Positions 1-64,000 of a DNA stretch of 64,000 nucleotides are shown one piece after another (the stretch's first letter is position 1; each line of letters begins with the position of its first letter). The notes below the pieces were generated by a model, which saw only the letters and a list, made by a program, of their open reading frames with translations, did not search any database and had not been told where the DNA came from. Position numbers and translations under genes: made by a program. Location of the stretch: positions 248,001-312,000 of the forward strand of contig NZ_LXYG01000002.1 in NCBI RefSeq assembly GCF_001650905.1, written 5' to 3'. The DNA comes from Balneola sp. EhC07 (lineage in GTDB: Bacteria > Bacteroidota > Rhodothermia > Balneolales > Balneolaceae).

Positions 1-2
1 TA

Positions 3-602
3 GTAGACTCATTGAGCAGAGACATAAACAATCACTTTAAAGATCTGCTGGAACTCAGAAATACTCTTCCCAGTTTAGATGTTTCGGAGTTGGGTTCTGA
101 ACGCAAAGCAGTTCAAAATGATGATGTACAGGATACAGTTCTTAACACAAATTCATTAGTAGCCAATAATCTGGAAAACATTGCTGAGCAAAAATCACTC
201 TTTCAGGCTACTGTTACTGATCTAAATAACTACAAAGCATCGCTCCAAAATGTACAGGCCAGCATCAATTTCAGAAAAAAAGCCAGAAACCGTTACCTTG
301 TAGAGATTCATAAAAAATTCTCAATTCCTTTTGCGTGTATTGTTTTTATCCTACTTGGAGCACCAATTGGTATCATGACAAAAAGAGGAAACTTTGGAGT
401 AGCAGCAATTATCAGCACCGTTATTTTAACTTTCTATTGGATATCCCTAATTCAGGGAGAGAAACTAGCTGACCGACTTTTTGTAACTCCTTTCATAGGA
501 ATGTGGACCTTTAATGTAGTTTTCTCTTTCATTGGAATTCTGCTTTTGATTCGACTAACTACTGAGTTCCGATTAAAGGATTTATTCTCTAAAAATGATT
601 AA
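3..602 (+). CDS. lptF: LptF/LptG family permease, C-terminal part (cut by window start)
   Basis: This is the C-terminal part of an inner-membrane permease of the LptB2FG lipopolysaccharide exporter, which extracts LPS from the inner membrane. The reading frame is open to the window edge, so the true start lies upstream; a TTG at 12 is not a convincing start. A hydrophilic stretch rich in coiled-coil-like sequence (about residues 1-95 of what is visible) is followed by three membrane segments, beginning with the family-typical EIHKKFSIPFA and GAPIG motifs. It overlaps the next permease gene by 8 bp, so the two are co-translated. LptF rather than LptG is inferred from order only. Confidence 0.85.
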   Translation, partial: VDSLSRDINNHFKDLLELRNTLPSLDVSELGSERKAVQNDDVQDTVLNTNSLVANNLENIAEQKSLFQATVTDLNNYKASLQNVQASINFRKKARNRYLVEIHKKFSIPFACIVFILLGAPIGIMTKRGNFGVAAIISTVILTFYWISLIQGEKLADRLFVTPFIGMWTFNVVFSFIGILLLIRLTTEFRLKDLFSKND

Positions 603-1677
603 TAAGCTGGACAGATATATTATACTAAGATTGTTATCAATCACATTATTCGTGATAGTAATACTAGTATTCATTTTCATTATGATCCATTTCTCGGAGA
701 ATAGTGATGATTATTCGGATAAAGGCGCCACAATGGCTGAGATCTGGGGTGACTATTATTTGAATTACACTCCTGAAATGATCCGGCTTATACTACCCGT
801 AGCGGTATTTACAGCTTGTCTTTTTATAACCGGTCAATTAACCGAGAGATTAGAGATAACCGCTTTGAAAGCAGCTGGTATTAGTCTTTACAGATTGATC
901 GTGCCTTATTTGTTATTCGCTTTCTTGTGTGCGGCCGCCGTCAGTTATCTGGACTCAAATGTGATCCCAAACTCAAATAAGAAGAAAACTGCTTTTGAAT
1001 CTAAATACCTCAGAAAAAGCAGTGACTCTATCGACAGCAATAATATTTTCAGGCAAGTTTCTAAGAATTCTATTTTGAGCGTAAATTATTACGATGACAC
1101 GCAGAATATTGCTTATAGAATTACGCTTACAAATAGTGATAGTTCTGGCGTAAAAAAAACAATGACTGCTCAACAAATGGCATGGAATGATGAAGAGCAA
1201 TTCTGGAAGTTGAAAGTTGTTCAAATTCGCGATTTCTCAAAGACCGGATATACCGAAACTTCAGTCACTGAAATAGATACCACTTTAAATATCTATCCAC
1301 GAGACCTTTCCAGATCAACATCAGATATCTATCAACTCACTTACAAAGAAGCTGTAGAATATATTGACTCCATAGAACGGAGTGGTGCAGGTAACATCAA
1401 CCTGCCTAAAGTACAATTTTACGGCAGATTGGTTTATCCCCTTTCAATTATCATTGTAATCATTGTGGGCTTTGCCGTTGCTTCCGTTAAACGACGTGGG
1501 GGAAAAGGGATCTATCTTGCATCAGGTCTCGCTATCAGCTTTCTTTATCTTGCATTCATGAAAATCGCAGAACCATTCGGATACTATGGAACCATCAGTC
1601 CTCTGTTAGCCGCTTCAATAGCTCACATATGCTTTTTTATAGTAGGAGTATTTCTGCTGATTTCAGCAAAGAAATGA
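595..1677 (+). CDS. lptG: LptF/LptG family LPS export permease
   Basis: A full-length (360 residues) YjgP/YjgQ-family permease, the usual size. The N-terminal region carries two to three membrane segments (about 10-35, 60-85, 100-125), then a large periplasmic beta-rich domain (about 130-275), then three C-terminal membrane segments starting at the motif YGRLVYPLS. It should form the partner half of the LptB2FG complex with the overlapping upstream gene. The ATG at 595 lies inside the end of lptF. Its stop codon abuts the stop of the convergent downstream gene with no gap. LptG rather than LptF is inferred from order. Confidence 0.88.
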   Translation: MINKLDRYIILRLLSITLFVIVILVFIFIMIHFSENSDDYSDKGATMAEIWGDYYLNYTPEMIRLILPVAVFTACLFITGQLTERLEITALKAAGISLYRLIVPYLLFAFLCAAAVSYLDSNVIPNSNKKKTAFESKYLRKSSDSIDSNNIFRQVSKNSILSVNYYDDTQNIAYRITLTNSDSSGVKKTMTAQQMAWNDEEQFWKLKVVQIRDFSKTGYTETSVTEIDTTLNIYPRDLSRSTSDIYQLTYKEAVEYIDSIERSGAGNINLPKVQFYGRLVYPLSIIIVIIVGFAVASVKRRGGKGIYLASGLAISFLYLAFMKIAEPFGYYGTISPLLAASIAHICFFIVGVFLLISAKK

Positions 1678-1998
1678 TCAAGCTTCCGGAACAGGTCCTC
1701 GGTACATTGGAATATCTACCTTCTCTTTGCTAGAGGAAATAGCGCCGTGTTCCTCTTCAAACTTCTTTACATTATCGTTTAAAGCACCGGCTAATCTCTT
1801 AGCGTGATCAGGAGTTAAGATCATTCTCTTCACTACTTTTGCTTTTGGAACACCCGGCATTACTGCGATAAAGTCTAAAATAAATTCTGATGGAGAATGA
1901 GTGATCATTACGAGATTTGAATACGTCCCGGTAGCCTCTTCTTCTTTGAGTTCTATCTCCATTTGTCCCGGGTTCATCGTTTGGTTTTGTTCAGCCAT
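1678..1998 (-). CDS. DUF3467 domain protein
   Basis: A 106-residue soluble protein with the DUF3467 signature: a beta strand region (TYSNLVMITHSPSEFILDF), a short PGVPKAKVVKRMILTPDHAKRL segment and a helical end. Members are common in Bacteroidota and have no established biochemical role. The residues after about 90 are probably disordered. It starts 6 bp downstream of the cysteine/cystathionine synthase gene on the same strand and is probably co-transcribed with it. Its end abuts the stop codon of lptG on the other strand. Confidence 0.85.
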   Translation of the reverse strand: MAEQNQTMNPGQMEIELKEEEATGTYSNLVMITHSPSEFILDFIAVMPGVPKAKVVKRMILTPDHAKRLAGALNDNVKKFEEEHGAISSSKEKVDIPMYRGPVPEA

Positions 1999-2004
1999 AA
2001 TATT

Positions 2005-2988
2005 TTAATCTAAAAATCCTTGTTTTTTCATCCATTCATCGTTGTAGATCTTGCCAATGTAACGGGTTCCACTATCAGGAAGTATAATTACCATTACATC
2101 GTTCGATCCTAACGGATATTCTTTTGCATAATCCAGTGCTCCTTTTACAGCAGAACCACAAGACCAACCTACAAATAAACCCTCTTCTTTTGACAAGCGT
2201 CTGGTCATCAATGCAGAATCTTTGTCATTCACCTGAATTACTTCGTCCACATAATCAAAATTTATGGCTTCAGGGATAATATCTTCACCTATCCCTTCCG
2301 TCATGTAAGGTTTGATCTCATTTTCATCAAACTCCCCTGTTTCAAAATACTTTTTATACACAGATCCTACACTGTCAATACCAATGATCTTAATATCCGG
2401 ATTCTTCTCTTTCAAAAATTTAGCAGTTCCTGAAATAGTTCCTCCTGTTCCCATCCCGGCCACAAAGTGAGTGATTTTTCCTTCAGTTTGCTCCCAAAGT
2501 TCCGGTCCCGTACTCTCGTAATGCGCTTGAGTGTTACTCAGATTATCATATTGATTAGGGTAATAAGAATTAGGAGTTTCTTCACTTAAACGCTTAGAAG
2601 TTGAGTAATAACTATCCGGATGATCTGCTTCCACATTGGTCGGACAAACGATCACTTCCGCACCCAACGCTTTTAAAATATCCACCTTCGACTGGCTTTG
2701 CTTATCTGTAGTAGTGAAAATACATTTATACCCTCTTTGAATGGCAACCAGAGCCAACCCCATTCCTGTATTTCCTGAAGTTCCTTCAATAATAGTTCCG
2801 CCGGGTTTTATCAATCCTTTTGCTTCGGCATCATCGATCATTTTTATTGCAATTCGATCTTTAATACTCTGTCCGGGATTGAAATACTCTACTTTAGCTA
2901 ATACCGTTCCGGGAACATCTTTAGCTATTTTTTGAAGTTTCACCAGAGGAGTATTCCCTACCGCTTCAATTACTGAGTTATAATACAT
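2005..2988 (-). CDS. PLP-dependent cystathionine beta-synthase / cysteine synthase family protein
   Basis: A fold-type II PLP enzyme of 327 residues that makes cystathionine or cysteine from an activated serine. Visible signatures: the PLP lysine near residue 43 in GQSIKDR, the substrate loop GTSGNTG (about 70-76) and the phosphate-binding glycine loop GTGGTISG (about 180-187). The motifs EGTSGNTGMGLA and a DHPDSYY-type loop resemble the catalytic core of cystathionine beta-synthase more than CysK, but the C-terminal CBS-pair regulatory domain is absent. No cysE or met gene is adjacent. Family assignment is firm; the exact substrate is open. Confidence 0.85.
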   Translation of the reverse strand: MYYNSVIEAVGNTPLVKLQKIAKDVPGTVLAKVEYFNPGQSIKDRIAIKMIDDAEAKGLIKPGGTIIEGTSGNTGMGLALVAIQRGYKCIFTTTDKQSQSKVDILKALGAEVIVCPTNVEADHPDSYYSTSKRLSEETPNSYYPNQYDNLSNTQAHYESTGPELWEQTEGKITHFVAGMGTGGTISGTAKFLKEKNPDIKIIGIDSVGSVYKKYFETGEFDENEIKPYMTEGIGEDIIPEAINFDYVDEVIQVNDKDSALMTRRLSKEEGLFVGWSCGSAVKGALDYAKEYPLGSNDVMVIILPDSGTRYIGKIYNDEWMKKQGFLD

Positions 2989-3064
2989 TCGTTTCTTCCA
3001 GATTATTTATTTCCTTAAAACTAAGGAATATTAGGGAGTGAAATGAACAGCTCATCAGATTTTA

Positions 3065-3571
3065 TTACAATCCTTTTCCGAAAGACAAACCACCGGTAAT
3101 GAAAAACTCATTATGTCTTATGGAATAACCCGGAGAAAAGAAAAATCTGACCATCCCATCTCCTCTTTGAATGTTTTGCTCCCGAAAACCAAAAGTTGGA
3201 CCAACCCATACATCAAATTTCTGATCCATTGTGCTTAATGTCATAAAAGCACCAAGTTCTGCAAATGAATCTTTATCGATAGCAAGTAGATCTGTAACAG
3301 ACATCGGAAAAGTAAAGCCCTTGATAGCCAAATGTCCATCGGTATTCAGGTATGAGATTCCCATTCTTAAAACAGCCGGCCTGTTAGTTATTCGTTCAAA
3401 ATTCAATGAATAAATTCCGCCATGGCCTAAAATCTCAAACTGAAGTACATGCAGAGGCTTTCCGGAGTCGTCTGAATTATCCTGTGAATGGACCGGCTCC
3501 CAAATCAATACAGTCAACAATATAAATACCGAACAGAACTTCATTTGATATGGTAGCTTTAGATAATTCAT
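3065..3571 (-). CDS. secreted beta-barrel-like hypothetical protein
   Basis: A 168-residue exported protein. A signal peptide ends near WEPVHSQ; an internal ATG at 3544 would remove nine residues and give a more typical signal peptide (MKFCSVFILL...), so the start is uncertain. The mature part has alternating short amphipathic strands (for example GIYSLNFERI, LRMGISYL, FDVWVGPTFGFRE), like the small outer-membrane beta-barrel proteins of Bacteroidota. It could sit in the outer membrane. No family name is recognised. It lies 27 bp downstream of the arylsulfotransferase gene on the same strand. Confidence 0.6.
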   Translation of the reverse strand: MNYLKLPYQMKFCSVFILLTVLIWEPVHSQDNSDDSGKPLHVLQFEILGHGGIYSLNFERITNRPAVLRMGISYLNTDGHLAIKGFTFPMSVTDLLAIDKDSFAELGAFMTLSTMDQKFDVWVGPTFGFREQNIQRGDGMVRFFFSPGYSIRHNEFFITGGLSFGKGL

Positions 3572-3598
3572 AGTTAAAGTAGTTAAGTCCTACTTAAG

Positions 3599-5455
3599 TT
3601 ATCTGTATATAGAAACTCTTTCAGCTCTGTAAGAAATATCTACATTCCCAAAACCGGCTCCATTTCCTAGCTGGTTTTTAAAGATCATAGTAGATTCAAA
3701 AACTACATCTTTACTTGGATAGGTAACTTCAACAATTTTTGACTTCCCGTTACCTTCGGTAATATTTCCGGGTGCAAAAAGTATATTTCCTGTTTCTGAC
3801 AAATAATCTACATCACTAATGATCAATGAATAAGTAGATTCTCCTCGTTCTTTACCGTAAGACCAGACTTCTTTAATAGTCTTGTTATCTTCATCTATTT
3901 CATACTCTGTAGCTGCAGAAAAAATTGAAGTATAATTCCCGAAATTTCTATTGAATCCACCATTATCAAACACCAAAACATTTCCATTCGGTAAAATTAA
4001 TGGTGCATGCTGTCCCCACGTCCAATCAAAATCATTGCTTGCCAGTGTGCCGTCTTGTATATCTTGATTAAAGGGTGTTCCGTTATCATCCACAGCTGTC
4101 AAAAGAAATGGAGTAGTCTCAGGTCCTCCACCTTTTCTGCCTGCTTTTCCCCATCCTTTATGTGGAGCCAAAATCCATTCTAATTCATTATCCCAGCTCA
4201 CTTTTACCACTCCCTGATTTCTACCCGAAATAATTAATGATGAATCCGCTTCATGATACCAAACTGCATTCATATGAAACCAATCTCCATTTCCCGGATC
4301 GTTAAAATCTCTTCGGTCAATATCGAGTAACTCTGCCATGTCCCATTCTCTTAATATTTCTCCGCTGTTTTTATCCACTTCTATGACAAAATCTTCAACA
4401 CTTCGAAATTCCACACTGTCACTATCAGTTATATATTCGTCCTCTTTTGAAACTGCTGCCAGATAATTTCCATTAGGCAACTTTATGATTTCATGATGCA
4501 TATTATTGAAGTCAACAATGATGTTATTGGTCGCTTCTCCGAACATATTGAATTCATGAATTGTAACTCCTGAGGCTGAATAAAAAGACATATCATCATT
4601 AAATTGAATAGGCCAAACAATTACATTTCTGTCACTGAGATCTACATACCATCTGATTTCTCCGTTATTATCAAATATCATCGGGTAAGAATTAAAAGTA
4701 CCTTGATTACCAATATGTACTTCACTGAAATGCATTCCCGGTTCCATTCTGGATTCATCCAAAACATCTATTTCTATTTCAGGGAAAAAATCAGGAAGCG
4801 GATCTGTCTGAATTTCTAAAGTATCTGTAGCTGTCAGTCCGTTTCCATCATCGTAAATAATCTCAACTTCATTATTTGTATCAGCATATAAACCGTGTAA
4901 ACCTATCAAATGTATTGAGAAACTACCCAGTTCTTTTTCGATCGGAATATCTCCTAATACTTTAAATCTTACAGAAGTTGGAACTCTTGTAACAACACCT
5001 AATGCTGCTGATAATGGTGCAAATCCTGATGGGTTATAGATAAGATCAAAATCATCTTCATGAAAGTATTTTGCCGGCAAGTCTTTGTCCAGATATATAA
5101 AATATTCTTTACTTGTTAGCTCGTCTTCTGATACTACTTTATAAAACAACCCACGTTCAAAAGAATTAGTATCATCTCCTGAAATTTGAACCTGATCTTC
5201 TACGAATAATTCCGCTCCACCAGAGACTGTAAAAACCGCGGTTAGTGAGGAGATATCGGAAGGAATTTGAACTGAATTCCTGTTTGATAGTTTTACGATT
5301 CCGGTTTCATTATCTATATCAAACATGCCATTCGGTATTTCTTTTATACTAAACTCGGTAAGTAAAGCATTTGTATTTTGATCGTTAACAACGTTGTTCT
5401 TACAACTGATAAAAAGTATGAGAGATAAACCTATTAAGAGTCTGCTAAAATTCAT
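3599..5455 (-). CDS. arylsulfate sulfotransferase-like lipoprotein
   Basis: A 618-residue lipoprotein (lipobox FISCKN near residue 18). Residues about 30-125 form a beta-rich domain, and about 210-600 match the six-bladed propeller of arylsulfate sulfotransferases, which move sulfate between phenolic compounds. Three blocks carry the expected catalytic positions: HHEIIKLPNGNYL, DWFHMNAVWYHE followed by SGRNQ, and WGQHAPLILPNGN. The last histidine corresponds to the residue that forms the sulfo-histidine intermediate in E. coli ASST. The enzyme would act in the periplasm or at the outer membrane. No Dsb partner genes are adjacent. Confidence 0.8.
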   Translation of the reverse strand: MNFSRLLIGLSLILFISCKNNVVNDQNTNALLTEFSIKEIPNGMFDIDNETGIVKLSNRNSVQIPSDISSLTAVFTVSGGAELFVEDQVQISGDDTNSFERGLFYKVVSEDELTSKEYFIYLDKDLPAKYFHEDDFDLIYNPSGFAPLSAALGVVTRVPTSVRFKVLGDIPIEKELGSFSIHLIGLHGLYADTNNEVEIIYDDGNGLTATDTLEIQTDPLPDFFPEIEIDVLDESRMEPGMHFSEVHIGNQGTFNSYPMIFDNNGEIRWYVDLSDRNVIVWPIQFNDDMSFYSASGVTIHEFNMFGEATNNIIVDFNNMHHEIIKLPNGNYLAAVSKEDEYITDSDSVEFRSVEDFVIEVDKNSGEILREWDMAELLDIDRRDFNDPGNGDWFHMNAVWYHEADSSLIISGRNQGVVKVSWDNELEWILAPHKGWGKAGRKGGGPETTPFLLTAVDDNGTPFNQDIQDGTLASNDFDWTWGQHAPLILPNGNVLVFDNGGFNRNFGNYTSIFSAATEYEIDEDNKTIKEVWSYGKERGESTYSLIISDVDYLSETGNILFAPGNITEGNGKSKIVEVTYPSKDVVFESTMIFKNQLGNGAGFGNVDISYRAERVSIYR

Positions 5456-5601
5456 TTTTTGATATAGAATTGACTGTAAATGATTGTTTTAAATGTATAA
5501 AATTATATCTGAAGATGCTTAATGCTCATTAATATTATTGATTTACAGTATGATTATTTATCCATATCATTGGTACAACAAAATCCAATCTATTTTACTT
5601 T

Positions 5602-5877
5602 ATGTTCATCGACCAGAAAAAACCAAAAGACTTTGACTGCGGCTACAACTTAGACCTGATGATTGCTGCACTTCCCCGTATCAAAGATGATCAGGAGCGA
5701 ATTAAATATGCTAAAAGAGCAGTTGGATTAATTAAACAAAGCCACCCTACCTGGGTTGACGAAAACGGCAAAAGCGAAGCTGCCTGGGAATATTTCTTTG
5801 AGCTGGCTGAATATGATATGAACGAAATAGGTATTAAGAGTCCTTTCGCATCCGGCGAGGATGACGACGCGCAATAG
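5602..5877 (+). CDS. small DUF4290-like protein
   Basis: A 91-residue acidic cytosolic protein. The segment YNLDLMIAALPRIKDDQERIKYAKRAVG resembles the start of DUF4290 proteins of Bacteroidota (YGRNIQKMV...), but it is much shorter than that family's usual length of about 200 residues. The similarity is by eye only. It stands alone, 109 bp before menF on the same strand. The ATG at 5602 is the first in frame. Function unknown. Confidence 0.6.
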   Translation: MFIDQKKPKDFDCGYNLDLMIAALPRIKDDQERIKYAKRAVGLIKQSHPTWVDENGKSEAAWEYFFELAEYDMNEIGIKSPFASGEDDDAQ

Positions 5878-5986
5878 CCTGCCTTAGTTAATTAGTTTTG
5901 TTCTAAATTCTATTGTTTGCTTTGTATTTCGTCTATCAATTCTTATTTTCAATTTAAATTGAAAGTTAATTGTTGATAAGGCTTTT

Positions 5987-7456
5987 ATGCCTCAAAACCG
6001 ACTCCAAAATCATTCTTTAGCATCTTTATTTGAATATCAAATAAGCAGGAAAGAACTTTCAATACAGTTAAGGAAAGCTATAGAGCTTCAGAAAAAAGGA
6101 ATTAAAAAATATTTTTCTGTTTCCTTCCCTATTCAAAAAGTAGATGTATTAGCAGTTCTAGAACAAAACCCGGATAAATCGAACTTTGAATATTATTGGG
6201 AAAAACCTTCTGAGGATTTCTCCATCTCTGCTGCAGGTGAAGTTTCGCGTGTAAAAACTACCGGTAAATCCAGATTCAGAGAAGCATCTCAGAATGGAAA
6301 AAAATTAATTAATGAGATCTTCCACTACTCGAAGTTATCTCATTCTAAAACAGTTCCACATTTATTCGGAGGGTTTTCTTTCCACGACCATAACATTAGT
6401 AAGGACTGGGCAGAGTTTGGAGCATCTTCTTTTACACTTCCTGAATGGTCAATAATTGTAGAAGGATCTCTTTGCTTACTAACTACAACCTTTCATATTC
6501 ACTTTTCGGATACCGAAAAAAGTTTAACCGACTCGATCTATCAAAGACTAGAATATCTGAATAAGCTATGTTCTTCTGAGGCGTATGAAGTCGGACCTGA
6601 TTTCGACGGCAAACATTCTGTTATGCTTCCGAATACAGATTCAGCGGATTTTCAAAATTGGAAATACTCAATTACAAAAGCTACCGACCAGATCGATGAA
6701 AACCGTTACAGTAAAATTGTACTTGCCCGGAAATTAAAAATAGATACTCCTGATCAGGTTTGTGATACTCATATTCTAAATCGACTGAGACACCAATATC
6801 CGGACTGTTATTCCTTTTTGATCCGACAAAGTGAAGATTCAAGCTTTATTGGCTGTACTCCGGAAAGACTCGCTTCTTTCAACAAAGATTTTATTCTCAC
6901 AGAAGGTTTGGCAGGTAGTACACCAAGAGGAAAAACAGCTTCGGAAGATGTTAAGCTTGAAAATGAGTTGCTTAAAAGCAGGAAGGATAGAAATGAGCAT
7001 GAATTTGTGATCAATGCTATTTACCAGAGCTTGAAAACCTATTCTGACTCACTACATATCCCAGAGTTACCTTCCATAAAGAAGCTAACCAATGTTCAAC
7101 ATTTATATACCCCGATACGCGCCCATATTAAGGATGGGGTTTCCAAAACTGAGGTATTAAAGAATTTACATCCAACTCCCGCTGTAGGCGGATATCCAAG
7201 GGAGCAGGCTATTCCATATATATCTCAATTTGAAGATTTTGATCGTGGATGGTATGCTGCACCGATTGGCTGGATTAACGCTAACGGAGATGGTGAATTT
7301 GTGGTGGCAATAAGAAGTGGACTTATTAAAAAAGAAGAAGTGAATTTCTATGCAGGATGTGGTATTGTGAAGGATTCTGACCCATTAAAGGAATGGGAAG
7401 AAACGAATCTTAAATTTATCCCAATGCTTTCAGCACTTGAATATGCAAGAAAATGA
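5987..7456 (+). CDS. menF: isochorismate synthase MenF
   Basis: Chorismate-utilising enzyme of 489 residues; it makes isochorismate, the first step of menaquinone synthesis. The C-terminal chorismate-binding half (about 220-485) shows the family blocks SKIVLARKL, GLAGSTPRGKT, a KDRNEHEFV helix, PTPAVGG and the FYAGCGIV end. The N-terminal 200 residues are divergent, as is normal. It is the first gene of a tight menFDHB run: the ATG of menD lies 14 bp inside its end. Genomic partnership with menD argues for MenF rather than a siderophore EntC. Confidence 0.93.
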   Translation: MPQNRLQNHSLASLFEYQISRKELSIQLRKAIELQKKGIKKYFSVSFPIQKVDVLAVLEQNPDKSNFEYYWEKPSEDFSISAAGEVSRVKTTGKSRFREASQNGKKLINEIFHYSKLSHSKTVPHLFGGFSFHDHNISKDWAEFGASSFTLPEWSIIVEGSLCLLTTTFHIHFSDTEKSLTDSIYQRLEYLNKLCSSEAYEVGPDFDGKHSVMLPNTDSADFQNWKYSITKATDQIDENRYSKIVLARKLKIDTPDQVCDTHILNRLRHQYPDCYSFLIRQSEDSSFIGCTPERLASFNKDFILTEGLAGSTPRGKTASEDVKLENELLKSRKDRNEHEFVINAIYQSLKTYSDSLHIPELPSIKKLTNVQHLYTPIRAHIKDGVSKTEVLKNLHPTPAVGGYPREQAIPYISQFEDFDRGWYAAPIGWINANGDGEFVVAIRSGLIKKEEVNFYAGCGIVKDSDPLKEWEETNLKFIPMLSALEYARK

Positions 7457-9164
7457 GCCTCAAAATTTAGCTTTTTATTGGAGCACTCTTTTTGTCCGAT
7501 CCCTGTTTTCGGAAGGTGTCAGAGATGTTGTTATTTCTCCCGGATCAAGATCTACTCCCCTTACTTTGGCGTTTTCTGCACATCCCGGAATTAACAAGAC
7601 AATAGCAATTGATGAAAGATCAGCTTCATTTTTAGCATTAGGACAAGCTAAGGCTACCGGTATTCCCAGTGTTTTGGTTTGTACATCAGGAACAGCATTA
7701 GCCAATTATAGTCCCGCAGTTCATGAGGCTACCAACTCCGGTACACCAATGATCATAGCCAGCGCTGACCGACCTCCTCACTTAAGAGGCTTAGGTTCTT
7801 CACAAACAATTGATCAAGTTAAGATCTTTGGTACTCAACCGGTTTTCTTTCATGAGATCGGTGAACCAAGACCTGCGTCAGATAATCAAAAAAGAGTTGA
7901 AGTTGCAGCAAGACAAGCTGTTCAGTCTGCAATTGAATTTACCGGTGTCTCACATATCAATTTCTCTTTTGATAAGCCCTTTGAACCTGAAGATGATTTT
8001 TTAAAACTTATTGAAAAAGAGAATCTCAATCATTCCAAGCGAGCTCAAACAGATTACTCTCAAGATTTAGACGAAACAACTTTAGGAGAAAAGTTCTGGT
8101 CTCAATTAATTTCTGCTGAAAAACCTTTAATAATTGTCGGGCCCAAATCCTGCAGAACTGAGCTTGGATTTATCACCCCTCTTGCTCGTGCTTTATCCGC
8201 TCCTGTAATTGCAGAACCGGGTTCTAACATTACTAACTCAAAACATATTATTTCAGGATACTCCGGTTTTCTTAAAGATCCGGATTTCAGAGATCAACTC
8301 AAGCCTGATCTTATAATTCGGGCGGGTTCATTTCCAATTTCAAAAGGTGTGCAAGAATTACTTTCAGAATGTAATGATATTCATCAAATCAGCTTTGCAA
8401 GCATAAAAGTGCCAAATGATGGAGATACTCCACCTGACCGAACCATCCATTTAAAAAGTCCTCTTTCCATTCCTGATATTAATGGAAATGTGTCCCCTAA
8501 ATGGCTTAAAGAATGGAAAAAAGTCTCAAAGAAATATTCTTCATTTTTGGTAGACAATATACTTCCTTCAACTCCACTTACAGATGGATTCATTTTTAAG
8601 GAAGCAGGTGATCTGATACCTAAAAAGAGTTTTGTTATGCTTTCGAACTCATTTCCTGTTCGGGATCTGGCTCTGTTTACTGACTTTTCAGGACAAGAGA
8701 TTTATGTAAACCGTGGAGCTGCAGGAATTGACGGAATTATTTCTACAACGGCAGGATTAAGCAGCGTTTTGAAAAAAACGGGCGTTTTATTTATCGGCGA
8801 CATCGCTTTTCTACACGATATTAACGCTCTGTTACTTGCAAAAAACATTAAGGATCCACTGATCATTGTTGTGCTGAATAACGGAGGAGGTACTATTTTT
8901 CGAATGTTGCCGGTGTATAAATTCAAAAAGAAACATAATCAGCTTTTTGAGACTCCTCAGGATGTTCGGATCGTTTCTTTATGCCGGGGATTTAATGTGG
9001 GGCATACTCTTGTATCAAAACCCGAACAGTTTGCCAACGCTTTTGAAAGCTATGTTGATAAACCGGGAGTTCATGTAATTGAATGTATAACTGATGCTGA
9101 TGATTCCATGATCGAACGCCACAAGCTTTGGAATTTCTCTTTATCTTCTCAGAATGAAGATTAA
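7443..9164 (+). CDS. menD: 2-succinyl-5-enolpyruvyl-6-hydroxy-3-cyclohexene-1-carboxylate synthase MenD
   Basis: Thiamine-diphosphate enzyme that adds succinyl-semialdehyde carbanion, derived from 2-oxoglutarate, to isochorismate. Signatures: the N-terminal pyrimidine-binding motif VVISPGSRSTPLTLAF with the catalytic glutamate in AIDERSASF, a CTSGTALANY block, and the C-terminal ThDP/Mg motif FIGDIAFLHDINAL followed by LNNGGGTIF. The length, 573-575 residues, is usual. ATG at 7443 is preferred over a TTG six bases upstream. It overlaps menF and also overlaps menH by 11 bp, so translation of the run is coupled. Confidence 0.95.
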   Translation: MQENEPQNLAFYWSTLFVRSLFSEGVRDVVISPGSRSTPLTLAFSAHPGINKTIAIDERSASFLALGQAKATGIPSVLVCTSGTALANYSPAVHEATNSGTPMIIASADRPPHLRGLGSSQTIDQVKIFGTQPVFFHEIGEPRPASDNQKRVEVAARQAVQSAIEFTGVSHINFSFDKPFEPEDDFLKLIEKENLNHSKRAQTDYSQDLDETTLGEKFWSQLISAEKPLIIVGPKSCRTELGFITPLARALSAPVIAEPGSNITNSKHIISGYSGFLKDPDFRDQLKPDLIIRAGSFPISKGVQELLSECNDIHQISFASIKVPNDGDTPPDRTIHLKSPLSIPDINGNVSPKWLKEWKKVSKKYSSFLVDNILPSTPLTDGFIFKEAGDLIPKKSFVMLSNSFPVRDLALFTDFSGQEIYVNRGAAGIDGIISTTAGLSSVLKKTGVLFIGDIAFLHDINALLLAKNIKDPLIIVVLNNGGGTIFRMLPVYKFKKKHNQLFETPQDVRIVSLCRGFNVGHTLVSKPEQFANAFESYVDKPGVHVIECITDADDSMIERHKLWNFSLSSQNED

Positions 9165-9975
9165 GATCAGAGGAATTCAATATCACTACGAAATTCATCA
9201 AAACAAAGAACAGTTACCTTATTTAGTTCTTTTGCACGGTTTTATGGGTAGCCACATATCATTCCGGGAATTGATTCCTTCTCTTTCTGAATTTTGCAAT
9301 CCAATTACTATTGATCTGTTAGGACATGGAGAAACAGAAGGCTCTGAAATGCACTATCGGTTTGCATCAAAAGAACAATCAGCTGATCTGATCAAACTAA
9401 TTTCCGAACAATTTCAATATCCTCTCTTCCTTTACGGATACAGCATGGGCGGAAGACTGGCATTGCAAGTAGCTTTACAGCGCACCGATCTGATACAAGG
9501 TTTGATACTTGAAAGCACTACTTTTGGAATCGAGAATGAACAAGAGCGCCAGGCCAGACAAGCTTTAGATGGACAGCGTGCAGATTCAATAATTGGAAAT
9601 TTCAATCAATTCCTGAAAGAATGGAAAAAGCTCCCGATTTTTGAATCGGAGTTTTTAACTGAGCAAATGAGAAACGATATAAATGAGATCCAAAAAAGGC
9701 AAGATCCTGTATCAATGAGCAATTCCTTGCTGGGTTTCGGTACAGGGATTATGCCTTGCGTTAAAGAGCATCTCAATATCTTATCAATGCCTGTGAAGCT
9801 GATTGCCGGAGCAAGGGATCAAAAATTCGTTAACGTTATGAGTACAATGCAAACTCGGATCAAACCGGCTTCTTTAAAGATTTTTGAAAAAGCGAATCAT
9901 AGAGTACATTTAGAACAGCCGGAAGCTCTTGTTCAGACAATTAAGAAATTTATACAAACCAATACACTCAAATGA
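9154..9975 (+). CDS. menH: SHCHC synthase MenH, alpha/beta hydrolase
   Basis: Alpha/beta-hydrolase-fold lyase of 273 residues that removes pyruvate from the MenD product to give SHCHC. It has an LLHGFMGSH oxyanion loop near residue 28, the nucleophile elbow GYSMGGRLAL (about 94-103), an aspartate in GARDQKF near the C-terminus and the final histidine in EKANHRVHLE. The GYSMGGR form is characteristic of MenH among hydrolases. Its position between menD and menB supports the call. Confidence 0.9.
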   Translation: MKIKIRGIQYHYEIHQNKEQLPYLVLLHGFMGSHISFRELIPSLSEFCNPITIDLLGHGETEGSEMHYRFASKEQSADLIKLISEQFQYPLFLYGYSMGGRLALQVALQRTDLIQGLILESTTFGIENEQERQARQALDGQRADSIIGNFNQFLKEWKKLPIFESEFLTEQMRNDINEIQKRQDPVSMSNSLLGFGTGIMPCVKEHLNILSMPVKLIAGARDQKFVNVMSTMQTRIKPASLKIFEKANHRVHLEQPEALVQTIKKFIQTNTLK

Positions 9976-10808
9976 ACTGGAACACAGTAAAAGAATACGA
10001 AGATATTACTTATAGAAAGCTTAATGGCGTTGCCAGAATTGCTTTCAACAGACCTGATGTTAGAAATGCTTTTCGTCCTAAAACTCTTTTTGAGATGTAT
10101 GAAGCATTTTCTGATGCAAAAGAGGACAATGACATTGGCGTGGTTTTATTAAGTGCTGAAGGCCCCTCTTCTAAAGACGGTAAGTATTCATTTTGTTCCG
10201 GTGGAGATCAAAGAGTGCGTTCAAAAACCGGATATCAGGCCGGTGATGGAATAAATCGTTTAAACGTTCTGGAGCTACAAAGATTAATTCGGTTTATGCC
10301 AAAAGTTGTGATCGCTGTTGTTCCGGGTTGGGCAGTTGGTGGCGGACATAGTTTACACGTTACCTGCGATATGACCTTAGCAAGTAAGGAACACGCTATT
10401 TTCAAACAAACAGATGCAGATGTAGCCAGCTTTGATGGTGGATTCGGCTCTGCCCTTCTAGCCAGACAGGTTGGACAAAAACGAGGCCGTGAGATCTTCT
10501 TTCTGGGTAGAAATTACAATGCTCAGGAAGCTTTTGAAATGGGAATGGTAAACGCCGTAGTTCCCCATGATGAACTGGAAGCAACTGCTTATGAATGGGC
10601 ACAGGAAATTTTAGGTAAAAGCCCTACTGCTATTAAAATGATCAAATACGCTTTCAATCTTATTGATGACGGCTTAGTTGGCCAGCAGATCTTTGCAGGA
10701 GAAGCTACCAGATTAGCTTATATGACCGACGAAGCTGAAGAAGGAAAGAATGCCTTCCTTGAAAAACGTAAGCCGAACTGGGATAAATTTGACAGGAATC
10801 CATCATGA
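9972..10808 (+). CDS. menB: 1,4-dihydroxy-2-naphthoyl-CoA synthase MenB
   Basis: Crotonase-superfamily enzyme (278 residues) that closes the second ring, turning o-succinylbenzoyl-CoA into DHNA-CoA. Typical MenB blocks are visible: RPDVRNAFRPKT, FCSGGDQRVR (oxyanion loop), VVPGWAVGGGHSLH, TDADVASFDGGFGSA and the C-terminal GKNAFLEKRKPN. Its start overlaps the menH stop as ATGA. Note that the genes for the preceding steps (menC, menE) are in a second cluster 13 kb away in this window. Confidence 0.96.
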   Translation: MNWNTVKEYEDITYRKLNGVARIAFNRPDVRNAFRPKTLFEMYEAFSDAKEDNDIGVVLLSAEGPSSKDGKYSFCSGGDQRVRSKTGYQAGDGINRLNVLELQRLIRFMPKVVIAVVPGWAVGGGHSLHVTCDMTLASKEHAIFKQTDADVASFDGGFGSALLARQVGQKRGREIFFLGRNYNAQEAFEMGMVNAVVPHDELEATAYEWAQEILGKSPTAIKMIKYAFNLIDDGLVGQQIFAGEATRLAYMTDEAEEGKNAFLEKRKPNWDKFDRNPS

Positions 10809-11314
10809 ACCAGACTAAGCAAGACACAACTATAGATGGTTATTTTAAAGCCGGAAAGATTCTGTTTGGAGCTTTTATCCTTGGTGTCGTCAATTTTGGC
10901 ATTGTTATCACTGTACTCTTTTTTATGGATGTTCTTCCACTCGTTGAGTTCGCCCCGGAACTTATGATTTACTTTATTGCCGGGAGTATCATTTTCTTCC
11001 TTCTTATGACTTACCTTGGTTCATTGATTTTCAATAAGAAAATTTCCAAAGTTAAAAGCAGTCAGGACTTTGCTAAAAAACTTTCCGTCTACAGAGAAGG
11101 TAAATTAATACAGGCGGTCACTTTAGAAGCTGCCGCATTACTAGCTATGGTTTTCGTAATGCTAAATACTCATATTATTTTTGTGGTGATAGCAGCACTT
11201 AGTCTTTTACAAATGATCAGGGTTTTTCCTAAAAAAGCAGAAATGATCGAGGTTTTAGACCTCTCCTATTCTGAACAACAAAATTTAAACAATCCGGAAT
11301 ACGATCTGAGATAG
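10805..11314 (+). CDS. unknown four-helix membrane protein in the men operon
   Basis: A 169-residue integral membrane protein with four likely membrane segments (about 20-42, 52-75, 100-120 and 122-140) and a charged C-terminus. Its ATG overlaps the menB stop as ATGA, so it is translated with the menaquinone genes. No motif of a prenyltransferase, thioesterase or methyltransferase is seen, and I do not recognise the family. By context it could support quinone synthesis or membrane localisation of the pathway, but this is inference. It ends 1 bp from the convergent next gene. Confidence 0.75.
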   Translation: MNQTKQDTTIDGYFKAGKILFGAFILGVVNFGIVITVLFFMDVLPLVEFAPELMIYFIAGSIIFFLLMTYLGSLIFNKKISKVKSSQDFAKKLSVYREGKLIQAVTLEAAALLAMVFVMLNTHIIFVVIAALSLLQMIRVFPKKAEMIEVLDLSYSEQQNLNNPEYDLR

Positions 11315-11315
11315 T

Positions 11316-12173
11316 TTATAGCTTTAACCTGTAAATTTCTCCACTCTCTTCTACGATCATGACCGTTTCAGAATCTATAAAAGTAACACTCTCTACCTGA
11401 TCAGCTTCAAATTCATAATGTGAAATTTCTCCATCAAACATATCCTCAGTTTCATCATCATTGAAGATCCATAAAGACTTATAAGTGAGTACTGCAAGCT
11501 TACCAAAAGCATACTCAGCCGCTGTAACCTCATCGTCAAAGTCTATTTTTTGTACCAATTGAAATTCATTATTAGCCTCAGAATCCAGCTTTGAAAGCTT
11601 AAATAAATTTGTCTCACGTCCTCTGAACCTTTTCGTAAGTGCAAATAATTCTCCTTCTTTCCAGAAAACGGCTTCCACATCCATAGAGTAGTTCATAAAC
11701 TTATACAAGAATCCTTTCGGTTTTTGATAAGAAATTTCGAACACTTCGTAATCCTTGGTTGATTGATCGGTTGTTGATGGTGCTTTTACCTTGATAATGG
11801 ATTGATCAGACCTGCAACTACAGTTGTTACCTACATCTGCAATTAAAACATCTCCATTTTCATCAATTGTGATATCTTCCCAATCTCTGTTCTTGATGCC
11901 TTTGATCTCCAGTCCTTTTGAATCCTTATCCGGAAGCACTTCCCCTTCATTGTTTATGGCATAAATACGGTTTTTGGTTCCCGAATCTCCATGAACCCAG
12001 TAAACATCCTTAAATCTTGAATCTTTTACTATTCCTGATACTTCATCTCGCGCCGGTTCATCAATACGTTTAAACTTTTCGAGATCTACTTTTTTCGTTG
12101 ATTGGGAATAAGAATCTGAGTTAAAGCCAAAACTCAACGTTAAAAATAAAAATAAGACAGTTCTGAAATTCAT
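11316..12173 (-). CDS. secreted beta-propeller-like protein
   Basis: A 285-residue exported protein with a signal peptide ending near DSYSQS. The mature part has repeated short blade-like strands with acidic turns: DVYWVHGDSG, DWEDITIDENGDVLIADVGNN, FWKEGELFALTKR and VTFIDSETVMIVEESGEIYRL. This layout recalls the esterase-like or SdiA-regulated propeller proteins often seen in Bacteroidota. The acidic loops could bind calcium. No catalytic residues can be assigned. It is a single gene, convergent with the men operon. Confidence 0.65.
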   Translation of the reverse strand: MNFRTVLFLFLTLSFGFNSDSYSQSTKKVDLEKFKRIDEPARDEVSGIVKDSRFKDVYWVHGDSGTKNRIYAINNEGEVLPDKDSKGLEIKGIKNRDWEDITIDENGDVLIADVGNNCSCRSDQSIIKVKAPSTTDQSTKDYEVFEISYQKPKGFLYKFMNYSMDVEAVFWKEGELFALTKRFRGRETNLFKLSKLDSEANNEFQLVQKIDFDDEVTAAEYAFGKLAVLTYKSLWIFNDDETEDMFDGEISHYEFEADQVESVTFIDSETVMIVEESGEIYRLKL

Positions 12174-12219
12174 TTAGTAGATTCGTTTACCCGTTAATAT
12201 GATTTTTTTAGGATTGAAG

Positions 12220-12498
12220 ATGAAAATACAACACGAAGAAACTGAAACAAAAGGCTCATTTTATATTTTAGCAGAGGATGAAAAAATTGCAGAACTAACC
12301 TATTCTAAAGCAGGTAACGATAAAATTATACTGGACCATACTGAAGTTTCTGATAAGCACCGTGGTGAAAGTCTGGGGAAAAAACTTGTCTATCATTCTG
12401 TAGATTTTGCACGAAAACATAATCTTAAAATTCTTCCTCTTTGTCCTTATGCAAGAGCTGTATTTTCAAAAAATAAAGACATTAGGGATGTAACATAA
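12220..12498 (+). CDS. GNAT-like small N-acetyltransferase (COG2388 type)
   Basis: A protein of 92 residues from the ATG at 12220. I prefer this start over the ATG at 12199 because an AGGA ribosome site sits 6 bases before it. The short acetyl-CoA-binding fold is recognisable from the strand IAELTYSK, then LDHTEVSDKHRGESLGKKLV (the pyrophosphate-binding loop R-G-x-x-x-G-K) and a C-terminal LKILPLCPYARAVF. This matches the single-domain YidJ/COG2388 group whose acceptor is mostly unknown. A terminator hairpin follows directly. Confidence 0.8.
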   Translation: MKIQHEETETKGSFYILAEDEKIAELTYSKAGNDKIILDHTEVSDKHRGESLGKKLVYHSVDFARKHNLKILPLCPYARAVFSKNKDIRDVT

Positions 12499-12500
12499 AA

Positions 12501-12530
12501 AAAGGAGCTGTTGTTTATAACAACTCCTTT
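12501..12530. terminator. bidirectional terminator between convergent genes
   Basis: The stem AAAGGAG...CTCCTTT is extended by a TGTT/AACA pairing after one mismatch, around a short T/A-rich loop. It is bounded by A-rich sequence on the left and T-rich sequence on the right. It lies between two convergent stop codons (12498 and 12539), so it can serve both strands. Confidence 0.75.
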
Positions 12531-12538
12531 CAAGCTAC

Positions 12539-13135
12539 TTATCTACCTCTTCTGTTACGATTTCGATATTCCTTAAAAGAATAATTTATATCGTCTTTTA
12601 ATATATCTGCGAAATCTTCCATTAGTTTTTGATGTCTTCTTGCTTGCGCGAAGAAGTTTCTTCCATCATTCAAATACATATTTTCCAGTTTCACAACAAT
12701 TCTGCTTTGTTTATTCAATTGTCTTTGCAGAGCCGCTAGTGTTTTATAACTAACATGAACTGTATTCCCATTTCTCTTACTGTACTCATTACTACGAGTT
12801 CCTTTTTTTCTTAATCCTTGGTTGTTAGAATAGTCCAGTTCGTACTTTACATACCTTATTCTATTTTTGGTATCGTTAACTTCATTCCTCATTCTGCGAA
12901 GGATGTCTTTTTTAATTCTTTTCGATTTTCGAACTCTATCACGAAGAGCCGCTTCATAAAAATCATCAAGGTCCTTCTGAAATGCGTGAAATTCTCTGAT
13001 ATCCTTATTTGCATATCTTCCCGCGTTTGTATCAGAATAATAGGATACCTGGAAAGAAATACCTTTTTGTGCTGTTACGTTTTCTAATCCAAAAACAAAT
13101 ACTATAAGTGCGATGATTGATATTAACCGTTTCAT
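12539..13135 (-). CDS. secreted helical hypothetical protein
   Basis: A protein of about 198 residues from the ATG at 13135, chosen because a GGGAG ribosome site stands just upstream and a clean signal peptide follows (MKRLISIIALIVFVFG, cleaved near VTAQ). A longer in-frame extension to 13207 lacks these. The mature part is basic and mostly helical, rich in K, R and N, with a likely coiled coil around the KRNGNTVHVSYKTLAALQRQL segment. No family recognised; probably periplasmic. Confidence 0.65.
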   Translation of the reverse strand: MKRLISIIALIVFVFGLENVTAQKGISFQVSYYSDTNAGRYANKDIREFHAFQKDLDDFYEAALRDRVRKSKRIKKDILRRMRNEVNDTKNRIRYVKYELDYSNNQGLRKKGTRSNEYSKRNGNTVHVSYKTLAALQRQLNKQSRIVVKLENMYLNDGRNFFAQARRHQKLMEDFADILKDDINYSFKEYRNRNRRGR

Positions 13136-13314
13136 GATTACTCCCTTTTTAGTGAAAGCTTTATTGCCTGAATCAATTAACGGTGAAATAACAACTTCAG
13201 TAACCACATATTCGTGTTAGCATACTTATGCTATGCCGGAGCTCTGAACTGAAAGCAAGCTTTCCCTGACAAATTCGTCTAACAGTTTGAAACCCAAAAC
13301 AAATCGAATTTTAA

Positions 13315-13689
13315 ATGACCATGAAAACTTTATCCATCACTCTTTTAATGGTACTTATATCAGGTACCGTTTTTTCCCAAAACAGACAAGGACAAAACAG
13401 AGCAACTCCACCACCAATTGAAGAACGTGTAGAAACTATTTTAGAAAAAGTAAATTCAGAGCTTTCTTTAACCAAGGAACAGTTGGAATCATCTAAAGAA
13501 ATATTTACTGATTTCTATACATCCATGGACAAACTCAGAACATCAGGAAACAGACCTGACAGAAGTAAGATGGATTCAATCTCAAAACAAAGAGACGAAG
13601 CATTTTCAGAATTACTTACTGAAGATCAGAAAAAGAAATACGACAAATTAAAAGATGAACTCTTCTCCAGAAGAAGACCAAATCAATAA
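13315..13689 (+). CDS. small Spy/CpxP-like periplasmic protein
   Basis: A 124-residue exported protein with a signal peptide ending near TVFSQ. The mature part is helical and carries two LTxxQ-like motifs, LTKEQLESSKEIF (about residue 55) and LTEDQKKKYDKL (about 102), which are the mark of Spy/CpxP-type periplasmic stress chaperones and sensors. Its start could also be the ATG three bases after (MKTLSIT). It is followed by a strong terminator and then by an ECF sigma operon, so a link to envelope stress is plausible but not shown. Confidence 0.72.
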   Translation: MTMKTLSITLLMVLISGTVFSQNRQGQNRATPPPIEERVETILEKVNSELSLTKEQLESSKEIFTDFYTSMDKLRTSGNRPDRSKMDSISKQRDEAFSELLTEDQKKKYDKLKDELFSRRRPNQ

Positions 13690-13696
13690 ATTTTCA

Positions 13697-13719
13697 AAGG
13701 GGCAAGCGCCCCTTTTTTT
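13697..13719 (+). terminator. rho-independent terminator after the Spy-like gene
   Basis: A GC-rich stem AAGGGGC/GCCCCTT with the 4-base loop AAGC is followed directly by a run of T, 8 bases after the stop codon of the upstream gene. It separates that gene from the ECF sigma operon. Confidence 0.9.
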
Positions 13720-13744
13720 ATGGAATAACTTTATTTCAGTTTTT

Positions 13745-13773
13745 TGTAACATTTTAGAGTATCTCTGCATCTA
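13745..13773 (+). promoter_or_regulatory. candidate ECF-type promoter of the sigma operon
   Basis: A TGTAAC box at 13745-13750 and a CATCTA box at 13768-13773 are separated by 17 bases and sit about 18 bases before the TTG start of the sigma gene. An AAC-type -35 with a CGTC-like -10 is the usual layout of ECF-sigma promoters, which suggests autoregulation. This is by-eye matching to a general pattern, not to a known site. Confidence 0.4.
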
Positions 13774-13790
13774 AGCAAAAAACACTTGTA

Positions 13791-14315
13791 TTGATCAATT
13801 CAGAAAACGAAACAAAACTTATTGAAAATGCCCTGATTGGAAAACAATCAGCATTTAAAGCTTTGTATGAACTACACGTGGACGAGCTGTACTGCTTTTT
13901 ATCCCAATTTGCAGACAATACCTCCCAAAAAGAAGAATGGACACAACGAGCGTTTATCAAGGCCTTTAACAAACTTGATCAATTCAGTCAAAGATCCAGC
14001 TTTAAAACCTGGCTGTTTACAATTGGGTTAAATGAAATGAGGACAGATATGAGGAAGAAAATCCACTTTGAAAATATCGATGATAAACAGATTGATCTCG
14101 TAGACTCCGAACCTGTTGAAGAAACCAGCATTTGGTACAAAGCGAAAGCTGCAATCAGACAGCTGGCTCCTGATAAAAGAGTTATTTGCCTTCTTCATAT
14201 CGCTGAGGATTACAGTCATGCTGAAATTGCAGAGATGATCGGCATTTCTGAAGGAACATCACGGGTTATTTTACACAGAGCTAAACAGGAACTCAGAACA
14301 TTGGTTTCATCATGA
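13791..14315 (+). CDS. ECF-family RNA polymerase sigma factor
   Basis: A 174-residue sigma-70 group 4 protein. Region 2 (about 15-85) contains the ALYELHVDELYCFLSQF helix and the -10-recognising FKTWLFTIGLNEM segment. Region 4 (about 120-170) ends in the helix-turn-helix YSHAEIAEMIGISEGTSRVILHRAKQEL. It uses a TTG start at 13791; no in-frame ATG lies nearby. Its stop overlaps the start of the next gene (ATGA), which encodes a membrane protein with the features of its anti-sigma factor. Confidence 0.92.
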   Translation: MINSENETKLIENALIGKQSAFKALYELHVDELYCFLSQFADNTSQKEEWTQRAFIKAFNKLDQFSQRSSFKTWLFTIGLNEMRTDMRKKIHFENIDDKQIDLVDSEPVEETSIWYKAKAAIRQLAPDKRVICLLHIAEDYSHAEIAEMIGISEGTSRVILHRAKQELRTLVSS

Positions 14316-14806
14316 AAAAAGAAAATTTCTACTCAGAAAACGACATGCCTTCCAGCAATCAAAAAGGATTGATCTGGAATAAAGTAAAAGCAAGTATTCC
14401 GATAAAAAATAAACCCAATATCCTGTTTCATTGGAAGAGTTTTGCATTAGGAAACGTAGCCGCTGTGCTTTTGATCTTTTCCTCAATCGGGATTATCTCT
14501 ACCTACAATAATTTATTTGACCGGTCTTCTACTGAAGAACAGGTTTATGAGACTTTAAATACCGCTACCAAACAATTACAGGATCTTACTCCTTTACTGA
14601 TTCAACAAGCCAGTGAACAGAATAAAAACTCCATCCAATCAACTGCTGAAGCTATTGATGAAATTGATAAACTCATCAACGAGATTAAATCAGATATGCT
14701 GATAAATGGATCATCTCCTGCAAAGGAAACCAGCTTGAAAAGGCTTTATGCCACAAAACTGGATTTCTACAAAGAAATTTTACTAAACCAAGAGGAACAA
14801 TCATGA
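14312..14806 (+). CDS. putative anti-sigma factor, single-pass membrane protein
   Basis: A 164-residue protein with an N-terminal cytosolic segment of about 45 residues, one membrane helix (SFALGNVAAVLLIFSSIGII) and a helical extracytoplasmic part. Position and architecture are those of anti-sigma factors for ECF sigmas, but no zinc ZAS motif (HxxxCxxC) is present, so the call rests on context. It overlaps both neighbours by ATGA, giving a strictly coupled sigma/anti-sigma/GIN unit. Confidence 0.7.
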   Translation: MKKENFYSENDMPSSNQKGLIWNKVKASIPIKNKPNILFHWKSFALGNVAAVLLIFSSIGIISTYNNLFDRSSTEEQVYETLNTATKQLQDLTPLLIQQASEQNKNSIQSTAEAIDEIDKLINEIKSDMLINGSSPAKETSLKRLYATKLDFYKEILLNQEEQS

Positions 14807-16149
14807 AATACCTGTCTCTACTACTATTCATTCTACTCCCTACATCACTTTTAGCCCAAAGTGGTGATAAAGATGGAACCTTTAATGCCCCAAATATTGA
14901 TCAATTGACAATTCGGATCGATGCAGGAATGACCATAAATATAACCGGTTCAGATACTGAGCAAATCACATATACCTATGAATTTGATGGTAACGAACAA
15001 GCGTACAACCATCTGTTTGAAAACTTTGACCCGAAGTTCAGCAATAACGGGGGTAGTGGTCATTTGAATATTGAGTTTCCTGCTCATAAAAAGAAGAATG
15101 TCAATTACCGAATTAAAAAGAATATTCTAACGCTTAATATTCCTTCTCAAATCGAACTTGAACTGGTTAGCAGGTACTCTAAAATTGATGTATCAAATAT
15201 TACACGAACCACTAGAATTGAAAACAGAAGTGGCTCTGTAAAACTAAATAATATAGGCCAATCAGTTACTGTATCTAATGAGTATGGAAATATTGATGTG
15301 AATTCGATCAATGGTGATGTGGATATCGCAAGCAGATCATCAAGAGTAGATGCTAAAAATATAACCGGAAACCTGAAAGTGAGAAGTAACTACTCAAAAA
15401 TGAATCTTTCTAAGATCACAGGTATTCTGAATATTGAAAATAAAAGTGGGACTGTGAATGCATTTGACCTGGATTCAGATTTCAGGGCGAATGGTGATTA
15501 TACAAATTATGAGCTCACTAATGTACGTGGTGATATTCAAATTAGTAATAAAAACGGAACCATTAGTATCGACAATGCAGAAAGCGTATTGATCTCGGGA
15601 GACTATTCCAATGTAAAAGCTTCGAATCTAAAAGGCGATAAAGTAATGATTGAAAGTAGATCTGCTAAACTGGAATTGAGTAATGTTCTTGGCAGCGTTA
15701 TAGTTAATGGAGGGTATTTAAATATTGAACTTGAAAACATTTCGAATGATGTTTCTATCACAAATCGCTCAGGGAAAATTACAGCCAAGGATATTGATGG
15801 CTCTTTTATCATAAACGGAGATTACAATAAGATCAAGCTAGATGATTTCAAAGGCTCCGAAATACAAATGGAAAACCGTTCAGGAGATATCGAAATAAAT
15901 GCTTTAAACGATTTGAACCTGATAAATATAGAATCGTCTTACACTCCTATTAAGCTAAATCTTTCTTCTCCCTTTTCCGGTAATGTAAGTTTTCATGTGA
16001 CATACGGAAGACTATCACATCCTTACAAACTTAATGACGCTACTCTTGTTGACGAAAGAAATTCAACCAAAATAGAGGGAACTGTTGGAAATGGAAATGG
16101 CCGAATGTATATAGAATCCCGAAATGGAAATGTGACAATAAATCAATAA
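14803..16149 (+). CDS. DUF4097 / GIN-domain beta-helix envelope protein
   Basis: A 448-residue exported protein with a signal peptide ending near SLLAQS. The mature part is made of many short repeats of about 20 residues with alternating patterns such as IENRSGSVKLNNI, VSNEYGNIDVNSI and IENKSGTVNAF, which form the right-handed beta helix of DUF4097/GIN proteins. These are exported proteins of unknown role, often controlled by linked ECF sigma or PspC systems. It is the likely effector or target of the upstream sigma/anti-sigma pair. Confidence 0.85.
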   Translation: MKYLSLLLFILLPTSLLAQSGDKDGTFNAPNIDQLTIRIDAGMTINITGSDTEQITYTYEFDGNEQAYNHLFENFDPKFSNNGGSGHLNIEFPAHKKKNVNYRIKKNILTLNIPSQIELELVSRYSKIDVSNITRTTRIENRSGSVKLNNIGQSVTVSNEYGNIDVNSINGDVDIASRSSRVDAKNITGNLKVRSNYSKMNLSKITGILNIENKSGTVNAFDLDSDFRANGDYTNYELTNVRGDIQISNKNGTISIDNAESVLISGDYSNVKASNLKGDKVMIESRSAKLELSNVLGSVIVNGGYLNIELENISNDVSITNRSGKITAKDIDGSFIINGDYNKIKLDDFKGSEIQMENRSGDIEINALNDLNLINIESSYTPIKLNLSSPFSGNVSFHVTYGRLSHPYKLNDATLVDERNSTKIEGTVGNGNGRMYIESRNGNVTINQ

Positions 16150-16159
16150 AAGATCTTAT

Positions 16160-17374
16160 CTATTCATGGCGAATAGCATCAACAGGTGTTAGTTGAGCTG
16201 CTCGCCATGCAGGATAGGTTCCGAAAACAATTCCAACAAATAATGCTATTACTAAAATAGATAGCACTGTTCCAGTACCTATTGCTGCCCTGAACTCACC
16301 GATCTCTGTGAACGAATTGACTATAGGCACAAAAATAAATATCCCCACAATACCAACTATCCAACCCATAATACATCCTACAAACGAAATGGTAACTGAT
16401 TCAGCCATAAACTGAAGTACGATGTCTTTCTTTTTAGCTCCTGTGGCTTTTCGAATTCCGATTTCTTTTGTTCTTTCCGTAACTGATATCAACAAAACGT
16501 TCATTACCCCTATTCCCCCTACTAATACAGATATACCGGTAATGGCTCCCATTATTAGTTTAAAAAGCAAAATCCCCTGACTAAACTGTTCAACTCTGGC
16601 TCTGTTTGTGGAAATTATAAAAGCATTACTGGTTTCTTTGAAATTTCCGTCTAACCATTCTGTTATTTCATTCTCAATTTCAGGAATCTGCTCAGCTTTT
16701 CTGGCTTTTAGTATAATGTTTGGGTATTGCTCAGATAACTTTGTGTAAACTGAAGTTGGGATAAAAACTTTCTGAGTACTTTGAGAACTCCCTTTCAAAA
16801 TTCCGGCGATACGGAATTCAACACCTTCAATTTCAACCATTTTATCTACTAATTCCTGACTTGATGGTGATAGCTTTTCTGCTATTTCAGAAGATAGAAC
16901 AACTACTTTTGCGGAATTGATCACATCTTCTTCTGAAATGTATCTTCCAAAAGCCAAACTATCTGACAAAAATAGTAGTCCTAGTTCCATTGTTCCTTGC
17001 AAGTATATTCCTGAAACAGAATCCTTATAAGTAATTTCAGTAGCTCGGGTTCCTGTATATTCTAACAGTGCTTTATCTTGAACCAAAGACCTTAGCTCTT
17101 TTACTTTTTCTATAGTGAATACCGGTCTGTCTTTTATTTGAATACGAATGTCATCCACCACTTTTACACGCTTAGAGTTTACCGTTATAAAATTAAGTGA
17201 CGTTGTATTCGCTATTTGCTCTCTACCCGTTTGTTCCAACCCGTCTCCTAATGCAAGTATTCCAACCATTGCAGCTACCCCGATGATGATCCCTAAAGTG
17301 GATAAGAAAGTGTGAAGTGGGTTCGCTCTAATATTATGAAGGGCTATAGAAATTGATTTAAAAAACTGACTCAT
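16160..17374 (-). CDS. MacB-type ABC transporter permease
   Basis: A 404-residue permease. The N-terminus SIALHNIRANPLHTFLSTLGIIIGV with the first membrane helix is followed by a periplasmic MacB core domain (about 45-245) and three C-terminal FtsX-type membrane helices (around 285-400) containing TERTKEIGIRKATGAKKKDI. MacB-type pumps act mechanically on periplasmic substrates with a membrane-fusion partner and an ATPase. Neither of these lies next to this gene, so it is an orphan permease here. Confidence 0.88.
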   Translation of the reverse strand: MSQFFKSISIALHNIRANPLHTFLSTLGIIIGVAAMVGILALGDGLEQTGREQIANTTSLNFITVNSKRVKVVDDIRIQIKDRPVFTIEKVKELRSLVQDKALLEYTGTRATEITYKDSVSGIYLQGTMELGLLFLSDSLAFGRYISEEDVINSAKVVVLSSEIAEKLSPSSQELVDKMVEIEGVEFRIAGILKGSSQSTQKVFIPTSVYTKLSEQYPNIILKARKAEQIPEIENEITEWLDGNFKETSNAFIISTNRARVEQFSQGILLFKLIMGAITGISVLVGGIGVMNVLLISVTERTKEIGIRKATGAKKKDIVLQFMAESVTISFVGCIMGWIVGIVGIFIFVPIVNSFTEIGEFRAAIGTGTVLSILVIALFVGIVFGTYPAWRAAQLTPVDAIRHE

Positions 17375-17431
17375 ATCCTCTTTTATTTTTGAACCACAAC
17401 TACGGATGAGCTTCAGGCAAGTTACAGATAT

Positions 17432-17463
17432 AAAAAAAGCTCTGTTTCATCAAACAGAGCTTT
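17432..17463 (-). terminator. rho-independent terminator, minus strand
   Basis: A perfect 12-bp stem (AAAGCTCTGTTT/AAACAGAGCTTT) with the loop CATC is followed on the minus strand by a T run, 27 bases past the stop of the small membrane protein gene. It insulates that gene from the permease gene downstream. Confidence 0.88.
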
Positions 17464-17490
17464 CAATACTTAATGTTTAGAGTTAGCGCC

Positions 17491-17742
17491 TTATAACCCT
17501 TCATATCCTCCGGCAGCCATCATGGTACCGAAAATTAAACCAAATAGAATGAAGTAAAGCACAGTAGACACTGCTACCATTATTAATGCTGCTCTTGAAA
17601 AGTTCTTTTTATTTGGATTTGCACTGTCACTAAATCCCCATACAAACAGCATAACAAATCCTACCAAAGGGATAAAAGTAATTAGAAGAGTTATCACCCA
17701 GTCTTTCATTGACATCACGGGTGCAGTTTCGTGATTTTCCAT
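17491..17742 (-). CDS. small two-helix membrane protein
   Basis: An 83-residue protein with two membrane segments (about 13-34 and 47-75) joined by the short loop GFSDSANPNKKNFSRAAL. Proteins of this form (VITLLITFIPLVGFVMLFVWGFS) are widespread in Bacteroidota and Firmicutes, without known function. It is a single gene with its own terminator. Confidence 0.72.
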   Translation of the reverse strand: MENHETAPVMSMKDWVITLLITFIPLVGFVMLFVWGFSDSANPNKKNFSRAALIMVAVSTVLYFILFGLIFGTMMAAGGYEGL

Positions 17743-17820
17743 ATCATACCTCGAATTTTTTGATTAGCTAGTTAGAAGATTATCAATAATCTAAACCAAA
17801 AATCAAAATACTTTTTACGT

Positions 17821-18273
17821 CTATTTAATTTTTATGGAAGTGGAATAAAAATTGTCTTCAACTATGAATTTGGAATCTTGCCACGATGCCGGACCAAATC
17901 TCCCTCTTGCATTGTTAGAAAAGCCATAATCCTCTTTTGGGATACCCAGAAGATTTGTGTCTATTTTTCCGTTCTCATTTTTATCATGATATACAGCTAT
18001 AGCATACTCACCGAATGGGAGCATTTCCTGAGTCCATATTATTGTGGTACTGTCAACGGGCAAAACAATAGCATGTATGGGATCTTTGGTATATTTTTCT
18101 TTAGAGTCGAACATTGCAATTCGAATTTCCCCTTTCAATTCATTTATCCCTTCAATATAGAGTCTGAACTCTGAAACATCTTTTTCAGGGTAGGAAATTT
18201 CCTGAGCATTCAAACTCGTTCCTGAAATTATAGCTGCTAAAAATAATGTCGCTACTATCTGTAATCGTCTCAT
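17821..18273 (-). CDS. DUF2141 exported protein
   Basis: A 150-residue protein with a signal peptide ending near SLNAQE. The DUF2141 pattern is clear: LKGEIRIAMFDSKEKY near the front and FGEYAIAVYHDKNENGKIDTNLLGIPKEDYGFSNNARG in the second half, the latter containing a calcium-type DxNxNGxxD loop. The family is periplasmic or secreted and functionally uncharacterised. It is a single gene. Confidence 0.9.
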   Translation of the reverse strand: MRRLQIVATLFLAAIISGTSLNAQEISYPEKDVSEFRLYIEGINELKGEIRIAMFDSKEKYTKDPIHAIVLPVDSTTIIWTQEMLPFGEYAIAVYHDKNENGKIDTNLLGIPKEDYGFSNNARGRFGPASWQDSKFIVEDNFYSTSIKIK

Positions 18274-18345
18274 GATGATTTATTTTTTTTGAAACTAAGC
18301 AGATTATTACTACCAAAAAAATGGATTATTGTTTCCTAATCCTCA

Positions 18346-19425
18346 TTATTCAGGTGTCCATTCATAAAACTCTTCACATTTCACACAATCATTAATGATC
18401 CAGTTCTTCACTCCTTCATAACCCGAGTTTTCAAATAACAAATAGACAAGGGTTTCTAGATATCCCGCTTCTTTAACTTGAATCAAATACGGTGCATAGT
18501 GTTCACGAACAAAGCCTTTCTCCTCATAATCATCCTGAGATTCTTCGATAAGTCCTAACATATAATCATAACTACCTGCGATAAACTCAATTTCTGAAAG
18601 TTTTTTATTATCCTCACTATACTTTGATGCTACACTATGTATAGAAAGTACCATCTCAAGACCTTTCATTTGCTCTGAATCGCCGGAACCACCCAACAGT
18701 GAGTTTATAGTGATATTAATTTCATTAGATGCTGTATCTCTCTCAGCTGAATCAAAAAGTCCGTTTATCGCTTGAAAAACCTCGTCACTTCTGGCAGTAT
18801 TTTGTTCATAAAAAAGGAAGTAGGTATATGCAAGTATTGCAGGAATTGAATTTCCTTGATTTCTGTACATATTTCCTAACAGAAGATGACTGCTTGAATG
18901 TTCAAAGTTAGATAAAATAGCATTTTGTAAACTGAGCATTCCTTGGTTTTCATCACCAACGTTTATGGATGTAATAGCTAAACTGTAATGCAATAAATGA
19001 AATTCAGGATTGACTTCTATCCCCTTCTTAAAAGCTTTAATAGCTTCATATGGTTTTCCCATTTGATCGAGTGTGATACCATGCATATGATAAAATAAAT
19101 ACAAACTCTCACTATCAATACGCTCACCTTGCTTAAGATACATGAGTGCTTCCTCTAAATTGTTTGATTCCATAGAAGAGTATGAAATCTCATATAGTGC
19201 AGAAGCTGAATAGGGTTTTTGCTTAAGAATCCGCTTATAATATTCTTTGGCTTGTTTGTAGTCTCCCTCATCATGACTAATGATCCCTAATTTTAACCAG
19301 CCTTCCTCCTGGGAGTTTAATGGCTGATCTTCAATTAACTCGCCGGGCTGTTCAATAGCGTATTTTGAACTTCCACAAGAGATCAAAATCGGAATAAGAA
19401 TTAAATATAAGAGTTTCTTCATCAT
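18346..19425 (-). CDS. TPR-repeat lipoprotein
   Basis: A 359-residue lipoprotein (lipobox LISCGSS near residue 17; two adjacent ATG starts are possible). At least four tetratricopeptide repeats span about 38-185, for example GWLKLGIISHDEGDYKQAKEYYKRIL, ALYEISYSSMESNNLEEAL and AIKAFKKGIEVNPEFHLLHYSLA. TPR lipoproteins act as protein-interaction scaffolds in the envelope; the partner is unknown. It lies 12 bp downstream of csaA on the same strand and is probably co-transcribed. Confidence 0.82.
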   Translation of the reverse strand: MMKKLLYLILIPILISCGSSKYAIEQPGELIEDQPLNSQEEGWLKLGIISHDEGDYKQAKEYYKRILKQKPYSASALYEISYSSMESNNLEEALMYLKQGERIDSESLYLFYHMHGITLDQMGKPYEAIKAFKKGIEVNPEFHLLHYSLAITSINVGDENQGMLSLQNAILSNFEHSSSHLLLGNMYRNQGNSIPAILAYTYFLFYEQNTARSDEVFQAINGLFDSAERDTASNEINITINSLLGGSGDSEQMKGLEMVLSIHSVASKYSEDNKKLSEIEFIAGSYDYMLGLIEESQDDYEEKGFVREHYAPYLIQVKEAGYLETLVYLLFENSGYEGVKNWIINDCVKCEEFYEWTPE

Positions 19426-19437
19426 AGATATTTAGGA

Positions 19438-19776
19438 TTAATATAACTTTGATCCGTTTTCAACAGCTTGATCAGGGCTGATCAGAATAACTTTTCCGTC
19501 GCTATCGGGTAAGCCAGTCACCAAACACTCCGACATAAAAGGTCCTATCTGTTTAGGAGGAAAATTGACTACGGCTATAATCTGCTTCCCCATTAAGTCT
19601 TCTTTTTGATAGTGATCAGTAATTTGAGCTGAAGATTCTTTGATCCCTATCTCCTTCCCAAAATCTACAGTCAGTTTATAAGCCGGTTTTCTGGCTTCTG
19701 GAAAATCTTTGATTTCTGTAATTGTACCAACTCTTAATTCGACTTTTTCAAAGTCAGACCATGATATTTCTTTCAT
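19438..19776 (-). CDS. csaA: CsaA-type tRNA-binding-domain chaperone
   Basis: A 112-residue protein consisting only of an EMAP/tRNA-binding OB-fold domain: FEKVELRVGTITEIKDFPEARKPAYKLTVDFG, then VNFPPKQIGPFMSECLVTGL. This is the CsaA family, export-related chaperones that bind nascent proteins and perhaps tRNA. The length matches the family (about 110). It stands directly upstream of the TPR lipoprotein gene. Confidence 0.9.
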   Translation of the reverse strand: MKEISWSDFEKVELRVGTITEIKDFPEARKPAYKLTVDFGKEIGIKESSAQITDHYQKEDLMGKQIIAVVNFPPKQIGPFMSECLVTGLPDSDGKVILISPDQAVENGSKLY

Positions 19777-19815
19777 ATTTTTAGAAAGTTCCGGTTTTAA
19801 ACAAAGACTAAATTA

Positions 19816-21525
19816 TTATTTAATTAACGTCATAGATTTCACTTCTAAAAAATCTGAAGTTTGTAATCTGTAATAGTAGATACCACTAGATAATCCCGAG
19901 GCATCAAAAGTTACTGAGTGGGTTCCAGCTCTTTTCTGGCTATTTTCCAGGCTTGCAACCTCTTCTCCCAATAAATTATAAACCTTCAATTGTACATATG
20001 TTGAACGGGGTAACTTGTAAGAGATCTGTGTAGACGGATTAAACGGATTTGGATAATTTTGAGACAGTCCGGGTTCAGCAGGCAGTTCTGTGTTTTCATC
20101 ATTTATGCTTGTTGATAATCCGGTATTAAATGTTCGGGTCTCTGACCAAGAACCTGTGCCGTGTTCATTCCTTGCTCTTACTTTCCAGAAGTAAACAGTA
20201 TTCTCATCGAGGTTTTGAAAATCAAAGTCCCTGCTGTTCAACAAGGTTTCTTCAACAACAGGTTGGTTGAAGTTGTCTTCTTTCGAAATAACGATCTCAT
20301 ATTCATCAGCATCTGCTAAAGGCACCCATCGTAACAATTGTGAAGTTTCTAAAGCCTCAGCCCCATTTTGAGGGCTTTCAAGATACACTGAAATTGGCCT
20401 TGTATCCGGATCACTGACGGAAAAGTTGTGTCTGTATATTTCATTTTGGAAAACGGCTTCAAAAGTCCAGAGCCCGATCTCAGCCTGTGTGGGTAACGGG
20501 TAATTCCAATACCAATAAGAAGCTGAATAATGAGGAATTTCGCTTAATGAATGATTCCAATTCCTGAAAGTAGAACCGGACGGAGTTGTTATTTTGTAGG
20601 TTGTATTCTGGCCTTGAAGCTGATCTCTGTAATATGCTGCGGCCACCAGGTTATCCCCCATCAAAAAGCCATCTTTGTAATTCGGTGTTTCGGGACTTGG
20701 ACATTGATTAAATACCGGTCCTGCGGATTGAGTATGCAATGCATTTAACTCTGAATCATAATAATCGCGCTGAGATTGCCATAAGCTACTTTCAATTTGA
20801 TTACATGTGCCCTTAAATGGATCTACAACATTTCCACTTGCATCATGAACTTCGAAATGAAGGTGAGGTCCTGTAGAATTTCCGGAACTCCCAACTATAC
20901 CCAGATACTCTCCCTCTTCAACTTCTTCACCAATTGATTTAGTAGTAGCAGAACCGTTTTTAAGATGACCATACCAAGCAACGCTTCCATCAGAATGCCT
21001 TACATAAACCGCGTTCCAACTATTATTATTGAAAGAACAGCTTCTATCAAAATTTCCATCAGCTACATCTAAGATAACACCCGGAGCTGCTGCAAGTACC
21101 GCCACTTCACTATTGTCCATCTTATTCCAACCAAACGGCCATGTAAAGAAATCAATTCCTGCATGATTATAACCCGAATTAGTATCATAGGTTCTTCTTC
21201 CACAATTATAATCTGTCAGTACACTTGGGAATTTAGAGTTATGATCCACAAAATTAGAAATTCCATGATATCCAAAATCGAACAAATGGCTTTCTGCCCT
21301 TAGCGGCCATGAAAATCTAACATCTATTGCTTTAGCTTTGGAAATAGCACCTATTCTCTCCAAGCTATCCAACTTGATCTCTAAGTTTTGCATTATTTTT
21401 GAACGCTGTTCTGTACTTAGGTGATCAGATGGTAAATCGATAGAGCCACCTCCGTCCGGTTTTACGAATTGAGCCGACGCTGAATGTAACGTCATCAGAA
21501 ACAGGAAAAGCAAAGAGTATTTCAT
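19816..21525 (-). CDS. M23 endopeptidase with fibronectin-like domain and C-terminal sorting signal
   Basis: A 569-residue secreted protein with a signal peptide ending near SASAQ. A LytM/M23 peptidase domain spans about 110-270: zinc ligands are seen in NHAGIDFF and HLHFEVHD, with a GYLGIVGSSGNSTGPH core. It is followed by a strand-rich region, a fibronectin type III domain (about 385-470, FWKVRARNEHGTGSWSE) and a C-terminal sorting domain beginning at LSQNYPNPFNPST and ending SMTLIK. It should be exported by a type IX-like system and cut peptidoglycan cross-bridges or other peptides. Confidence 0.88.
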   Translation of the reverse strand: MKYSLLFLFLMTLHSASAQFVKPDGGGSIDLPSDHLSTEQRSKIMQNLEIKLDSLERIGAISKAKAIDVRFSWPLRAESHLFDFGYHGISNFVDHNSKFPSVLTDYNCGRRTYDTNSGYNHAGIDFFTWPFGWNKMDNSEVAVLAAAPGVILDVADGNFDRSCSFNNNSWNAVYVRHSDGSVAWYGHLKNGSATTKSIGEEVEEGEYLGIVGSSGNSTGPHLHFEVHDASGNVVDPFKGTCNQIESSLWQSQRDYYDSELNALHTQSAGPVFNQCPSPETPNYKDGFLMGDNLVAAAYYRDQLQGQNTTYKITTPSGSTFRNWNHSLSEIPHYSASYWYWNYPLPTQAEIGLWTFEAVFQNEIYRHNFSVSDPDTRPISVYLESPQNGAEALETSQLLRWVPLADADEYEIVISKEDNFNQPVVEETLLNSRDFDFQNLDENTVYFWKVRARNEHGTGSWSETRTFNTGLSTSINDENTELPAEPGLSQNYPNPFNPSTQISYKLPRSTYVQLKVYNLLGEEVASLENSQKRAGTHSVTFDASGLSSGIYYYRLQTSDFLEVKSMTLIK

Positions 21526-21562
21526 AGCTTAAATGCTAAAATTAAAAAGTAGTTAACAATAA

Positions 21563-21594
21563 AAAACTCTGCCAACTTTCGCTAACAGAGTTTT
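21563..21594 (-). terminator. rho-independent terminator of glnII
   Basis: On the minus strand, AAAACTCTG pairs with CAGAGTTTT. The stem continues inward through GTTAGC/GTTGGC with G-U pairs and is capped by a GAAA tetraloop, and a T run follows. It lies about 31 bases after the glutamine synthetase stop codon. Confidence 0.9.
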
Positions 21595-21624
21595 AAGGAA
21601 AACTTCAATAAGTGAGTGAATAAC

Positions 21625-22635
21625 TTATGAAGCTGATTTAACAGTTTTTATAATCCTTGCTGCAGCAGTGTAAGGATCTGCATTTGAGGCCGGTCTGCGA
21701 TCTTCTAACCATCCTTTCCACCCATTCTCAACTGTGGCAATAGGAATTCGTATAGAAGCACCTCTGTCAGATACACCATAACTAAATTCATCATGAGCAG
21801 CTGTTTCATGTTTCCCTGTAAGTCTCTCTTCATTATAAGCTCCATATACAGCCATATGCTCTTTAACCACGGGAGCAAAAGCGTCACAGATCTTATCGTA
21901 AATATCTTTTGATCCAGCTTCTCTCAGTACTGAGTTAGAAAAATTAGCATGCATTCCGGATCCGTTCCAATCCGTATTACCAAGTGGTTTTGGATGCCAG
22001 TTTATAGTTAAACCATATTGCTCGGCTGTTCTTTCCAACAAATAACGAGCAACCCAGATCTGATCCCCAGCTTCATCAGCACCTTTTGCAAAAATCTGAA
22101 ACTCCCATTGTCCTGCGGCTACTTCTGCATTAATACCCTCTACATTCAAACCTGCTTCAAGACAAATATCCAAATGTTCTTCAACTAAATCTCTACCAAA
22201 AGCCTTGTCCGCTCCAACGCCACAATAGTATGGTCCTTGAGGAGCAGGATATCCACCTACAGGAAATCCATAAGGCATATTTGTTTCCGGGTCCCATAAA
22301 AAATATTCCTGCTCAAAACCGAACCAAAAATCATTGTCGTGATCATCAATGGTTGCTCTTCCGTTGGTTTCGTGCGGAGTTCCGTCTGCATTCAAAACTT
22401 CTGTCATAACCAGATAAGCATTTACACGAGCTGGGTCACTGTAAATTGCCACAGGTTTTAACAAACAATCAGAGGAATTACCAACCGCTTGTTGAGTTGA
22501 ACTTCCATCGAAAGACCAAATTGGTGCGTCTTCAAGTTTGCCGGAAAAATCGTGAAGAACTTTTGTTTTGCTACGAAGTCCTTGTGTAGGAGCCGTTCCA
22601 TCTAACCAAATATATTCGAGTTTTGATGCAGACAT
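21625..22635 (-). CDS. glnII: glutamine synthetase, type II (GlnII)
   Basis: Makes glutamine from glutamate, ammonia and ATP. The 336-residue length and the motifs EYIWLDGTAP, PIWSFDGSSTQQA, FWFGFEQEYFL, GINAEVAAGQWEFQ, WNGSGMHANFS and SYGVSDRGASIRIP are those of the short eukaryote-like GSII group, not of the bacterial GSI (about 470 residues) or GSIII. It lacks the adenylylation site region of GSI, so it should not be controlled by that route. It is a single gene with its own terminator and a 270-bp upstream AT-rich region. Confidence 0.93.
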   Translation of the reverse strand: MSASKLEYIWLDGTAPTQGLRSKTKVLHDFSGKLEDAPIWSFDGSSTQQAVGNSSDCLLKPVAIYSDPARVNAYLVMTEVLNADGTPHETNGRATIDDHDNDFWFGFEQEYFLWDPETNMPYGFPVGGYPAPQGPYYCGVGADKAFGRDLVEEHLDICLEAGLNVEGINAEVAAGQWEFQIFAKGADEAGDQIWVARYLLERTAEQYGLTINWHPKPLGNTDWNGSGMHANFSNSVLREAGSKDIYDKICDAFAPVVKEHMAVYGAYNEERLTGKHETAAHDEFSYGVSDRGASIRIPIATVENGWKGWLEDRRPASNADPYTAAARIIKTVKSAS

Positions 22636-22909
22636 TTTGTAATGATTTTTTAAAATTTAAATTGACGGCTTAAGATAAGTTCTTTATCAAAAAAGACTCA
22701 ATTATTTTGGTATCTTTTTATTAACAATTAATTAAAAAAGGTTTACGATTTCGTTAACCAAATTTAATTACGTTTATATAAAACAAAAGCGCTTCCAGAC
22801 TTAAGAATTTAACAGCACAGGATTTTCACTTCACTTTTTTAGGCTTCAACTAAAGTGGTATCTTATATTCAAAATGTTTCCACATAAATTTTCATGTAAT
22901 TTTTAATTT

Positions 22910-23794
22910 TTGAACACATCTAATTTAAAAATCTGGGTAGAAGCTGCGCGTCCGAAAACCCTTGCCGCTGCTTTTGTCCCCGTTCTTGTCGGTGCTACTA
23001 TTGCTTATCAGCATGAACTTATTAACTGGATGGCAACTACTGTTGCTCTTATCTGTGCTTTTTTAATTCAGATCGGAACCAATTTTGCTAATGATTATTT
23101 CGACTTTGTAAAAGGAGCAGATACAGAAGAAAGAATAGGGTTTGAACGAGCTACTGCAAAAGGACTTATCTCTCCCAAAACCATGTTGAACGCTACTATC
23201 ATTTGTATGACTTTGGCGTTTTTATTTGGTCTTTATTTGGTGTGGATTGGCGGGGCAGTTGTCTTGATCATTGGCCTGTCTTCATTGTTATTTGGTGTGC
23301 TTTATACCGGAGGCCCTTTCCCGCTGGGTTATAATGGGCTTGGTGATTTGTTTGTTTTTATCTTCTTCGGAATAGTTGCAGTAATGACAACCTATTATGT
23401 TAATGCTTTATCATGGTCTGTGGATACTTTTTGGGCTTCTTTGGCAGTGGGAGCTTTGTGCACTAATATTTTAGTGGTTAACAATCTGAGGGATGTTGAA
23501 CAAGATAAAATTGCAGGCAAAAAAACATTGGGAGTACTTTTCGGTGAAACAATGCTTAAAGTAGAATACACTCTTATGCTTTTACTTGCATTTGCCATAC
23601 CTCCCCACTTCTATTTTCAGCTTGATTACGAAGTCTGGATCTTTCTTCCATTTCTGATCCTACCTATTGCGTTGTTACATACCAAAACTATCTGGACGGA
23701 AACCGAAAAACGAAACCTGAATCAACAGCTTGAGAAGACTGCCAAATTTATGACCTTATTCGGATTACTTTTTTCTATCGGGATTATCTTATAA
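22910..23794 (+). CDS. menA: 1,4-dihydroxy-2-naphthoate prenyltransferase MenA
   Basis: Membrane prenyltransferase of 294 residues with eight to nine membrane segments; it attaches the isoprenoid tail to DHNA. Both aspartate-rich motifs of the UbiA superfamily are visible: NDYFDFVKGAD (about 62-72) and NNLRDVEQDKIAGKKTL (about 188-204), with the conserved ARPKTLAAA entry sequence. It begins with TTG at 22910, since no in-frame ATG precedes the family start. Its stop overlaps the menC ATG (TAATG). Confidence 0.94.
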   Translation: MNTSNLKIWVEAARPKTLAAAFVPVLVGATIAYQHELINWMATTVALICAFLIQIGTNFANDYFDFVKGADTEERIGFERATAKGLISPKTMLNATIICMTLAFLFGLYLVWIGGAVVLIIGLSSLLFGVLYTGGPFPLGYNGLGDLFVFIFFGIVAVMTTYYVNALSWSVDTFWASLAVGALCTNILVVNNLRDVEQDKIAGKKTLGVLFGETMLKVEYTLMLLLAFAIPPHFYFQLDYEVWIFLPFLILPIALLHTKTIWTETEKRNLNQQLEKTAKFMTLFGLLFSIGIIL

Positions 23795-24867
23795 TGCTCA
23801 AATACTATACTTATAAAATTCCTTTTCAAACTCCTTTTTCTATATCAGGGGCAGTTTATGAATTCAGAGAAGGTATAATTGTAGAGTTTGATCACGACGG
23901 AATTCAGGCATTTGGCGAATTAGCCCCCCTACCCGGCTTTTCTGACTTTAGCTTAGATCAGGTTATATCGGTACTTCAACTCAATAAAGAGGCCTTAGAA
24001 AATGCTCTAATTAAAGGTGAATTCCCTCAGTTCTTTTATGTACTATCTCAAATACACAATATCCCATCGCTAAAATTTGGATTGGATACTTTATATCATG
24101 ATTATTTATCAAAACGAAAAGGTGTTTCACTAGCTGAATATTTATTTCCGGAATTGGCAACATCAAAAGTCACTTCAAATGGAGTATTGAGTATAAAAGA
24201 TGTAAGATCATCACTGAACACTGCAACAAAGATGATCCAAAATGGTTTTAAAACTCTGAAGGTTAAAGTTGGCAGAGACTTCGAAAATGAATTCCAACTT
24301 CTGAAAGCCTTAAGATCTGAACACCCTTCAATTCAGATCAGAATAGATTGCAATCGAGCATGGAGTTTTGATGAAGCCGTTTCAAACCTATCACAACTTG
24401 AGCCTTTAAATATTGAATACTGCGAAGAGCCATTAATCACTAAAGAAATTGATAAACTGAGCCTTCTTAAAAAAGAAACATCAATTAAATTAGCTGCCGA
24501 TGAATCTATTCGGAACAAAAAAGATGCCGGGGTACTATCAGTGCAAAATGGGTTTGATGTTTTCGTTTTAAAACCAATGATGATCGGTAGTTTTTCGGAA
24601 ATTTACGTAACAAAGCAACAGGCAAACTCTCATTATATTGATATGGTGTTTACCACATCGTTAGAAAGTAAAATAGGAAGGATAATTACGGCAATTTTAG
24701 CACTGGGTTGGGGCGCAAAAAAATATGCGCATGGATTAGCAACGGGTTCTCTTTTATCACACGATCTGAATGACGAAACTGAGATAAATTCGGGTTCTTA
24801 TGTTATTCCCCAAAAACCGGGCATTGGAATTGATTTGAATTATAAATACTTGAAAGAGATTATATAA
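23794..24867 (+). CDS. menC: o-succinylbenzoate synthase MenC
   Basis: Enolase-superfamily dehydratase of 357 residues, converting SHCHC to o-succinylbenzoate. The barrel shows the catalytic lysine pair in TLKVKVGR (about 154-161), metal ligands in IRIDCNRAW, EYCEEP and KLAADES, and the C-terminal lysine in FVLKPMMIG. It sits between menA and menE, sharing one base with menA. This fixes the role among the many enolase-superfamily members. Confidence 0.93.
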   Translation: MLKYYTYKIPFQTPFSISGAVYEFREGIIVEFDHDGIQAFGELAPLPGFSDFSLDQVISVLQLNKEALENALIKGEFPQFFYVLSQIHNIPSLKFGLDTLYHDYLSKRKGVSLAEYLFPELATSKVTSNGVLSIKDVRSSLNTATKMIQNGFKTLKVKVGRDFENEFQLLKALRSEHPSIQIRIDCNRAWSFDEAVSNLSQLEPLNIEYCEEPLITKEIDKLSLLKKETSIKLAADESIRNKKDAGVLSVQNGFDVFVLKPMMIGSFSEIYVTKQQANSHYIDMVFTTSLESKIGRIITAILALGWGAKKYAHGLATGSLLSHDLNDETEINSGSYVIPQKPGIGIDLNYKYLKEII

Positions 24868-24870
24868 ATA

Positions 24871-26361
24871 GTGTTTAAATCTAGATTACATATGTTTGAA
24901 TTCGGAAAATCAGAACCTCAAAAGGTTTTTCTTACTTCCGAACATGGAATGTATACATATAGCGATCTGGAAAGATTTACCGGGTTTTTCCTTGATATCA
25001 TCAAACAAAAGTCCGATTCCATTAAATGGCCTATCGCTTTTTTATCTGAATCTTCTGACTTATTGATATTTTCTATTGCTGCAGCATGGAACCTGGGGAT
25101 TCCTATCATTCCATTAAGTCCTAAGCTTTCTCAAAAAGAACTTGAGAATATAGTTCAGGAATTAAGTCCTTCTCTGATCTTTTGTGACACAGCAAACCGA
25201 AACAGACTTTCGGGCGAAGACGTTATTCATATGGATGAGAACTTCTTTCTGAATGCATTCACTTTCGATATCAGAGATCTGGATCTGCCTACGCCATCCA
25301 AGATCAAAGACAGTTCCATATTCGGATATTTCCTGACTTCAGGCACTACCGGCAAATCTAAGATCGTACCGTTGAAAAGACGTCAGATGATCTCAGCAGC
25401 AAAAGCATCTGCAAAAAACTTTCAGCCTGAACCTAATCATTTTTGGCTGTTATGCCTTCCATTGAATCACGTAGGTGGAATTTCCATAATATTCAGGTCG
25501 TTACTCTATGGCTCTGCCATTTACAGAATGGGGCGTTTCAATGAAGAGATGGTAACTGAATTTCTTTCGGAAAATCCCAGATTTCAGGCCGCATCACTTG
25601 TACCAACAATGCTGTCCAGACTTTTAAAGAATCCATTATTTAAAACCCACAGAGATTTCAAAGCTATTTTACTGGGAGGAGGACCAACTACTCATCAACT
25701 GCTGAAAAGATCTGTTGAAAGAGGTATCCCGATCGTGTCCAGTTATGGGATGACCGAAACATGTGCTCAAATTGTAGCTAATGCAATGACTACTCCTTCC
25801 GGGATGTATACTCCCCTAAAAAGTGTAGGCAAACCGTTTCCCCCAAATCAATTACAAGTCAGAGATATTAACGGAAAAGTATTGGGAAAAAATCAGTCGG
25901 GCATGATATGGTTGAAAGGGCCTCAAGTGTTTGACGGTTATTATAAAACAGACGAAAATGAAAATGTATTTGATAAAAATAATTGGTTTAAAACCGGAGA
26001 TTACGGTCATCTAAATGGATTTGATCAGCTTTTTATAGAATCAAGAAGGGAAGATCTGATCATTACCGGCGGAGAAAATGTAAATCCTGTTGAGGTTGAA
26101 GAAGCAATTCAACGTTTGCCGCTGATAAAAGAAGCGGTTGTAATAGGAATTCCTGACGAAGAATGGGGACAAAAAGTCACCGCGGTAATTACTTTATTAA
26201 ATGGTCAAACTCCGGATATTGATGAAATGAAGAAAATGCTTTCTTCAGAACTCACTGATTTCAAGATTCCTAAAGAATTAGTGGTGGTAGATAAATTACC
26301 AAAAACCGTGATGGGTAAAGTTAAAAGATGGGAACTTGCCCAACAGATCATAAAAAAGTGA
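24871..26361 (+). CDS. menE: o-succinylbenzoate-CoA ligase MenE
   Basis: Acyl-CoA synthetase of the ANL superfamily, 496 residues, which activates o-succinylbenzoate. Motifs: the P-loop FLTSGTTGKSKIVPL, SYGMTETCAQ, the hinge KTGDYGHLNG and the C-terminal catalytic lysine region LPKTVMGKVKRW. The GTG at 24871 with AAAGAG about 10 bases upstream is taken as start; the ATG at 24892 would shorten it by seven residues. It is the last gene of menACE. Confidence 0.92.
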   Translation: MFKSRLHMFEFGKSEPQKVFLTSEHGMYTYSDLERFTGFFLDIIKQKSDSIKWPIAFLSESSDLLIFSIAAAWNLGIPIIPLSPKLSQKELENIVQELSPSLIFCDTANRNRLSGEDVIHMDENFFLNAFTFDIRDLDLPTPSKIKDSSIFGYFLTSGTTGKSKIVPLKRRQMISAAKASAKNFQPEPNHFWLLCLPLNHVGGISIIFRSLLYGSAIYRMGRFNEEMVTEFLSENPRFQAASLVPTMLSRLLKNPLFKTHRDFKAILLGGGPTTHQLLKRSVERGIPIVSSYGMTETCAQIVANAMTTPSGMYTPLKSVGKPFPPNQLQVRDINGKVLGKNQSGMIWLKGPQVFDGYYKTDENENVFDKNNWFKTGDYGHLNGFDQLFIESRREDLIITGGENVNPVEVEEAIQRLPLIKEAVVIGIPDEEWGQKVTAVITLLNGQTPDIDEMKKMLSSELTDFKIPKELVVVDKLPKTVMGKVKRWELAQQIIKK

Positions 26362-26368
26362 ACTTCAA

Positions 26369-27436
26369 TTAAGGTTTAGGAAGCGATAACGTAAATGTTG
26401 TACCCTTCCCTTCCTCACTTTCAAAATTGATCTCACCTTTATGTAAATCAGTAAATACCTTTACGATCCAAAGCCCTAAACCGGAACCAATTTCATTTTT
26501 TGTTCCTTGTGATGAATCAGAAAATGCATTGAAAATAGTTTCCTTATGAGCTTCAGCTATCCCGACTCCATTATCTTTTACCGTAAATATATGTTTACCT
26601 TCGCTCTCCTTAATGTTTAGTTCGATCTTTCCATCCTGTTTAGTAAACTTTATGGAGTTTTGAATTAAGTTGTTTAAAACAGAGATCATTTTCTCTACAT
26701 CAATATTGAGTTTTGATCCAACCGGAAGTTCAGAATTGGTAATGAATTCTATCCCCTTCATTTCAAAATAGATCTTATGATTTTTTTCCAGCTTATCAAA
26801 GATCATATCTGGAGCAATTTTTTTCTTATTCAGATGAATTTCACCGTCATCAAATCTGGCCAGAGTAAGCATATTATCCAAAAACCTTGCATGGCTATCG
26901 GTACTGATCTCAATCAATTCTATATACTTGAAAATATCTTTCAGGTCAGGATCATCTCCCTGCAGTTCATCCTTGATCAACTCATTTGCAATTTTTATGG
27001 ATCCAATGGGTGTCTTAGAATCATGAGAAACCATTGCTATTAAACGGTTTTTCAACTTCAACAGATCATCAAGTTCCTCTATACACTTTTGAGTATTAGC
27101 CATCAAAACCCCAGCTTCATCTTCAAAATGCTTTGGTAAAGACGGGATCTTTTTATCAGAATTATATTTGATAACCGCTTTATTGGTCATTAAAATGGGC
27201 GCAAGTAAACGGAAAATAAAATACAGCGTTACCGAAGCTCCAACCACTGTAGCAACTAATACTACAAGTAAAATAGATACTCTTTCCTCAACCGGAAAAT
27301 AAATAGTAAGGTAAATGAACAGACCTATTAACGGGATATGTGTACCGATGAAAGCTATCAGAAATATTTTCCCGGTATAACCTTTTGGCCATTTTAATTT
27401 ACTTATTAGACTATAGAATGATAATTTACTATCCAT
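26369..27436 (-). CDS. sensor histidine kinase (orphan)
   Basis: A 355-residue membrane kinase. Two membrane helices (about 22-46 and 53-78) are followed by a HAMP-like linker, a dimerisation/phosphoacceptor domain with the H-box MVSHDSKTPIGS (histidine near residue 138), and an ATPase domain with N-box LNNLIQNSIKFT, G1 VKDNGVGIA and G2 GSGLGLWIVK. There is almost no periplasmic sensor domain. No response regulator gene is adjacent, so the partner and signal are unknown. Confidence 0.9.
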   Translation of the reverse strand: MDSKLSFYSLISKLKWPKGYTGKIFLIAFIGTHIPLIGLFIYLTIYFPVEERVSILLVVLVATVVGASVTLYFIFRLLAPILMTNKAVIKYNSDKKIPSLPKHFEDEAGVLMANTQKCIEELDDLLKLKNRLIAMVSHDSKTPIGSIKIANELIKDELQGDDPDLKDIFKYIELIEISTDSHARFLDNMLTLARFDDGEIHLNKKKIAPDMIFDKLEKNHKIYFEMKGIEFITNSELPVGSKLNIDVEKMISVLNNLIQNSIKFTKQDGKIELNIKESEGKHIFTVKDNGVGIAEAHKETIFNAFSDSSQGTKNEIGSGLGLWIVKVFTDLHKGEINFESEEGKGTTFTLSLPKP

Positions 27437-27481
27437 GAAAACCTTACTTGATGAATTTACTAATCTTATCGACAGCTTTCC

Positions 27482-28606
27482 ATGAATTTTAATCCTGTAA
27501 TTTTTGCAATCCCTATCTTTTTCGGGCTTATGAGTATAGAGCTGATGTACGAAGCCATTACAAAGAAAAAAACCTATCGTTTAAATGACGCGGTCACGAA
27601 CATCAATCTAGGTGTTTTGAATCAGGTGAGCAATATTTTTACCAAAATTGTTACAATCGGTATCTATTCCTTTACCTACCAATACTTTGCAGTATATAAA
27701 ATTCCTGAACACTGGATCTCTTTCATTATTCTTTTCTTTCTTTATGACCTTTGCTTCTACTGGAGTCACCGAATGTCACATCAGATCAGCCTTTTCTGGG
27801 GTGGACATGTAGTACATCATCAAAGTGAAGATTTTAATTTATCGGTGGCTCTAAGGCAAAGTTCTACTGCTTTTATCTGGAGTACTCCTTTTTATTTACC
27901 ATTGGCTGTTCTTGGTTTTGATCCTATTCAGTTTGTGCTTATCGGAGGATTTAATCTGCTTTATCAATTCTGGATTCATACCGAACATATAAACAGAATA
28001 GGATGGCTTGAAAAGATTATGAACACTCCTTCACATCACAGAGTACATCACGGTCGGGATCCGAAATACATCGACAAAAATTACGCCGGTGTTTTTATAA
28101 TCTGGGATAAAATGTTCGGAACCTTCAAGGAAGAGGAAGAACGTCCAAATTATGGTATTACCAAACCCGTAGGGAGCTGGAATCCGGTATATGCTAATTT
28201 TGCTCATTATATAGATCTTTTTCGCTACACCAAGCAGTCCAGATCCTGGAGTGATACCAAAAACATGTTGTTCAAACAACCGGGGTGGTTACCTGATTAT
28301 CTTAGAGGAGTACAAACACCGGAAGCTGTAACCGGTGACTTTAAGAAGTACAATGCTGATGTATCTTTTATATGGATGAAGACCTATATCTTTGCTCAGT
28401 TTGTAATAGCTATTTCTATTACCGCTTATTTTCTATTCAATTTTTCGGATTTTTCAATCCCGGGAAAAGCGCTTTATTCCTTCTGGATAATTTTCTCATC
28501 TGCTATGTTAGGAATACTGTTTGAATCCAAAAGTAAATGGGTTTTTTGGGTAGAAATCTTGAGACTCAGCTTGATCCCTGCCTTGGCTTATGTGCTGATT
28601 TCTTGA
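27482..28606 (+). CDS. sterol desaturase / fatty acid hydroxylase family membrane enzyme
   Basis: A 374-residue membrane di-iron enzyme. The three histidine boxes are present: HRMSH (about residue 98), HVVHH (about 111) and HRVHHGRD (about 183-189), together with membrane helices at the N-terminus and three more after residue 290. Family members hydroxylate or desaturate lipids, using oxygen. The substrate is not evident; Bacteroidota homologues lie in lipid or carotenoid contexts, which are not seen here. Its stop abuts that of purB. Confidence 0.85.
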   Translation: MNFNPVIFAIPIFFGLMSIELMYEAITKKKTYRLNDAVTNINLGVLNQVSNIFTKIVTIGIYSFTYQYFAVYKIPEHWISFIILFFLYDLCFYWSHRMSHQISLFWGGHVVHHQSEDFNLSVALRQSSTAFIWSTPFYLPLAVLGFDPIQFVLIGGFNLLYQFWIHTEHINRIGWLEKIMNTPSHHRVHHGRDPKYIDKNYAGVFIIWDKMFGTFKEEEERPNYGITKPVGSWNPVYANFAHYIDLFRYTKQSRSWSDTKNMLFKQPGWLPDYLRGVQTPEAVTGDFKKYNADVSFIWMKTYIFAQFVIAISITAYFLFNFSDFSIPGKALYSFWIIFSSAMLGILFESKSKWVFWVEILRLSLIPALAYVLIS

Positions 28607-29899
28607 TTACAATCCCACCCTTTCAAAAATAACATCTACATTTCTGGTGTGATGTTTCAGATCAAAAGCATCTTCGATCTCTTCTTTGCTGAGTTGTGAT
28701 GAAATAAACTCGTCGTTATCGATCAATGGACGGAATAACTTTTGATTTTCCCACGATTCCATCGCCAGTGGTTGAACAGCGTCGTACGCTTCTTCTCTGT
28801 TGATGCCTTTGTCAATCAGTTTATTCAGAATACGCTGAGAAAATACCAATCCCTGTGTTTTCCAGATATTAGCTTCCATATTCTCCTCAAATACAACCAG
28901 ATTTTCGATCACATTAGAAAAACGTGAAAGCATATAATCCAGTAATGTAGTCGCATCCGGAAGAATGATACGCTCCGCAGATGAATGTGAGATATCACGT
29001 TCGTGCCAAAGCGGAATATTTTCAAAAGCAGTTACCATATAACCACGAAGTACTCTTGCGCAGCCTGTTATATTCTCAGAACTGATCGGGTTTCTTTTAT
29101 GCGGCATAGATGAAGATCCCTTCTGCCCTTTTCTGAAAGCTTCTTCAGCTTCACGAACTTCACTGCGTTGCAAATGACGAACTTCCACCGCCATTTTTTC
29201 CATCGTTGAACCGATCAAAGCCAAAGTTGATATGTAAAAAGCGTGTCTGTCTCGCTGTAAGGTCTGGGTTGAAATCGGAGCCGGAGTCAATCCTAATTTC
29301 TCGCAGGTGTACTGTTCTACTTCCGGAGGAATGTTAGCAAAAGTTCCTACCGAGCCGGACAGTTTTCCGAATTCAACATCAGCAGCTGCTTTTTCGAAGC
29401 GCTCTAAATTTCTTTTCATTTCCGCATACCAAAGGGCGCACTTCAACCCAAAAGTAGTTGGCTCCGCGTGAATTCCATGCGTTCTGCCCATCATCACAGT
29501 GTACTTATGAGCCTTCGCCTTTTCGCCCAGAACTGAAATAATTCGTTCCAGATCTTCTTTGATCAACTTATTCGCTTGCTTTAAACGAACTCCCCAGGCT
29601 GTGTCTACCACATCCGTGGAAGTCAATCCGTAATGGATCCATTTTTTTTCTTCGCCCAACGTTTCCGATACCGCTCGGGTAAAGGCCACCACATCGTGAC
29701 GGGTTTTGGCTTCAATTTCTTTTATTCTATCTAACTTGAAAGATGCTTTTTCATACAATTTATCCACATCTTCCATAGGGATGGTTCCCAATTTTGCCCA
29801 TGCCCAACACGCTGCAAGTTCAACCTCCAACCAGGCTTGAAATTGATTTTCTTCCGTCCAAATGTCTTCCATTTCTTTGCGGGAATATCGGGATATCAT
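28607..29899 (-). CDS. purB: adenylosuccinate lyase PurB
   Basis: A 430-residue fumarase/aspartase-superfamily lyase used twice in purine synthesis (SAICAR and adenylosuccinate cleavage). Characteristic motifs: [38 protein letters not shown] with the catalytic histidine, and the signature loop [16 protein letters not shown]. The length is that of the short bacterial PurB type. The start codon follows the AT-rich region that holds a repeat pair. No other pur genes are adjacent. Confidence 0.95.
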
Positions 29900-29976
29900 A
29901 AAAGTAGTTAGTTTAGTTTTTCAAATGATTGAGACATGAGTTCGATCTTAGTAATTGCTCAAAATGTCACTATTTC

Positions 29977-30069
29977 GTCATTCCTGCGCAGGCAGGAATC
30001 TGGATCGAATTTAAAAACAATTAGTGCCAAATATGAGATCTAGATTCCAGGCATTCGCCGTGGAATGAC
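29977..30069. repeat. inverted pair of AGAT/ATGAC palindromes (empty pair)
   Basis: The left unit (29977-30001) reads GTCATTCCTGCGCAGGCAG and ends GAATCT; the right unit (30042-30069) begins AGATTCCAGG and ends TGGAATGAC. Each can fold alone and the two face each other across a 40-base spacer. The outer ends GTCAT/ATGAC and inner ends ATCT/AGAT are shared with other repeats of this window. The layout resembles REPIN elements. Confidence 0.75.
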
Positions 30070-30198
30070 TTTGGAATTAATTTCAATCTAATGTTTAAGA
30101 TCAAACTCTGTTTTAAGATAAGGTTTCTGAATACAGATTGCCTCGATTCGATTATTTTTTTTGAATCAGAAATTACTTGTTGGAATAAAATTTAATTA

Positions 30199-30214
30199 AT
30201 CGTAATATTGCAAT
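30199..30214. promoter_or_regulatory. probable ArsR operator
   Basis: ATCGTAATATTGCAAT is an imperfect 16-bp palindrome (12 of 16 positions symmetric), 18 bases before the arsR start. The AT-rich dyad with AT(C/T)G half-sites is the usual form of ArsR/SmtB operators. It would allow autorepression released by arsenite. Confidence 0.55.
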
Positions 30215-30231
30215 GAACAAATACAAAAGTA

Positions 30232-30567
30232 ATGGGACTTACCAAAACCGAAATTTTTACAGAGCAACAAAACAAGATCGCAGTGTTTGCAAAAGCCTTT
30301 GCTCATCCTGCCCGCGTTGCCATACTACAACAATTATTTTCTACCAATTCCTGCATTTGCGGTGACTTGGTTGAAGAAATTGGTCTCGCCCAGCCTACGA
30401 TCTCTCAGCATTTAAAAGAGCTGAAGAATCTCGGGCTTATCCAGGGAAATATTGAAGGAACCAGTGTGTGCTATTGCATAAATAAAGAAAACTGGTCAGA
30501 GATGAAATCGATCATCGCTCAATTTCTGGATCAGGATATAAACGGAACAAACTTAAACTGCTGCTAA
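30232..30567 (+). CDS. arsR: ArsR-family arsenic-responsive repressor
   Basis: A 111-residue winged-helix repressor. FAHPARVAILQQLF is the first helix, and NSCICGDLV places a CxC pair in the alpha-3 position that binds As(III) in classic ArsR proteins. The recognition helix is LAQPTISQHLKELKNLGL. Two further cysteines end the protein (NLNCC) and one lies in SVCYC, so extra thiol ligands are possible. It leads an operon of four genes that should respond to arsenite. Confidence 0.9.
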   Translation: MGLTKTEIFTEQQNKIAVFAKAFAHPARVAILQQLFSTNSCICGDLVEEIGLAQPTISQHLKELKNLGLIQGNIEGTSVCYCINKENWSEMKSIIAQFLDQDINGTNLNCC

Positions 30568-30591
30568 TTTAAAACTCATCAATACAGAATC

Positions 30592-31059
30592 ATGAAATTA
30601 TCTCAAATTAAACGCACCCTTGTCGACCTGGAATCTATCGCTTTTCAATTACCGAATGGTGAATTGGTGCCAAGACATTTTCACGTGACCGAAGTTGGAA
30701 TGATCACCAAGAACTTCATCGATTGCGGCGGAACACTCAGAAATGAGGAAGTGATCAACTTTCAGCTGTGGAGTGCTAATGATTACGATCACCGCATCCA
30801 TCCGGAAAAACTGTTGCACATCATTGAGCTATCTGAAAAGACCTTAGGACTTCCCGATCTGGATATCGAAGTAGAATACCAGGGCGAAACCATTGGCAAA
30901 TACGGTCTCGATTTTGACGGAACTAATTTCCTACTGACTTCCAAGGCCACTGATTGTCTGGCTAAGGAAAATTGTGGCATTCCGGCTTCCAAACCAAAAG
31001 TTAAACTATCCGAGCTTCAAACAGCTGAGTGCTGCGCTCCCGGAAGTGGTTGCTGTTAA
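30592..31059 (+). CDS. DUF6428 family protein of arsenic operons
   Basis: A 155-residue protein with the pattern KLVxxVxxxL-like start, LPNGELVPRHFHVTEVG, NDYDHRIHPEKLLHIIELSEK and YGLDFDGTNFLL. The family, which I recognise as DUF6428, is found beside arsR/arsC genes in Bacteroidota and has no established function. The tail is cysteine-rich (ECCAPGSGCC), suggesting soft-metal or As(III) binding. It lies 24 bp after arsR and 18 bp before the arsC-like gene. Confidence 0.8.
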   Translation: MKLSQIKRTLVDLESIAFQLPNGELVPRHFHVTEVGMITKNFIDCGGTLRNEEVINFQLWSANDYDHRIHPEKLLHIIELSEKTLGLPDLDIEVEYQGETIGKYGLDFDGTNFLLTSKATDCLAKENCGIPASKPKVKLSELQTAECCAPGSGCC

Positions 31060-31077
31060 TCTTTTAATGATCGAAAA

Positions 31078-31722
31078 ATGACCACAACTACATCTCCCCT
31101 TTTTGATGAGCTATTGAGCTACACCAAAGAACTGGAACAAAACTTTGATTCCATTCCCAAAGAGCGAAAAGACAAATTACGTTCTTTAAGCGAATATCTT
31201 TCGGGAAAATGGAATTCGAATCAAACTCCGAAAGCCATTATCATTTGCACGCATAATTCCAGAAGAAGTCATTTGGGGCAGTTGTGGTTAGCGGTTGGAG
31301 CTGATCACTACGGATTTCCTGAGATCGAAACTTTTTCCGGTGGAACCGAAGCTACTGCTTTTCATCCCAATGCGGTAAATGCCGTCCGCAGAGCCGGATT
31401 TAATGTAGAAGCCGAAGATCCCGATGCCTCCAATCCTGAGTACCAAATTTCCTGGAAAGTTGAAATGGAAGCATATAAAGCTTTCTCAACCCGGTTTGAT
31501 GAATCTCCGAATCCTACTAAAGAATTCGCTGCCATTATGGTGTGTTCAGAAGCTGATCAAGGATGCCCTTTTGTGCCCGGAACAGATTTCAGGCTGGCTC
31601 TTCCTTTTGAAGACCCCAAAGCTTTTGACGGAACCGATCTTCAGGATGCTAAATACGATGAACGCTGTAAACAGATCGGTACAGAAATGCTATTTGTAAT
31701 GAGTAATGTAGAGTTGAAATGA
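31078..31722 (+). CDS. arsC: low-molecular-weight phosphatase-type arsenate reductase
   Basis: A 214-residue protein with the phosphate/arsenate-binding P-loop CTHNSRRS (C-x5-R, cysteine near residue 59) at the end of the first strand, followed by TFSGGTEATAFHPNAVNAVRRAGF, which is typical of LMW-PTP arsenate reductases. It is longer than the classical enzymes (about 130-140) because of an N-terminal helical extension of about 50 residues and an insertion before the C-terminal SEADQGCPFVPG loop. Role: reduction of As(V) to As(III). Its end overlaps the aquaporin start (ATGA). Confidence 0.85.
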   Translation: MTTTTSPLFDELLSYTKELEQNFDSIPKERKDKLRSLSEYLSGKWNSNQTPKAIIICTHNSRRSHLGQLWLAVGADHYGFPEIETFSGGTEATAFHPNAVNAVRRAGFNVEAEDPDASNPEYQISWKVEMEAYKAFSTRFDESPNPTKEFAAIMVCSEADQGCPFVPGTDFRLALPFEDPKAFDGTDLQDAKYDERCKQIGTEMLFVMSNVELK

Positions 31723-32360
31723 GAAAATATTTTGCTGAATTCATAGGAACGTTCGCTTTAGTTTTTTGCGGAACCGGAGCTATTGTGATCAATGATGTAA
31801 CCGGAGGAACGGTAACGCATGTTGGAGTAGCCATTACCTTTGGATTGATCGTTACGGCGATGATCTATGCATTTGGTAAAATTTCGGGAGCGCATATCAA
31901 TCCGGCGGTTTCCATTGCTTTTGCAGTTACCGATCGGTTTAACGAAAAACAGGTTGCTCCATATATCATTGCTCAGGTTGGCGGAGCCATTTTTGCTTCC
32001 GTGATCTTAGCCTTTCTTTTTCAGGAGCACGAAGGATTGGGCGCTACCCTCCCGGCCGGAGAATGGCACCAAACCTTTATTCTGGAAATCATTCTTACCT
32101 ACTTTTTGATGGTGGTGATCTTGTTTGTAAGTCAAAATAAAGCCGTCACTGAATTCACCGGATTGGCTGTGGGATTTGTAGTTTTACTGGAAGCCATGTT
32201 TGCCGGACCGATCACAGGCGCTTCTATGAATCCCGCCCGCTCCATCGCCCCTGCCCTCGTTTCCGGAAATCTTACTCATCTTTGGATGTATATCGTTGCA
32301 CCTATCATTGGCGCACTTCTAGCTAGTGGAACTTGGTTTTTGTTGAGGGAGAAGGAGTAG
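31719..32360 (+). CDS. MIP/aquaporin channel of the arsenic operon
   Basis: A 213-residue major intrinsic protein with six membrane helices and both pore motifs, GAHINPAVS (about 63-71) and ASMNPARS (about 167-174). It is fused by ATGA to the arsC-like gene. In Sinorhizobium and others an aquaglyceroporin (AqpS) replaces the arsenite pump and lets As(III) leave down its gradient; the same role is inferred here because no arsB or acr3 gene is present. A copy of its last codons recurs at 33587-33620. Confidence 0.88.
   Translation: MRKYFAEFIGTFALVFCGTGAIVINDVTGGTVTHVGVAITFGLIVTAMIYAFGKISGAHINPAVSIAFAVTDRFNEKQVAPYIIAQVGGAIFASVILAFLFQEHEGLGATLPAGEWHQTFILEIILTYFLMVVILFVSQNKAVTEFTGLAVGFVVLLEAMFAGPITGASMNPARSIAPALVSGNLTHLWMYIVAPIIGALLASGTWFLLREKE
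32327..32360 (+). repeat. direct repeat left copy (3-prime end of the aquaporin gene)
   Basis: The last 34 bases of the aquaporin gene, from TGGAACTTGG to the stop codon. They match 33587-33620 at 30 of 34 positions. The two copies bracket the nuclease-like gene at 32468. Confidence 0.7.
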
Positions 32361-32467
32361 GTTTTAGTTTTTGCTTATCGGTAGGGAATTCTAGACTTTA
32401 GGTTCATTTCTTAATAGAAAAGTGAATGAAACTTAATTATCAACCTTTATTACAAGAACCAAAATAA

Positions 32468-33364
32468 TTGGAAATCTTTAGACAGATTACAGCAAACAAT
32501 ATTGAACTAAAGGATTATCCATTTCTAAAAGAATTAGCCATGGAGGCTTATTTGATAGAAAACGAAGATATTCTAAAACTAGACACTGAAAATTTCGCAG
32601 ATGTAGAAGTTTTGGATGCAGAAATTGCACTAAAAAGCGGGAGGAAAACATCTAACAGAGACGGAAGAATTGACATACTTGTGAAATACGGGTTTGACTA
32701 TCTAGCAATAGTTGAACTAAAAATACAGGAAATAAACGAACTTACATTAATTCAACTTGAGGATTATCTTAATGAAAAAGACCAATTATTAACTAATCAT
32801 CCCGACTTTTGGAATGAAAATGAAAGTCCTCCAAATTGGGTAGGAGTTTTAGTAGGCACTTCAATTTCACCTGAACTACAAAGAAAGCTTCAAGATGGTT
32901 ATGTGACTGCATCTGGAATTCCGATTGCAGGAATGATAATACGACGCTTTAGAAGCTTAGAGAATGAGATTTTTGTAACCACTGACACCTTTTTTAAATA
33001 CAACTACACAAATAGAGATTTTTCCAAATTTGAGTTCAAAGGTAAGACTTACAATAAGTCAAGACTTGTTAATAAAATCATCAAGTATTATGTCGAGTTA
33101 AATCCAGATTTGACTTATGCAGAGCTTGAAAAAGATTTTCCACAAGTACTTCAGGGTAGTATGGGTGTTTTCGATACAAAGCAGAACGCTCAAGAAATTT
33201 ATGATAGAACTGGACATAAAAGACATTACTTAAAACCAGAAGAATTAATTGAACTTTCCGATTCGATTATTGCTACAAGCAACCAATGGGGAATCAAAAA
33301 TATTGTACCATTTGTTCAACATTCAAATTCAATAGATAGTAGGATCAATATTGAGCCAAGATAG
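32468..33364 (+). CDS. PD-(D/E)XK nuclease-like protein
   Basis: A 298-residue protein with a probable TTG start at 32468; an ATG at 32540 is an alternative. Residues about 60-95 carry a restriction-endonuclease-like core: GRIDILVKYG (aspartate) followed by AIVELKIQEIN (E-x-K), as in NucS-type nucleases. The C-terminal third has a GVFDTKQNAQEIYDRTGHKRHY segment and a NQWGIKNIVPFV motif seen in other orphan nuclease-like proteins; its role is unknown. No methylase or helicase is adjacent. It is bracketed by a direct repeat, consistent with transfer. Confidence 0.65.
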   Translation: MEIFRQITANNIELKDYPFLKELAMEAYLIENEDILKLDTENFADVEVLDAEIALKSGRKTSNRDGRIDILVKYGFDYLAIVELKIQEINELTLIQLEDYLNEKDQLLTNHPDFWNENESPPNWVGVLVGTSISPELQRKLQDGYVTASGIPIAGMIIRRFRSLENEIFVTTDTFFKYNYTNRDFSKFEFKGKTYNKSRLVNKIIKYYVELNPDLTYAELEKDFPQVLQGSMGVFDTKQNAQEIYDRTGHKRHYLKPEELIELSDSIIATSNQWGIKNIVPFVQHSNSIDSRINIEPR

Positions 33365-33383
33365 CAATGTTTAATCACCAATC

Positions 33384-33472
33384 TAGCGCAAGCGTCACGC
33401 TTGTGCGGAAATATTTGGTCTAGTAAATAGAATCTAAACACCACAAAGATCCTGAAACAAGTTCAGGATGAC
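33384..33472 (+). repeat. composite direct repeat, left copy
   Basis: 86 bases (33384-33469) match 34587-34672 at 81 positions. The unit starts with the dyad GCGCAAGCGTCACGCTTGTGC and ends with the palindrome AGATCCTGAA/acaag/TTCAGGATGAC (33447-33472). The two copies bracket the DoxX-like gene. Confidence 0.85.
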
Positions 33473-33507
33473 CCTGATTTTTAAATCTCATCAAAAACCA
33501 GTTGTGT

Positions 33508-33536
33508 AGATTCTTCGCAGGTATGCTCAGAATGAC
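33508..33536 (+). repeat. single AGAT/ATGAC palindrome with different core
   Basis: Starts AGATTCTTCGCAGG and ends GCTCAGAATGAC. The outer flanks are those of the neighbouring repeats but the hairpin core differs completely from them, and the pairing is imperfect. Confidence 0.6.
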
Positions 33537-33586
33537 CCTGGGCTTTAACTCATGTATGTCATCGTAACGATCCTTGTTGATTTCTT

Positions 33587-33620
33587 GTCAATGGGACTTG
33601 GTTTTTATTGAGGAAGCAGG
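33587..33620 (+). pseudogene. remnant of an aquaporin 3-prime end
   Basis: The frame reads G-T-W-F-L-L-R-K-Q-E-stop, against G-T-W-F-L-L-R-E-K-E-stop at the end of the intact aquaporin gene (32327-32360); 30 of 34 bases match. Homology fades a few codons upstream. It is a fragment, either a duplicated target or the leftover of a second aquaporin gene. Confidence 0.7.
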
Positions 33621-33820
33621 AGTAGTATTAACCTTTTTCATAAAGATTATTCAGTCACTTTGTATTTCAAAGCACTTTTAACTATTATCTGAGAGTTTCA
33701 AATTTTTAGAGTGCGAGATAAGAAAGATCTTCAGTATTAATCCTTGGTGATTTTGTAATGCAAGCGATCTTTCTGATCAACATGTAGCAAGTTGGAATCA
33801 AACTACAGGATAAACTAATT

Positions 33821-34555
33821 ATGAGCCTAGGATCAAAGCTTGATGAATTGCATTATCAAGTCAAGCAAAACAGATGGTATTGGTACTTCTCTATTTTTTG
33901 TCGAATAATTTTAGCCTATGCTTTTATTGCTGCCGGAATCGTGAAAATTATTGATGAAAGATTTGCCGGAGGTTTATCGGAAATCCATCCAATGGGAGCA
34001 TATTTAACTGCTCTACATCATACAGGTTTTTATTATCCCTTTATCGGAATTGCCCAAATTCTTGCAGCAATATTACTTTTAATACCACGGACAGTAACTT
34101 TAGGTGCGCTACTCTATTTCCCGATCATTTTAAATATATGTATTCTTTCTATAGCCTTAAGATTTGAAGGTTCGTTTATCACTTCAACTTTAATGGTTCT
34201 AGCTAATTTATATATACTCGCTTGGAATTATGACAGATTAAAGTACATTTTTCCATTCAAGAAAGTATCTGATTTCGGTATTGTAAAAAGACCGGAGAAA
34301 TACGAAAACAAATTTCCTTTCTTATTCTTTGGTGGAGTTGCAGCAACTTTCGCGCTAACAATTTTAACATTCCTGCATGGATTTGATATTATGCCAAGGA
34401 ATTCATTATCTGATTGTAATAAACAATATGCCGGTACTGAATATGAGAACATTGGAAATGAATTTTGTGAATGTGTTCATTTAGACGGTGATATTTTGGA
34501 TGATTGTTTAGATGAATTTGCTGAGAAAAAGAAACAAATGGACGAAAATAAATAA
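33821..34555 (+). CDS. DoxX/MauE-like membrane protein
   Basis: A 244-residue membrane protein. Helix 1 (about 23-42) contains AYAFIAAGIVKI, the DoxX-like first-helix pattern with a lysine; helices 2-4 follow at about 68-90, 92-112 and 115-130, then a fifth at about 168-185. The C-terminal 50 residues are extracytoplasmic and hold three cysteines (LSDCNKQY, EFCECVHLD, DDCLDEF), unusual for DoxX. The biochemical role is unknown. The gene is bracketed by the 86-bp direct repeats. Confidence 0.68.
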   Translation: MSLGSKLDELHYQVKQNRWYWYFSIFCRIILAYAFIAAGIVKIIDERFAGGLSEIHPMGAYLTALHHTGFYYPFIGIAQILAAILLLIPRTVTLGALLYFPIILNICILSIALRFEGSFITSTLMVLANLYILAWNYDRLKYIFPFKKVSDFGIVKRPEKYENKFPFLFFGGVAATFALTILTFLHGFDIMPRNSLSDCNKQYAGTEYENIGNEFCECVHLDGDILDDCLDEFAEKKKQMDENK

Positions 34556-34586
34556 TAAAATAAAGGGCTGTTATCCCCATCCTTCT

Positions 34587-34672
34587 TAGCGAAAGCGTCA
34601 CACTTGTGCGGGAATATTTGGTCTGGTAAATCGAATCTAAACACCACAAAGATCCTGAAACAAGTTCAGGAT
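34587..34672 (+). repeat. composite direct repeat, right copy
   Basis: The second copy of the 86-bp unit at 33384, with five substitutions. It stops inside the ATGAC flank: the palindrome reads to CAGGAT and then diverges, so this copy is truncated at its right end. Confidence 0.85.
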
Positions 34673-34732
34673 TGTAGATGTTAGATAATTCGATGACAAA
34701 ATTTCTTTATACCAACCTCAATATTCCAAGCT

Positions 34733-34760
34733 GGTCATCCCGAACTTGTTTCGGGATCTT
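34733..34760 (-). repeat. left inverted palindrome of the GIY-YIG cassette
   Basis: GGTCATCCCGAA followed by CTTG and TTTCGGGATCTT. The 28 bases are the exact reverse complement of 35117-35144. The core differs from the 33447 unit by a T-A to C-G exchange in both arms, which keeps the stem. Confidence 0.9.
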
Positions 34761-35143
34761 ACGTAAAGACTTTTAGTCTGTTCTTGTTTACCATCCTCTT
34801 AAGGTATCATACCAATCCTCTAACGTTGGATTGTTTTGCTTTACCAGATTCCATTTCCACTGTTTATGCCAATTCTTTAGTTGCTTTTCCCTTGCTATAG
34901 CATCACTTATAGTATCGTATTCTTCCGCATATATAAGAATGGTTAGTTTATACTTTGAAGTAAATAAAGAGCCTTCTCCCAGTTTATGTTTCCACACTCT
35001 TGAATGAATGTTATTGGTAACTCCGATGTAAATCGGAGTTCTTCGGTAGTTAGTAAGAAAGTACACATAGCCTTTGTTCATAGTAAGTAAGACCGTTTCA
35101 AGAGCAATTCCTTACAAAGATCCCGAAACAAGTTCGGGATGAC
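34734..35143. mobile_element. candidate GIY-YIG element bounded by inverted palindromes
   Basis: A 410-bp unit: left palindrome (GTCAT outward, ATCT inward), one complete GIY-YIG nuclease gene on the minus strand, right palindrome (AGAT inward, ATGAC outward). Orientation of the ends is the same as in the small pairs at 29977-30069 and 57867-57958. No target duplication is obvious. That it moves is inference from this shared architecture. Confidence 0.5.
34788..35081 (-). CDS. single-domain GIY-YIG endonuclease
   Basis: A 97-residue protein made only of a GIY-YIG domain (COG2827/YhbQ group). Visible: the first strand GYVYFLTN (GIY position), YIGVT (YIG, residues 18-20), the catalytic arginine near 28 in HSRVWKHK, and the catalytic glutamate near 65 in AIAREKQLKNW. 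Active-site residues look intact, so it should cleave or nick DNA. It lies alone between two perfect inverted 28-bp palindromes, 27 and 35 bases from its ends. The cellular role of this family is unsettled. Confidence 0.9.
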   Translation of the reverse strand: MNKGYVYFLTNYRRTPIYIGVTNNIHSRVWKHKLGEGSLFTSKYKLTILIYAEEYDTISDAIAREKQLKNWHKQWKWNLVKQNNPTLEDWYDTLRGW

Positions 35144-35144
35144 C
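35117..35144 (+). repeat. right inverted palindrome of the GIY-YIG cassette
   Basis: AAGATCCCGAAACAAG followed by TTCGGGATGACC; exact reverse complement of 34733-34760. It can fold as an 8-bp stem (ATCCCGAA/TTCGGGAT) with loop ACAAG. Confidence 0.9.
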
Positions 35145-35223
35145 CTTATATATTTTACTGTTCATAAACTGTCAGTGAATTACCTAACATCTACAAGAAT
35201 GACTAACCTCTGTGCTTTAAGCC

Positions 35224-35255
35224 GAGCCTGAAGGCTCTACTAGTGTAAATACACT
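35224..35255. repeat. two small adjacent palindromes
   Basis: GAGCCTGAAGGCTC (35224-35237) and AGTGTAAATACACT (35242-35255), each a near-perfect or perfect dyad, stand side by side in the gap between the GIY-YIG cassette and the methyltransferase gene. No T run follows, so they are not clear terminators. Confidence 0.5.
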
Positions 35256-35330
35256 TAACCAGAAGGACTTTAAAGACCGCCTACTTGAATCCGTATAATT
35301 TAAAAGATCTTTTAGAATTACTCTGAGATG

Positions 35331-36008
35331 CTAGAAAACCCTATAAAGCCAAGTTTCTATTATTCCTCTGCCGTCATCCAAAACAATTGATAATAACAGT
35401 TGCTTCTCTTTTACTTTAAAATTGAACGGGGACTCCAATATTCTTAAACCACTTTTCTTTTTCAGCCTGGTTCCCTGTCCTGAGATGATATCTGTGTTTG
35501 GATCAAAGTCTCCTTCAGGAATATGGTCTGTGAGAATCACGTATTTATAGTCATTCAATTTTTGAACTACATTCTTTACCTCGAAATTCGATAAGTGCTG
35601 AAGAACTTGTCTGAGTATCACACAATCAGCAGCAGGCAGGTTCTCATTGGCTATATTCAAACACCGGAATTCCAAATGATCAGCTTTGAACATCTGCTTA
35701 TTTCTCTCGATCAATTCAGGGACAATATCTACAGCGATGTATTTCTTTGAATGTTGTACCAACTCTTTCCCAACATTGAAATCTCCACATCCCAAGTCAC
35801 AAACTATTAGTGAATTATCAAAAGAAGACAAAAATGATCTTACAACATTGATATACGGATCTACTAACTCAGAAAGATGTGAGCCATCCCCTGAATAAAA
35901 TTCGTCACTCTCTCCTCCCCAAAGATTCATTTCATAAACCTGAGCCATTGCTGCTTTGGTAGGCCATGGTTTTTTCGAATTTTTATTTCTGCAAGATTTT
36001 TGGCTCAT
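35331..36008 (-). CDS. class I SAM-dependent methyltransferase
   Basis: A 225-residue Rossmann-fold methyltransferase. Motif I is LIVCDLGCGDFNVGKEL (about 70-86), motif II the acidic IAVDIVPELIERN, motif III LNIANENLPAADCVILRQVLQHL. The methyl acceptor is unknown; the basic N-terminus (SQKSCRNKNSKKPWPTK) and the lack of a substrate domain give no hint. It is a single gene at the edge of the accessory region. Confidence 0.78.
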   Translation of the reverse strand: MSQKSCRNKNSKKPWPTKAAMAQVYEMNLWGGESDEFYSGDGSHLSELVDPYINVVRSFLSSFDNSLIVCDLGCGDFNVGKELVQHSKKYIAVDIVPELIERNKQMFKADHLEFRCLNIANENLPAADCVILRQVLQHLSNFEVKNVVQKLNDYKYVILTDHIPEGDFDPNTDIISGQGTRLKKKSGLRILESPFNFKVKEKQLLLSIVLDDGRGIIETWLYRVF

Positions 36009-36212
36009 GAATACTCGTTCACTTTCGTAAAGTAAAGTTATAAATTTATTTACAATACTCTATAAATCGTATCCATTGTGATGGACGTACGTCTTCTTTA
36101 AAACTTGAATGGCAATCTGCTTGTAAAATATAAGCTCTTTGCTTTCTAATCCTCTGCTAGCTATATACTAATCTTCAGAATAAGCTAAAATATCAATTCT
36201 TAAAATTGAACT

Positions 36213-36743
36213 ATGAACTGGATTTACAATACTAATGACCCCTTGTTAGAAACTTTGTTCGGTAGTGTAATAGTATTCATTGCAATTATAATACTGACTC
36301 GAGTGATAGGATTGAGATCGTTTGCAAAATTTACCGCTTACGATTTTGCTTTTACTATCGCAGTTGGCAGTATTATTTCATCTACTCTCACATCAAGTAC
36401 TTCAATAGTTCATGGAATAATTGCAATCGCCAGCTTGTTGGTTTTAACTTTTGTTTTCTCATTTCTACAAAGGCGAGTACCTACATTGAACAGTATAATA
36501 TCCAATAAACCCCTCTTGCTTATGAATGGCGATAAGATATTAGATAAAAATCTAAAATATGCCAGAATTGAAAAATCCCAATTGGTTGCTAAGCTTAGGG
36601 AAGCTAATGTATTAAACTATAACCAAGTATTAGCAGTGGTACTTGAATCAACCGGAGACATTTCTGTACTCCATAAATCTTCAACTTCTGATTCAGAAGG
36701 TTTTAACGATGCTCTTCTTGAAGGAGTTAGAAAAGAACCTTAA
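36213..36743 (+). CDS. DUF421 / YetF-like membrane protein
   Basis: A 176-residue protein with three N-terminal membrane helices (about 15-35, 40-60, 65-85) and a cytosolic DUF421 domain, seen in GLRSFAKFTAYDFAFTIAVGSI, then SNKPLLLMNGDKILDKNLKYARI and the VLNYNQVLAVVLESTGDISVL end. The family occurs widely; YetF of Bacillus is a member with no settled function. It is a single gene. Confidence 0.85.
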   Translation: MNWIYNTNDPLLETLFGSVIVFIAIIILTRVIGLRSFAKFTAYDFAFTIAVGSIISSTLTSSTSIVHGIIAIASLLVLTFVFSFLQRRVPTLNSIISNKPLLLMNGDKILDKNLKYARIEKSQLVAKLREANVLNYNQVLAVVLESTGDISVLHKSSTSDSEGFNDALLEGVRKEP

Positions 36744-36811
36744 TAGAAAACAAACGTGCTGATCCATCACAAATAGCTTTGGATGGTGGTTAGCGTGCTA
36801 ATTGAGTATGA

Positions 36812-37279
36812 TCAGGCCCGCTCGAAAACCAGAAAAGTCAGGTCATCGGTTTCCCGGCGATCGGCTTCGATCCAGATTTTGCCTATATCATCGCGATATT
36901 CCGGAAAGTAAGTATCTCCATAGTATTCTTTGTTTACCTGTGTTACGATCATTTTATCGGCCATAGGTAGCGCATCTCTATACAAGACTCCACCACCTAT
37001 GATGAATACTTCTTCTTCGTCCAATTCATCTAAAGCAATTTGCAAGGAAGTATACGTATCGACATTATCGTAGGTCTTGGTTCTGGTGAGAACGATATTT
37101 TTTCTGCCGGGAAGCGGGATCTCGTTCAGTTCTTCAAACACACCTCTTCCCATGATCATTGTTCCGCCCATGGTGGTTTGTTTGAAGTGCTTCAGATCTT
37201 CAGGATAGCGCCATGGTAGTCCACCTTCTTTCCCAATTACCAAATTCGGGTCATGGGCTACAACAATGGTCAAAATCAT
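36812..37279 (-). CDS. folA: dihydrofolate reductase FolA
   Basis: A 155-residue NADPH-dependent reductase that regenerates tetrahydrofolate. The active-site region reads VIGKEGGLPWRYPEDLKHFKQTTMGG with the catalytic acid in PEDL, followed by the cofactor motifs MIMGRGVFEEL and VFIIGGGVLYRDAL. The usual length is about 160. Its start overlaps the end of thyA by 4 bp, the natural pairing because ThyA makes dihydrofolate. Confidence 0.95.
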   Translation of the reverse strand: MILTIVVAHDPNLVIGKEGGLPWRYPEDLKHFKQTTMGGTMIMGRGVFEELNEIPLPGRKNIVLTRTKTYDNVDTYTSLQIALDELDEEEVFIIGGGVLYRDALPMADKMIVTQVNKEYYGDTYFPEYRDDIGKIWIEADRRETDDLTFLVFERA

Positions 37280-38124
37280 ACTGCAACCTCAAATTTGATC
37301 ACCGGATCCGGATCGTAATTATGAAGTTTAAAATCATCGAAAGTGAGTTCATCAACCGGTTTTTTGGCTATTTCCAAAGTTGGCAATTCACGAGGTTCTC
37401 TTTTAAGCTGTTCTTTAAGTCCGTCCACATGATTTACATAGATGTGAGCATCCACGATGGTGTGAGCAAATGTACCGGGCTCTAAACCAACTTCCTGTGC
37501 TATTGCCATCGTTAAAGCTGAGTAGCAAGCCAGATTAAATGGAATTCCCAGCGCAATATCACCTGAACGTTGAGTAAGGTGACAATTCAGTTTTCCGTTA
37601 CTCACATTAAAAATATACATGATATGACAAGGTGGAAGAGCCATTTCTCCCAACAATCCCGGATGCCAGGTACTTACCACAATTCTTCGGCTGTTTGGAT
37701 TAGTTTTGAGCATATCGATAGCACGTTGAACCTGATCGAATTCTTTACGAACCCAGGTTTCACTTTCAACAGCTCCTCCGATTCCTTCAAGATTTACATT
37801 CTCTTTTTCCAGATAAGGGAATCGTCTCCAAAGCACAGGATAGATCGGGCCAACATGTCCGTCTTCATCAGCCCAGGCATCCCAGATATGGCAATCGTTT
37901 TCATCGCGTAGCCAACGAATGTGATCTTCTCCGCGTAAATACCAAAGCAATTCCAGAATAACAGATCGGAAAAATACTTTTTTAGTAGTCAACAAAGGAA
38001 ATCCTTCTGAGAGATCTACTTTATAGAATTCCGCGAAATTTGATATGGTATCGGTACCTGTTCTGTTTTCTTTTCGTACGCCGTTTTCAAGAACGTTTTT
38101 TACAAGATCCAGATATGCTTTCAT
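37276..38124 (-). CDS. thyA: thymidylate synthase ThyA
   Basis: A 282-residue enzyme that methylates dUMP with methylene-tetrahydrofolate. Motifs: LLTTKKVFFRSVILELLWYLRG near the N-terminus, the nucleophile in LPPCHIMYIFNV, LTQRSGDIALGIPFN and the YVNHVDGLKEQL end. It is about 18 residues longer than the E. coli enzyme because of an insertion around residues 105-125. Coupled to folA by overlap. Confidence 0.96.
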   Translation of the reverse strand: MKAYLDLVKNVLENGVRKENRTGTDTISNFAEFYKVDLSEGFPLLTTKKVFFRSVILELLWYLRGEDHIRWLRDENDCHIWDAWADEDGHVGPIYPVLWRRFPYLEKENVNLEGIGGAVESETWVRKEFDQVQRAIDMLKTNPNSRRIVVSTWHPGLLGEMALPPCHIMYIFNVSNGKLNCHLTQRSGDIALGIPFNLACYSALTMAIAQEVGLEPGTFAHTIVDAHIYVNHVDGLKEQLKREPRELPTLEIAKKPVDELTFDDFKLHNYDPDPVIKFEVAV

Positions 38125-38139
38125 TGATTGATATAACGA

Positions 38140-39522
38140 TTAGAGTAAAATTCCACTGAGTAAAAATACAGCAATGCTAAAATAAATAATGATTCCGCTT
38201 ACATCCACTATTGTTGCAACAAAAGGTGCTGATGAAACAGCCGGATCGAGTCCAACTTTAGATAATATAAAAGGAAGCATCGCTCCTATCACATTTCCGA
38301 ATACAACGATGAGTAGTAAACTGGATGCAACCACACTGGCCTTAAGCACCAGTTCCATATTCATCGGATCGCCATCAATTAAACCCCAGACGATCAAAGT
38401 AGCAAATCCTAAAACTCCAAGTATGGAGCCTAACATCAGGCCTGAACTTCCTTCTTTTTTGAGAACCATTTTCCATCCATCTGATTTAATATCGTCGGTT
38501 GCCAGTGCACGAATGATCAGTGTTGCAGCCTGTGAGCCGGAATTCCCTCCACTTGCAATCAGCAATGGCACAAAGTAAGATAGCAAAACTATTTTCTGAA
38601 GTACTTCCTCATAACCACTCATAGTGAGTGCAGTCAAAATCTGTCCAACAAAAAGCACGATCAACCAGGTGATCCTTTTCTTCACAAGCTTGCCAACTGT
38701 TGTCTGAGAATAATAATCATCCAGCGCGTCCATACCCGCCATTTTCTGCATATCCTCGGTTGCTTCTTCCTCAGCAACGTCGATCACATCATCCACAGTA
38801 ACAATACCAACCAAGATCCCATCTGTATCTACAACGGGCAAAGCTGCTCTGTCATATTTGGCAAACATTTTAACCGCTTCTTCCTGATCTTCATAAGCCA
38901 TCAGGGTTTCGAATGATCTGTCCATCAATGTTTCGATGGTCTCTTCAGGATCGGCAAGTATCAATTCTGTTAACCGCAGATCATCGATCAGATATTCTTT
39001 GTCATCAACTACATAAATACGGTTTAAGGTCTCTGCTACTTCTGCATATTTGCGGATGTGTTTCATACTCCGCTCGATAGTCCAGTCTGTCTTTACACGA
39101 ACGTATCTTGGTGTCATCAAACGTCCAACGCTCTCCTCCGGATAACCAAGCAACTTCTTGACTTGCTTCTGGTCTTCCAGATTCATCGAGTTCATCACAC
39201 GTTGAGTAAGGTGACCCGGTAATTCTTCCATCAGAGACACTTGCTCATCAGGCTCCAGGTTTACCATTACATCGCTCAACTGTTGGCGATTAAAGAGTTC
39301 CAGAAGTTCTACTCCTTTACCAGATGGAAGAGCAGAAAACACGTCTGCTGCCAGGGGCTTTTTGAGTAACCTGAAAATAACTACCGCTACATCTCCTTCA
39401 AGTTCTACCAAAAGGTCGGCTATATCAGCAGCCGGAACATCAGCCAGAACATCCTTGAGAGCCACCCAGTCTTTTGCCTGGATAAGTTCTTCGAATTCCG
39501 GTTTTATAAGCTGCACAAGCAT
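38140..39522 (-). CDS. mgtE: magnesium transporter MgtE
   Basis: A 460-residue Mg2+ channel/transporter. An N-terminal superhelical domain (about 1-130) is followed by two CBS domains (about 135-255, including IVTVDDVIDVAEEEATEDM), the plug helix and five membrane helices from about residue 290. The pore-lining stretches ASGGNSGSQAATLIIRAL and LDPAVSSAPFVATIVDVSGIIIYF are present. CBS domains bind Mg2+ and close the channel when cytosolic Mg2+ is high. It is a single gene. Confidence 0.95.
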   Translation of the reverse strand: MLVQLIKPEFEELIQAKDWVALKDVLADVPAADIADLLVELEGDVAVVIFRLLKKPLAADVFSALPSGKGVELLELFNRQQLSDVMVNLEPDEQVSLMEELPGHLTQRVMNSMNLEDQKQVKKLLGYPEESVGRLMTPRYVRVKTDWTIERSMKHIRKYAEVAETLNRIYVVDDKEYLIDDLRLTELILADPEETIETLMDRSFETLMAYEDQEEAVKMFAKYDRAALPVVDTDGILVGIVTVDDVIDVAEEEATEDMQKMAGMDALDDYYSQTTVGKLVKKRITWLIVLFVGQILTALTMSGYEEVLQKIVLLSYFVPLLIASGGNSGSQAATLIIRALATDDIKSDGWKMVLKKEGSSGLMLGSILGVLGFATLIVWGLIDGDPMNMELVLKASVVASSLLLIVVFGNVIGAMLPFILSKVGLDPAVSSAPFVATIVDVSGIIIYFSIAVFLLSGILL

Positions 39523-39989
39523 AGTCAGAGGACTTAAAAAATGATTCTTTCAGCAGGCTAAGAATCGTATTAAATCGACCAAAAAACAAGTTTAGATATT
39601 GATGATTTGTTTGTGGTTTTTATTCAACCTTGCTTTACACATACCACATTTAGTTTATAGGATTCAGTTCCTTGGCTATGTGTACTTTTGTACAGATACT
39701 GAGCTCCCTCAGGCGCCAGTACCAAAAAATCCCAACAAGAATTATTGGCGTGAACTCCAAGATCTCATTCCTATCTCAGCGACTAAAAGCCGTCAGCCGT
39801 GCAGTGCCCGACAGACGGAGAAGTAGCGATCCATCATTTCGCTGAAAGCGGGGTGATGGAATTGATTCTAAAGGTCAGTGTAATTGGAAGTTTTTTCTGA
39901 AATCGTCGGGATTATGTATTGGATAATTTTTGTATGTGAATTATCTAACTTCTAATAGGCTTATCAAGTAATTAACTTTGGATAAAAAC
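39523..39989. other. non-coding stretch upstream of mgtE with hairpins
   Basis: A 467-base region with no convincing gene. A 7-bp dyad (GATTCTT/AAGAATC, 39543-39566) lies 21 bases before the mgtE start. From about 39700 to 39860 the base composition is clearly richer in G and C than around it, and two dyads occur (CCGTC...GACGG at 39790-39818 and a longer hairpin at 39831-39859). A 75-codon open frame at 39599-39826 looks spurious. Confidence 0.6.
39831..39859. repeat. 12-bp stem hairpin with G-U pairs
   Basis: CCATCATTTCGC pairs over its full length with GCGGGGTGATGG around the loop TGAAA, three of the pairs being T-G. On the plus strand all 12 pairs form only in RNA. No T run follows, so it is not a simple terminator. 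Confidence 0.6.
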
Positions 39990-40736
39990 CTACCGATCAC
40001 CCAGAGTTTTAAGGGCTACTTTTGCGGCTTCCTGTTCCGCGCTTTTTTTACTCCTTCCCTGCCCTGTACCTAATTCTTTGCCGTCTACTACAACCATGAT
40101 CTCAAAAACTTTATCATGACCGGGACCGGATTCTGACACAACCTTATAGCTAGGTAAACTCATTTTTTCAGCCTGAGTATATTCAAGAAGTGCACTTTTA
40201 AAATTATCTACTTGGTTTACCAGCTTCTTAAAATCTACTTGTTTTTCAAATACTTCGGATACAAACATAAATGCATTTGCATATCCTTTTGTAATATAAA
40301 TTGCAGCTATTATAGATTCAAAAACATCAGCCAGAATACTTTTCGAAATGCTAACCTGATCTGATCTCTCTCCCAACTCAAGTAGATCTTCAATCCCCAA
40401 TTTAATAGAGAATTTTGCCAGGGTTTCTCCTTTTACCAGTTTTGCTCTGCTTTTGGTTAAAAATCCCTCATTAGCGGTAGGAAATTTTTCAAAGAGGACT
40501 TCTGCAGCAATCAAGTCAAGTACTGCATCTCCAAGGAATTCGAGCCTTTCGTAGGAATCATGACTTGAATATTGATCGTTGGCAAGTGTGGATCTGTGCC
40601 TTAACGCTCGCAGAAATAAAGAAGGATCATCGATCTCAAAACCAATGATCCTTTCTAATTGTAATAATCGTTCGTTTTTAACCTGATCTATTGATTGATC
40701 TTTCTTCTTAAATAAAGACCTTAACCAGGTTGGCAT
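39990..40736 (-). CDS. rnc: ribonuclease III
   Basis: A 248-residue double-strand RNA endonuclease for rRNA maturation and RNA decay. The catalytic signature ERLEFLGDAVLDLIAAEVLF (about 63-82) and the second metal-binding block ILADVFESIIAAIYI (about 135-149) are intact, and a dsRNA-binding domain fills residues 175-245 (FKSALLEYTQ...EQEAAKVAL). It follows fabF by 6 bp as the last gene of the fatty-acid cluster, a common order. Confidence 0.96.
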   Translation of the reverse strand: MPTWLRSLFKKKDQSIDQVKNERLLQLERIIGFEIDDPSLFLRALRHRSTLANDQYSSHDSYERLEFLGDAVLDLIAAEVLFEKFPTANEGFLTKSRAKLVKGETLAKFSIKLGIEDLLELGERSDQVSISKSILADVFESIIAAIYITKGYANAFMFVSEVFEKQVDFKKLVNQVDNFKSALLEYTQAEKMSLPSYKVVSESGPGHDKVFEIMVVVDGKELGTGQGRSKKSAEQEAAKVALKTLGDR

Positions 40737-40742
40737 AAACTA

Positions 40743-41987
40743 TTATTCTTCAAATTTTTTGAATACAAGCGATGTATTGTGTCCACCAAATCCGAACGCA
40801 TTGTTAACTGCATACTTAACTCTTCTTGCTACTGCTTCGTTTGCAGTGTAGTTAAGATCACACTCAGGATCCTGATCCATCAAATTGATAGTTGGAGGAA
40901 CCAAATCGTGATAAGTAGCAAGTATTGCAGCTACTGATTCTATAGCTCCGGCAGCACCTAATGTATGGCCGGTCATAGATTTAGTAGAGTTCAGATTTAT
41001 TTTCTTTGCATGATCACCAAAAACCTTCTTGATAGAATTGGTTTCAGCGATATCTCCAAGTGGAGTAGATGTTCCATGCATATTGATATGATCAACATCT
41101 TCAGGCTTGATACCGGCAGCTTCTAATGCATTATTCATAGCTAACTGAACACCACCACCATCAGGATCGGGAGCAGTAATATGATAGGCATCTGCAGAAT
41201 AACCATAGCCAACGATCTCGCCATAAATTCTGGCACCACGTTTTTTAGCCATTTCATATTCTTCAAGAAAGAAGATTCCTGCACCTTCCCCTAAAACGAA
41301 TCCATCACGGTTCGCATCAAAGGGTCTTGAAGCTGTCTCCGGATCATCATTTCTGGTCGACATTGCCTTCATAGAATTAAATCCGGAAATACCGATCTGT
41401 GTTACAGGAGCTTCAGAACCACCGGTAATGGCCATATCTGACTGTCCGTAACGGATTGCATCGTATGCTGCACCAATATTGTTGGAACCGGTTGCGCATG
41501 CTGAGACAACACAGTAGTTCGGACCTCTGAATCCATACTTGATAGAGATCTGTCCTGGAACTAAATCCGGAATTAGCATTGGTATAAAGAAGGGAGAAAC
41601 GCCACGCGCACCTCTATTATAGAACTCAACGGATTGTTCGTAGAATGTTTTCATTCCACCAATTCCTGTTCCTACAATAACAGCTACACGATCTTTATCT
41701 ATCGATTCAAGATCAATTTTACTGTCTTCAATTGCTTCTTCAGAAGCTATTAATGCATACTGAGCTACATTGTCCAATCTACGTGCTTCTTTTCTATCGA
41801 AATAGTTAGAAGAATCATAGTCCGGTATTGTAGCCGCAAATTTTGTGGGGAATCCTTCAGTATCAAAGTGCTCAATAGTTTTTGCACCACTTTTACCTGA
41901 GATCAACCCGTTCCAGAAATCAGGTGTACTCTTACCAATTGGGGTAAGAGTACCAATCCCTGTTACAACGACTCTACGTGTTGTCAT
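40743..41987 (-). CDS. fabF: beta-ketoacyl-ACP synthase II (FabF)
   Basis: A 414-residue condensing enzyme that elongates acyl-ACP with malonyl-ACP. The Cys-His-His set is visible: VVSACATGSNNIGAA (cysteine near 165), MHGTSTPLGD and STKSMTGHTLGAAGA, with the C-terminal NAFGFGGHNTSLVF. The length is typical. It lies 16 bp downstream of acpP. Confidence 0.96.
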   Translation of the reverse strand: MTTRRVVVTGIGTLTPIGKSTPDFWNGLISGKSGAKTIEHFDTEGFPTKFAATIPDYDSSNYFDRKEARRLDNVAQYALIASEEAIEDSKIDLESIDKDRVAVIVGTGIGGMKTFYEQSVEFYNRGARGVSPFFIPMLIPDLVPGQISIKYGFRGPNYCVVSACATGSNNIGAAYDAIRYGQSDMAITGGSEAPVTQIGISGFNSMKAMSTRNDDPETASRPFDANRDGFVLGEGAGIFFLEEYEMAKKRGARIYGEIVGYGYSADAYHITAPDPDGGGVQLAMNNALEAAGIKPEDVDHINMHGTSTPLGDIAETNSIKKVFGDHAKKINLNSTKSMTGHTLGAAGAIESVAAILATYHDLVPPTINLMDQDPECDLNYTANEAVARRVKYAVNNAFGFGGHNTSLVFKKFEE

Positions 41988-42003
41988 AAATTAAATAAGG
42001 TTT

Positions 42004-42243
42004 TTAAGAGAGTTTACCTGATAGGTAGCTTGTTGCATCACCAACTGTAGCAATATTCTCTGCATCTTCGTCAGGAATGCTTAGATCGAATTCTTTTTCG
42101 AATTCCATGATCAACTCAACAGTGTCTAGTGAGTCAGCACCAAGATCGTTTGTGAAGTTTGCATCTGATACAACTTCTGATTCATCAACACCAAGCTTAT
42201 CGATGATGATGTCTTTTACTTTTGATTCTACATCTTGTGACAT
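42004..42243 (-). CDS. acpP: acyl carrier protein
   Basis: A 79-residue acidic four-helix carrier. The phosphopantetheine attachment serine is in [16 protein letters not shown] (near residue 39). Between fabG and fabF as in most bacteria. An 80-bp gap separates it from fabG. Confidence 0.96.
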
Positions 42244-42325
42244 ATTGTGTCCTTTAAGGTTTTTAGTAGTTAGGTTTTACGATAATAAATTAAACATAAA
42301 AATTCATTCAAGCACTAATAAGAAA

Positions 42326-43075
42326 TTACATAGCCATTCCGCCATCAACTCTGATGGTTTCGCCTGTAATATACGCACTCATATCTGATGCTAAAAATAC
42401 AACTGCATCAGCAACTTCTGTGGCTTCACCCGCCCTTCCCAGTGGAGTTTCAGCCTTAATTCCGTCTAAAACTTTTTCATCCAATTGATCCGTCATGTCG
42501 GTAAGAATGTATCCCGGAGCAATTACGTTCGCTCTTATATTTCGGGAAGCGAGTTCTTTGGCATAAGATTTGGTGAAACCAATTATACCTGCTTTTGAGG
42601 CAGAATAGTTTGTTTGTCCACCATTTCCTGAGATCCCCACCACAGAACTAATGTTGATGATCGAACCTCCCCGGTTCTTCATCATTGGTCTGGCAACAGC
42701 TTTTGAGTAATTGAAAACACTCTTCAAATTTGTGGTGATCACATCATCCCATTGTTCTTCGCTCATTCGAAGGATCAAATTATCTTTAGTGATACCCGCA
42801 TTGTTAACCAACACATCAATTTTACCGAATTCATCCGTTATCGTCTTAATAACATCTTCAGCTTGAGAATAATCGACGGCATCAGCCTGAAAAGCTTTTC
42901 CTTTTCTTCCCAACGCTTCAATTTCTTTAACAACCTCATTCGCTGCGTCAGCTGAGCGTGCATAAGTAATGGCAACATCCGCTCCGAATTCCGCCAGTCT
43001 GAGAGCAATAGATCTTCCTATTCCTCTACTTCCTCCGGTTACTAAACAGCTTTTTCCTTCTAAAGATAAACCCAT
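42326..43075 (-). CDS. fabG: 3-oxoacyl-ACP reductase FabG
   Basis: A 249-residue short-chain dehydrogenase that reduces 3-oxoacyl-ACP with NADPH. Signatures: VTGGSRGIGRSIALRLA for the cofactor, NNAGITKDNLILRM, the catalytic S-Y-K in NISSVVGISGNGGQTNYSAS and the end YITGETIRVDGGMAM typical of FabG. It starts 10 bp after fabD. Confidence 0.95.
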   Translation of the reverse strand: MGLSLEGKSCLVTGGSRGIGRSIALRLAEFGADVAITYARSADAANEVVKEIEALGRKGKAFQADAVDYSQAEDVIKTITDEFGKIDVLVNNAGITKDNLILRMSEEQWDDVITTNLKSVFNYSKAVARPMMKNRGGSIINISSVVGISGNGGQTNYSASKAGIIGFTKSYAKELASRNIRANVIAPGYILTDMTDQLDEKVLDGIKAETPLGRAGEATEVADAVVFLASDMSAYITGETIRVDGGMAM

Positions 43076-43085
43076 GATTTTTTTC

Positions 43086-43973
43086 TTATTGATGTCCTGA
43101 AATTTCTGCTTTTCTGTCGGTTCTTTTTACCAAACCTTGTAAAACTTTACCCGGTCCCACTTCAACAAAAGCCGAAGCTCCGTTTGCAATCATGTTCTGC
43201 AATGTTTGTGTCCAGCGAACGGGATTCATTAATTGATCCAATAAATTTGATCTGATTTCATCAACGTCAGACGTTGGTTCTGCAGTAAAGTTGCTGTAAA
43301 TAGGACAATTCGGTGTATTGATCTCCAGATTCTCTAAAGACTCTTTTAATCCTACAAAAGCCGGTTCCATTAAAGAAGAATGGAACGCACCGGAAACCGG
43401 TAATAGCATAGCCATTCTAGCTCCGTCTTCCTTAGCTATATCAACTGCTGCCTTTACAGCTTCTACATATCCTGAAATTACCAACTGTCCCGGACAATTG
43501 TAGTTTGCTGCTACAACTTCTTTACCCGTTTGTTCCGCAGCTTTTTTGCAAACCAGTTCTACTTTGTCATCATCCATACCAATGATAGCCGCCATTGTTC
43601 CCGGATTGGAAGCTCCGGCAGCCTGCATTAATTCACCACGACGTCGAACGATCTTCAAGGCATCTTCGAAGCTTACTGCCCCACAGGCAACCAAAGCTGA
43701 GAACTCCCCAAGGCTATGGCCTGCAACCATATCAGGTGTAGCATCTAATGTCTTGTATAAAGCAACTGAATGAAGAAATATTGCCGGTTGTGTAAATTCG
43801 GTTTGCTTTAATTTCTCTTCCGGACCATCAAACATTATTGATTTCAGATCTATGCCAAGCACTTCATTTGCTTGTTCAACCAATTTGGCAAACTCAGGGT
43901 TGGAATCGTAGTGATCCTTTCCCATTCCAACAAATTGAGATCCTTGTCCCGGAAACAGATAAGCTGTACTCAT
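43086..43973 (-). CDS. fabD: malonyl-CoA:ACP transacylase FabD
   Basis: A 295-residue transacylase from the ATG at 43973 (MSTAYLFPGQGSQ). I prefer this to an upstream start at 43988 because it gives the family start and the fabH stop overlaps it by one base. The active-site serine lies in AGHSLGEFSALVACG, the substrate arginine in IVRRRGELMQAA and the second histidine in SGAFHSSLM. Confidence 0.94.
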   Translation of the reverse strand: MSTAYLFPGQGSQFVGMGKDHYDSNPEFAKLVEQANEVLGIDLKSIMFDGPEEKLKQTEFTQPAIFLHSVALYKTLDATPDMVAGHSLGEFSALVACGAVSFEDALKIVRRRGELMQAAGASNPGTMAAIIGMDDDKVELVCKKAAEQTGKEVVAANYNCPGQLVISGYVEAVKAAVDIAKEDGARMAMLLPVSGAFHSSLMEPAFVGLKESLENLEINTPNCPIYSNFTAEPTSDVDEIRSNLLDQLMNPVRWTQTLQNMIANGASAFVEVGPGKVLQGLVKRTDRKAEISGHQ

Positions 43974-44965
43974 TATTTTAATCCCCATTTTAGATAAATA
44001 GCTCCCCAGGTGAAACCACCACCAAAAGCAGCAAGAATCAAATTATCACCGTGATTCAATTTATCTTTCCAATCGTATAAACAAAGCGGGATCGTACCTG
44101 CAGTTGTATTCCCGTATTTATCGATATTTATCATCACCTTTTCAGAAGATAATCCCATTCTGTTCGCAGTGGCATCAATAATTCTTAAGTTTGCCTGATG
44201 AGGAACTAACCATGCTATATCTTCGGGTTCCAGGTTATTTTTCTCCATGATCTCCAGAGAAACATCTGCCATACCCATAGTAGCCTTTTTAAATACAGCA
44301 CGACCATCCTGAGTTACATGATGCTGTCTGTTTTTAACGGTTTCTATAGTCGCAGGATTTCTACTTCCTCCGGCATGCTGATATAAACTGCAATTAGTAT
44401 CGCCTTCTGAATGGTGAATTTGATCAATAATACCTGTACCATCTGTAGATTCTTCAAGAATAACAGCTCCGGCACCATCACCAAATAAAATACTTGTAGT
44501 TCTGTCAGTATAATCTAAAATAGAGCTCATTTTATCGGCTCCGATCACTAATACTTTTTTTGCTCTTCCCGCTTCTATGTACATAGATCCTGTGCTCAAC
44601 GCATATAAAAATCCTGAACAAGCAGCAGAAACGTCGAATGCGAAAGCGTTAGTAGCACCGATCATATTTTGAACTAAACATGCAGTAGCAGGGAATAAAT
44701 AATCAGGAGTTACCGTAGCTAATACTATTAAATCAATTTCTTCAGCAGATGTCCCGGAACTTTCCAGCGCTTCTTTAGCTGCTTCAGCACCCATGAATGC
44801 AGTCGCTTTATCAGGATCTTTTAAAATTCTTCGTTCTGATATACCTGTTCTTGTTCTGATCCACTCATCATTGGTGTCCATCAGCTTTTCCAACTCAAAG
44901 TTGGTCATTCTGAATTCAGGCAAATAATGTCCAACTGCAGTGATCTTTGCTTGTTTTACTTCCAT
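43973..44965 (-). CDS. fabH: beta-ketoacyl-ACP synthase III FabH
   Basis: A 330-residue enzyme that starts fatty acid synthesis by condensing an acyl-CoA with malonyl-ACP. The catalytic triad positions are seen in DVSAACSGFLYAL (cysteine), VPHQANLRI (histidine) and YGNTTAGTIPL (asparagine); the front carries DEWIRTRTGISER. It lies 12 bp after plsX. Confidence 0.96.
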   Translation of the reverse strand: MEVKQAKITAVGHYLPEFRMTNFELEKLMDTNDEWIRTRTGISERRILKDPDKATAFMGAEAAKEALESSGTSAEEIDLIVLATVTPDYLFPATACLVQNMIGATNAFAFDVSAACSGFLYALSTGSMYIEAGRAKKVLVIGADKMSSILDYTDRTTSILFGDGAGAVILEESTDGTGIIDQIHHSEGDTNCSLYQHAGGSRNPATIETVKNRQHHVTQDGRAVFKKATMGMADVSLEIMEKNNLEPEDIAWLVPHQANLRIIDATANRMGLSSEKVMINIDKYGNTTAGTIPLCLYDWKDKLNHGDNLILAAFGGGFTWGAIYLKWGLK

Positions 44966-44977
44966 AAAAAGTTTAAA

Positions 44978-45961
44978 TCAGTTTAGTGATGATACGATTT
45001 TGCCGTTAACATCATTTTCGATGCAAGACACTGCGCTTTTGATCATATTTTTAATTGCAAGAGGTGAGCTGCCCCCGTGACCTACGATACTTACACCATT
45101 AACACCCAGAAAAGGAACTCCACCTACTCTTTCATAATTAAATGGAGCTAATGCTGTTTTCAAAATCTTTTGGGCAGCAACTATCTCTTCAACTTCAAGA
45201 TCCAGTTTTGAGACCGCTCTTTCCACTAATTTCATTATAGTAGCAGGAATAGATTCTCCGAATTTCAGTAGAATATTTCCAACTAAACCATCCGTTAAAT
45301 ATACGTCCGCTTTGCCGGAAAGAATATCTTTACCTTCCACATTACCAATAAATCCGGGTAAGTCTTTAATGTGCTTATGAATGGCTTTCAGCTCTTCCGT
45401 TCCTTTTTCATCTTCTTCACCGACATTAAGCAAACCAACAGTAGGAGATTCTACACCTATGATGTTACGGCAATAAACCTGCCCCATTTTTGCAAATTGA
45501 AGGGCTACTTCCGGTTTAACTTCTAAGTTTGCACCGGCATCTAATAAAAGACGGAATCCTTTAACCGTTGGGTAATACGCGCCGATTGTAGGACGCAAGA
45601 TACCTTCCAGCTTACCTAGAATAAAAGTAGATGCTGCAAGAAGAGCTCCGGTATTTCCTGCGCTTACAAACGCATCGCATTTACCGGCTTTGTGTAATCC
45701 CATTCCGATTACAATAGATGATTGTTGCTTACCTTTTACTGCAGCAGCCGGAGACTCTTCCATTCCGATGATCTGAGGAGCATCCTGAATAAGAACACGT
45801 TTCTCATCGTACTCTTTTCCTTCCAGCTCTTTTTTAATCAGATCCTTTGGTCCCAAAAGAAGAACAGTTAAACTTTCGTCTTCCTGAACTGCTAATAAAG
45901 CTCCTTCAACAGGAGCTTTGGGATAATGATCTCCACCGGCTGCATCTACTGCAACAATCAT
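44978..45961 (-). CDS. plsX: phosphate acyltransferase PlsX
   Basis: A 327-residue enzyme that makes acyl-phosphate from acyl-ACP for phospholipid synthesis. Blocks typical of the family: IVAVDAAGGDHYPKAPVEGAL at the start, ALLAASTFILGKLEGILRPTIG, the LLDAGANLEVKPEVALQFA region and GGVPFLGVNGVSIVGHG near the end. It follows rpmF by 10 bp. Confidence 0.95.
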   Translation of the reverse strand: MIVAVDAAGGDHYPKAPVEGALLAVQEDESLTVLLLGPKDLIKKELEGKEYDEKRVLIQDAPQIIGMEESPAAAVKGKQQSSIVIGMGLHKAGKCDAFVSAGNTGALLAASTFILGKLEGILRPTIGAYYPTVKGFRLLLDAGANLEVKPEVALQFAKMGQVYCRNIIGVESPTVGLLNVGEEDEKGTEELKAIHKHIKDLPGFIGNVEGKDILSGKADVYLTDGLVGNILLKFGESIPATIMKLVERAVSKLDLEVEEIVAAQKILKTALAPFNYERVGGVPFLGVNGVSIVGHGGSSPLAIKNMIKSAVSCIENDVNGKIVSSLN

Positions 45962-45971
45962 AATATTTTAT

Positions 45972-46154
45972 TTAGTTAGCGGCTGCTTTTGTAACCTGAC
46001 GACCTCTGTAGTGCCCACACTCTGTACAAGCATGGTGATATCTGTGGAGTTCGCCGCAGTTTGAACATTTCGCTAAGGTAACATCTGAAATTGCATGATG
46101 TGCACGACGTTTGTTTTTTCGTGCATTCGAGGTTTTTCGTTTTGGATGTGCCAT
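45972..46154 (-). CDS. rpmF: ribosomal protein L32
   Basis: A 60-residue basic protein starting MAHPKRKTSNARKNKRRAHHA, with a four-cysteine zinc ribbon (CSNCGELHRYHHACTECGHY). Its place between the DUF177 gene and plsX is conserved across bacteria. Confidence 0.97.
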   Translation of the reverse strand: MAHPKRKTSNARKNKRRAHHAISDVTLAKCSNCGELHRYHHACTECGHYRGRQVTKAAAN

Positions 46155-46165
46155 TATTTACTTAA

Positions 46166-46669
46166 TTATTTCTTTAATTCTTTTAATGCTTCCCATCTTG
46201 GGTCGATGTTTTCTTCCTCTTCATCAGAGTCGTTACCAAATTGCTGGTGTACAAACTCTTTAGGATTTCCTTCATCATCCAAAAAACGGGGATGTAATTT
46301 TTTTACCGGGAGATTGAGCAATATGCTATCTAACACATCCTGCTCTAAGTCTATTTGTTTAGAATGAATATCAATATTCCTGATGGAGCCTTTTTCATCC
46401 GCCGATTCTTCCACTTCTTCAGCTTTAAATAAAACTTCGTAATTGGTTTCAATCTGATGATCAAATTCATCTAAAGACCGATCACAAATAAGTTTTATAT
46501 CAGCTTTTAATCCAAATTTAACCTGGATAAACTGAAGTGTGCGATAGAAGTTGATATCGAGTACAGCTCGTTCAAACGGAACTTCCTCAATCTCAAGATC
46601 ATCGCTTTCTAATTCGATGGTTCTTTGGCTTTGTCCTTCAGGTATTTCAAAGATCTTAAACTTCAACAT
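46166..46669 (-). CDS. DUF177 (YceD) family protein
   Basis: A 167-residue acidic protein. The DUF177 pattern is recognisable: VPFERAVLDINFYRT, KLICDRSLDEFDHQIETNYEVLF, and a C-terminal stretch IDPRWEALKELKK. The family is linked to large-subunit rRNA processing in E. coli and plants, and always stands upstream of rpmF, as here (11 bp). Confidence 0.88.
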   Translation of the reverse strand: MLKFKIFEIPEGQSQRTIELESDDLEIEEVPFERAVLDINFYRTLQFIQVKFGLKADIKLICDRSLDEFDHQIETNYEVLFKAEEVEESADEKGSIRNIDIHSKQIDLEQDVLDSILLNLPVKKLHPRFLDDEGNPKEFVHQQFGNDSDEEEENIDPRWEALKELKK

Positions 46670-46722
46670 AGAACGTCTCCTTTACAGCTTGTAAATATAA
46701 GGATTATCCTACACGCTTACAA

Positions 46723-47364
46723 TCAATTAAAAAGACCAAATAGACGCTTATCAACTTGCTCAATTATAGAACCTAAATCTTCATTGTTATTCACAAAATC
46801 GAGGTCATCTGTTTCAATAATAAGCTTTTCGTGAGGATAACGATCAATCCAATCCTCATATAATCTGTTCAACCTTTCAAGATAATCGATTCTGATAGTG
46901 TTCTCATAATCTCTTCCCCGCTGCTGAATTTGATTTACCAGGGTAGGAACTTGAGCACGCAAATAAATGAGTAAGTCGGGCGGGCGCAAGTAATGGCTCA
47001 TTTCATGAAACAATGCTTCATAATTCGTGAAATCGCGATCACTCATCAAACTCATTTCATGAAGGTTTTTTGCAAAGATCTCTACATCCTCATAAATGGT
47101 TCTGTCCTGTATCAAGCTTATATCATTTTCCAGCATCTCTTTCTGATGTCTAAATCTGCTGGACAGAAAATAGATCTGAAGATTAAAACTCCATCTGCGC
47201 ATGTCTTCGTAGAAATCTGCCAGATAAGGATTGTCATCTACTGACTCATAAAAAGCCTCCCATCCAAAATGTTTTGACAACAAACTGGTTAGAGATGATT
47301 TCCCCGCACCAATATTTCCGGCTACTGCTATATATTTAGAGTTTTTATTTTTCGAATCGCTCAT
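46723..47364 (-). CDS. deoxynucleoside kinase
   Basis: A 213-residue P-loop kinase of the dNK family that phosphorylates deoxynucleosides for salvage. Motifs: VAGNIGAGKSSLTSLL (P-loop), the substrate glutamate in FYESVDDNPYLADFYEDMRRW, the DRTIYEDVEIFA stretch with the D/E-R-S-like site, and a LID region QQRGRDYE. Which base it prefers is not visible. It lies between pgi and the DUF177 gene, 9 bp from pgi. Confidence 0.9.
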   Translation of the reverse strand: MSDSKNKNSKYIAVAGNIGAGKSSLTSLLSKHFGWEAFYESVDDNPYLADFYEDMRRWSFNLQIYFLSSRFRHQKEMLENDISLIQDRTIYEDVEIFAKNLHEMSLMSDRDFTNYEALFHEMSHYLRPPDLLIYLRAQVPTLVNQIQQRGRDYENTIRIDYLERLNRLYEDWIDRYPHEKLIIETDDLDFVNNNEDLGSIIEQVDKRLFGLFN

Positions 47365-47373
47365 AAGTTCCTT

Positions 47374-48663
47374 TTAATCTTTTCCAAGCAAACGGTACAT
47401 CGCTTTTTTGTAATCTTCAACCCCGGGTTGGTTAAATGGGTTAACTCCCAAACTATATACAAATATCCCCGTCAGCAATTCAAAAAAGTAAATTAGTTCC
47501 CCAATTACCTCTGCATTCAAAGAGCTCAATGATAAATTTATAATCGGAACCGCTCCATCTTTGTGCGCTTCAGTAGTACCGATCCTTGCCTTGGTATTAA
47601 TTTCATGGAAAGAATTTCCTGCCAGATAATTTAATTTATCATGATCTCCTTCAAGAGAATTCACTTTTAAATCTGAAATGGGTTTTTCAACAGCAATAAA
47701 AGTTTCCATCAAACTTCTGGTACCTTGTTGAATAAATTGACCTAAACTATGCAGATCAGTAGAAAAAGCTGCTACGGTTGGGAAAATTCCTTTACCCTCT
47801 TTGCCTTCACTCTCTCCCATTAGTTGCTGAATCCATCCGCCAAAAGATTGTAACTCAGGCTCAAAACATGAAAATACATCAATAGTTATTCCTTTTTCAT
47901 GAAGAGCTCTTCGGACAGCTGCGTATTTCACTATTTCAGTTGCGTCACCTTCATATTTATTAAAAGCAGATACAGCTCCGTAAAAAAGTGTCTTTATATC
48001 AATTCCCGCAACTGCAATCGGTATCAGTCCAACAGGCGTTAACACTGAAAATCTACCGCCTACATCTTCAGGTATTATAAATTTCCTGTACCCTTTTTCT
48101 TCGATCAGTCCATTCAGAACTCCGCCTTCACCACTGGTGGTGCAGATAATCCGATCAGCGGCTTTCTCTTTATACAATTCTTCCATGACTTCACGAATCA
48201 TCCTGAATGAAAGTGCGGTTTCTAATGTAGAACCTGATTTTGAGATCACATTTATATACACACTTTTCGGGGTACCGTCCTGTTTCGGAGTTTTTATATA
48301 CGATAAAAGTTCCTGGAGGTATTTTCCTCCCATATGATGGCCTGCAAAAAGTATTTCAGGTCCCTTTTTGTTAAAATGAGGAGAAAGGGCATCAATAACT
48401 GCTTTCGCTCCTAAATAGGAACCCCCGATACCGCAGACAATAAAAATATCTGCATTATTTCTGATGTCTCTCCCTAAGGAACTTATCTTTTCCAGTAAAG
48501 CATCGTTTGGAGATTTCAGCAGATCTCTCCAACCTAACCATTCAGATCCTTGCCCTGTTTTATCTTTAAGCTGAATAAATGCTTCTTCACACTTTTCAAG
48601 AGATTCAGTGTACGCTTCATCAGAAATAAATTCTTTAGCAATATCGGTATTAATTGAAATCAT
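47374..48663 (-). CDS. pgi: glucose-6-phosphate isomerase
   Basis: A 429-residue isomerase of the short bacterial type (about 430-450 residues). The sugar-phosphate binding SIS region is seen in FIVCGIGGSYLGAKAVIDAL and VISKSGSTLETALSFRM, and the catalytic segment in GGRFSVLTPVGLIPIAVAG and QGTRSLMETFIAV. The pfkA stop and its start overlap by one base, giving a glycolytic pair. Confidence 0.95.
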   Translation of the reverse strand: MISINTDIAKEFISDEAYTESLEKCEEAFIQLKDKTGQGSEWLGWRDLLKSPNDALLEKISSLGRDIRNNADIFIVCGIGGSYLGAKAVIDALSPHFNKKGPEILFAGHHMGGKYLQELLSYIKTPKQDGTPKSVYINVISKSGSTLETALSFRMIREVMEELYKEKAADRIICTTSGEGGVLNGLIEEKGYRKFIIPEDVGGRFSVLTPVGLIPIAVAGIDIKTLFYGAVSAFNKYEGDATEIVKYAAVRRALHEKGITIDVFSCFEPELQSFGGWIQQLMGESEGKEGKGIFPTVAAFSTDLHSLGQFIQQGTRSLMETFIAVEKPISDLKVNSLEGDHDKLNYLAGNSFHEINTKARIGTTEAHKDGAVPIINLSLSSLNAEVIGELIYFFELLTGIFVYSLGVNPFNQPGVEDYKKAMYRLLGKD

Positions 48664-49652
48664 TATCTAAGTAGTTTGGCTAGTTCTATAAGTGAGTGAT
48701 CAAGATCTTTTTTTCTATCTACAGCAACTTTAATTGGAGTAATTTTAATTTTACCGTTAACGATACCAACCATTACACCACTATGTCCTTCCATCAATGT
48801 TTTAATTGCAGCGGCCCCTAATCTGCTTGCCAAAACACGATCTCTGGCTGTCGGAGAACCACCTCTTTGAATATGCCCTAAAATACAGACTCGCATATCA
48901 TATTTTTTAAAGTCGTCGCGAATCTGCTCGGCTAGTTTAATGGCCCCTCCTGATTCATCCCCTTCTGCTACTACAACCAAGCTACTTCTAACCTGATTCT
49001 TAAGCATATTTTTGAGCTGGGATTTTACATCATCGATATCCATCAACTCTTCAGGAAGTAGAGCCAGTTCAGCACCACCGGCTATACTGGTTTCGAGAGC
49101 AATGAAACCTGCATCCCTTCCCATAACCTCCACCAAGAACATTCGTTCATGAGCATCAGCGGTGTCGCGAATTTTATCTACTGCATCAAGTGCTGTATTT
49201 AATGCTGTATCATATCCGATTGTTTCATCCGTCCCGATTATATCATTGTCGATAGTTGCCGGAATACCAATTACTTTTATTCCGTGTTCCTTGCTAAGAA
49301 TATTTGCTCCTGTAAAGGTTCCGTCTCCTCCGATAGCTACAAGTGCATCTATATTATATTTCTTAATAGTTTCAGCAGCCTTCATTCTTCCTTCGACCGT
49401 TCTGAATTCCTGAGAGCGCGCAGATTTAAGAATAGTACCTCCTCTCTGGATGATATTTGAAACAGAATTATTTTTCATGGGCTTCACTTCATTGTGAATT
49501 AATCCATGATATCCATGTCTTATTCCAAAAACTTTCAAGTCGTATTTTGCTGCAACCCTTACTACGGCACGTACAGCGGCATTCATTCCGGGTGAATCTC
49601 CTCCGCTTGTCAAAACCCCAATGGTTTCAAGCCCGGCTAACTTCGTAATCAT
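48663..49652 (-). CDS. pfkA: 6-phosphofructokinase
   Basis: A 329-residue PFK-A family kinase. Blocks: TIGVLTSGGDSPGMNAAVRAVVR, ALVAIGGDGTFTGA (the GGDG form of ATP-dependent enzymes), IPATIDNDIIGTDETIGYDTALN with the catalytic aspartate, and LVEVMGRDAGFIALE. The alanine in IPATIDND replaces the glycine usual in ATP-type enzymes, so the phosphoryl donor is likely but not certainly ATP. Pairs with pgi. Confidence 0.94.
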   Translation of the reverse strand: MITKLAGLETIGVLTSGGDSPGMNAAVRAVVRVAAKYDLKVFGIRHGYHGLIHNEVKPMKNNSVSNIIQRGGTILKSARSQEFRTVEGRMKAAETIKKYNIDALVAIGGDGTFTGANILSKEHGIKVIGIPATIDNDIIGTDETIGYDTALNTALDAVDKIRDTADAHERMFLVEVMGRDAGFIALETSIAGGAELALLPEELMDIDDVKSQLKNMLKNQVRSSLVVVAEGDESGGAIKLAEQIRDDFKKYDMRVCILGHIQRGGSPTARDRVLASRLGAAAIKTLMEGHSGVMVGIVNGKIKITPIKVAVDRKKDLDHSLIELAKLLR

Positions 49653-49754
49653 AATTTTATTTTAAGTGAGTGAGTGTGATTAGTCCTAAATATTTGTCCT
49701 ATATATTAACTAAATTTCGAGCTATTCAAGTTTAAGAAAATTTAAACATATTTG

Positions 49755-50774
49755 ATGGACGATAACGTTTCCCTTGCCAGAATTGAAAAAGATTCTGTGG
49801 TTCGTAAATCTTTAAAAGAAATCACCGCCCCTGTTTCAGAGCATTTAACTGAATTCAGATCTTTTTTCAAAGATACCATCAAAACAGATGTGTTTCTACT
49901 CGATCAAATTCTGAGATATCTGCACAAACAAAAAGGGAAAGAACTTCGTCCTACTCTTGTTTTTATGACGGCTAACTTATTCGATGGTATTTCCAAGAGA
50001 AGTCATATTGCAGCTACAATGATCGAATTGTTGCACACTGCTACCCTTATTCATGATGATGTTGTTGATGAAGCTAATTCCAGACGCGGATTTGTGAGCA
50101 TCAATAAGATCTGGAAAAATAAAGCAGGAGTGCTTCTTGGTGATTTTTTGCTTTCCCGGGGATTACTAGTTTCACTTGAGAATAAAGAGTACAAGTTACT
50201 GAAAGTACAATCCAAAGCAGTTCAAAAAATGAGCGAAGGAGAACTTCGTCAACTTAAAACTGCCGGGTTATTTAATATGACTGAAGAGCGATACTTCCAG
50301 ATAATCTCCGAAAAAACGGCCAGCTTGATATCAACTTGTTGTGAGTGTGGAGCAGTTTCTGCTACCAATGATAAAGACCAGCATGAATTAATGGCAAACA
50401 TCGGGATGAGTATCGGAATTGCTTTTCAGATCAGGGACGACCTTTTTGATTATGGCATGTATGATATAGGCAAGCCAAAGCGAAACGATATTCAAGAGCG
50501 TAAAGTAACATTGCCTCTAATAAAAGCATTGGAACACAGCTCTAAGAAAGAGGCTTCTCATATCCGGGCGTTAATGAAGAAAAGGAAAAAAACTTCGAAG
50601 AATATTGATGAGATCGTAGACTTTGTTCATGATAAAGGTGGTATGGATCATGCAAAAAAGAGTATGTATGAATATGCAAACAAAGCGATCGAAGGATTAG
50701 AAAAAATTCCTGAGTCACAAGCCAGACAAGATTTTGTTGATCTGATTCACTATGTAATTACCCGTAAGAAATAA
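49755..50774 (+). CDS. trans-polyprenyl diphosphate synthase
   Basis: A 339-residue isoprenyl chain-elongation enzyme from the ATG at 49755 (a TTG three bases earlier is less likely). Both aspartate-rich motifs are visible: LIHDDVVDEANSRRG (about 98-112) and QIRDDLFDYG (about 225-234), plus the GKELRPTLVFMTA entry motif. Long-chain synthases of this type make the menaquinone side chain, which fits the menA gene of this window, though they are not adjacent. It lies 5 bp before lpxH. Confidence 0.9.
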   Translation: MDDNVSLARIEKDSVVRKSLKEITAPVSEHLTEFRSFFKDTIKTDVFLLDQILRYLHKQKGKELRPTLVFMTANLFDGISKRSHIAATMIELLHTATLIHDDVVDEANSRRGFVSINKIWKNKAGVLLGDFLLSRGLLVSLENKEYKLLKVQSKAVQKMSEGELRQLKTAGLFNMTEERYFQIISEKTASLISTCCECGAVSATNDKDQHELMANIGMSIGIAFQIRDDLFDYGMYDIGKPKRNDIQERKVTLPLIKALEHSSKKEASHIRALMKKRKKTSKNIDEIVDFVHDKGGMDHAKKSMYEYANKAIEGLEKIPESQARQDFVDLIHYVITRKK

Positions 50775-50779
50775 AGTAA

Positions 50780-51559
50780 ATGGCTGACCAAACCAGTTTG
50801 TTTATTTCTGATGTGCATCTCGGAGCTTTTGATGCAACTACCGAGAAAGAGATTGAGGATGAACTCATCGCGCTTATCGATCACTGTTGTGAACAAAAGA
50901 TCAAGATCTATATACTTGGCGACCTCTTTGATTATTGGATGGAGTATCCGAAAAAAAAATTCATCCCAAATGTTGGTCAAAAGGTATTGCAAGCCTTCAA
51001 AAAGCATAACACACAATGTGAACCCACCACCTATATCACAGGAAATCATGATAACTGGACGTATGGTCATTTCGAAGACCTGGGTTTTGATGTGGAATGC
51101 AATTATCGCATTATCAAGCAAAATGGTTTTAATACCTTATTAATGCATGGCGATGGAAGGTTTGGAAAAAGCGATGACCTATTACGTCCTTTTTTCCACG
51201 GCGTATTAAGAAGTAAATATTTTGTGAAAATGTTTCAGGCATTTCTGCCTCCTGAATTGGGAATTCCGGTTATGAAAAAATTCTCAGGTTTTTCTAAAAT
51301 GAAGGAAAACCGAACTCCCATCCCTTTGGATAAACATGCAAAACGCGTGCTAAAAGAAAAGGATATAGACTTTATAATAATGGGGCATGATCATATTCCA
51401 AGAATGGAAACATTTAAAGCCGGAACGTATATAAACCTTGGAACCTTTTTCTATCATAAGACGGTAGCTCTTTACAACAATGGAGCGTATCAACTCGTTA
51501 GATGGAGTGCTTCTGATAAAGAATTTGTACCTTTCACTGAATCAAGTGTTGTAGAATGA
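50780..51559 (+). CDS. lpxH: UDP-2,3-diacylglucosamine diphosphatase LpxH
   Basis: A 259-residue calcineurin-like phosphoesterase that yields lipid X in lipid A synthesis. The metal-binding motifs come in order: FISDVHLGAF, LGDLFDYWMEY, ITGNHDNWTY, LMHGDGRFG and IMGHDHIPR. The W after the second motif and the length fit LpxH. It overlaps the following PBP gene by 4 bp. Confidence 0.88.
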   Translation: MADQTSLFISDVHLGAFDATTEKEIEDELIALIDHCCEQKIKIYILGDLFDYWMEYPKKKFIPNVGQKVLQAFKKHNTQCEPTTYITGNHDNWTYGHFEDLGFDVECNYRIIKQNGFNTLLMHGDGRFGKSDDLLRPFFHGVLRSKYFVKMFQAFLPPELGIPVMKKFSGFSKMKENRTPIPLDKHAKRVLKEKDIDFIIMGHDHIPRMETFKAGTYINLGTFFYHKTVALYNNGAYQLVRWSASDKEFVPFTESSVVE

Positions 51560-53904
51560 GCGATAAAAAAGAACCTATTGATCACCAACGGTATTTTAAC
51601 GATCCGGAATACCGCAAAGAAGTGCTGGCTGAGCGAAAAGCCAGAGAAGAAAATTCAGAAGAGCCTTCTTCTAAATATGGTTTTAGTTCTGACAATCTCA
51701 GAAAAAAGATCATTACATGGACCGGTGCAGTAGCGGCTACGCTTTTAGTTGTAGTAATTGGATACGTTATTTTCCTTTTCCAGGGACTTCCCCCTCTCGA
51801 AAAACTGGAAAATCCGGACACTGCTATTGCTACTGAAGTTCGAAGCAGAGACGGTGTTGTTTTAGACAAATATTTTACAGAAAACAGAACCTGGGTTCCT
51901 TACGATCAAATTTCACCACACGTCATAAACGCACTAGTGGCTACAGAAGATCATCGCTTTTATAACCATTGGGGAATAGATATGGTGAGAACTCTTGCCA
52001 TTCCATTCAATTTGATGCGTGGTCGTGTAGAAGGTGGCTCTACTCTCAGCCAACAGCTTGCTCGTAATCTCTATAAAGAAATTGGATTAAAATTTTCCAT
52101 TTCCAGAAAATTCAGGGAAATGATCACCGCTGTTCAGATCGAACAAAATTATACCAAAAGAGAGATTATTGAGATGTATCTGAACACTGTGGAATATGCA
52201 AACAGTGCCTTTGGTATCGAAGCAGCCTCAAGAACTCATTACAATAAACCTGCAAAAGAATTAACCCTTTCTGAATCTGCTGTGTTGGTTGGTTCCGTAA
52301 ATGCGGTTTATGCATATAATCCCCGGATTTATCCTGAAAGATCACAAAGAAGAAGAAATATTGTTCTTTACCTGATGAACAATCAAGGATTTATTGATTC
52401 TACCTCATACAATCAGCTTAAACAAGAGCCCATTACTCTTGACTACCAACCTCCATCAAAAGCCGGAAGAGTGAGTAGATATTTTGGTGAGTATGTACGA
52501 CAAAGAGTATCCGGATGGGCTGAAGAAAACGGATATGATATTTACAAAGACGGGCTTGTGATCTACACAACGATTGACTCCCGCCTTCAAAAACATGCGG
52601 AACGAGCATTAAGCACTAAGTTAGATTCCCTTCAAAAGATATTCGAATACGAATGGACTTCTCGCGGCAGCAACGAATATATGGACAAGCTGTGGGATGA
52701 ATTTCCGACTTTTAAAGACAGTTTTCTGGAAGAGACCGATCGATATAAAAATGGATATCAAACCTATAATACCAAGATCCGAAAAGTAGTTTTAGACAGT
52801 CTGAAAGCTGATACTGCCTTTGTGGATTCCGTACTTAAAGCCCGAACAAGATTAGAAGCCAGTTTTGTAGCTATTGAGCCTACCAACGGAAATATCCTTG
52901 CATGGGTGGGTGGTTCCAATTATGGAAGCGTACAATTTGATCATGTTTATCAATCAAGAAGACAGGTTGGTTCTACATTTAAACCTTTTGTGTATTCTGT
53001 TGCTATTGATAACGGCTTTAAGCCCTATCATAAATTTTCAAAATTTCCGATCTCATTCCGTGACAGAAACGGGAAAGTATGGAATCCTAAAGATGCTGAG
53101 GTAGCCAGTGGACCCAATGAAGTTCCTTTGAGGGAAGCTTTGGCAAGAAGTATGAATAATGTAACCGTTCGCTTACTTCCTGAACTTGCAGGTTATCCGG
53201 GAACCAATAAACTATGGGAATTGGATGCCGCCGCCAGAAAAATAAAAGATATGGCTTCTAATTTAGGGGTGGATATGAGCAGAACACCAGCCTATCCTTC
53301 CATTGCTTTAGGAACTGCAGAAGCTTCATTGCTAGAAATGACTTCTGCTTATACAACTTTTGCCAATAATGGTGTTCATATTGAGCCAATTGCAATCACA
53401 AGAATTGAAGATAAAGAGGGAAATGTACTTCAGGAATATTTCCCTGAATACCGCAAGGAAGTGATCAGTCCTGAAACAGCCTATATGATGGTTGATATGA
53501 TGCGAGGAGTGATCAGAGGCGGCGATGGATACTTCGGAACCGGTGTACGATTAAGAAATGTGTACGGTATTCGACAGGATATAGCCGGAAAAACAGGAAC
53601 TACCAATGATGCTTCTGATAACTGGTTTATCGGGATGACCCCACATATTGTAATGGGTGCCTGGGTTGGTGGTGAGGATCGTCGGATTCGTTTCCCTCAG
53701 GACGGAAGCTATAGTATTGGTCAGGGAGCAAGAACAGCTCTTCCTATTGTTGGCACTTTCATTAATTATGTAACTGATGATCCGGAAGCCTATTGGGGTT
53801 ACGACGCCTTTTCTCCCCCTCCGGGTTTTGTAATGCCCGAAGATCCCAAAGAAGTACGTGATGAATTGGGGACTGATAAAAATCGTGGTAGGATTGGATG
53901 GTAG
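51556..53904 (+). CDS. class A penicillin-binding protein (PBP1A type)
   Basis: A 782-residue bifunctional peptidoglycan synthase. After a cytosolic tail and one membrane helix (about 50-72), the glycosyltransferase domain shows ATEDHRFYNHWGID and GGSTLSQQLARNLYKE. The transpeptidase domain shows the serine motif VGSTFKPFVY, the SxN motif SMNN and the KTGTT motif near residue 680. All catalytic motifs are intact. It polymerises glycan and cross-links peptides at the outer face of the inner membrane. Confidence 0.95.
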   Translation: MSDKKEPIDHQRYFNDPEYRKEVLAERKAREENSEEPSSKYGFSSDNLRKKIITWTGAVAATLLVVVIGYVIFLFQGLPPLEKLENPDTAIATEVRSRDGVVLDKYFTENRTWVPYDQISPHVINALVATEDHRFYNHWGIDMVRTLAIPFNLMRGRVEGGSTLSQQLARNLYKEIGLKFSISRKFREMITAVQIEQNYTKREIIEMYLNTVEYANSAFGIEAASRTHYNKPAKELTLSESAVLVGSVNAVYAYNPRIYPERSQRRRNIVLYLMNNQGFIDSTSYNQLKQEPITLDYQPPSKAGRVSRYFGEYVRQRVSGWAEENGYDIYKDGLVIYTTIDSRLQKHAERALSTKLDSLQKIFEYEWTSRGSNEYMDKLWDEFPTFKDSFLEETDRYKNGYQTYNTKIRKVVLDSLKADTAFVDSVLKARTRLEASFVAIEPTNGNILAWVGGSNYGSVQFDHVYQSRRQVGSTFKPFVYSVAIDNGFKPYHKFSKFPISFRDRNGKVWNPKDAEVASGPNEVPLREALARSMNNVTVRLLPELAGYPGTNKLWELDAAARKIKDMASNLGVDMSRTPAYPSIALGTAEASLLEMTSAYTTFANNGVHIEPIAITRIEDKEGNVLQEYFPEYRKEVISPETAYMMVDMMRGVIRGGDGYFGTGVRLRNVYGIRQDIAGKTGTTNDASDNWFIGMTPHIVMGAWVGGEDRRIRFPQDGSYSIGQGARTALPIVGTFINYVTDDPEAYWGYDAFSPPPGFVMPEDPKEVRDELGTDKNRGRIGW

Positions 53905-53921
53905 CCATTTAAAAACAGAAC

Positions 53922-54815
53922 ATGAAACACATATTAAACCTTTTAGTAATTGCACTTTTTTCTACCACAGTTCTTGGACAGGACTTTAAAACCGACTTCG
54001 ACAAATACTACCAAGAAGGAGACATTGTTAAACAACTTGAAATCTTAACAAGTTGGGAGAACCAAGACCCGAAAAACCCTGAATTATTTACGAGTTATTT
54101 CAACTATTACTTTCTAAAATCCAAACAAGAAATCCTTTCCATATCAACTGAACAGCCTAAAGGAGAAAGTCTTTCGCTTCAAGATAGCACAGGAAAAACG
54201 GCAGGATTTATCGGAAGCTCTATATATTTTAACCCTGAGACATTTAATAAAGGGATTGCCAAAATTGACGAAGGAATTAAACTTTATCCAAATCGTTTAG
54301 ATATGCGATTTGGAAAAATCTATGCTCTTGGACAAGCTAAAAATTGGCAAGGTTTTACTAATGAAATAGTAAAGACTATTCAATATTCGAGCGAAAATGA
54401 TAATCAATGGACTTGGACAAATAACGAAAAGAAAGAAAACGGAAAGGACTTCTTTCTCACTTCTCTTCAAGACTATCAATTAAACCTATACAATACAGGT
54501 AATGACGACTTACTTGTAAATATGAGAACAATCGCACAAGAGATTTTAAAATACTATCCAAAACATGTTGAAAGCTTGTCAAATCTATCAATCACATATT
54601 TATTGACAGGAGAATATGACAAGGGAATTGAACCTTTACTGAAAGCTGAAAAAATAGATCCCGAAGATGTAATTGTACTTGGGAATATTGCGCAAGGCTA
54701 TAAATTGAAAGGAGATAAAGAAACCGCGATTGAATATTACGAGAAAGTAATTAGATACGGAAATGAAAGGTCTATTGCGTATGCAAAACAACAGATTCAA
54801 GAATTGAAAAAATAA
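53922..54815 (+). CDS. exported TPR protein, cassette-like
   Basis: A 297-residue protein with a signal peptide ending near TVLGQ and at least two C-terminal tetratricopeptide repeats (HVESLSNLSITYLLTGEYDKGIEPLLKAEKIDP and VIVLGNIAQGYKLKGDKETAIEYYEKVI). Its codon choice (more GAC, AAC, ACA) looks unlike the neighbours. Just after the stop comes a sequence of the type often found at the ends of accessory genes in Bacteroidota (54819-54873). It is probably an acquired gene; function unknown. Confidence 0.7.
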   Translation: MKHILNLLVIALFSTTVLGQDFKTDFDKYYQEGDIVKQLEILTSWENQDPKNPELFTSYFNYYFLKSKQEILSISTEQPKGESLSLQDSTGKTAGFIGSSIYFNPETFNKGIAKIDEGIKLYPNRLDMRFGKIYALGQAKNWQGFTNEIVKTIQYSSENDNQWTWTNNEKKENGKDFFLTSLQDYQLNLYNTGNDDLLVNMRTIAQEILKYYPKHVESLSNLSITYLLTGEYDKGIEPLLKAEKIDPEDVIVLGNIAQGYKLKGDKETAIEYYEKVIRYGNERSIAYAKQQIQELKK

Positions 54816-54818
54816 AAA

Positions 54819-54873
54819 ACGGCTACAGCAAAACCTATAAGCAATAACGGCCTGCGGGACGCTACGCATACCC
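54819..54873 (+). other. possible attC-like or cassette-end sequence
   Basis: Follows the TPR gene stop: ACGGCTACAGCAAAACC, TATAAGCAATAACGGC and CTGCGGGACGCTACGCATAC. I recall similar strings downstream of accessory genes in Bacteroidota, but that is memory, not a search. No perfect attC core pair or fold could be assigned by eye, so this is a suggestion only. Confidence 0.25.
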
Positions 54874-54879
54874 AAACCA

Positions 54880-55785
54880 TTACTCCACCAAATACCTCAT
54901 CAATCTTACAGCAAATTGCTGATTATTCGGAGCTAACCGGGAATTAAAACCTACTTTAAAAGTCCCGTTTTCGTTGGTTACATCCCTCGCAGTAAACATT
55001 GCTGCCTCACCAAACACAGCTAGTTTTCCCTTTCCATAATTCATCACAGCTCCCTGTGCGTAGTTTTCCAGATCTATGGTTTTTGTGGTATCAGCAAACT
55101 GCCACGCAATTTCGGGTTCAAGACTGATATCTCCTTTTTTAAAAGACAGAATAAGTTCAGCTTCCTCAGGATATATAAAAGCACTGCCGGTAAAAGTTGT
55201 AACGGATTGAATTTCTCCTGCCAGCATTGGATGCTCTTCTAGTCTTTCGTTTTGCAAAGAGAAATAATCTGGTTGATTTCCTTCTTTTTTCAACCGTGCA
55301 AAGCCATTACTGAAATTAAACCCAAACGATTTAGCTAATTCAAAAGCAGCACCGGCAAAAGGCATATGATCCGCCACCAGAAATAATCTACCTCCCTCAT
55401 TTACCCATTGATCGATCTCTTTGATTTCCTGTGTGGTAAAAGCAGAAGGATTAGGCAATCTCCAGTTGCCGAGATTACTTTCGTGTAATGGATTTACTAT
55501 TGCATAAATATCACAACCTAAAAGTACTTCTATATTTGAAACAGAAGAATTCATATCTCTCATCTGAAAACCGTTTGCTTTCATCAATCGCGCAAAAGGC
55601 GAGAAACCACCATCAAGAGTATGCAAATTATTGTGGGCAGAGTCGATACATATAACCGGTGCAAAAGACTCATCAAACAATGGCTCAACAATGTGAGGAG
55701 TAAACGTTGTATCAAATCGTTGCTGTGATTGTGCAGTTGCGCAATACAATCCAAGTAATAAAACCAGAAAACTAATTTTTTTCAT
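54880..55785 (-). CDS. secreted protein with DUF4350-like (amidotransferase-fold) domain
   Basis: A 301-residue exported protein with a signal peptide ending near ATAQSQ. The core alternates strands and helices: APVICIDSAHNNLH, YAIVNPLHESN, EIDQWVNEGGRLFLVADHMPFAGAA, and GKGKLAVFGEAAMFTAR near the end. This is the pattern of DUF4350 and related ThuA/amidotransferase-like domains, which bind sugars or act as scaffolds. No catalytic cysteine is seen. It is a single gene. Confidence 0.68.
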   Translation of the reverse strand: MKKISFLVLLLGLYCATAQSQQRFDTTFTPHIVEPLFDESFAPVICIDSAHNNLHTLDGGFSPFARLMKANGFQMRDMNSSVSNIEVLLGCDIYAIVNPLHESNLGNWRLPNPSAFTTQEIKEIDQWVNEGGRLFLVADHMPFAGAAFELAKSFGFNFSNGFARLKKEGNQPDYFSLQNERLEEHPMLAGEIQSVTTFTGSAFIYPEEAELILSFKKGDISLEPEIAWQFADTTKTIDLENYAQGAVMNYGKGKLAVFGEAAMFTARDVTNENGTFKVGFNSRLAPNNQQFAVRLMRYLVE

Positions 55786-55834
55786 AGAAACGTATTTAAT
55801 ACTAAATATATAGTATTAAATCTATACACACAAA

Positions 55835-55864
55835 AAAGCCGATTCTCTTTCGAAAACCGGCTTT
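55835..55864 (-). terminator. rho-independent terminator of atpDC
   Basis: On the minus strand, AAAGCCG and CGGCTTT form a stem followed by a run of six T. The site lies 78 bases past the atpC stop codon. Confidence 0.85.
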
Positions 55865-55941
55865 ATAAAATTATTTTCATTTGCGAACAATGTGAAGCGA
55901 TTTATCTTGAAAACAAGACTGCTTCGTTCCTCGCAGATGGA

Positions 55942-56199
55942 TTATTCTTCAATAACAGATTCAGCTAATAAAGTGAGTTTGTTTTCAGCTACTTCCACAA
56001 ATCCACCGGAGATCTTATAATTAGTTTCTCCCTCAGATTTACGAACTAACACCTCTCCTTCTTCTAAAGTAGAAACAATAGGAGCGTGATTTGCTTTAAC
56101 TTCAAAACTTCCCTGAGTTCCCGGCATTTTTACACCGGTAACATCGCCTTCAAATAAAGAACCTTCAGGAGTTAAGATCTGTGCTATAAAAGTACTCAT
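55942..56199 (-). CDS. atpC: F1F0 ATP synthase subunit epsilon
   Basis: An 85-residue protein with the beta-sandwich domain of F1 epsilon (FIAQILTPEGSLFEGDVTGVKMPGTQGSFEV, NHAPIVSTLEEGEV). The C-terminal helical hairpin of the long epsilon forms is missing, so inhibition through that arm is not expected. It starts 9 bp after atpD. Short epsilon subunits are common in Bacteroidota. Confidence 0.95.
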   Translation of the reverse strand: MSTFIAQILTPEGSLFEGDVTGVKMPGTQGSFEVKANHAPIVSTLEEGEVLVRKSEGETNYKISGGFVEVAENKLTLLAESVIEE

Positions 56200-56208
56200 G
56201 CTTTAGAA

Positions 56209-57705
<1,497 letters not shown>

Positions 57706-57866
57706 CTAAATCGCGATTTTATTAAAATTTTTTGGTAGTCTGAGTAGTTGAAATTTTGCACTCCTGCAAAGGCTGGTAAAGATAGGGAGATATGCTGTGA
57801 GAGGCAATCCTTTTTCATGTTAAATTAAAAAGAATAGCCGTACTAATAATATTATTAAAACAAAGA

Positions 57867-57958
57867 GTCATTCAGAGGCTACCGCCGATGGATCTGAACA
57901 GCATGAATTTTGCTTAGTTCTTTAGATGTGCAGACTCTCCGCTGCCGCTCTGAGTGAC
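57867..57958. repeat. inverted pair of AGAT/ATGAC palindromes (empty pair)
   Basis: The left unit (57867-57895) starts GTCATTCAGAGG and ends GATCT; the right unit (57932-57958) starts AGACTCTCCGC and ends CTCTGAGTGAC. They face each other across 36 bases. Flanks and orientation match the pair at 29977-30069 and the ends of the GIY-YIG cassette, while the cores differ. Confidence 0.65.
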
Positions 57959-57986
57959 ACATTACCCTAAAAATCAATTCATGTAA

Positions 57987-58032
57987 AATCTCAGAAATTA
58001 CTTTAACATTTTCTGACTTTATCTCGTCCTAT
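57987..58032 (+). repeat. 46-bp direct repeat, left copy
   Basis: Starts AATCTCAGAAATTAC and ends CTCGTCCTAT. It matches 59076-59121 at 45 of 46 positions, with weaker similarity continuing for about 35 bases. The right copy is part of the leader of the M16 peptidase gene. Confidence 0.9.
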
Positions 58033-58115
58033 TTTCTATAAATTATCTAAGATCTTATTGTTACTTGGAACTTTTACCTGAATTCTACATAAAATTGAAA
58101 GATCTTACTTAATTT

Positions 58116-59012
58116 ATGGAAAGACGCAGAACAGAATTACTTCAGTCTCCCCTCTTTTTAATTGGGCTATGCTTGTTGTTGCTTAATGATTTAGTTTTTA
58201 AGTATGAGTTTAGTAATCCAATCACAGGTAAGCTTTCAGATTTTGCAGGTCTCTTCATATTTCCATTCTTTTTCGCAGCACTATTTCCAAAATGGATTAA
58301 AAGTATTTATACACTAACCATAGCAATTTTTATCTATTGGAATTCTGAACTTTCATCTGGGTTAATTCATTTCTTTAAAGACAGCGGACTAATGTTACAT
58401 CGAACAATAGATTCTACAGATTTTATAGCTTTCATTGTACTCCCTATATCTTACTACTATTTCATTAATCAATCATCAAAAAGAATTAGACATAGAAAAA
58501 CTTCTTTAGCTTTTATTTCGTTTATATCTTTGTTTTCATTTGTAGCAACTACTGCCCCGAGAGCCATAGTATCTCTAAATATTGATTCAGATGAAAGTTA
58601 TTCATTGAATATGAGCAAGTCAGATTTTTTTAAAATTGTGCACCCTAATCACGGATATAGTAATTCTCACAAAGAAAACATGAATGACTCTTTGTTCTAT
58701 GTGTACTATTCCATTCCTGAAAAACTAACTGATATAACTGCTTTGGTAAAAATAAAAGAAGTGGATGAAGGTATTATCCAGATCGCAGTTCTGAATTATA
58801 CGAATGGATACGTCGCGACAGGATTAGGTGTTAGAGAAGGTGATAAAAATATAGAGTATTTAGAAACTATGAATACTGAAAATCACAATAAATATTTTGA
58901 ACTTAATTTTATTTCCCCACTTAAAAACTTTTCCAAATCAATAAACTTGTACTTTGATAATAAACGTATCCATGATAAATATTTGAAGCAGATCAACTCT
59001 AATCAAGAGTAA
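58116..59012 (+). CDS. unknown membrane protein with GKLSDFAGLFIFP motif
   Basis: A 298-residue protein. The first half has four to five membrane segments (about 12-30, 45-60, 65-82, 100-117, 128-150) and the motif NPITGKLSDFAGLFIFPFF, which recurs in unnamed membrane proteins of several phyla. The second half (about 150-298) is a hydrophilic beta-rich domain. I do not recognise a function. It is AT-rich and lies alone between the copies of a 46-bp direct repeat, so it is probably an insertion next to the M16 peptidase gene. Confidence 0.65.
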   Translation: MERRRTELLQSPLFLIGLCLLLLNDLVFKYEFSNPITGKLSDFAGLFIFPFFFAALFPKWIKSIYTLTIAIFIYWNSELSSGLIHFFKDSGLMLHRTIDSTDFIAFIVLPISYYYFINQSSKRIRHRKTSLAFISFISLFSFVATTAPRAIVSLNIDSDESYSLNMSKSDFFKIVHPNHGYSNSHKENMNDSLFYVYYSIPEKLTDITALVKIKEVDEGIIQIAVLNYTNGYVATGLGVREGDKNIEYLETMNTENHNKYFELNFISPLKNFSKSINLYFDNKRIHDKYLKQINSNQE

Positions 59013-59075
59013 ACTTATTAAGTTATAAAGGTTCAATGCTTTAAAAAATGTTCTAACGAAATTGAGAAAAGATTC

Positions 59076-59121
59076 AATCTCAGAAATTACTTTAACATTT
59101 TCTGATTTTATCTCGTCCTAT
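59076..59121 (+). repeat. 46-bp direct repeat, right copy
   Basis: The copy immediately upstream of the M16 peptidase start (59155). It differs from 57987-58032 by one C/T change. Confidence 0.9.
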
Positions 59122-59154
59122 ATTCGAACTAATTATCAATCTCTTATCATCACA

Positions 59155-61989
59155 ATGAAATTACAATTCAGATTCCTTTTTGCATTCCTGTTTACAGGTT
59201 TCCTTTTGAGCTCATGCTCCAACAACAAACAAGAATTCTCAGTTAACTATGAGAAATTTACTCTCGATAACGGATTGGAAGTCATATTCCATGAAGATAA
59301 CTCCGATCCGGTTACCGCAGTTGCATTAACTTTTCACGTTGGGTCTGCACGTGAAATAGAAGGAAAAACCGGTTTTGCACATCTTTTCGAACACTTACTC
59401 TTTTTAGAATCTGAAAATCTGGGAAAAGGCGGATTGGATAAAATGAGTAGTCGTATTGGAGGTTCCGGTGCAAATGGTTCTACAAGCAGAGACCGAACCA
59501 ATTATTTCCAGACCGTACCAAATGACGCTCTGGAAAAAATGATATGGGCAGAAGCTGATAAATTAGGTTTTTTCATAAATACGGTTACTGAAGCGGTTGT
59601 TGCAAAAGAGAAACAAGTTGTGAAAAATGAAAAACGTCAGGGTGTTGATAACGCCCCTTATGGTCACGCAAGCTACGTGATTGGTAAAAACCTGTATCCA
59701 CAAGGACATCCATATAATCATCAAGTTATTGGTTCTTTGGAAGATCTTCAAAATGCTACTTTGGCTGATGTAAAGGAATTTTATCGTAAATGGTATGTCC
59801 CAAACAATGCTACATTAGTTATTGCCGGCGACTTCGATTCTGACCAAGCCAAAGAATGGGTTGAAAAATATTTTGCCGAAATTCCCCGTGGAGAAGAGAT
59901 CACTCCACTACCCGATGCTCCTGTTGAAGTTGCTGAAACAAAAAAATTATTCTATGAAGATAACTTTGCTCGTCTTCCTGAACTACGAATGGTTTGGCCT
60001 ACAGTAAAGCAATACCATCCTGATATGTACGCGCTTGACATTTTATCTCAGCTACTCACTGATGGTAAAAAAGCACCGTTCAATAAAGTATTGGTTGAGG
60101 AAGAGCAGGTTTCTTCAAATGTATTCATGTTCAGCCAAAATGCTGAAATAGCAGGCGAAACTACTTTATTAATTCGAGCCTATCCAGGAACTGATCTTGA
60201 CAAAGTATCGGAATCAGTAAACAAAGCGTTTAAAAAATTCGAAACCGAAGGATTTACTGAAGCGGATCTGGATCGAATTAAAGCAGGGATTGAAACTCAG
60301 TTCTACAATGGGCTTTCCAGCGTATTAGGAAAAGCTTTCCAGCTGGCTCAGTACAATATTTTTGCAGAGGATCCGGGATATATCAACGAAGATATTCAGA
60401 GAACACTCGCTGTTACTAAAGATGATATTTTGAGAGTGTATGAAGAATATATCAAAGGCGAGAATTTCATCGCAACCAGTTTTATTCCTCAAGGACAAGC
60501 TGAACTTGCTCTTGAAAATTCAAAACCTGCGGAAGTGGTAGAAGAGCAAATCGTACAAGGAAAAGCAAACGAAGAATTTGAACTTCCTGAAGAAACCGAC
60601 TTCGAAAGAACGGCTTCGAGTTTTGACAGAACGGTTGAGCCGCCATACGGTGAAAGCCCGGATGTGAAAGTACCTGATGTTTGGGAAGGTTCATTAGAAA
60701 ACGGAATGCAGATATTTGGAATCGAGAACAATGAACTTCCACTCGTTCAATTTACAATAGAAATAGAAGGTGGACTACTGTTAGAAAACACTTCCAAAAC
60801 CGGAGTTTCTAATTTAATGGCAGATCTTATGACTCGTGGAACTGCGAATAAAACCCCCGAGCAGTTAGAAGAAGCCATCAATGAACTAGGGGCTTCCATC
60901 AATGTAAATGCCGGCAGACAAACCATTACCATTACCGGAAATAGCTTGGCCAGGAATTATGACAAAACTCTGGATCTGGTTGAAGAAATTATATTAGAAC
61001 CTCGTTGGGATGAAACCGAATTTGAATTAGCGAAGCAAAGTACATTAAGTCAGATTGCTCAGCAAAGTGCCAACCCAAATAGTATTGCTTCAAATGCCTA
61101 TAACAAATTGCTGTTTGGTGAAGATCATATTCTTTCTTACAACTCGATCGGCACGACCTCGAGCGTGGAGTCCATCACCATTCAAGACCTGAAGGATTAT
61201 TACAATGCAAACTTCTCTCCTTCTGTCGCTGATTTTATGATCGTTGGTTCCATATCGAAAACAGAAGTAATGAATTCATTGGTTGATCTTGAAAGTAAAT
61301 GGGAAGCTAAGTCAGTAGATATTCCTGAGTTTGAGACTCCGGAAAGACCTGAAGAATCTATCGTGTATTTTTATGATGTTCCAAATGCTAAACAATCCGT
61401 GATAAGATTCGGATATCTGGCTATGCCTGAAACTCACGAAGATTATTATCCTGCTACCGTTATGAATTATATACTTGGCGGAGGCGGATTTGCCTCCCGC
61501 TTTACTCAGGAGCTTCGTGAAGGTAAAGGTTATACCTACGGAATTGGTTCAGGCTTCTCAGGTTCAAACATTGCCGGACCATTTACCATAAGCAGTGGTG
61601 TTCGAACTAACGTGACTTACGAATCTGCTGCTTTGGTTAAAGAAATTCTGGAAAAATACCCTTCTACTTTTACCGATACCGATCTTGAAACCACAAAAAG
61701 CTTTTTACTGAAAAGTAATGCCCGAAGCTTTGAAACTCTTGGTGCCAAACTAAATATGTTAGATAACATAAGCGATTATGGATGGAGTCCTGATTATGTA
61801 AAAGAGCGTGAACAGATCGTAAAAGACATGACCAAAGAAGAGATATCTGAATTAGCTCAAAAATACGCGAATCCTGATCAAATGATCTGGTTAGTAGTAG
61901 GTGATGCCAAAACACAAATGGATCGGTTAGAGCAATTAGGTTTCGGTGAACCGATTTTGATCAATAACAGGTTTAAGGAAGGAAATTAA
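59155..61989 (+). CDS. M16-family zinc peptidase lipoprotein, two-domain
   Basis: From the ATG at 59155, 944 residues with a lipoprotein signal (FLLSSCSNN). A longer in-frame extension to 59062 runs through the direct repeat and is unlikely to be translated. The first half carries the inverted zinc motif HLFEHLLF (H-x-x-E-H) and a downstream glutamate in VVKNEKRQ. The second M16 half lacks that motif but keeps the substrate-binding FTQELREGKGYTYGIGSG, the usual active/inactive arrangement. It degrades peptides in the periplasm; a single gene. Confidence 0.9.
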   Translation: MKLQFRFLFAFLFTGFLLSSCSNNKQEFSVNYEKFTLDNGLEVIFHEDNSDPVTAVALTFHVGSAREIEGKTGFAHLFEHLLFLESENLGKGGLDKMSSRIGGSGANGSTSRDRTNYFQTVPNDALEKMIWAEADKLGFFINTVTEAVVAKEKQVVKNEKRQGVDNAPYGHASYVIGKNLYPQGHPYNHQVIGSLEDLQNATLADVKEFYRKWYVPNNATLVIAGDFDSDQAKEWVEKYFAEIPRGEEITPLPDAPVEVAETKKLFYEDNFARLPELRMVWPTVKQYHPDMYALDILSQLLTDGKKAPFNKVLVEEEQVSSNVFMFSQNAEIAGETTLLIRAYPGTDLDKVSESVNKAFKKFETEGFTEADLDRIKAGIETQFYNGLSSVLGKAFQLAQYNIFAEDPGYINEDIQRTLAVTKDDILRVYEEYIKGENFIATSFIPQGQAELALENSKPAEVVEEQIVQGKANEEFELPEETDFERTASSFDRTVEPPYGESPDVKVPDVWEGSLENGMQIFGIENNELPLVQFTIEIEGGLLLENTSKTGVSNLMADLMTRGTANKTPEQLEEAINELGASINVNAGRQTITITGNSLARNYDKTLDLVEEIILEPRWDETEFELAKQSTLSQIAQQSANPNSIASNAYNKLLFGEDHILSYNSIGTTSSVESITIQDLKDYYNANFSPSVADFMIVGSISKTEVMNSLVDLESKWEAKSVDIPEFETPERPEESIVYFYDVPNAKQSVIRFGYLAMPETHEDYYPATVMNYILGGGGFASRFTQELREGKGYTYGIGSGFSGSNIAGPFTISSGVRTNVTYESAALVKEILEKYPSTFTDTDLETTKSFLLKSNARSFETLGAKLNMLDNISDYGWSPDYVKEREQIVKDMTKEEISELAQKYANPDQMIWLVVGDAKTQMDRLEQLGFGEPILINNRFKEGN

Positions 61990-62011
61990 AACAAGCTTAT
62001 TTTCTTTTTCA

Positions 62012-62053
62012 ATATACATTAGGGACGTATCGCGATACGTCCCTAATGTATAT
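62012..62053. repeat. perfect 42-bp palindrome
   Basis: The half-site ATATACATTAGGGACGTATCG is followed at once by its exact reverse complement, with no loop. It lies 22 bases after the M16 peptidase stop. The inner GGGACGTATCG...CGATACGTCCC has the look of a dispersed genomic palindrome. No T run follows, so it is a weak terminator at best. Confidence 0.9.
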
Positions 62054-62184
62054 AGTTGATTCAATCTCATCCTTTCGTCTTTTCCGAATTTTTTCTAAAA
62101 CAATAAACATCAATATTAACAGGGATTAAATTATGTTCTTAGCGAATTATTTTTATACTTTCGCTAGAATTCTAAAATCCACTT

Positions 62185-63543
62185 ATGCTCAGATATTTAT
62201 TTCTTTTAATCCCGGTATTTTTTGCTTGTGCTCCAAGCTATAACCTTAAGTTAGACGAAGTTCGCCCCCCTCTTCCCGAAGATGAGATTGTAATGATTTC
62301 TTTTGGAGGACAAAGCATAGTCGGAGATGTAGATACTCTTGGAACACTCTCTGTGGATACAAAAAATGCAACGAAATGTGAACCTGACGAATTATTCGGT
62401 AAAGCACTTTCTATTGCAAAAGAATCGGGAGGCAATGGATATCATATTACTTCTATAGATCTTGAAGTAAATCAAAGTTTTATGCCATGCGCTAGTTTTA
62501 CCGGAAAAATCGTTCATAGTAAATATACTTACTATGATATTTTGCATACTGAAGATCAACTAAAAGAGAGCTGGGACGAAAGATTTTTTGAAATTGAAGG
62601 TATATACGAAGGAAAGGATCCGAACGGTTTCGATCTCAGATTAGCAATAAATAGAGAAAAAACGGGGGTCTATAATTTAATCTACTTATCAGGAGTTAGT
62701 GATGACTTCGAGCCTATCTGGGAAGAAGGTCAATTAAAAGCTATTTTTAAGAATTCTGCTTCTACTCAACTATACAAGATTGACTGGATAAGTAGTAACC
62801 GAACTTTGAACAAGGATTTTATAATCTCAATTGGACCGGGATTATTTACTTTAACGAATAGTACCGAACAATTTTCGGAGCCCTTTTTAAAAGTATACCC
62901 AACTAATAATGACTTAACTTTGGGTTCAGGAACGGGTTTTGCCATTTCTGAAAAAGGATTTATCGTTACTAATAATCATGTAATTGAAAATGCTGATCGT
63001 GTATTCGTAAGAGGAATAAACGGGGACTTTAGTAAAGAATTTGAAGCCAGTATAGTTGTTAAAGATGAAAATAATGATCTGGCTATCATCAAACTTAACG
63101 ACCAGGACTCTCTGAATATCAGCACTCCCGGCTATGGTATCTCTTTACGATCTAATGCACTTGTAGGAGAAGATATATTTACTCTCGGCTTTCCACTACT
63201 TTCTACTATGGGAGATGAGCTTAAGCTTACAAATGGGGTAATAAGTTCCAGAACAGGCTATAATGGAGATATAACCAGTTATCAAATTTCTGCTCCAACA
63301 CAACCCGGAAATAGTGGAGGTCCACTGTTTGATAGTAAAGGAAATGTGATCGGTATTGTTAACGCAAAACACGGAAATGCCGAAAACGTTACTTATGCTA
63401 TAAAATCATCTTATCTGGGCAATCTTATTGATCTTTTACCTTCATCTGTAAATATTAAAACAGAACTGTCCACAAATGATGCAAGTACCTCAGAACAAGT
63501 AAATGCGGTTCGGGACTTTGTATATATAATTACTGTAAAATAA
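62185..63543 (+). CDS. trypsin-like (S1C) serine protease lipoprotein
   Basis: A 452-residue lipoprotein (lipobox FFACAPS). Residues about 250-430 form an HtrA-like protease domain with the catalytic triad in TNNHVIENA (histidine), NNDLAIIKL (aspartate) and PGNSGGPLFD (serine). No PDZ domain follows. The first 240 residues are a separate, unrecognised beta-rich region with two cysteines near the front (TKCEPDE, MPCASF). It probably works in periplasmic protein quality control, with specificity set by the N-terminal part. Confidence 0.85.
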   Translation: MLRYLFLLIPVFFACAPSYNLKLDEVRPPLPEDEIVMISFGGQSIVGDVDTLGTLSVDTKNATKCEPDELFGKALSIAKESGGNGYHITSIDLEVNQSFMPCASFTGKIVHSKYTYYDILHTEDQLKESWDERFFEIEGIYEGKDPNGFDLRLAINREKTGVYNLIYLSGVSDDFEPIWEEGQLKAIFKNSASTQLYKIDWISSNRTLNKDFIISIGPGLFTLTNSTEQFSEPFLKVYPTNNDLTLGSGTGFAISEKGFIVTNNHVIENADRVFVRGINGDFSKEFEASIVVKDENNDLAIIKLNDQDSLNISTPGYGISLRSNALVGEDIFTLGFPLLSTMGDELKLTNGVISSRTGYNGDITSYQISAPTQPGNSGGPLFDSKGNVIGIVNAKHGNAENVTYAIKSSYLGNLIDLLPSSVNIKTELSTNDASTSEQVNAVRDFVYIITVK

Positions 63544-63549
63544 CTTAAG

Positions 63550-64000
63550 GTGAAGAACCGAATTCAGGATTTGATCAACAATTTCAACCTTCAAAAACAC
63601 CCGGAAGGTGGCTACTTCAAGGAAACTTACAGAAGTGAAGGAGTAATTCCTTCTGAGGTTTTGAGTAACGAAATCAATGGAGACCGAAACTATTGCACAG
63701 GAATTTATTTCTTACTCACCTCTGATAATTTTTCAGCCTTTCATCGGATCAAACAAGATGAGATGTGGCATTTTTATGAAGGTTCTCCTTTGACTGTTCA
63801 CATGATTGATAATCAGGGAAACTACTCTTTTCAAAAGATTGGATTAGAGTTCAAAGACAGACAGGTTCCACAATTTGTAGTACCTAAGGGAGTTTGGTTT
63901 GCTTCGGAAGTCATGAAACCAAATTCTTACTCATTTGTAGGATGCACTGTGTCACCAGGTTTTGATTTTGCTGATTTTGAACTGGCAGACAGTAACATGT
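63550..64000 (+). CDS. cupin DUF985 family protein (cut by window end)
   Basis: An open frame from GTG at 63550, 6 bases after the previous stop, runs to the window end (150 codons seen). It shows the cupin_5/DUF985 pattern: HPEGGYFKETYRSE near residue 17, FSAFHRIKQDEMWHFYEGSPLTV, VVPKGVWFASEV and FVGCTVSPGFDFADFELA. Members are single-domain cupins of about 160 residues, so only a few residues are missing. Metal-binding histidines are present in HRI and WHFY; the reaction is unknown. Confidence 0.88.
   Translation, partial: MKNRIQDLINNFNLQKHPEGGYFKETYRSEGVIPSEVLSNEINGDRNYCTGIYFLLTSDNFSAFHRIKQDEMWHFYEGSPLTVHMIDNQGNYSFQKIGLEFKDRQVPQFVVPKGVWFASEVMKPNSYSFVGCTVSPGFDFADFELADSNM

Follow-up and report, generated by a model that had tools for sequence, protein, structure and literature searches.

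The GTAG class of bacterial REP sequences has its own enzymes, the RAYTs (TnpA-REP), which are tyrosine nucleases. GIY-YIG nucleases are known from other settings: Slx1 cuts branched DNA, and the domain is classically found in homing nucleases. Repeats of the CGTC type occur widely between bacterial genes, and no enzyme had been named for them as of 2013, when Di Nocera et al. catalogued them as repeats that 'apparently lack a dedicated transposase' (PMC3733652). This superfamily, which takes in dRS3 of Neisseria and RPE-4 and RPE-6 of Rickettsia, is characterized by an unpaired CGTC (or TGTC/CCTC) at one end, a stem of 8-9 bp with A-T at the first two positions, a loop of 4-5 nt, an arrangement mostly as head-to-head dimers, and a tail consensus CCA that fits most members, not all (PMC3733652). 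The original prediction knew of no described system in which a GIY-YIG nuclease is combined with such repeats. No paper joining GIY-YIG with REP, REPIN, RAYT, dRS3 or COG2827 was found by title, abstract or term counts in a literature of which most subscription papers and preprints were outside reach, and a 2025 survey of REPs does not mention nucleases; the repeats themselves, however, belong to the published CGTC superfamily.

The window analyzed here is a 64-kb stretch (64,000 nucleotides) of the genome of Balneola sp. EhC07. As predicted, the segments 34733-34760 and 35117-35144 are reverse complements over 28 nt with 100% identity. An inverted-repeat search of the window identified them as its longest perfect inverted pair at a range of up to 1.5 kb, for which the chance expectation is about 1e-9 (arithmetic estimate). 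The prediction that each arm can fold by itself was also confirmed, both forming a hairpin whose stem is 8 bp and whose loop is 5 nt, with z scores of -4.1 and -4.7 relative to shuffled sequences. In the left REP (34733-34760, plus strand), the tag GTC (34734-34736) is followed by the stem 34737-34744/34750-34757 (ATCCCGAA/TTCGGGAT), the loop CTTGT (34745-34749) and the tail CTT; the right REP (35117-35144, minus strand) is its perfect reverse complement. The 5' foot of each hairpin is an unpaired GGTC, that is, the GTC tag preceded by G. Each arm is a CGTC-type REP: GTC stands on one fixed side with a variable first base (G here), stem and loop have the published dimensions, and the two REPs form a head-to-head dimer. 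They differ from the published superfamily in their tail, CTT in place of CCA, and that superfamily was described without a dedicated transposase.

The sole gene between the arms is an intact open reading frame on the minus strand (34788-35081) encoding the predicted GIY-YIG protein of 97 amino acids, which matches PF01541 (E=1.3e-13) and no other family; none of the NCBIfam models, including the UPF0213 equivalog, matched it. The catalytic-type residues Y7, Y18, R28, H32, E65, K69 and N84 are conserved across the family. Five of them (Y7, Y18, R28, E65 and N84) are invariant across 27 homologues and correspond to the catalytic Tyr, Tyr, Arg, Glu and Asn of the domain. The structure model has the GIY-YIG fold with high confidence (pLDDT 93). 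Its top structural hits, none with E<0.001, were UPF0213 protein BH0048 and the branched-DNA nuclease Slx1, and a profile search of the PDB returned distant relatives only, 1zg2 (BH0048) and 1ywl (EF2693). The dN/dS values of 0.08-0.33 between gene copies, including copies at different loci, indicate that the gene is under purifying selection. The whole REP-gene-REP unit spans 34733-35144 (minus strand), and its homology to two other places in the same genome (C20:301489 and C7:36553) stops at both borders.

With the REPtrons and REPINs of the REP/RAYT system, the unit shares the presence of one small nuclease gene between inverted tagged hairpins within a few hundred bp, the existence of non-autonomous paired copies, and a REP sequence that tracks the enzyme clade. 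However, its enzyme is a GIY-YIG protein matching PF01541 alone, whereas RAYTs are HUH tyrosine nucleases, and its tag is (C/G/T)GTC in place of GTAG. UPF0213/COG2827 proteins (1zg2 BH0048, 1ywl EF2693), Slx1 and the N-domain of UvrC have the same fold and catalytic residues, but are treated as fixed cellular proteins, whereas the window gene is mobile and bounded by REPs. Selfish use of a GIY-YIG nuclease is also found in homing endonucleases of the I-TevI type and in Penelope-like elements; the window unit differs from these in having no intron, DNA-binding tail or reverse transcriptase, and in carrying hairpin repeats at both ends. An arrangement of REPs with a nuclease gene is already known, and what is new here is a REP together with a putative cognate nuclease from an unrelated enzyme class.

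Outside the 28-nt pair lie further inverted repeats of 26 bp (34673-34698 and 35170-35195), which are the ends of a larger element of 523 bp (34673-35195, TGTAGATGT...ACATCTACA), a MITE carrying the unit. Comparison with the precise empty sites of sister copies revealed 5-bp target duplications, AGGAT on the left (34668-34672) and AGAAT with one mismatch on the right (35196-35200), the latter followed by the GAC of an interrupted REP. This REP (34648-34672, minus strand) was split by the MITE, and its GAC tag is now at 35201-35203; inverted-repeat search and folding located an intact sister repeat, a single REP of the same family (ATCCTGAACTTGTTTCAGGAT), at 33446-33473 on the minus strand. An 86-bp stretch ending in this REP is duplicated with 94% identity (33388-33473 and 34587-34672), the second being the copy split by the MITE. 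The TGTAGATGT...ACATCTACA ends occur at about 58 sites in the genome, often paired around unrelated contents. Insertions with empty sites in relatives lie in a GTCAT-type REP, right behind GTC, with a 5-bp duplication: the site of the copy on contig C17, GTC|ATTTC|GAGC, is uninterrupted in three relatives (G001, G002 and G007), and that of the copy on contig C18 (duplication AGAAT/AGAAG) in G007. It is this outer layer alone that has the hallmarks of a DDE-type transposon or MITE, namely terminal inverted repeats and, as the empty sites show, short target duplications; a transposase of the TGTAGATGT...ACATCTACA family was not found. The 523-bp repeat was also considered as the element proper and rejected, because other TGTAGATGT pairs hold different contents and insert precisely into REPs. 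The window copy is a REP-gene-REP unit nested in an unrelated REP-targeting MITE, a layer that the original prediction had missed, and the dispersal of the window copy and about four others, five own-genome copies in all, is best explained by the MITE. The evidence on the nuclease from the window itself is therefore limited.

REP sites elsewhere in the Balneola genome were studied via searches and individual stretches. DNA resembling the unit is present at about a dozen further places, many of them at contig ends, as would be expected for a repeat that interrupts assembly, and the copies fall into two groups. In inner-only copies, homology runs exactly from GGTCATCC to GGATGACC; these include C20:301489 (95% identical), which sits within a 1.6-kb stretch absent from relatives, and C7:36553 (about 73-76%), and the left border of the inner unit is visible in a copy at a contig end (C19:1-202). 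In the second group, homology extends out to 34673 and 35195. Three copies (C2:230175-230386, C16:299069-299281 and C17:120160-120370) have kept both ends and lost most of the gene, and are REPIN-like internal-deletion derivatives. Allowing up to two mismatches, the genome contains the hairpin pattern 78 times, mostly without the gene, compared with 0 times for the reversed pattern, and stems and loops are swapped between copies with pairing maintained (CCC/GGG, CCT/AGG). Many head-to-head REP pairs are 56-190 bp apart, and the gene-bearing pairs about 370-383 bp. Two small pairs enclosing 36-40 bp had been proposed as non-autonomous copies of the unit. One was found, a REPIN-like head-to-head pair at 29977-30069 with a spacing of 38 bp, but its arms (29977-30002/30041-30069) are imperfect and belong to a different GTCAT-tagged REP class (GTCATTCCTGCG...), and the second was not confirmed; the proposal of non-autonomous copies holds instead for the internally deleted derivatives.

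Homologues of the gene are patchily distributed among relatives, being present in 28 of 59 genomes at up to 17 places per genome. Inverted-repeat scores between their two flanks reach 78, compared with a maximum of 25 in 127 control ORFs. A cross-phylum scan of bacterial and archaeal genome contigs, for which a 5-sequence alignment served as the query (a 27-sequence alignment was too diverse), yielded 80 loci picked by protein alone. Inverted flanks scoring at least 30 were observed in 33 of 78 genes of this set versus 9 of 480 other ORFs. In a motif-free test of all 1024 pentamers, each sought upstream with its own reverse complement downstream, the inverted pair GTCAT (outside)...ATGAC ranked first in both gene sets. 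This pair flanks 42 of 94 genes in the relatives of the window (45%, versus 2 of 49 other ORFs or 4%, p=1e-7) and 38 of 74 in the cross-phylum set (51%, versus 12 of 410 or 3%, p=2e-25), the control ORFs being mechanical reading frames from the same loci rather than curated genes. Swapping flanks between loci served poorly as a control in the cross-phylum set, where GTCAT..GAGCG..GAAG repeats recur in unrelated species, and other ORFs of the same loci were therefore used. According to the record titles, positive loci come from Bacillota, Actinomycetota, Verrucomicrobiota, Planctomycetota, Chloroflexota, Cyanobacteriota, Acidobacteriota, Patescibacteria, Omnitrophota, Bacteroidota/Ignavibacteriota, Calditrichota and Pseudomonadota. 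The flanks that the original prediction expected around COG2827-type genes of Balneolota and Bacteroidota thus extend well beyond these phyla, although about half of the homologues have no clear inward tag pair. Plasmid records with the gene include Azospirillum lipoferum, Novosphingobium aromaticivorans, Sinorhizobium meliloti, Sphingobium, Shinella, Rhizobium and others; 14 of 16 genes in plasmid records have inverted flanks scoring at least 35, mostly CGTCATCC-type palindromes, and the positives include species with published CGTC REPs (A. lipoferum, N. aromaticivorans and S. meliloti). In Neisseria gonorrhoeae, dRS3-type repeats flank a GIY-YIG gene with the nearest tags facing the gene, opposite to the usual orientation. 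On a Planktothrix agardhii plasmid, the gene lies among GTCATTCTGAG repeats between an MmeI-type restriction gene and the DISARM gene drmA.

Comparison of flanking repeats with the encoded proteins indicates that the REP sequence follows the nuclease clade rather than the host genome. Between genomes, the mean similarity of flank REPs stays at background (about 11-13) below 50% protein identity but reaches 29 for 60-70% identity and 39 for 70-80%. Genes residing in the same genome score 12.9 when their clades differ and 36 when they share a clade. The Spearman correlation of REP and protein similarity (0.281) exceeds that of within-genome REP shuffles (0.127, sd 0.036, maximum 0.247 of 500). 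At least nine copies of the REP class of the window were present in 14 genomes, and the matching gene clade was found in 12 of these 14 versus 1 of 45 others (p=1e-9; 1.3e-6 within the family alone), shared ancestry being corrected for only incompletely in these tests. Two genomes (G004 and G009) have 20 and 24 such REPs with the matching gene absent from the assembly. Of 84 REPs, 80 carry GTC at the 5' foot and 4 have no tag; relative to the asymmetric loop, the tag keeps to one side (0 reversed). When copies are aligned, the alignments stop most often at offset 0/-1 from GTCAT.

We lean towards the view that these loci are mobile REP-nuclease units, in which CGTC-type REPs have as their cognate enzyme a single-domain GIY-YIG endonuclease related to UPF0213/COG2827, which may play for them the part that RAYT/TnpA-REP plays for GTAG REPs. 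Because genes of this family sit between such repeats in many phyla, the GIY-YIG nuclease is the strongest candidate to date for the enzyme that a large class of bacterial repeats had lacked. The original prediction of an autonomous element with a GIY-YIG nuclease in the RAYT role is sound as regards a mobile REP-gene-REP unit of REPtron architecture; that the nuclease itself mobilizes the REPs is what we infer. In such a mechanism, the protein would recognize the unpaired GTC and the hairpin, extruded as a single strand (lagging strand) or as a cruciform, and would nick or cut at the hairpin foot. The freed or copied REP-gene-REP, or in trans REP-spacer-REP (REPIN), would then be pasted elsewhere by host repair or replication. 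The window copy was in addition brought to its site inside the REP-targeting MITE. The wider proposition has about an even chance of being right: that small cognate GIY-YIG endonucleases gave rise to, and mobilize, a whole GTC-tagged REP superfamily of many phyla through structure-specific hydrolysis at tagged hairpins, without a recombinase of the DDE, tyrosine or serine type. Against the REP-nuclease unit stand the homologues without a clear tag pair, the REPs of G004 and G009 without a matching gene, the copies that ride inside other elements (five in the Balneola genome and about 14 in Legionella gormanii, see below), and the chemistry, since GIY-YIG enzymes hydrolyze DNA and are not known to pass through a covalent intermediate of the kind used by TnpA-REP. 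With a candidate gene named, linked to REPs in many phyla and followed in its clades by the REP sequence, a protein of 97 residues and a hairpin of 28 nt now suffice to put the origin of these REPs to a direct test. If the assignment is true, the REP lifestyle evolved on at least two occasions around nucleases unrelated to each other, and if the enzyme proves to be the mobilizer, the units represent a new class of prokaryotic mobile element.

A further point against the REP-nuclease unit concerns its empty sites. Same-genus genomes yielded no precise empty site, marked by a simple target duplication, for the inner unit or the REPIN derivatives; each species has its own REPs at these intergenic positions, so that the junctions were unreadable. 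In favor of the REP-nuclease unit, it is absent from sister plasmids of Azospirillum, Sphingobium, Shinella (present in some, absent in others) and Sinorhizobium, as well as from G030. At the fnrL locus of Sphingobium plasmids, three states were observed: REP-gene-REP, nothing, and a single double-tagged palindrome. The last is GTCACCCCGGGTCAAGCCCGGGGTGAC in TomTYG64, with a similar one in TomTYG74, and Sinorhizobium K101 has the double-tagged palindrome TCATCCTCGGGCTTGTTCCCGAGGATGAC where S. meliloti Ak57 has a truncated and then a full unit. At the TomTYG64 and K101 loci, the palindrome corresponds to the left half of the left REP joined to the right half of the right REP. Such alleles invite an alternative, which we rate as unlikely yet ahead of the other rivals, namely a homing cassette: its nuclease would cleave palindromes tagged at both ends (GTCAT-stem-loop-stem-ATGAC), and double-strand-break repair would copy it into them. 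The unit ends would then be half-sites, and the REPs landing or leftover sites rather than transposon ends. The classical homing role of GIY-YIG domains and the exchange of loops and stems between copies agree with it, as does the presence of a double-tagged palindrome at two loci (L412, and K101 in L419) in the place of REP-gene-REP in sister alleles. Double-tagged palindromes (GTCAT/C...A/GTGAC) lie at L412 637-663, L310 235-261, L259 1291-1317 and L289 277-310. However, those with perfect arms are rare, numbering 4 across all loci compared, where a single REP class by itself has 80 copies with one tag, and a double-tagged allele is either a homing target or a deletion scar. Further alleles without the gene lack a REP altogether: this is so in TomTYG72, TomTYG65 and G030, and also at the sufB-sufC locus of A. 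oryzae, A. ramasamyi and strain B510, where A. lipoferum carries the unit between the two genes. A REP-bounded GIY-YIG gene also splits the tight sufB-sufC operon in Shinella sp. PSBB067, a location in two genera that reflects either a shared site preference or coincidence.

Somewhat less likely still is that gene and REPs are passengers, moved by the MITE, by an IS66-like insertion sequence or by REP-REP recombination, with the nuclease serving a separate function. The window copy within a MITE with 5-bp duplications speaks for this, and so does Legionella (Fluoribacter) gormanii, which has 17 matching places. There, 14 copies (L358-L371) share a common end, ...GGGATGACGTGGGGAGTTAC, with unique DNA beyond it; they are nearly identical, the GIY-YIG gene adjoins the REPs, and most lie at contig ends. 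The ends of the element are GTAACTCCCCAC...GTGGGGAGTTAC. One copy has the matching inverted left end with a possible 8-bp duplication (TTAAAAAA), and another a fragment read as an IS66-type transposase. The L. gormanii unit rides inside another, IS66-like, recently active element, which makes passenger status a serious rival in some lineages. It fits poorly with the inner-only copies in the Balneola genome and in relatives, with borders at the tag, and with a REP sequence that tracks the nuclease clade even inside one genome.

Chance was rejected, and so was the very improbable reading of the hairpins as ordinary terminators or mRNA stabilizers of a repair gene that is fixed in its place and resembles UPF0213/YhbQ. 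The hairpins do lie near both gene ends and the family includes UPF0213 relatives of unknown function, but there is no T-run, the 78 pattern matches are mostly gene-less, the tag orientation is fixed, and strain comparisons show the gene to be multicopy, patchy and absent at sister loci rather than ancestral and fixed. Elsewhere in the window, at 62012-62053, lies a perfect 42-bp palindrome with arms of 21 nt and no spacer (ATATACATTAGGGACGTATCG/CGATACGTCCCTAATGTATAT).
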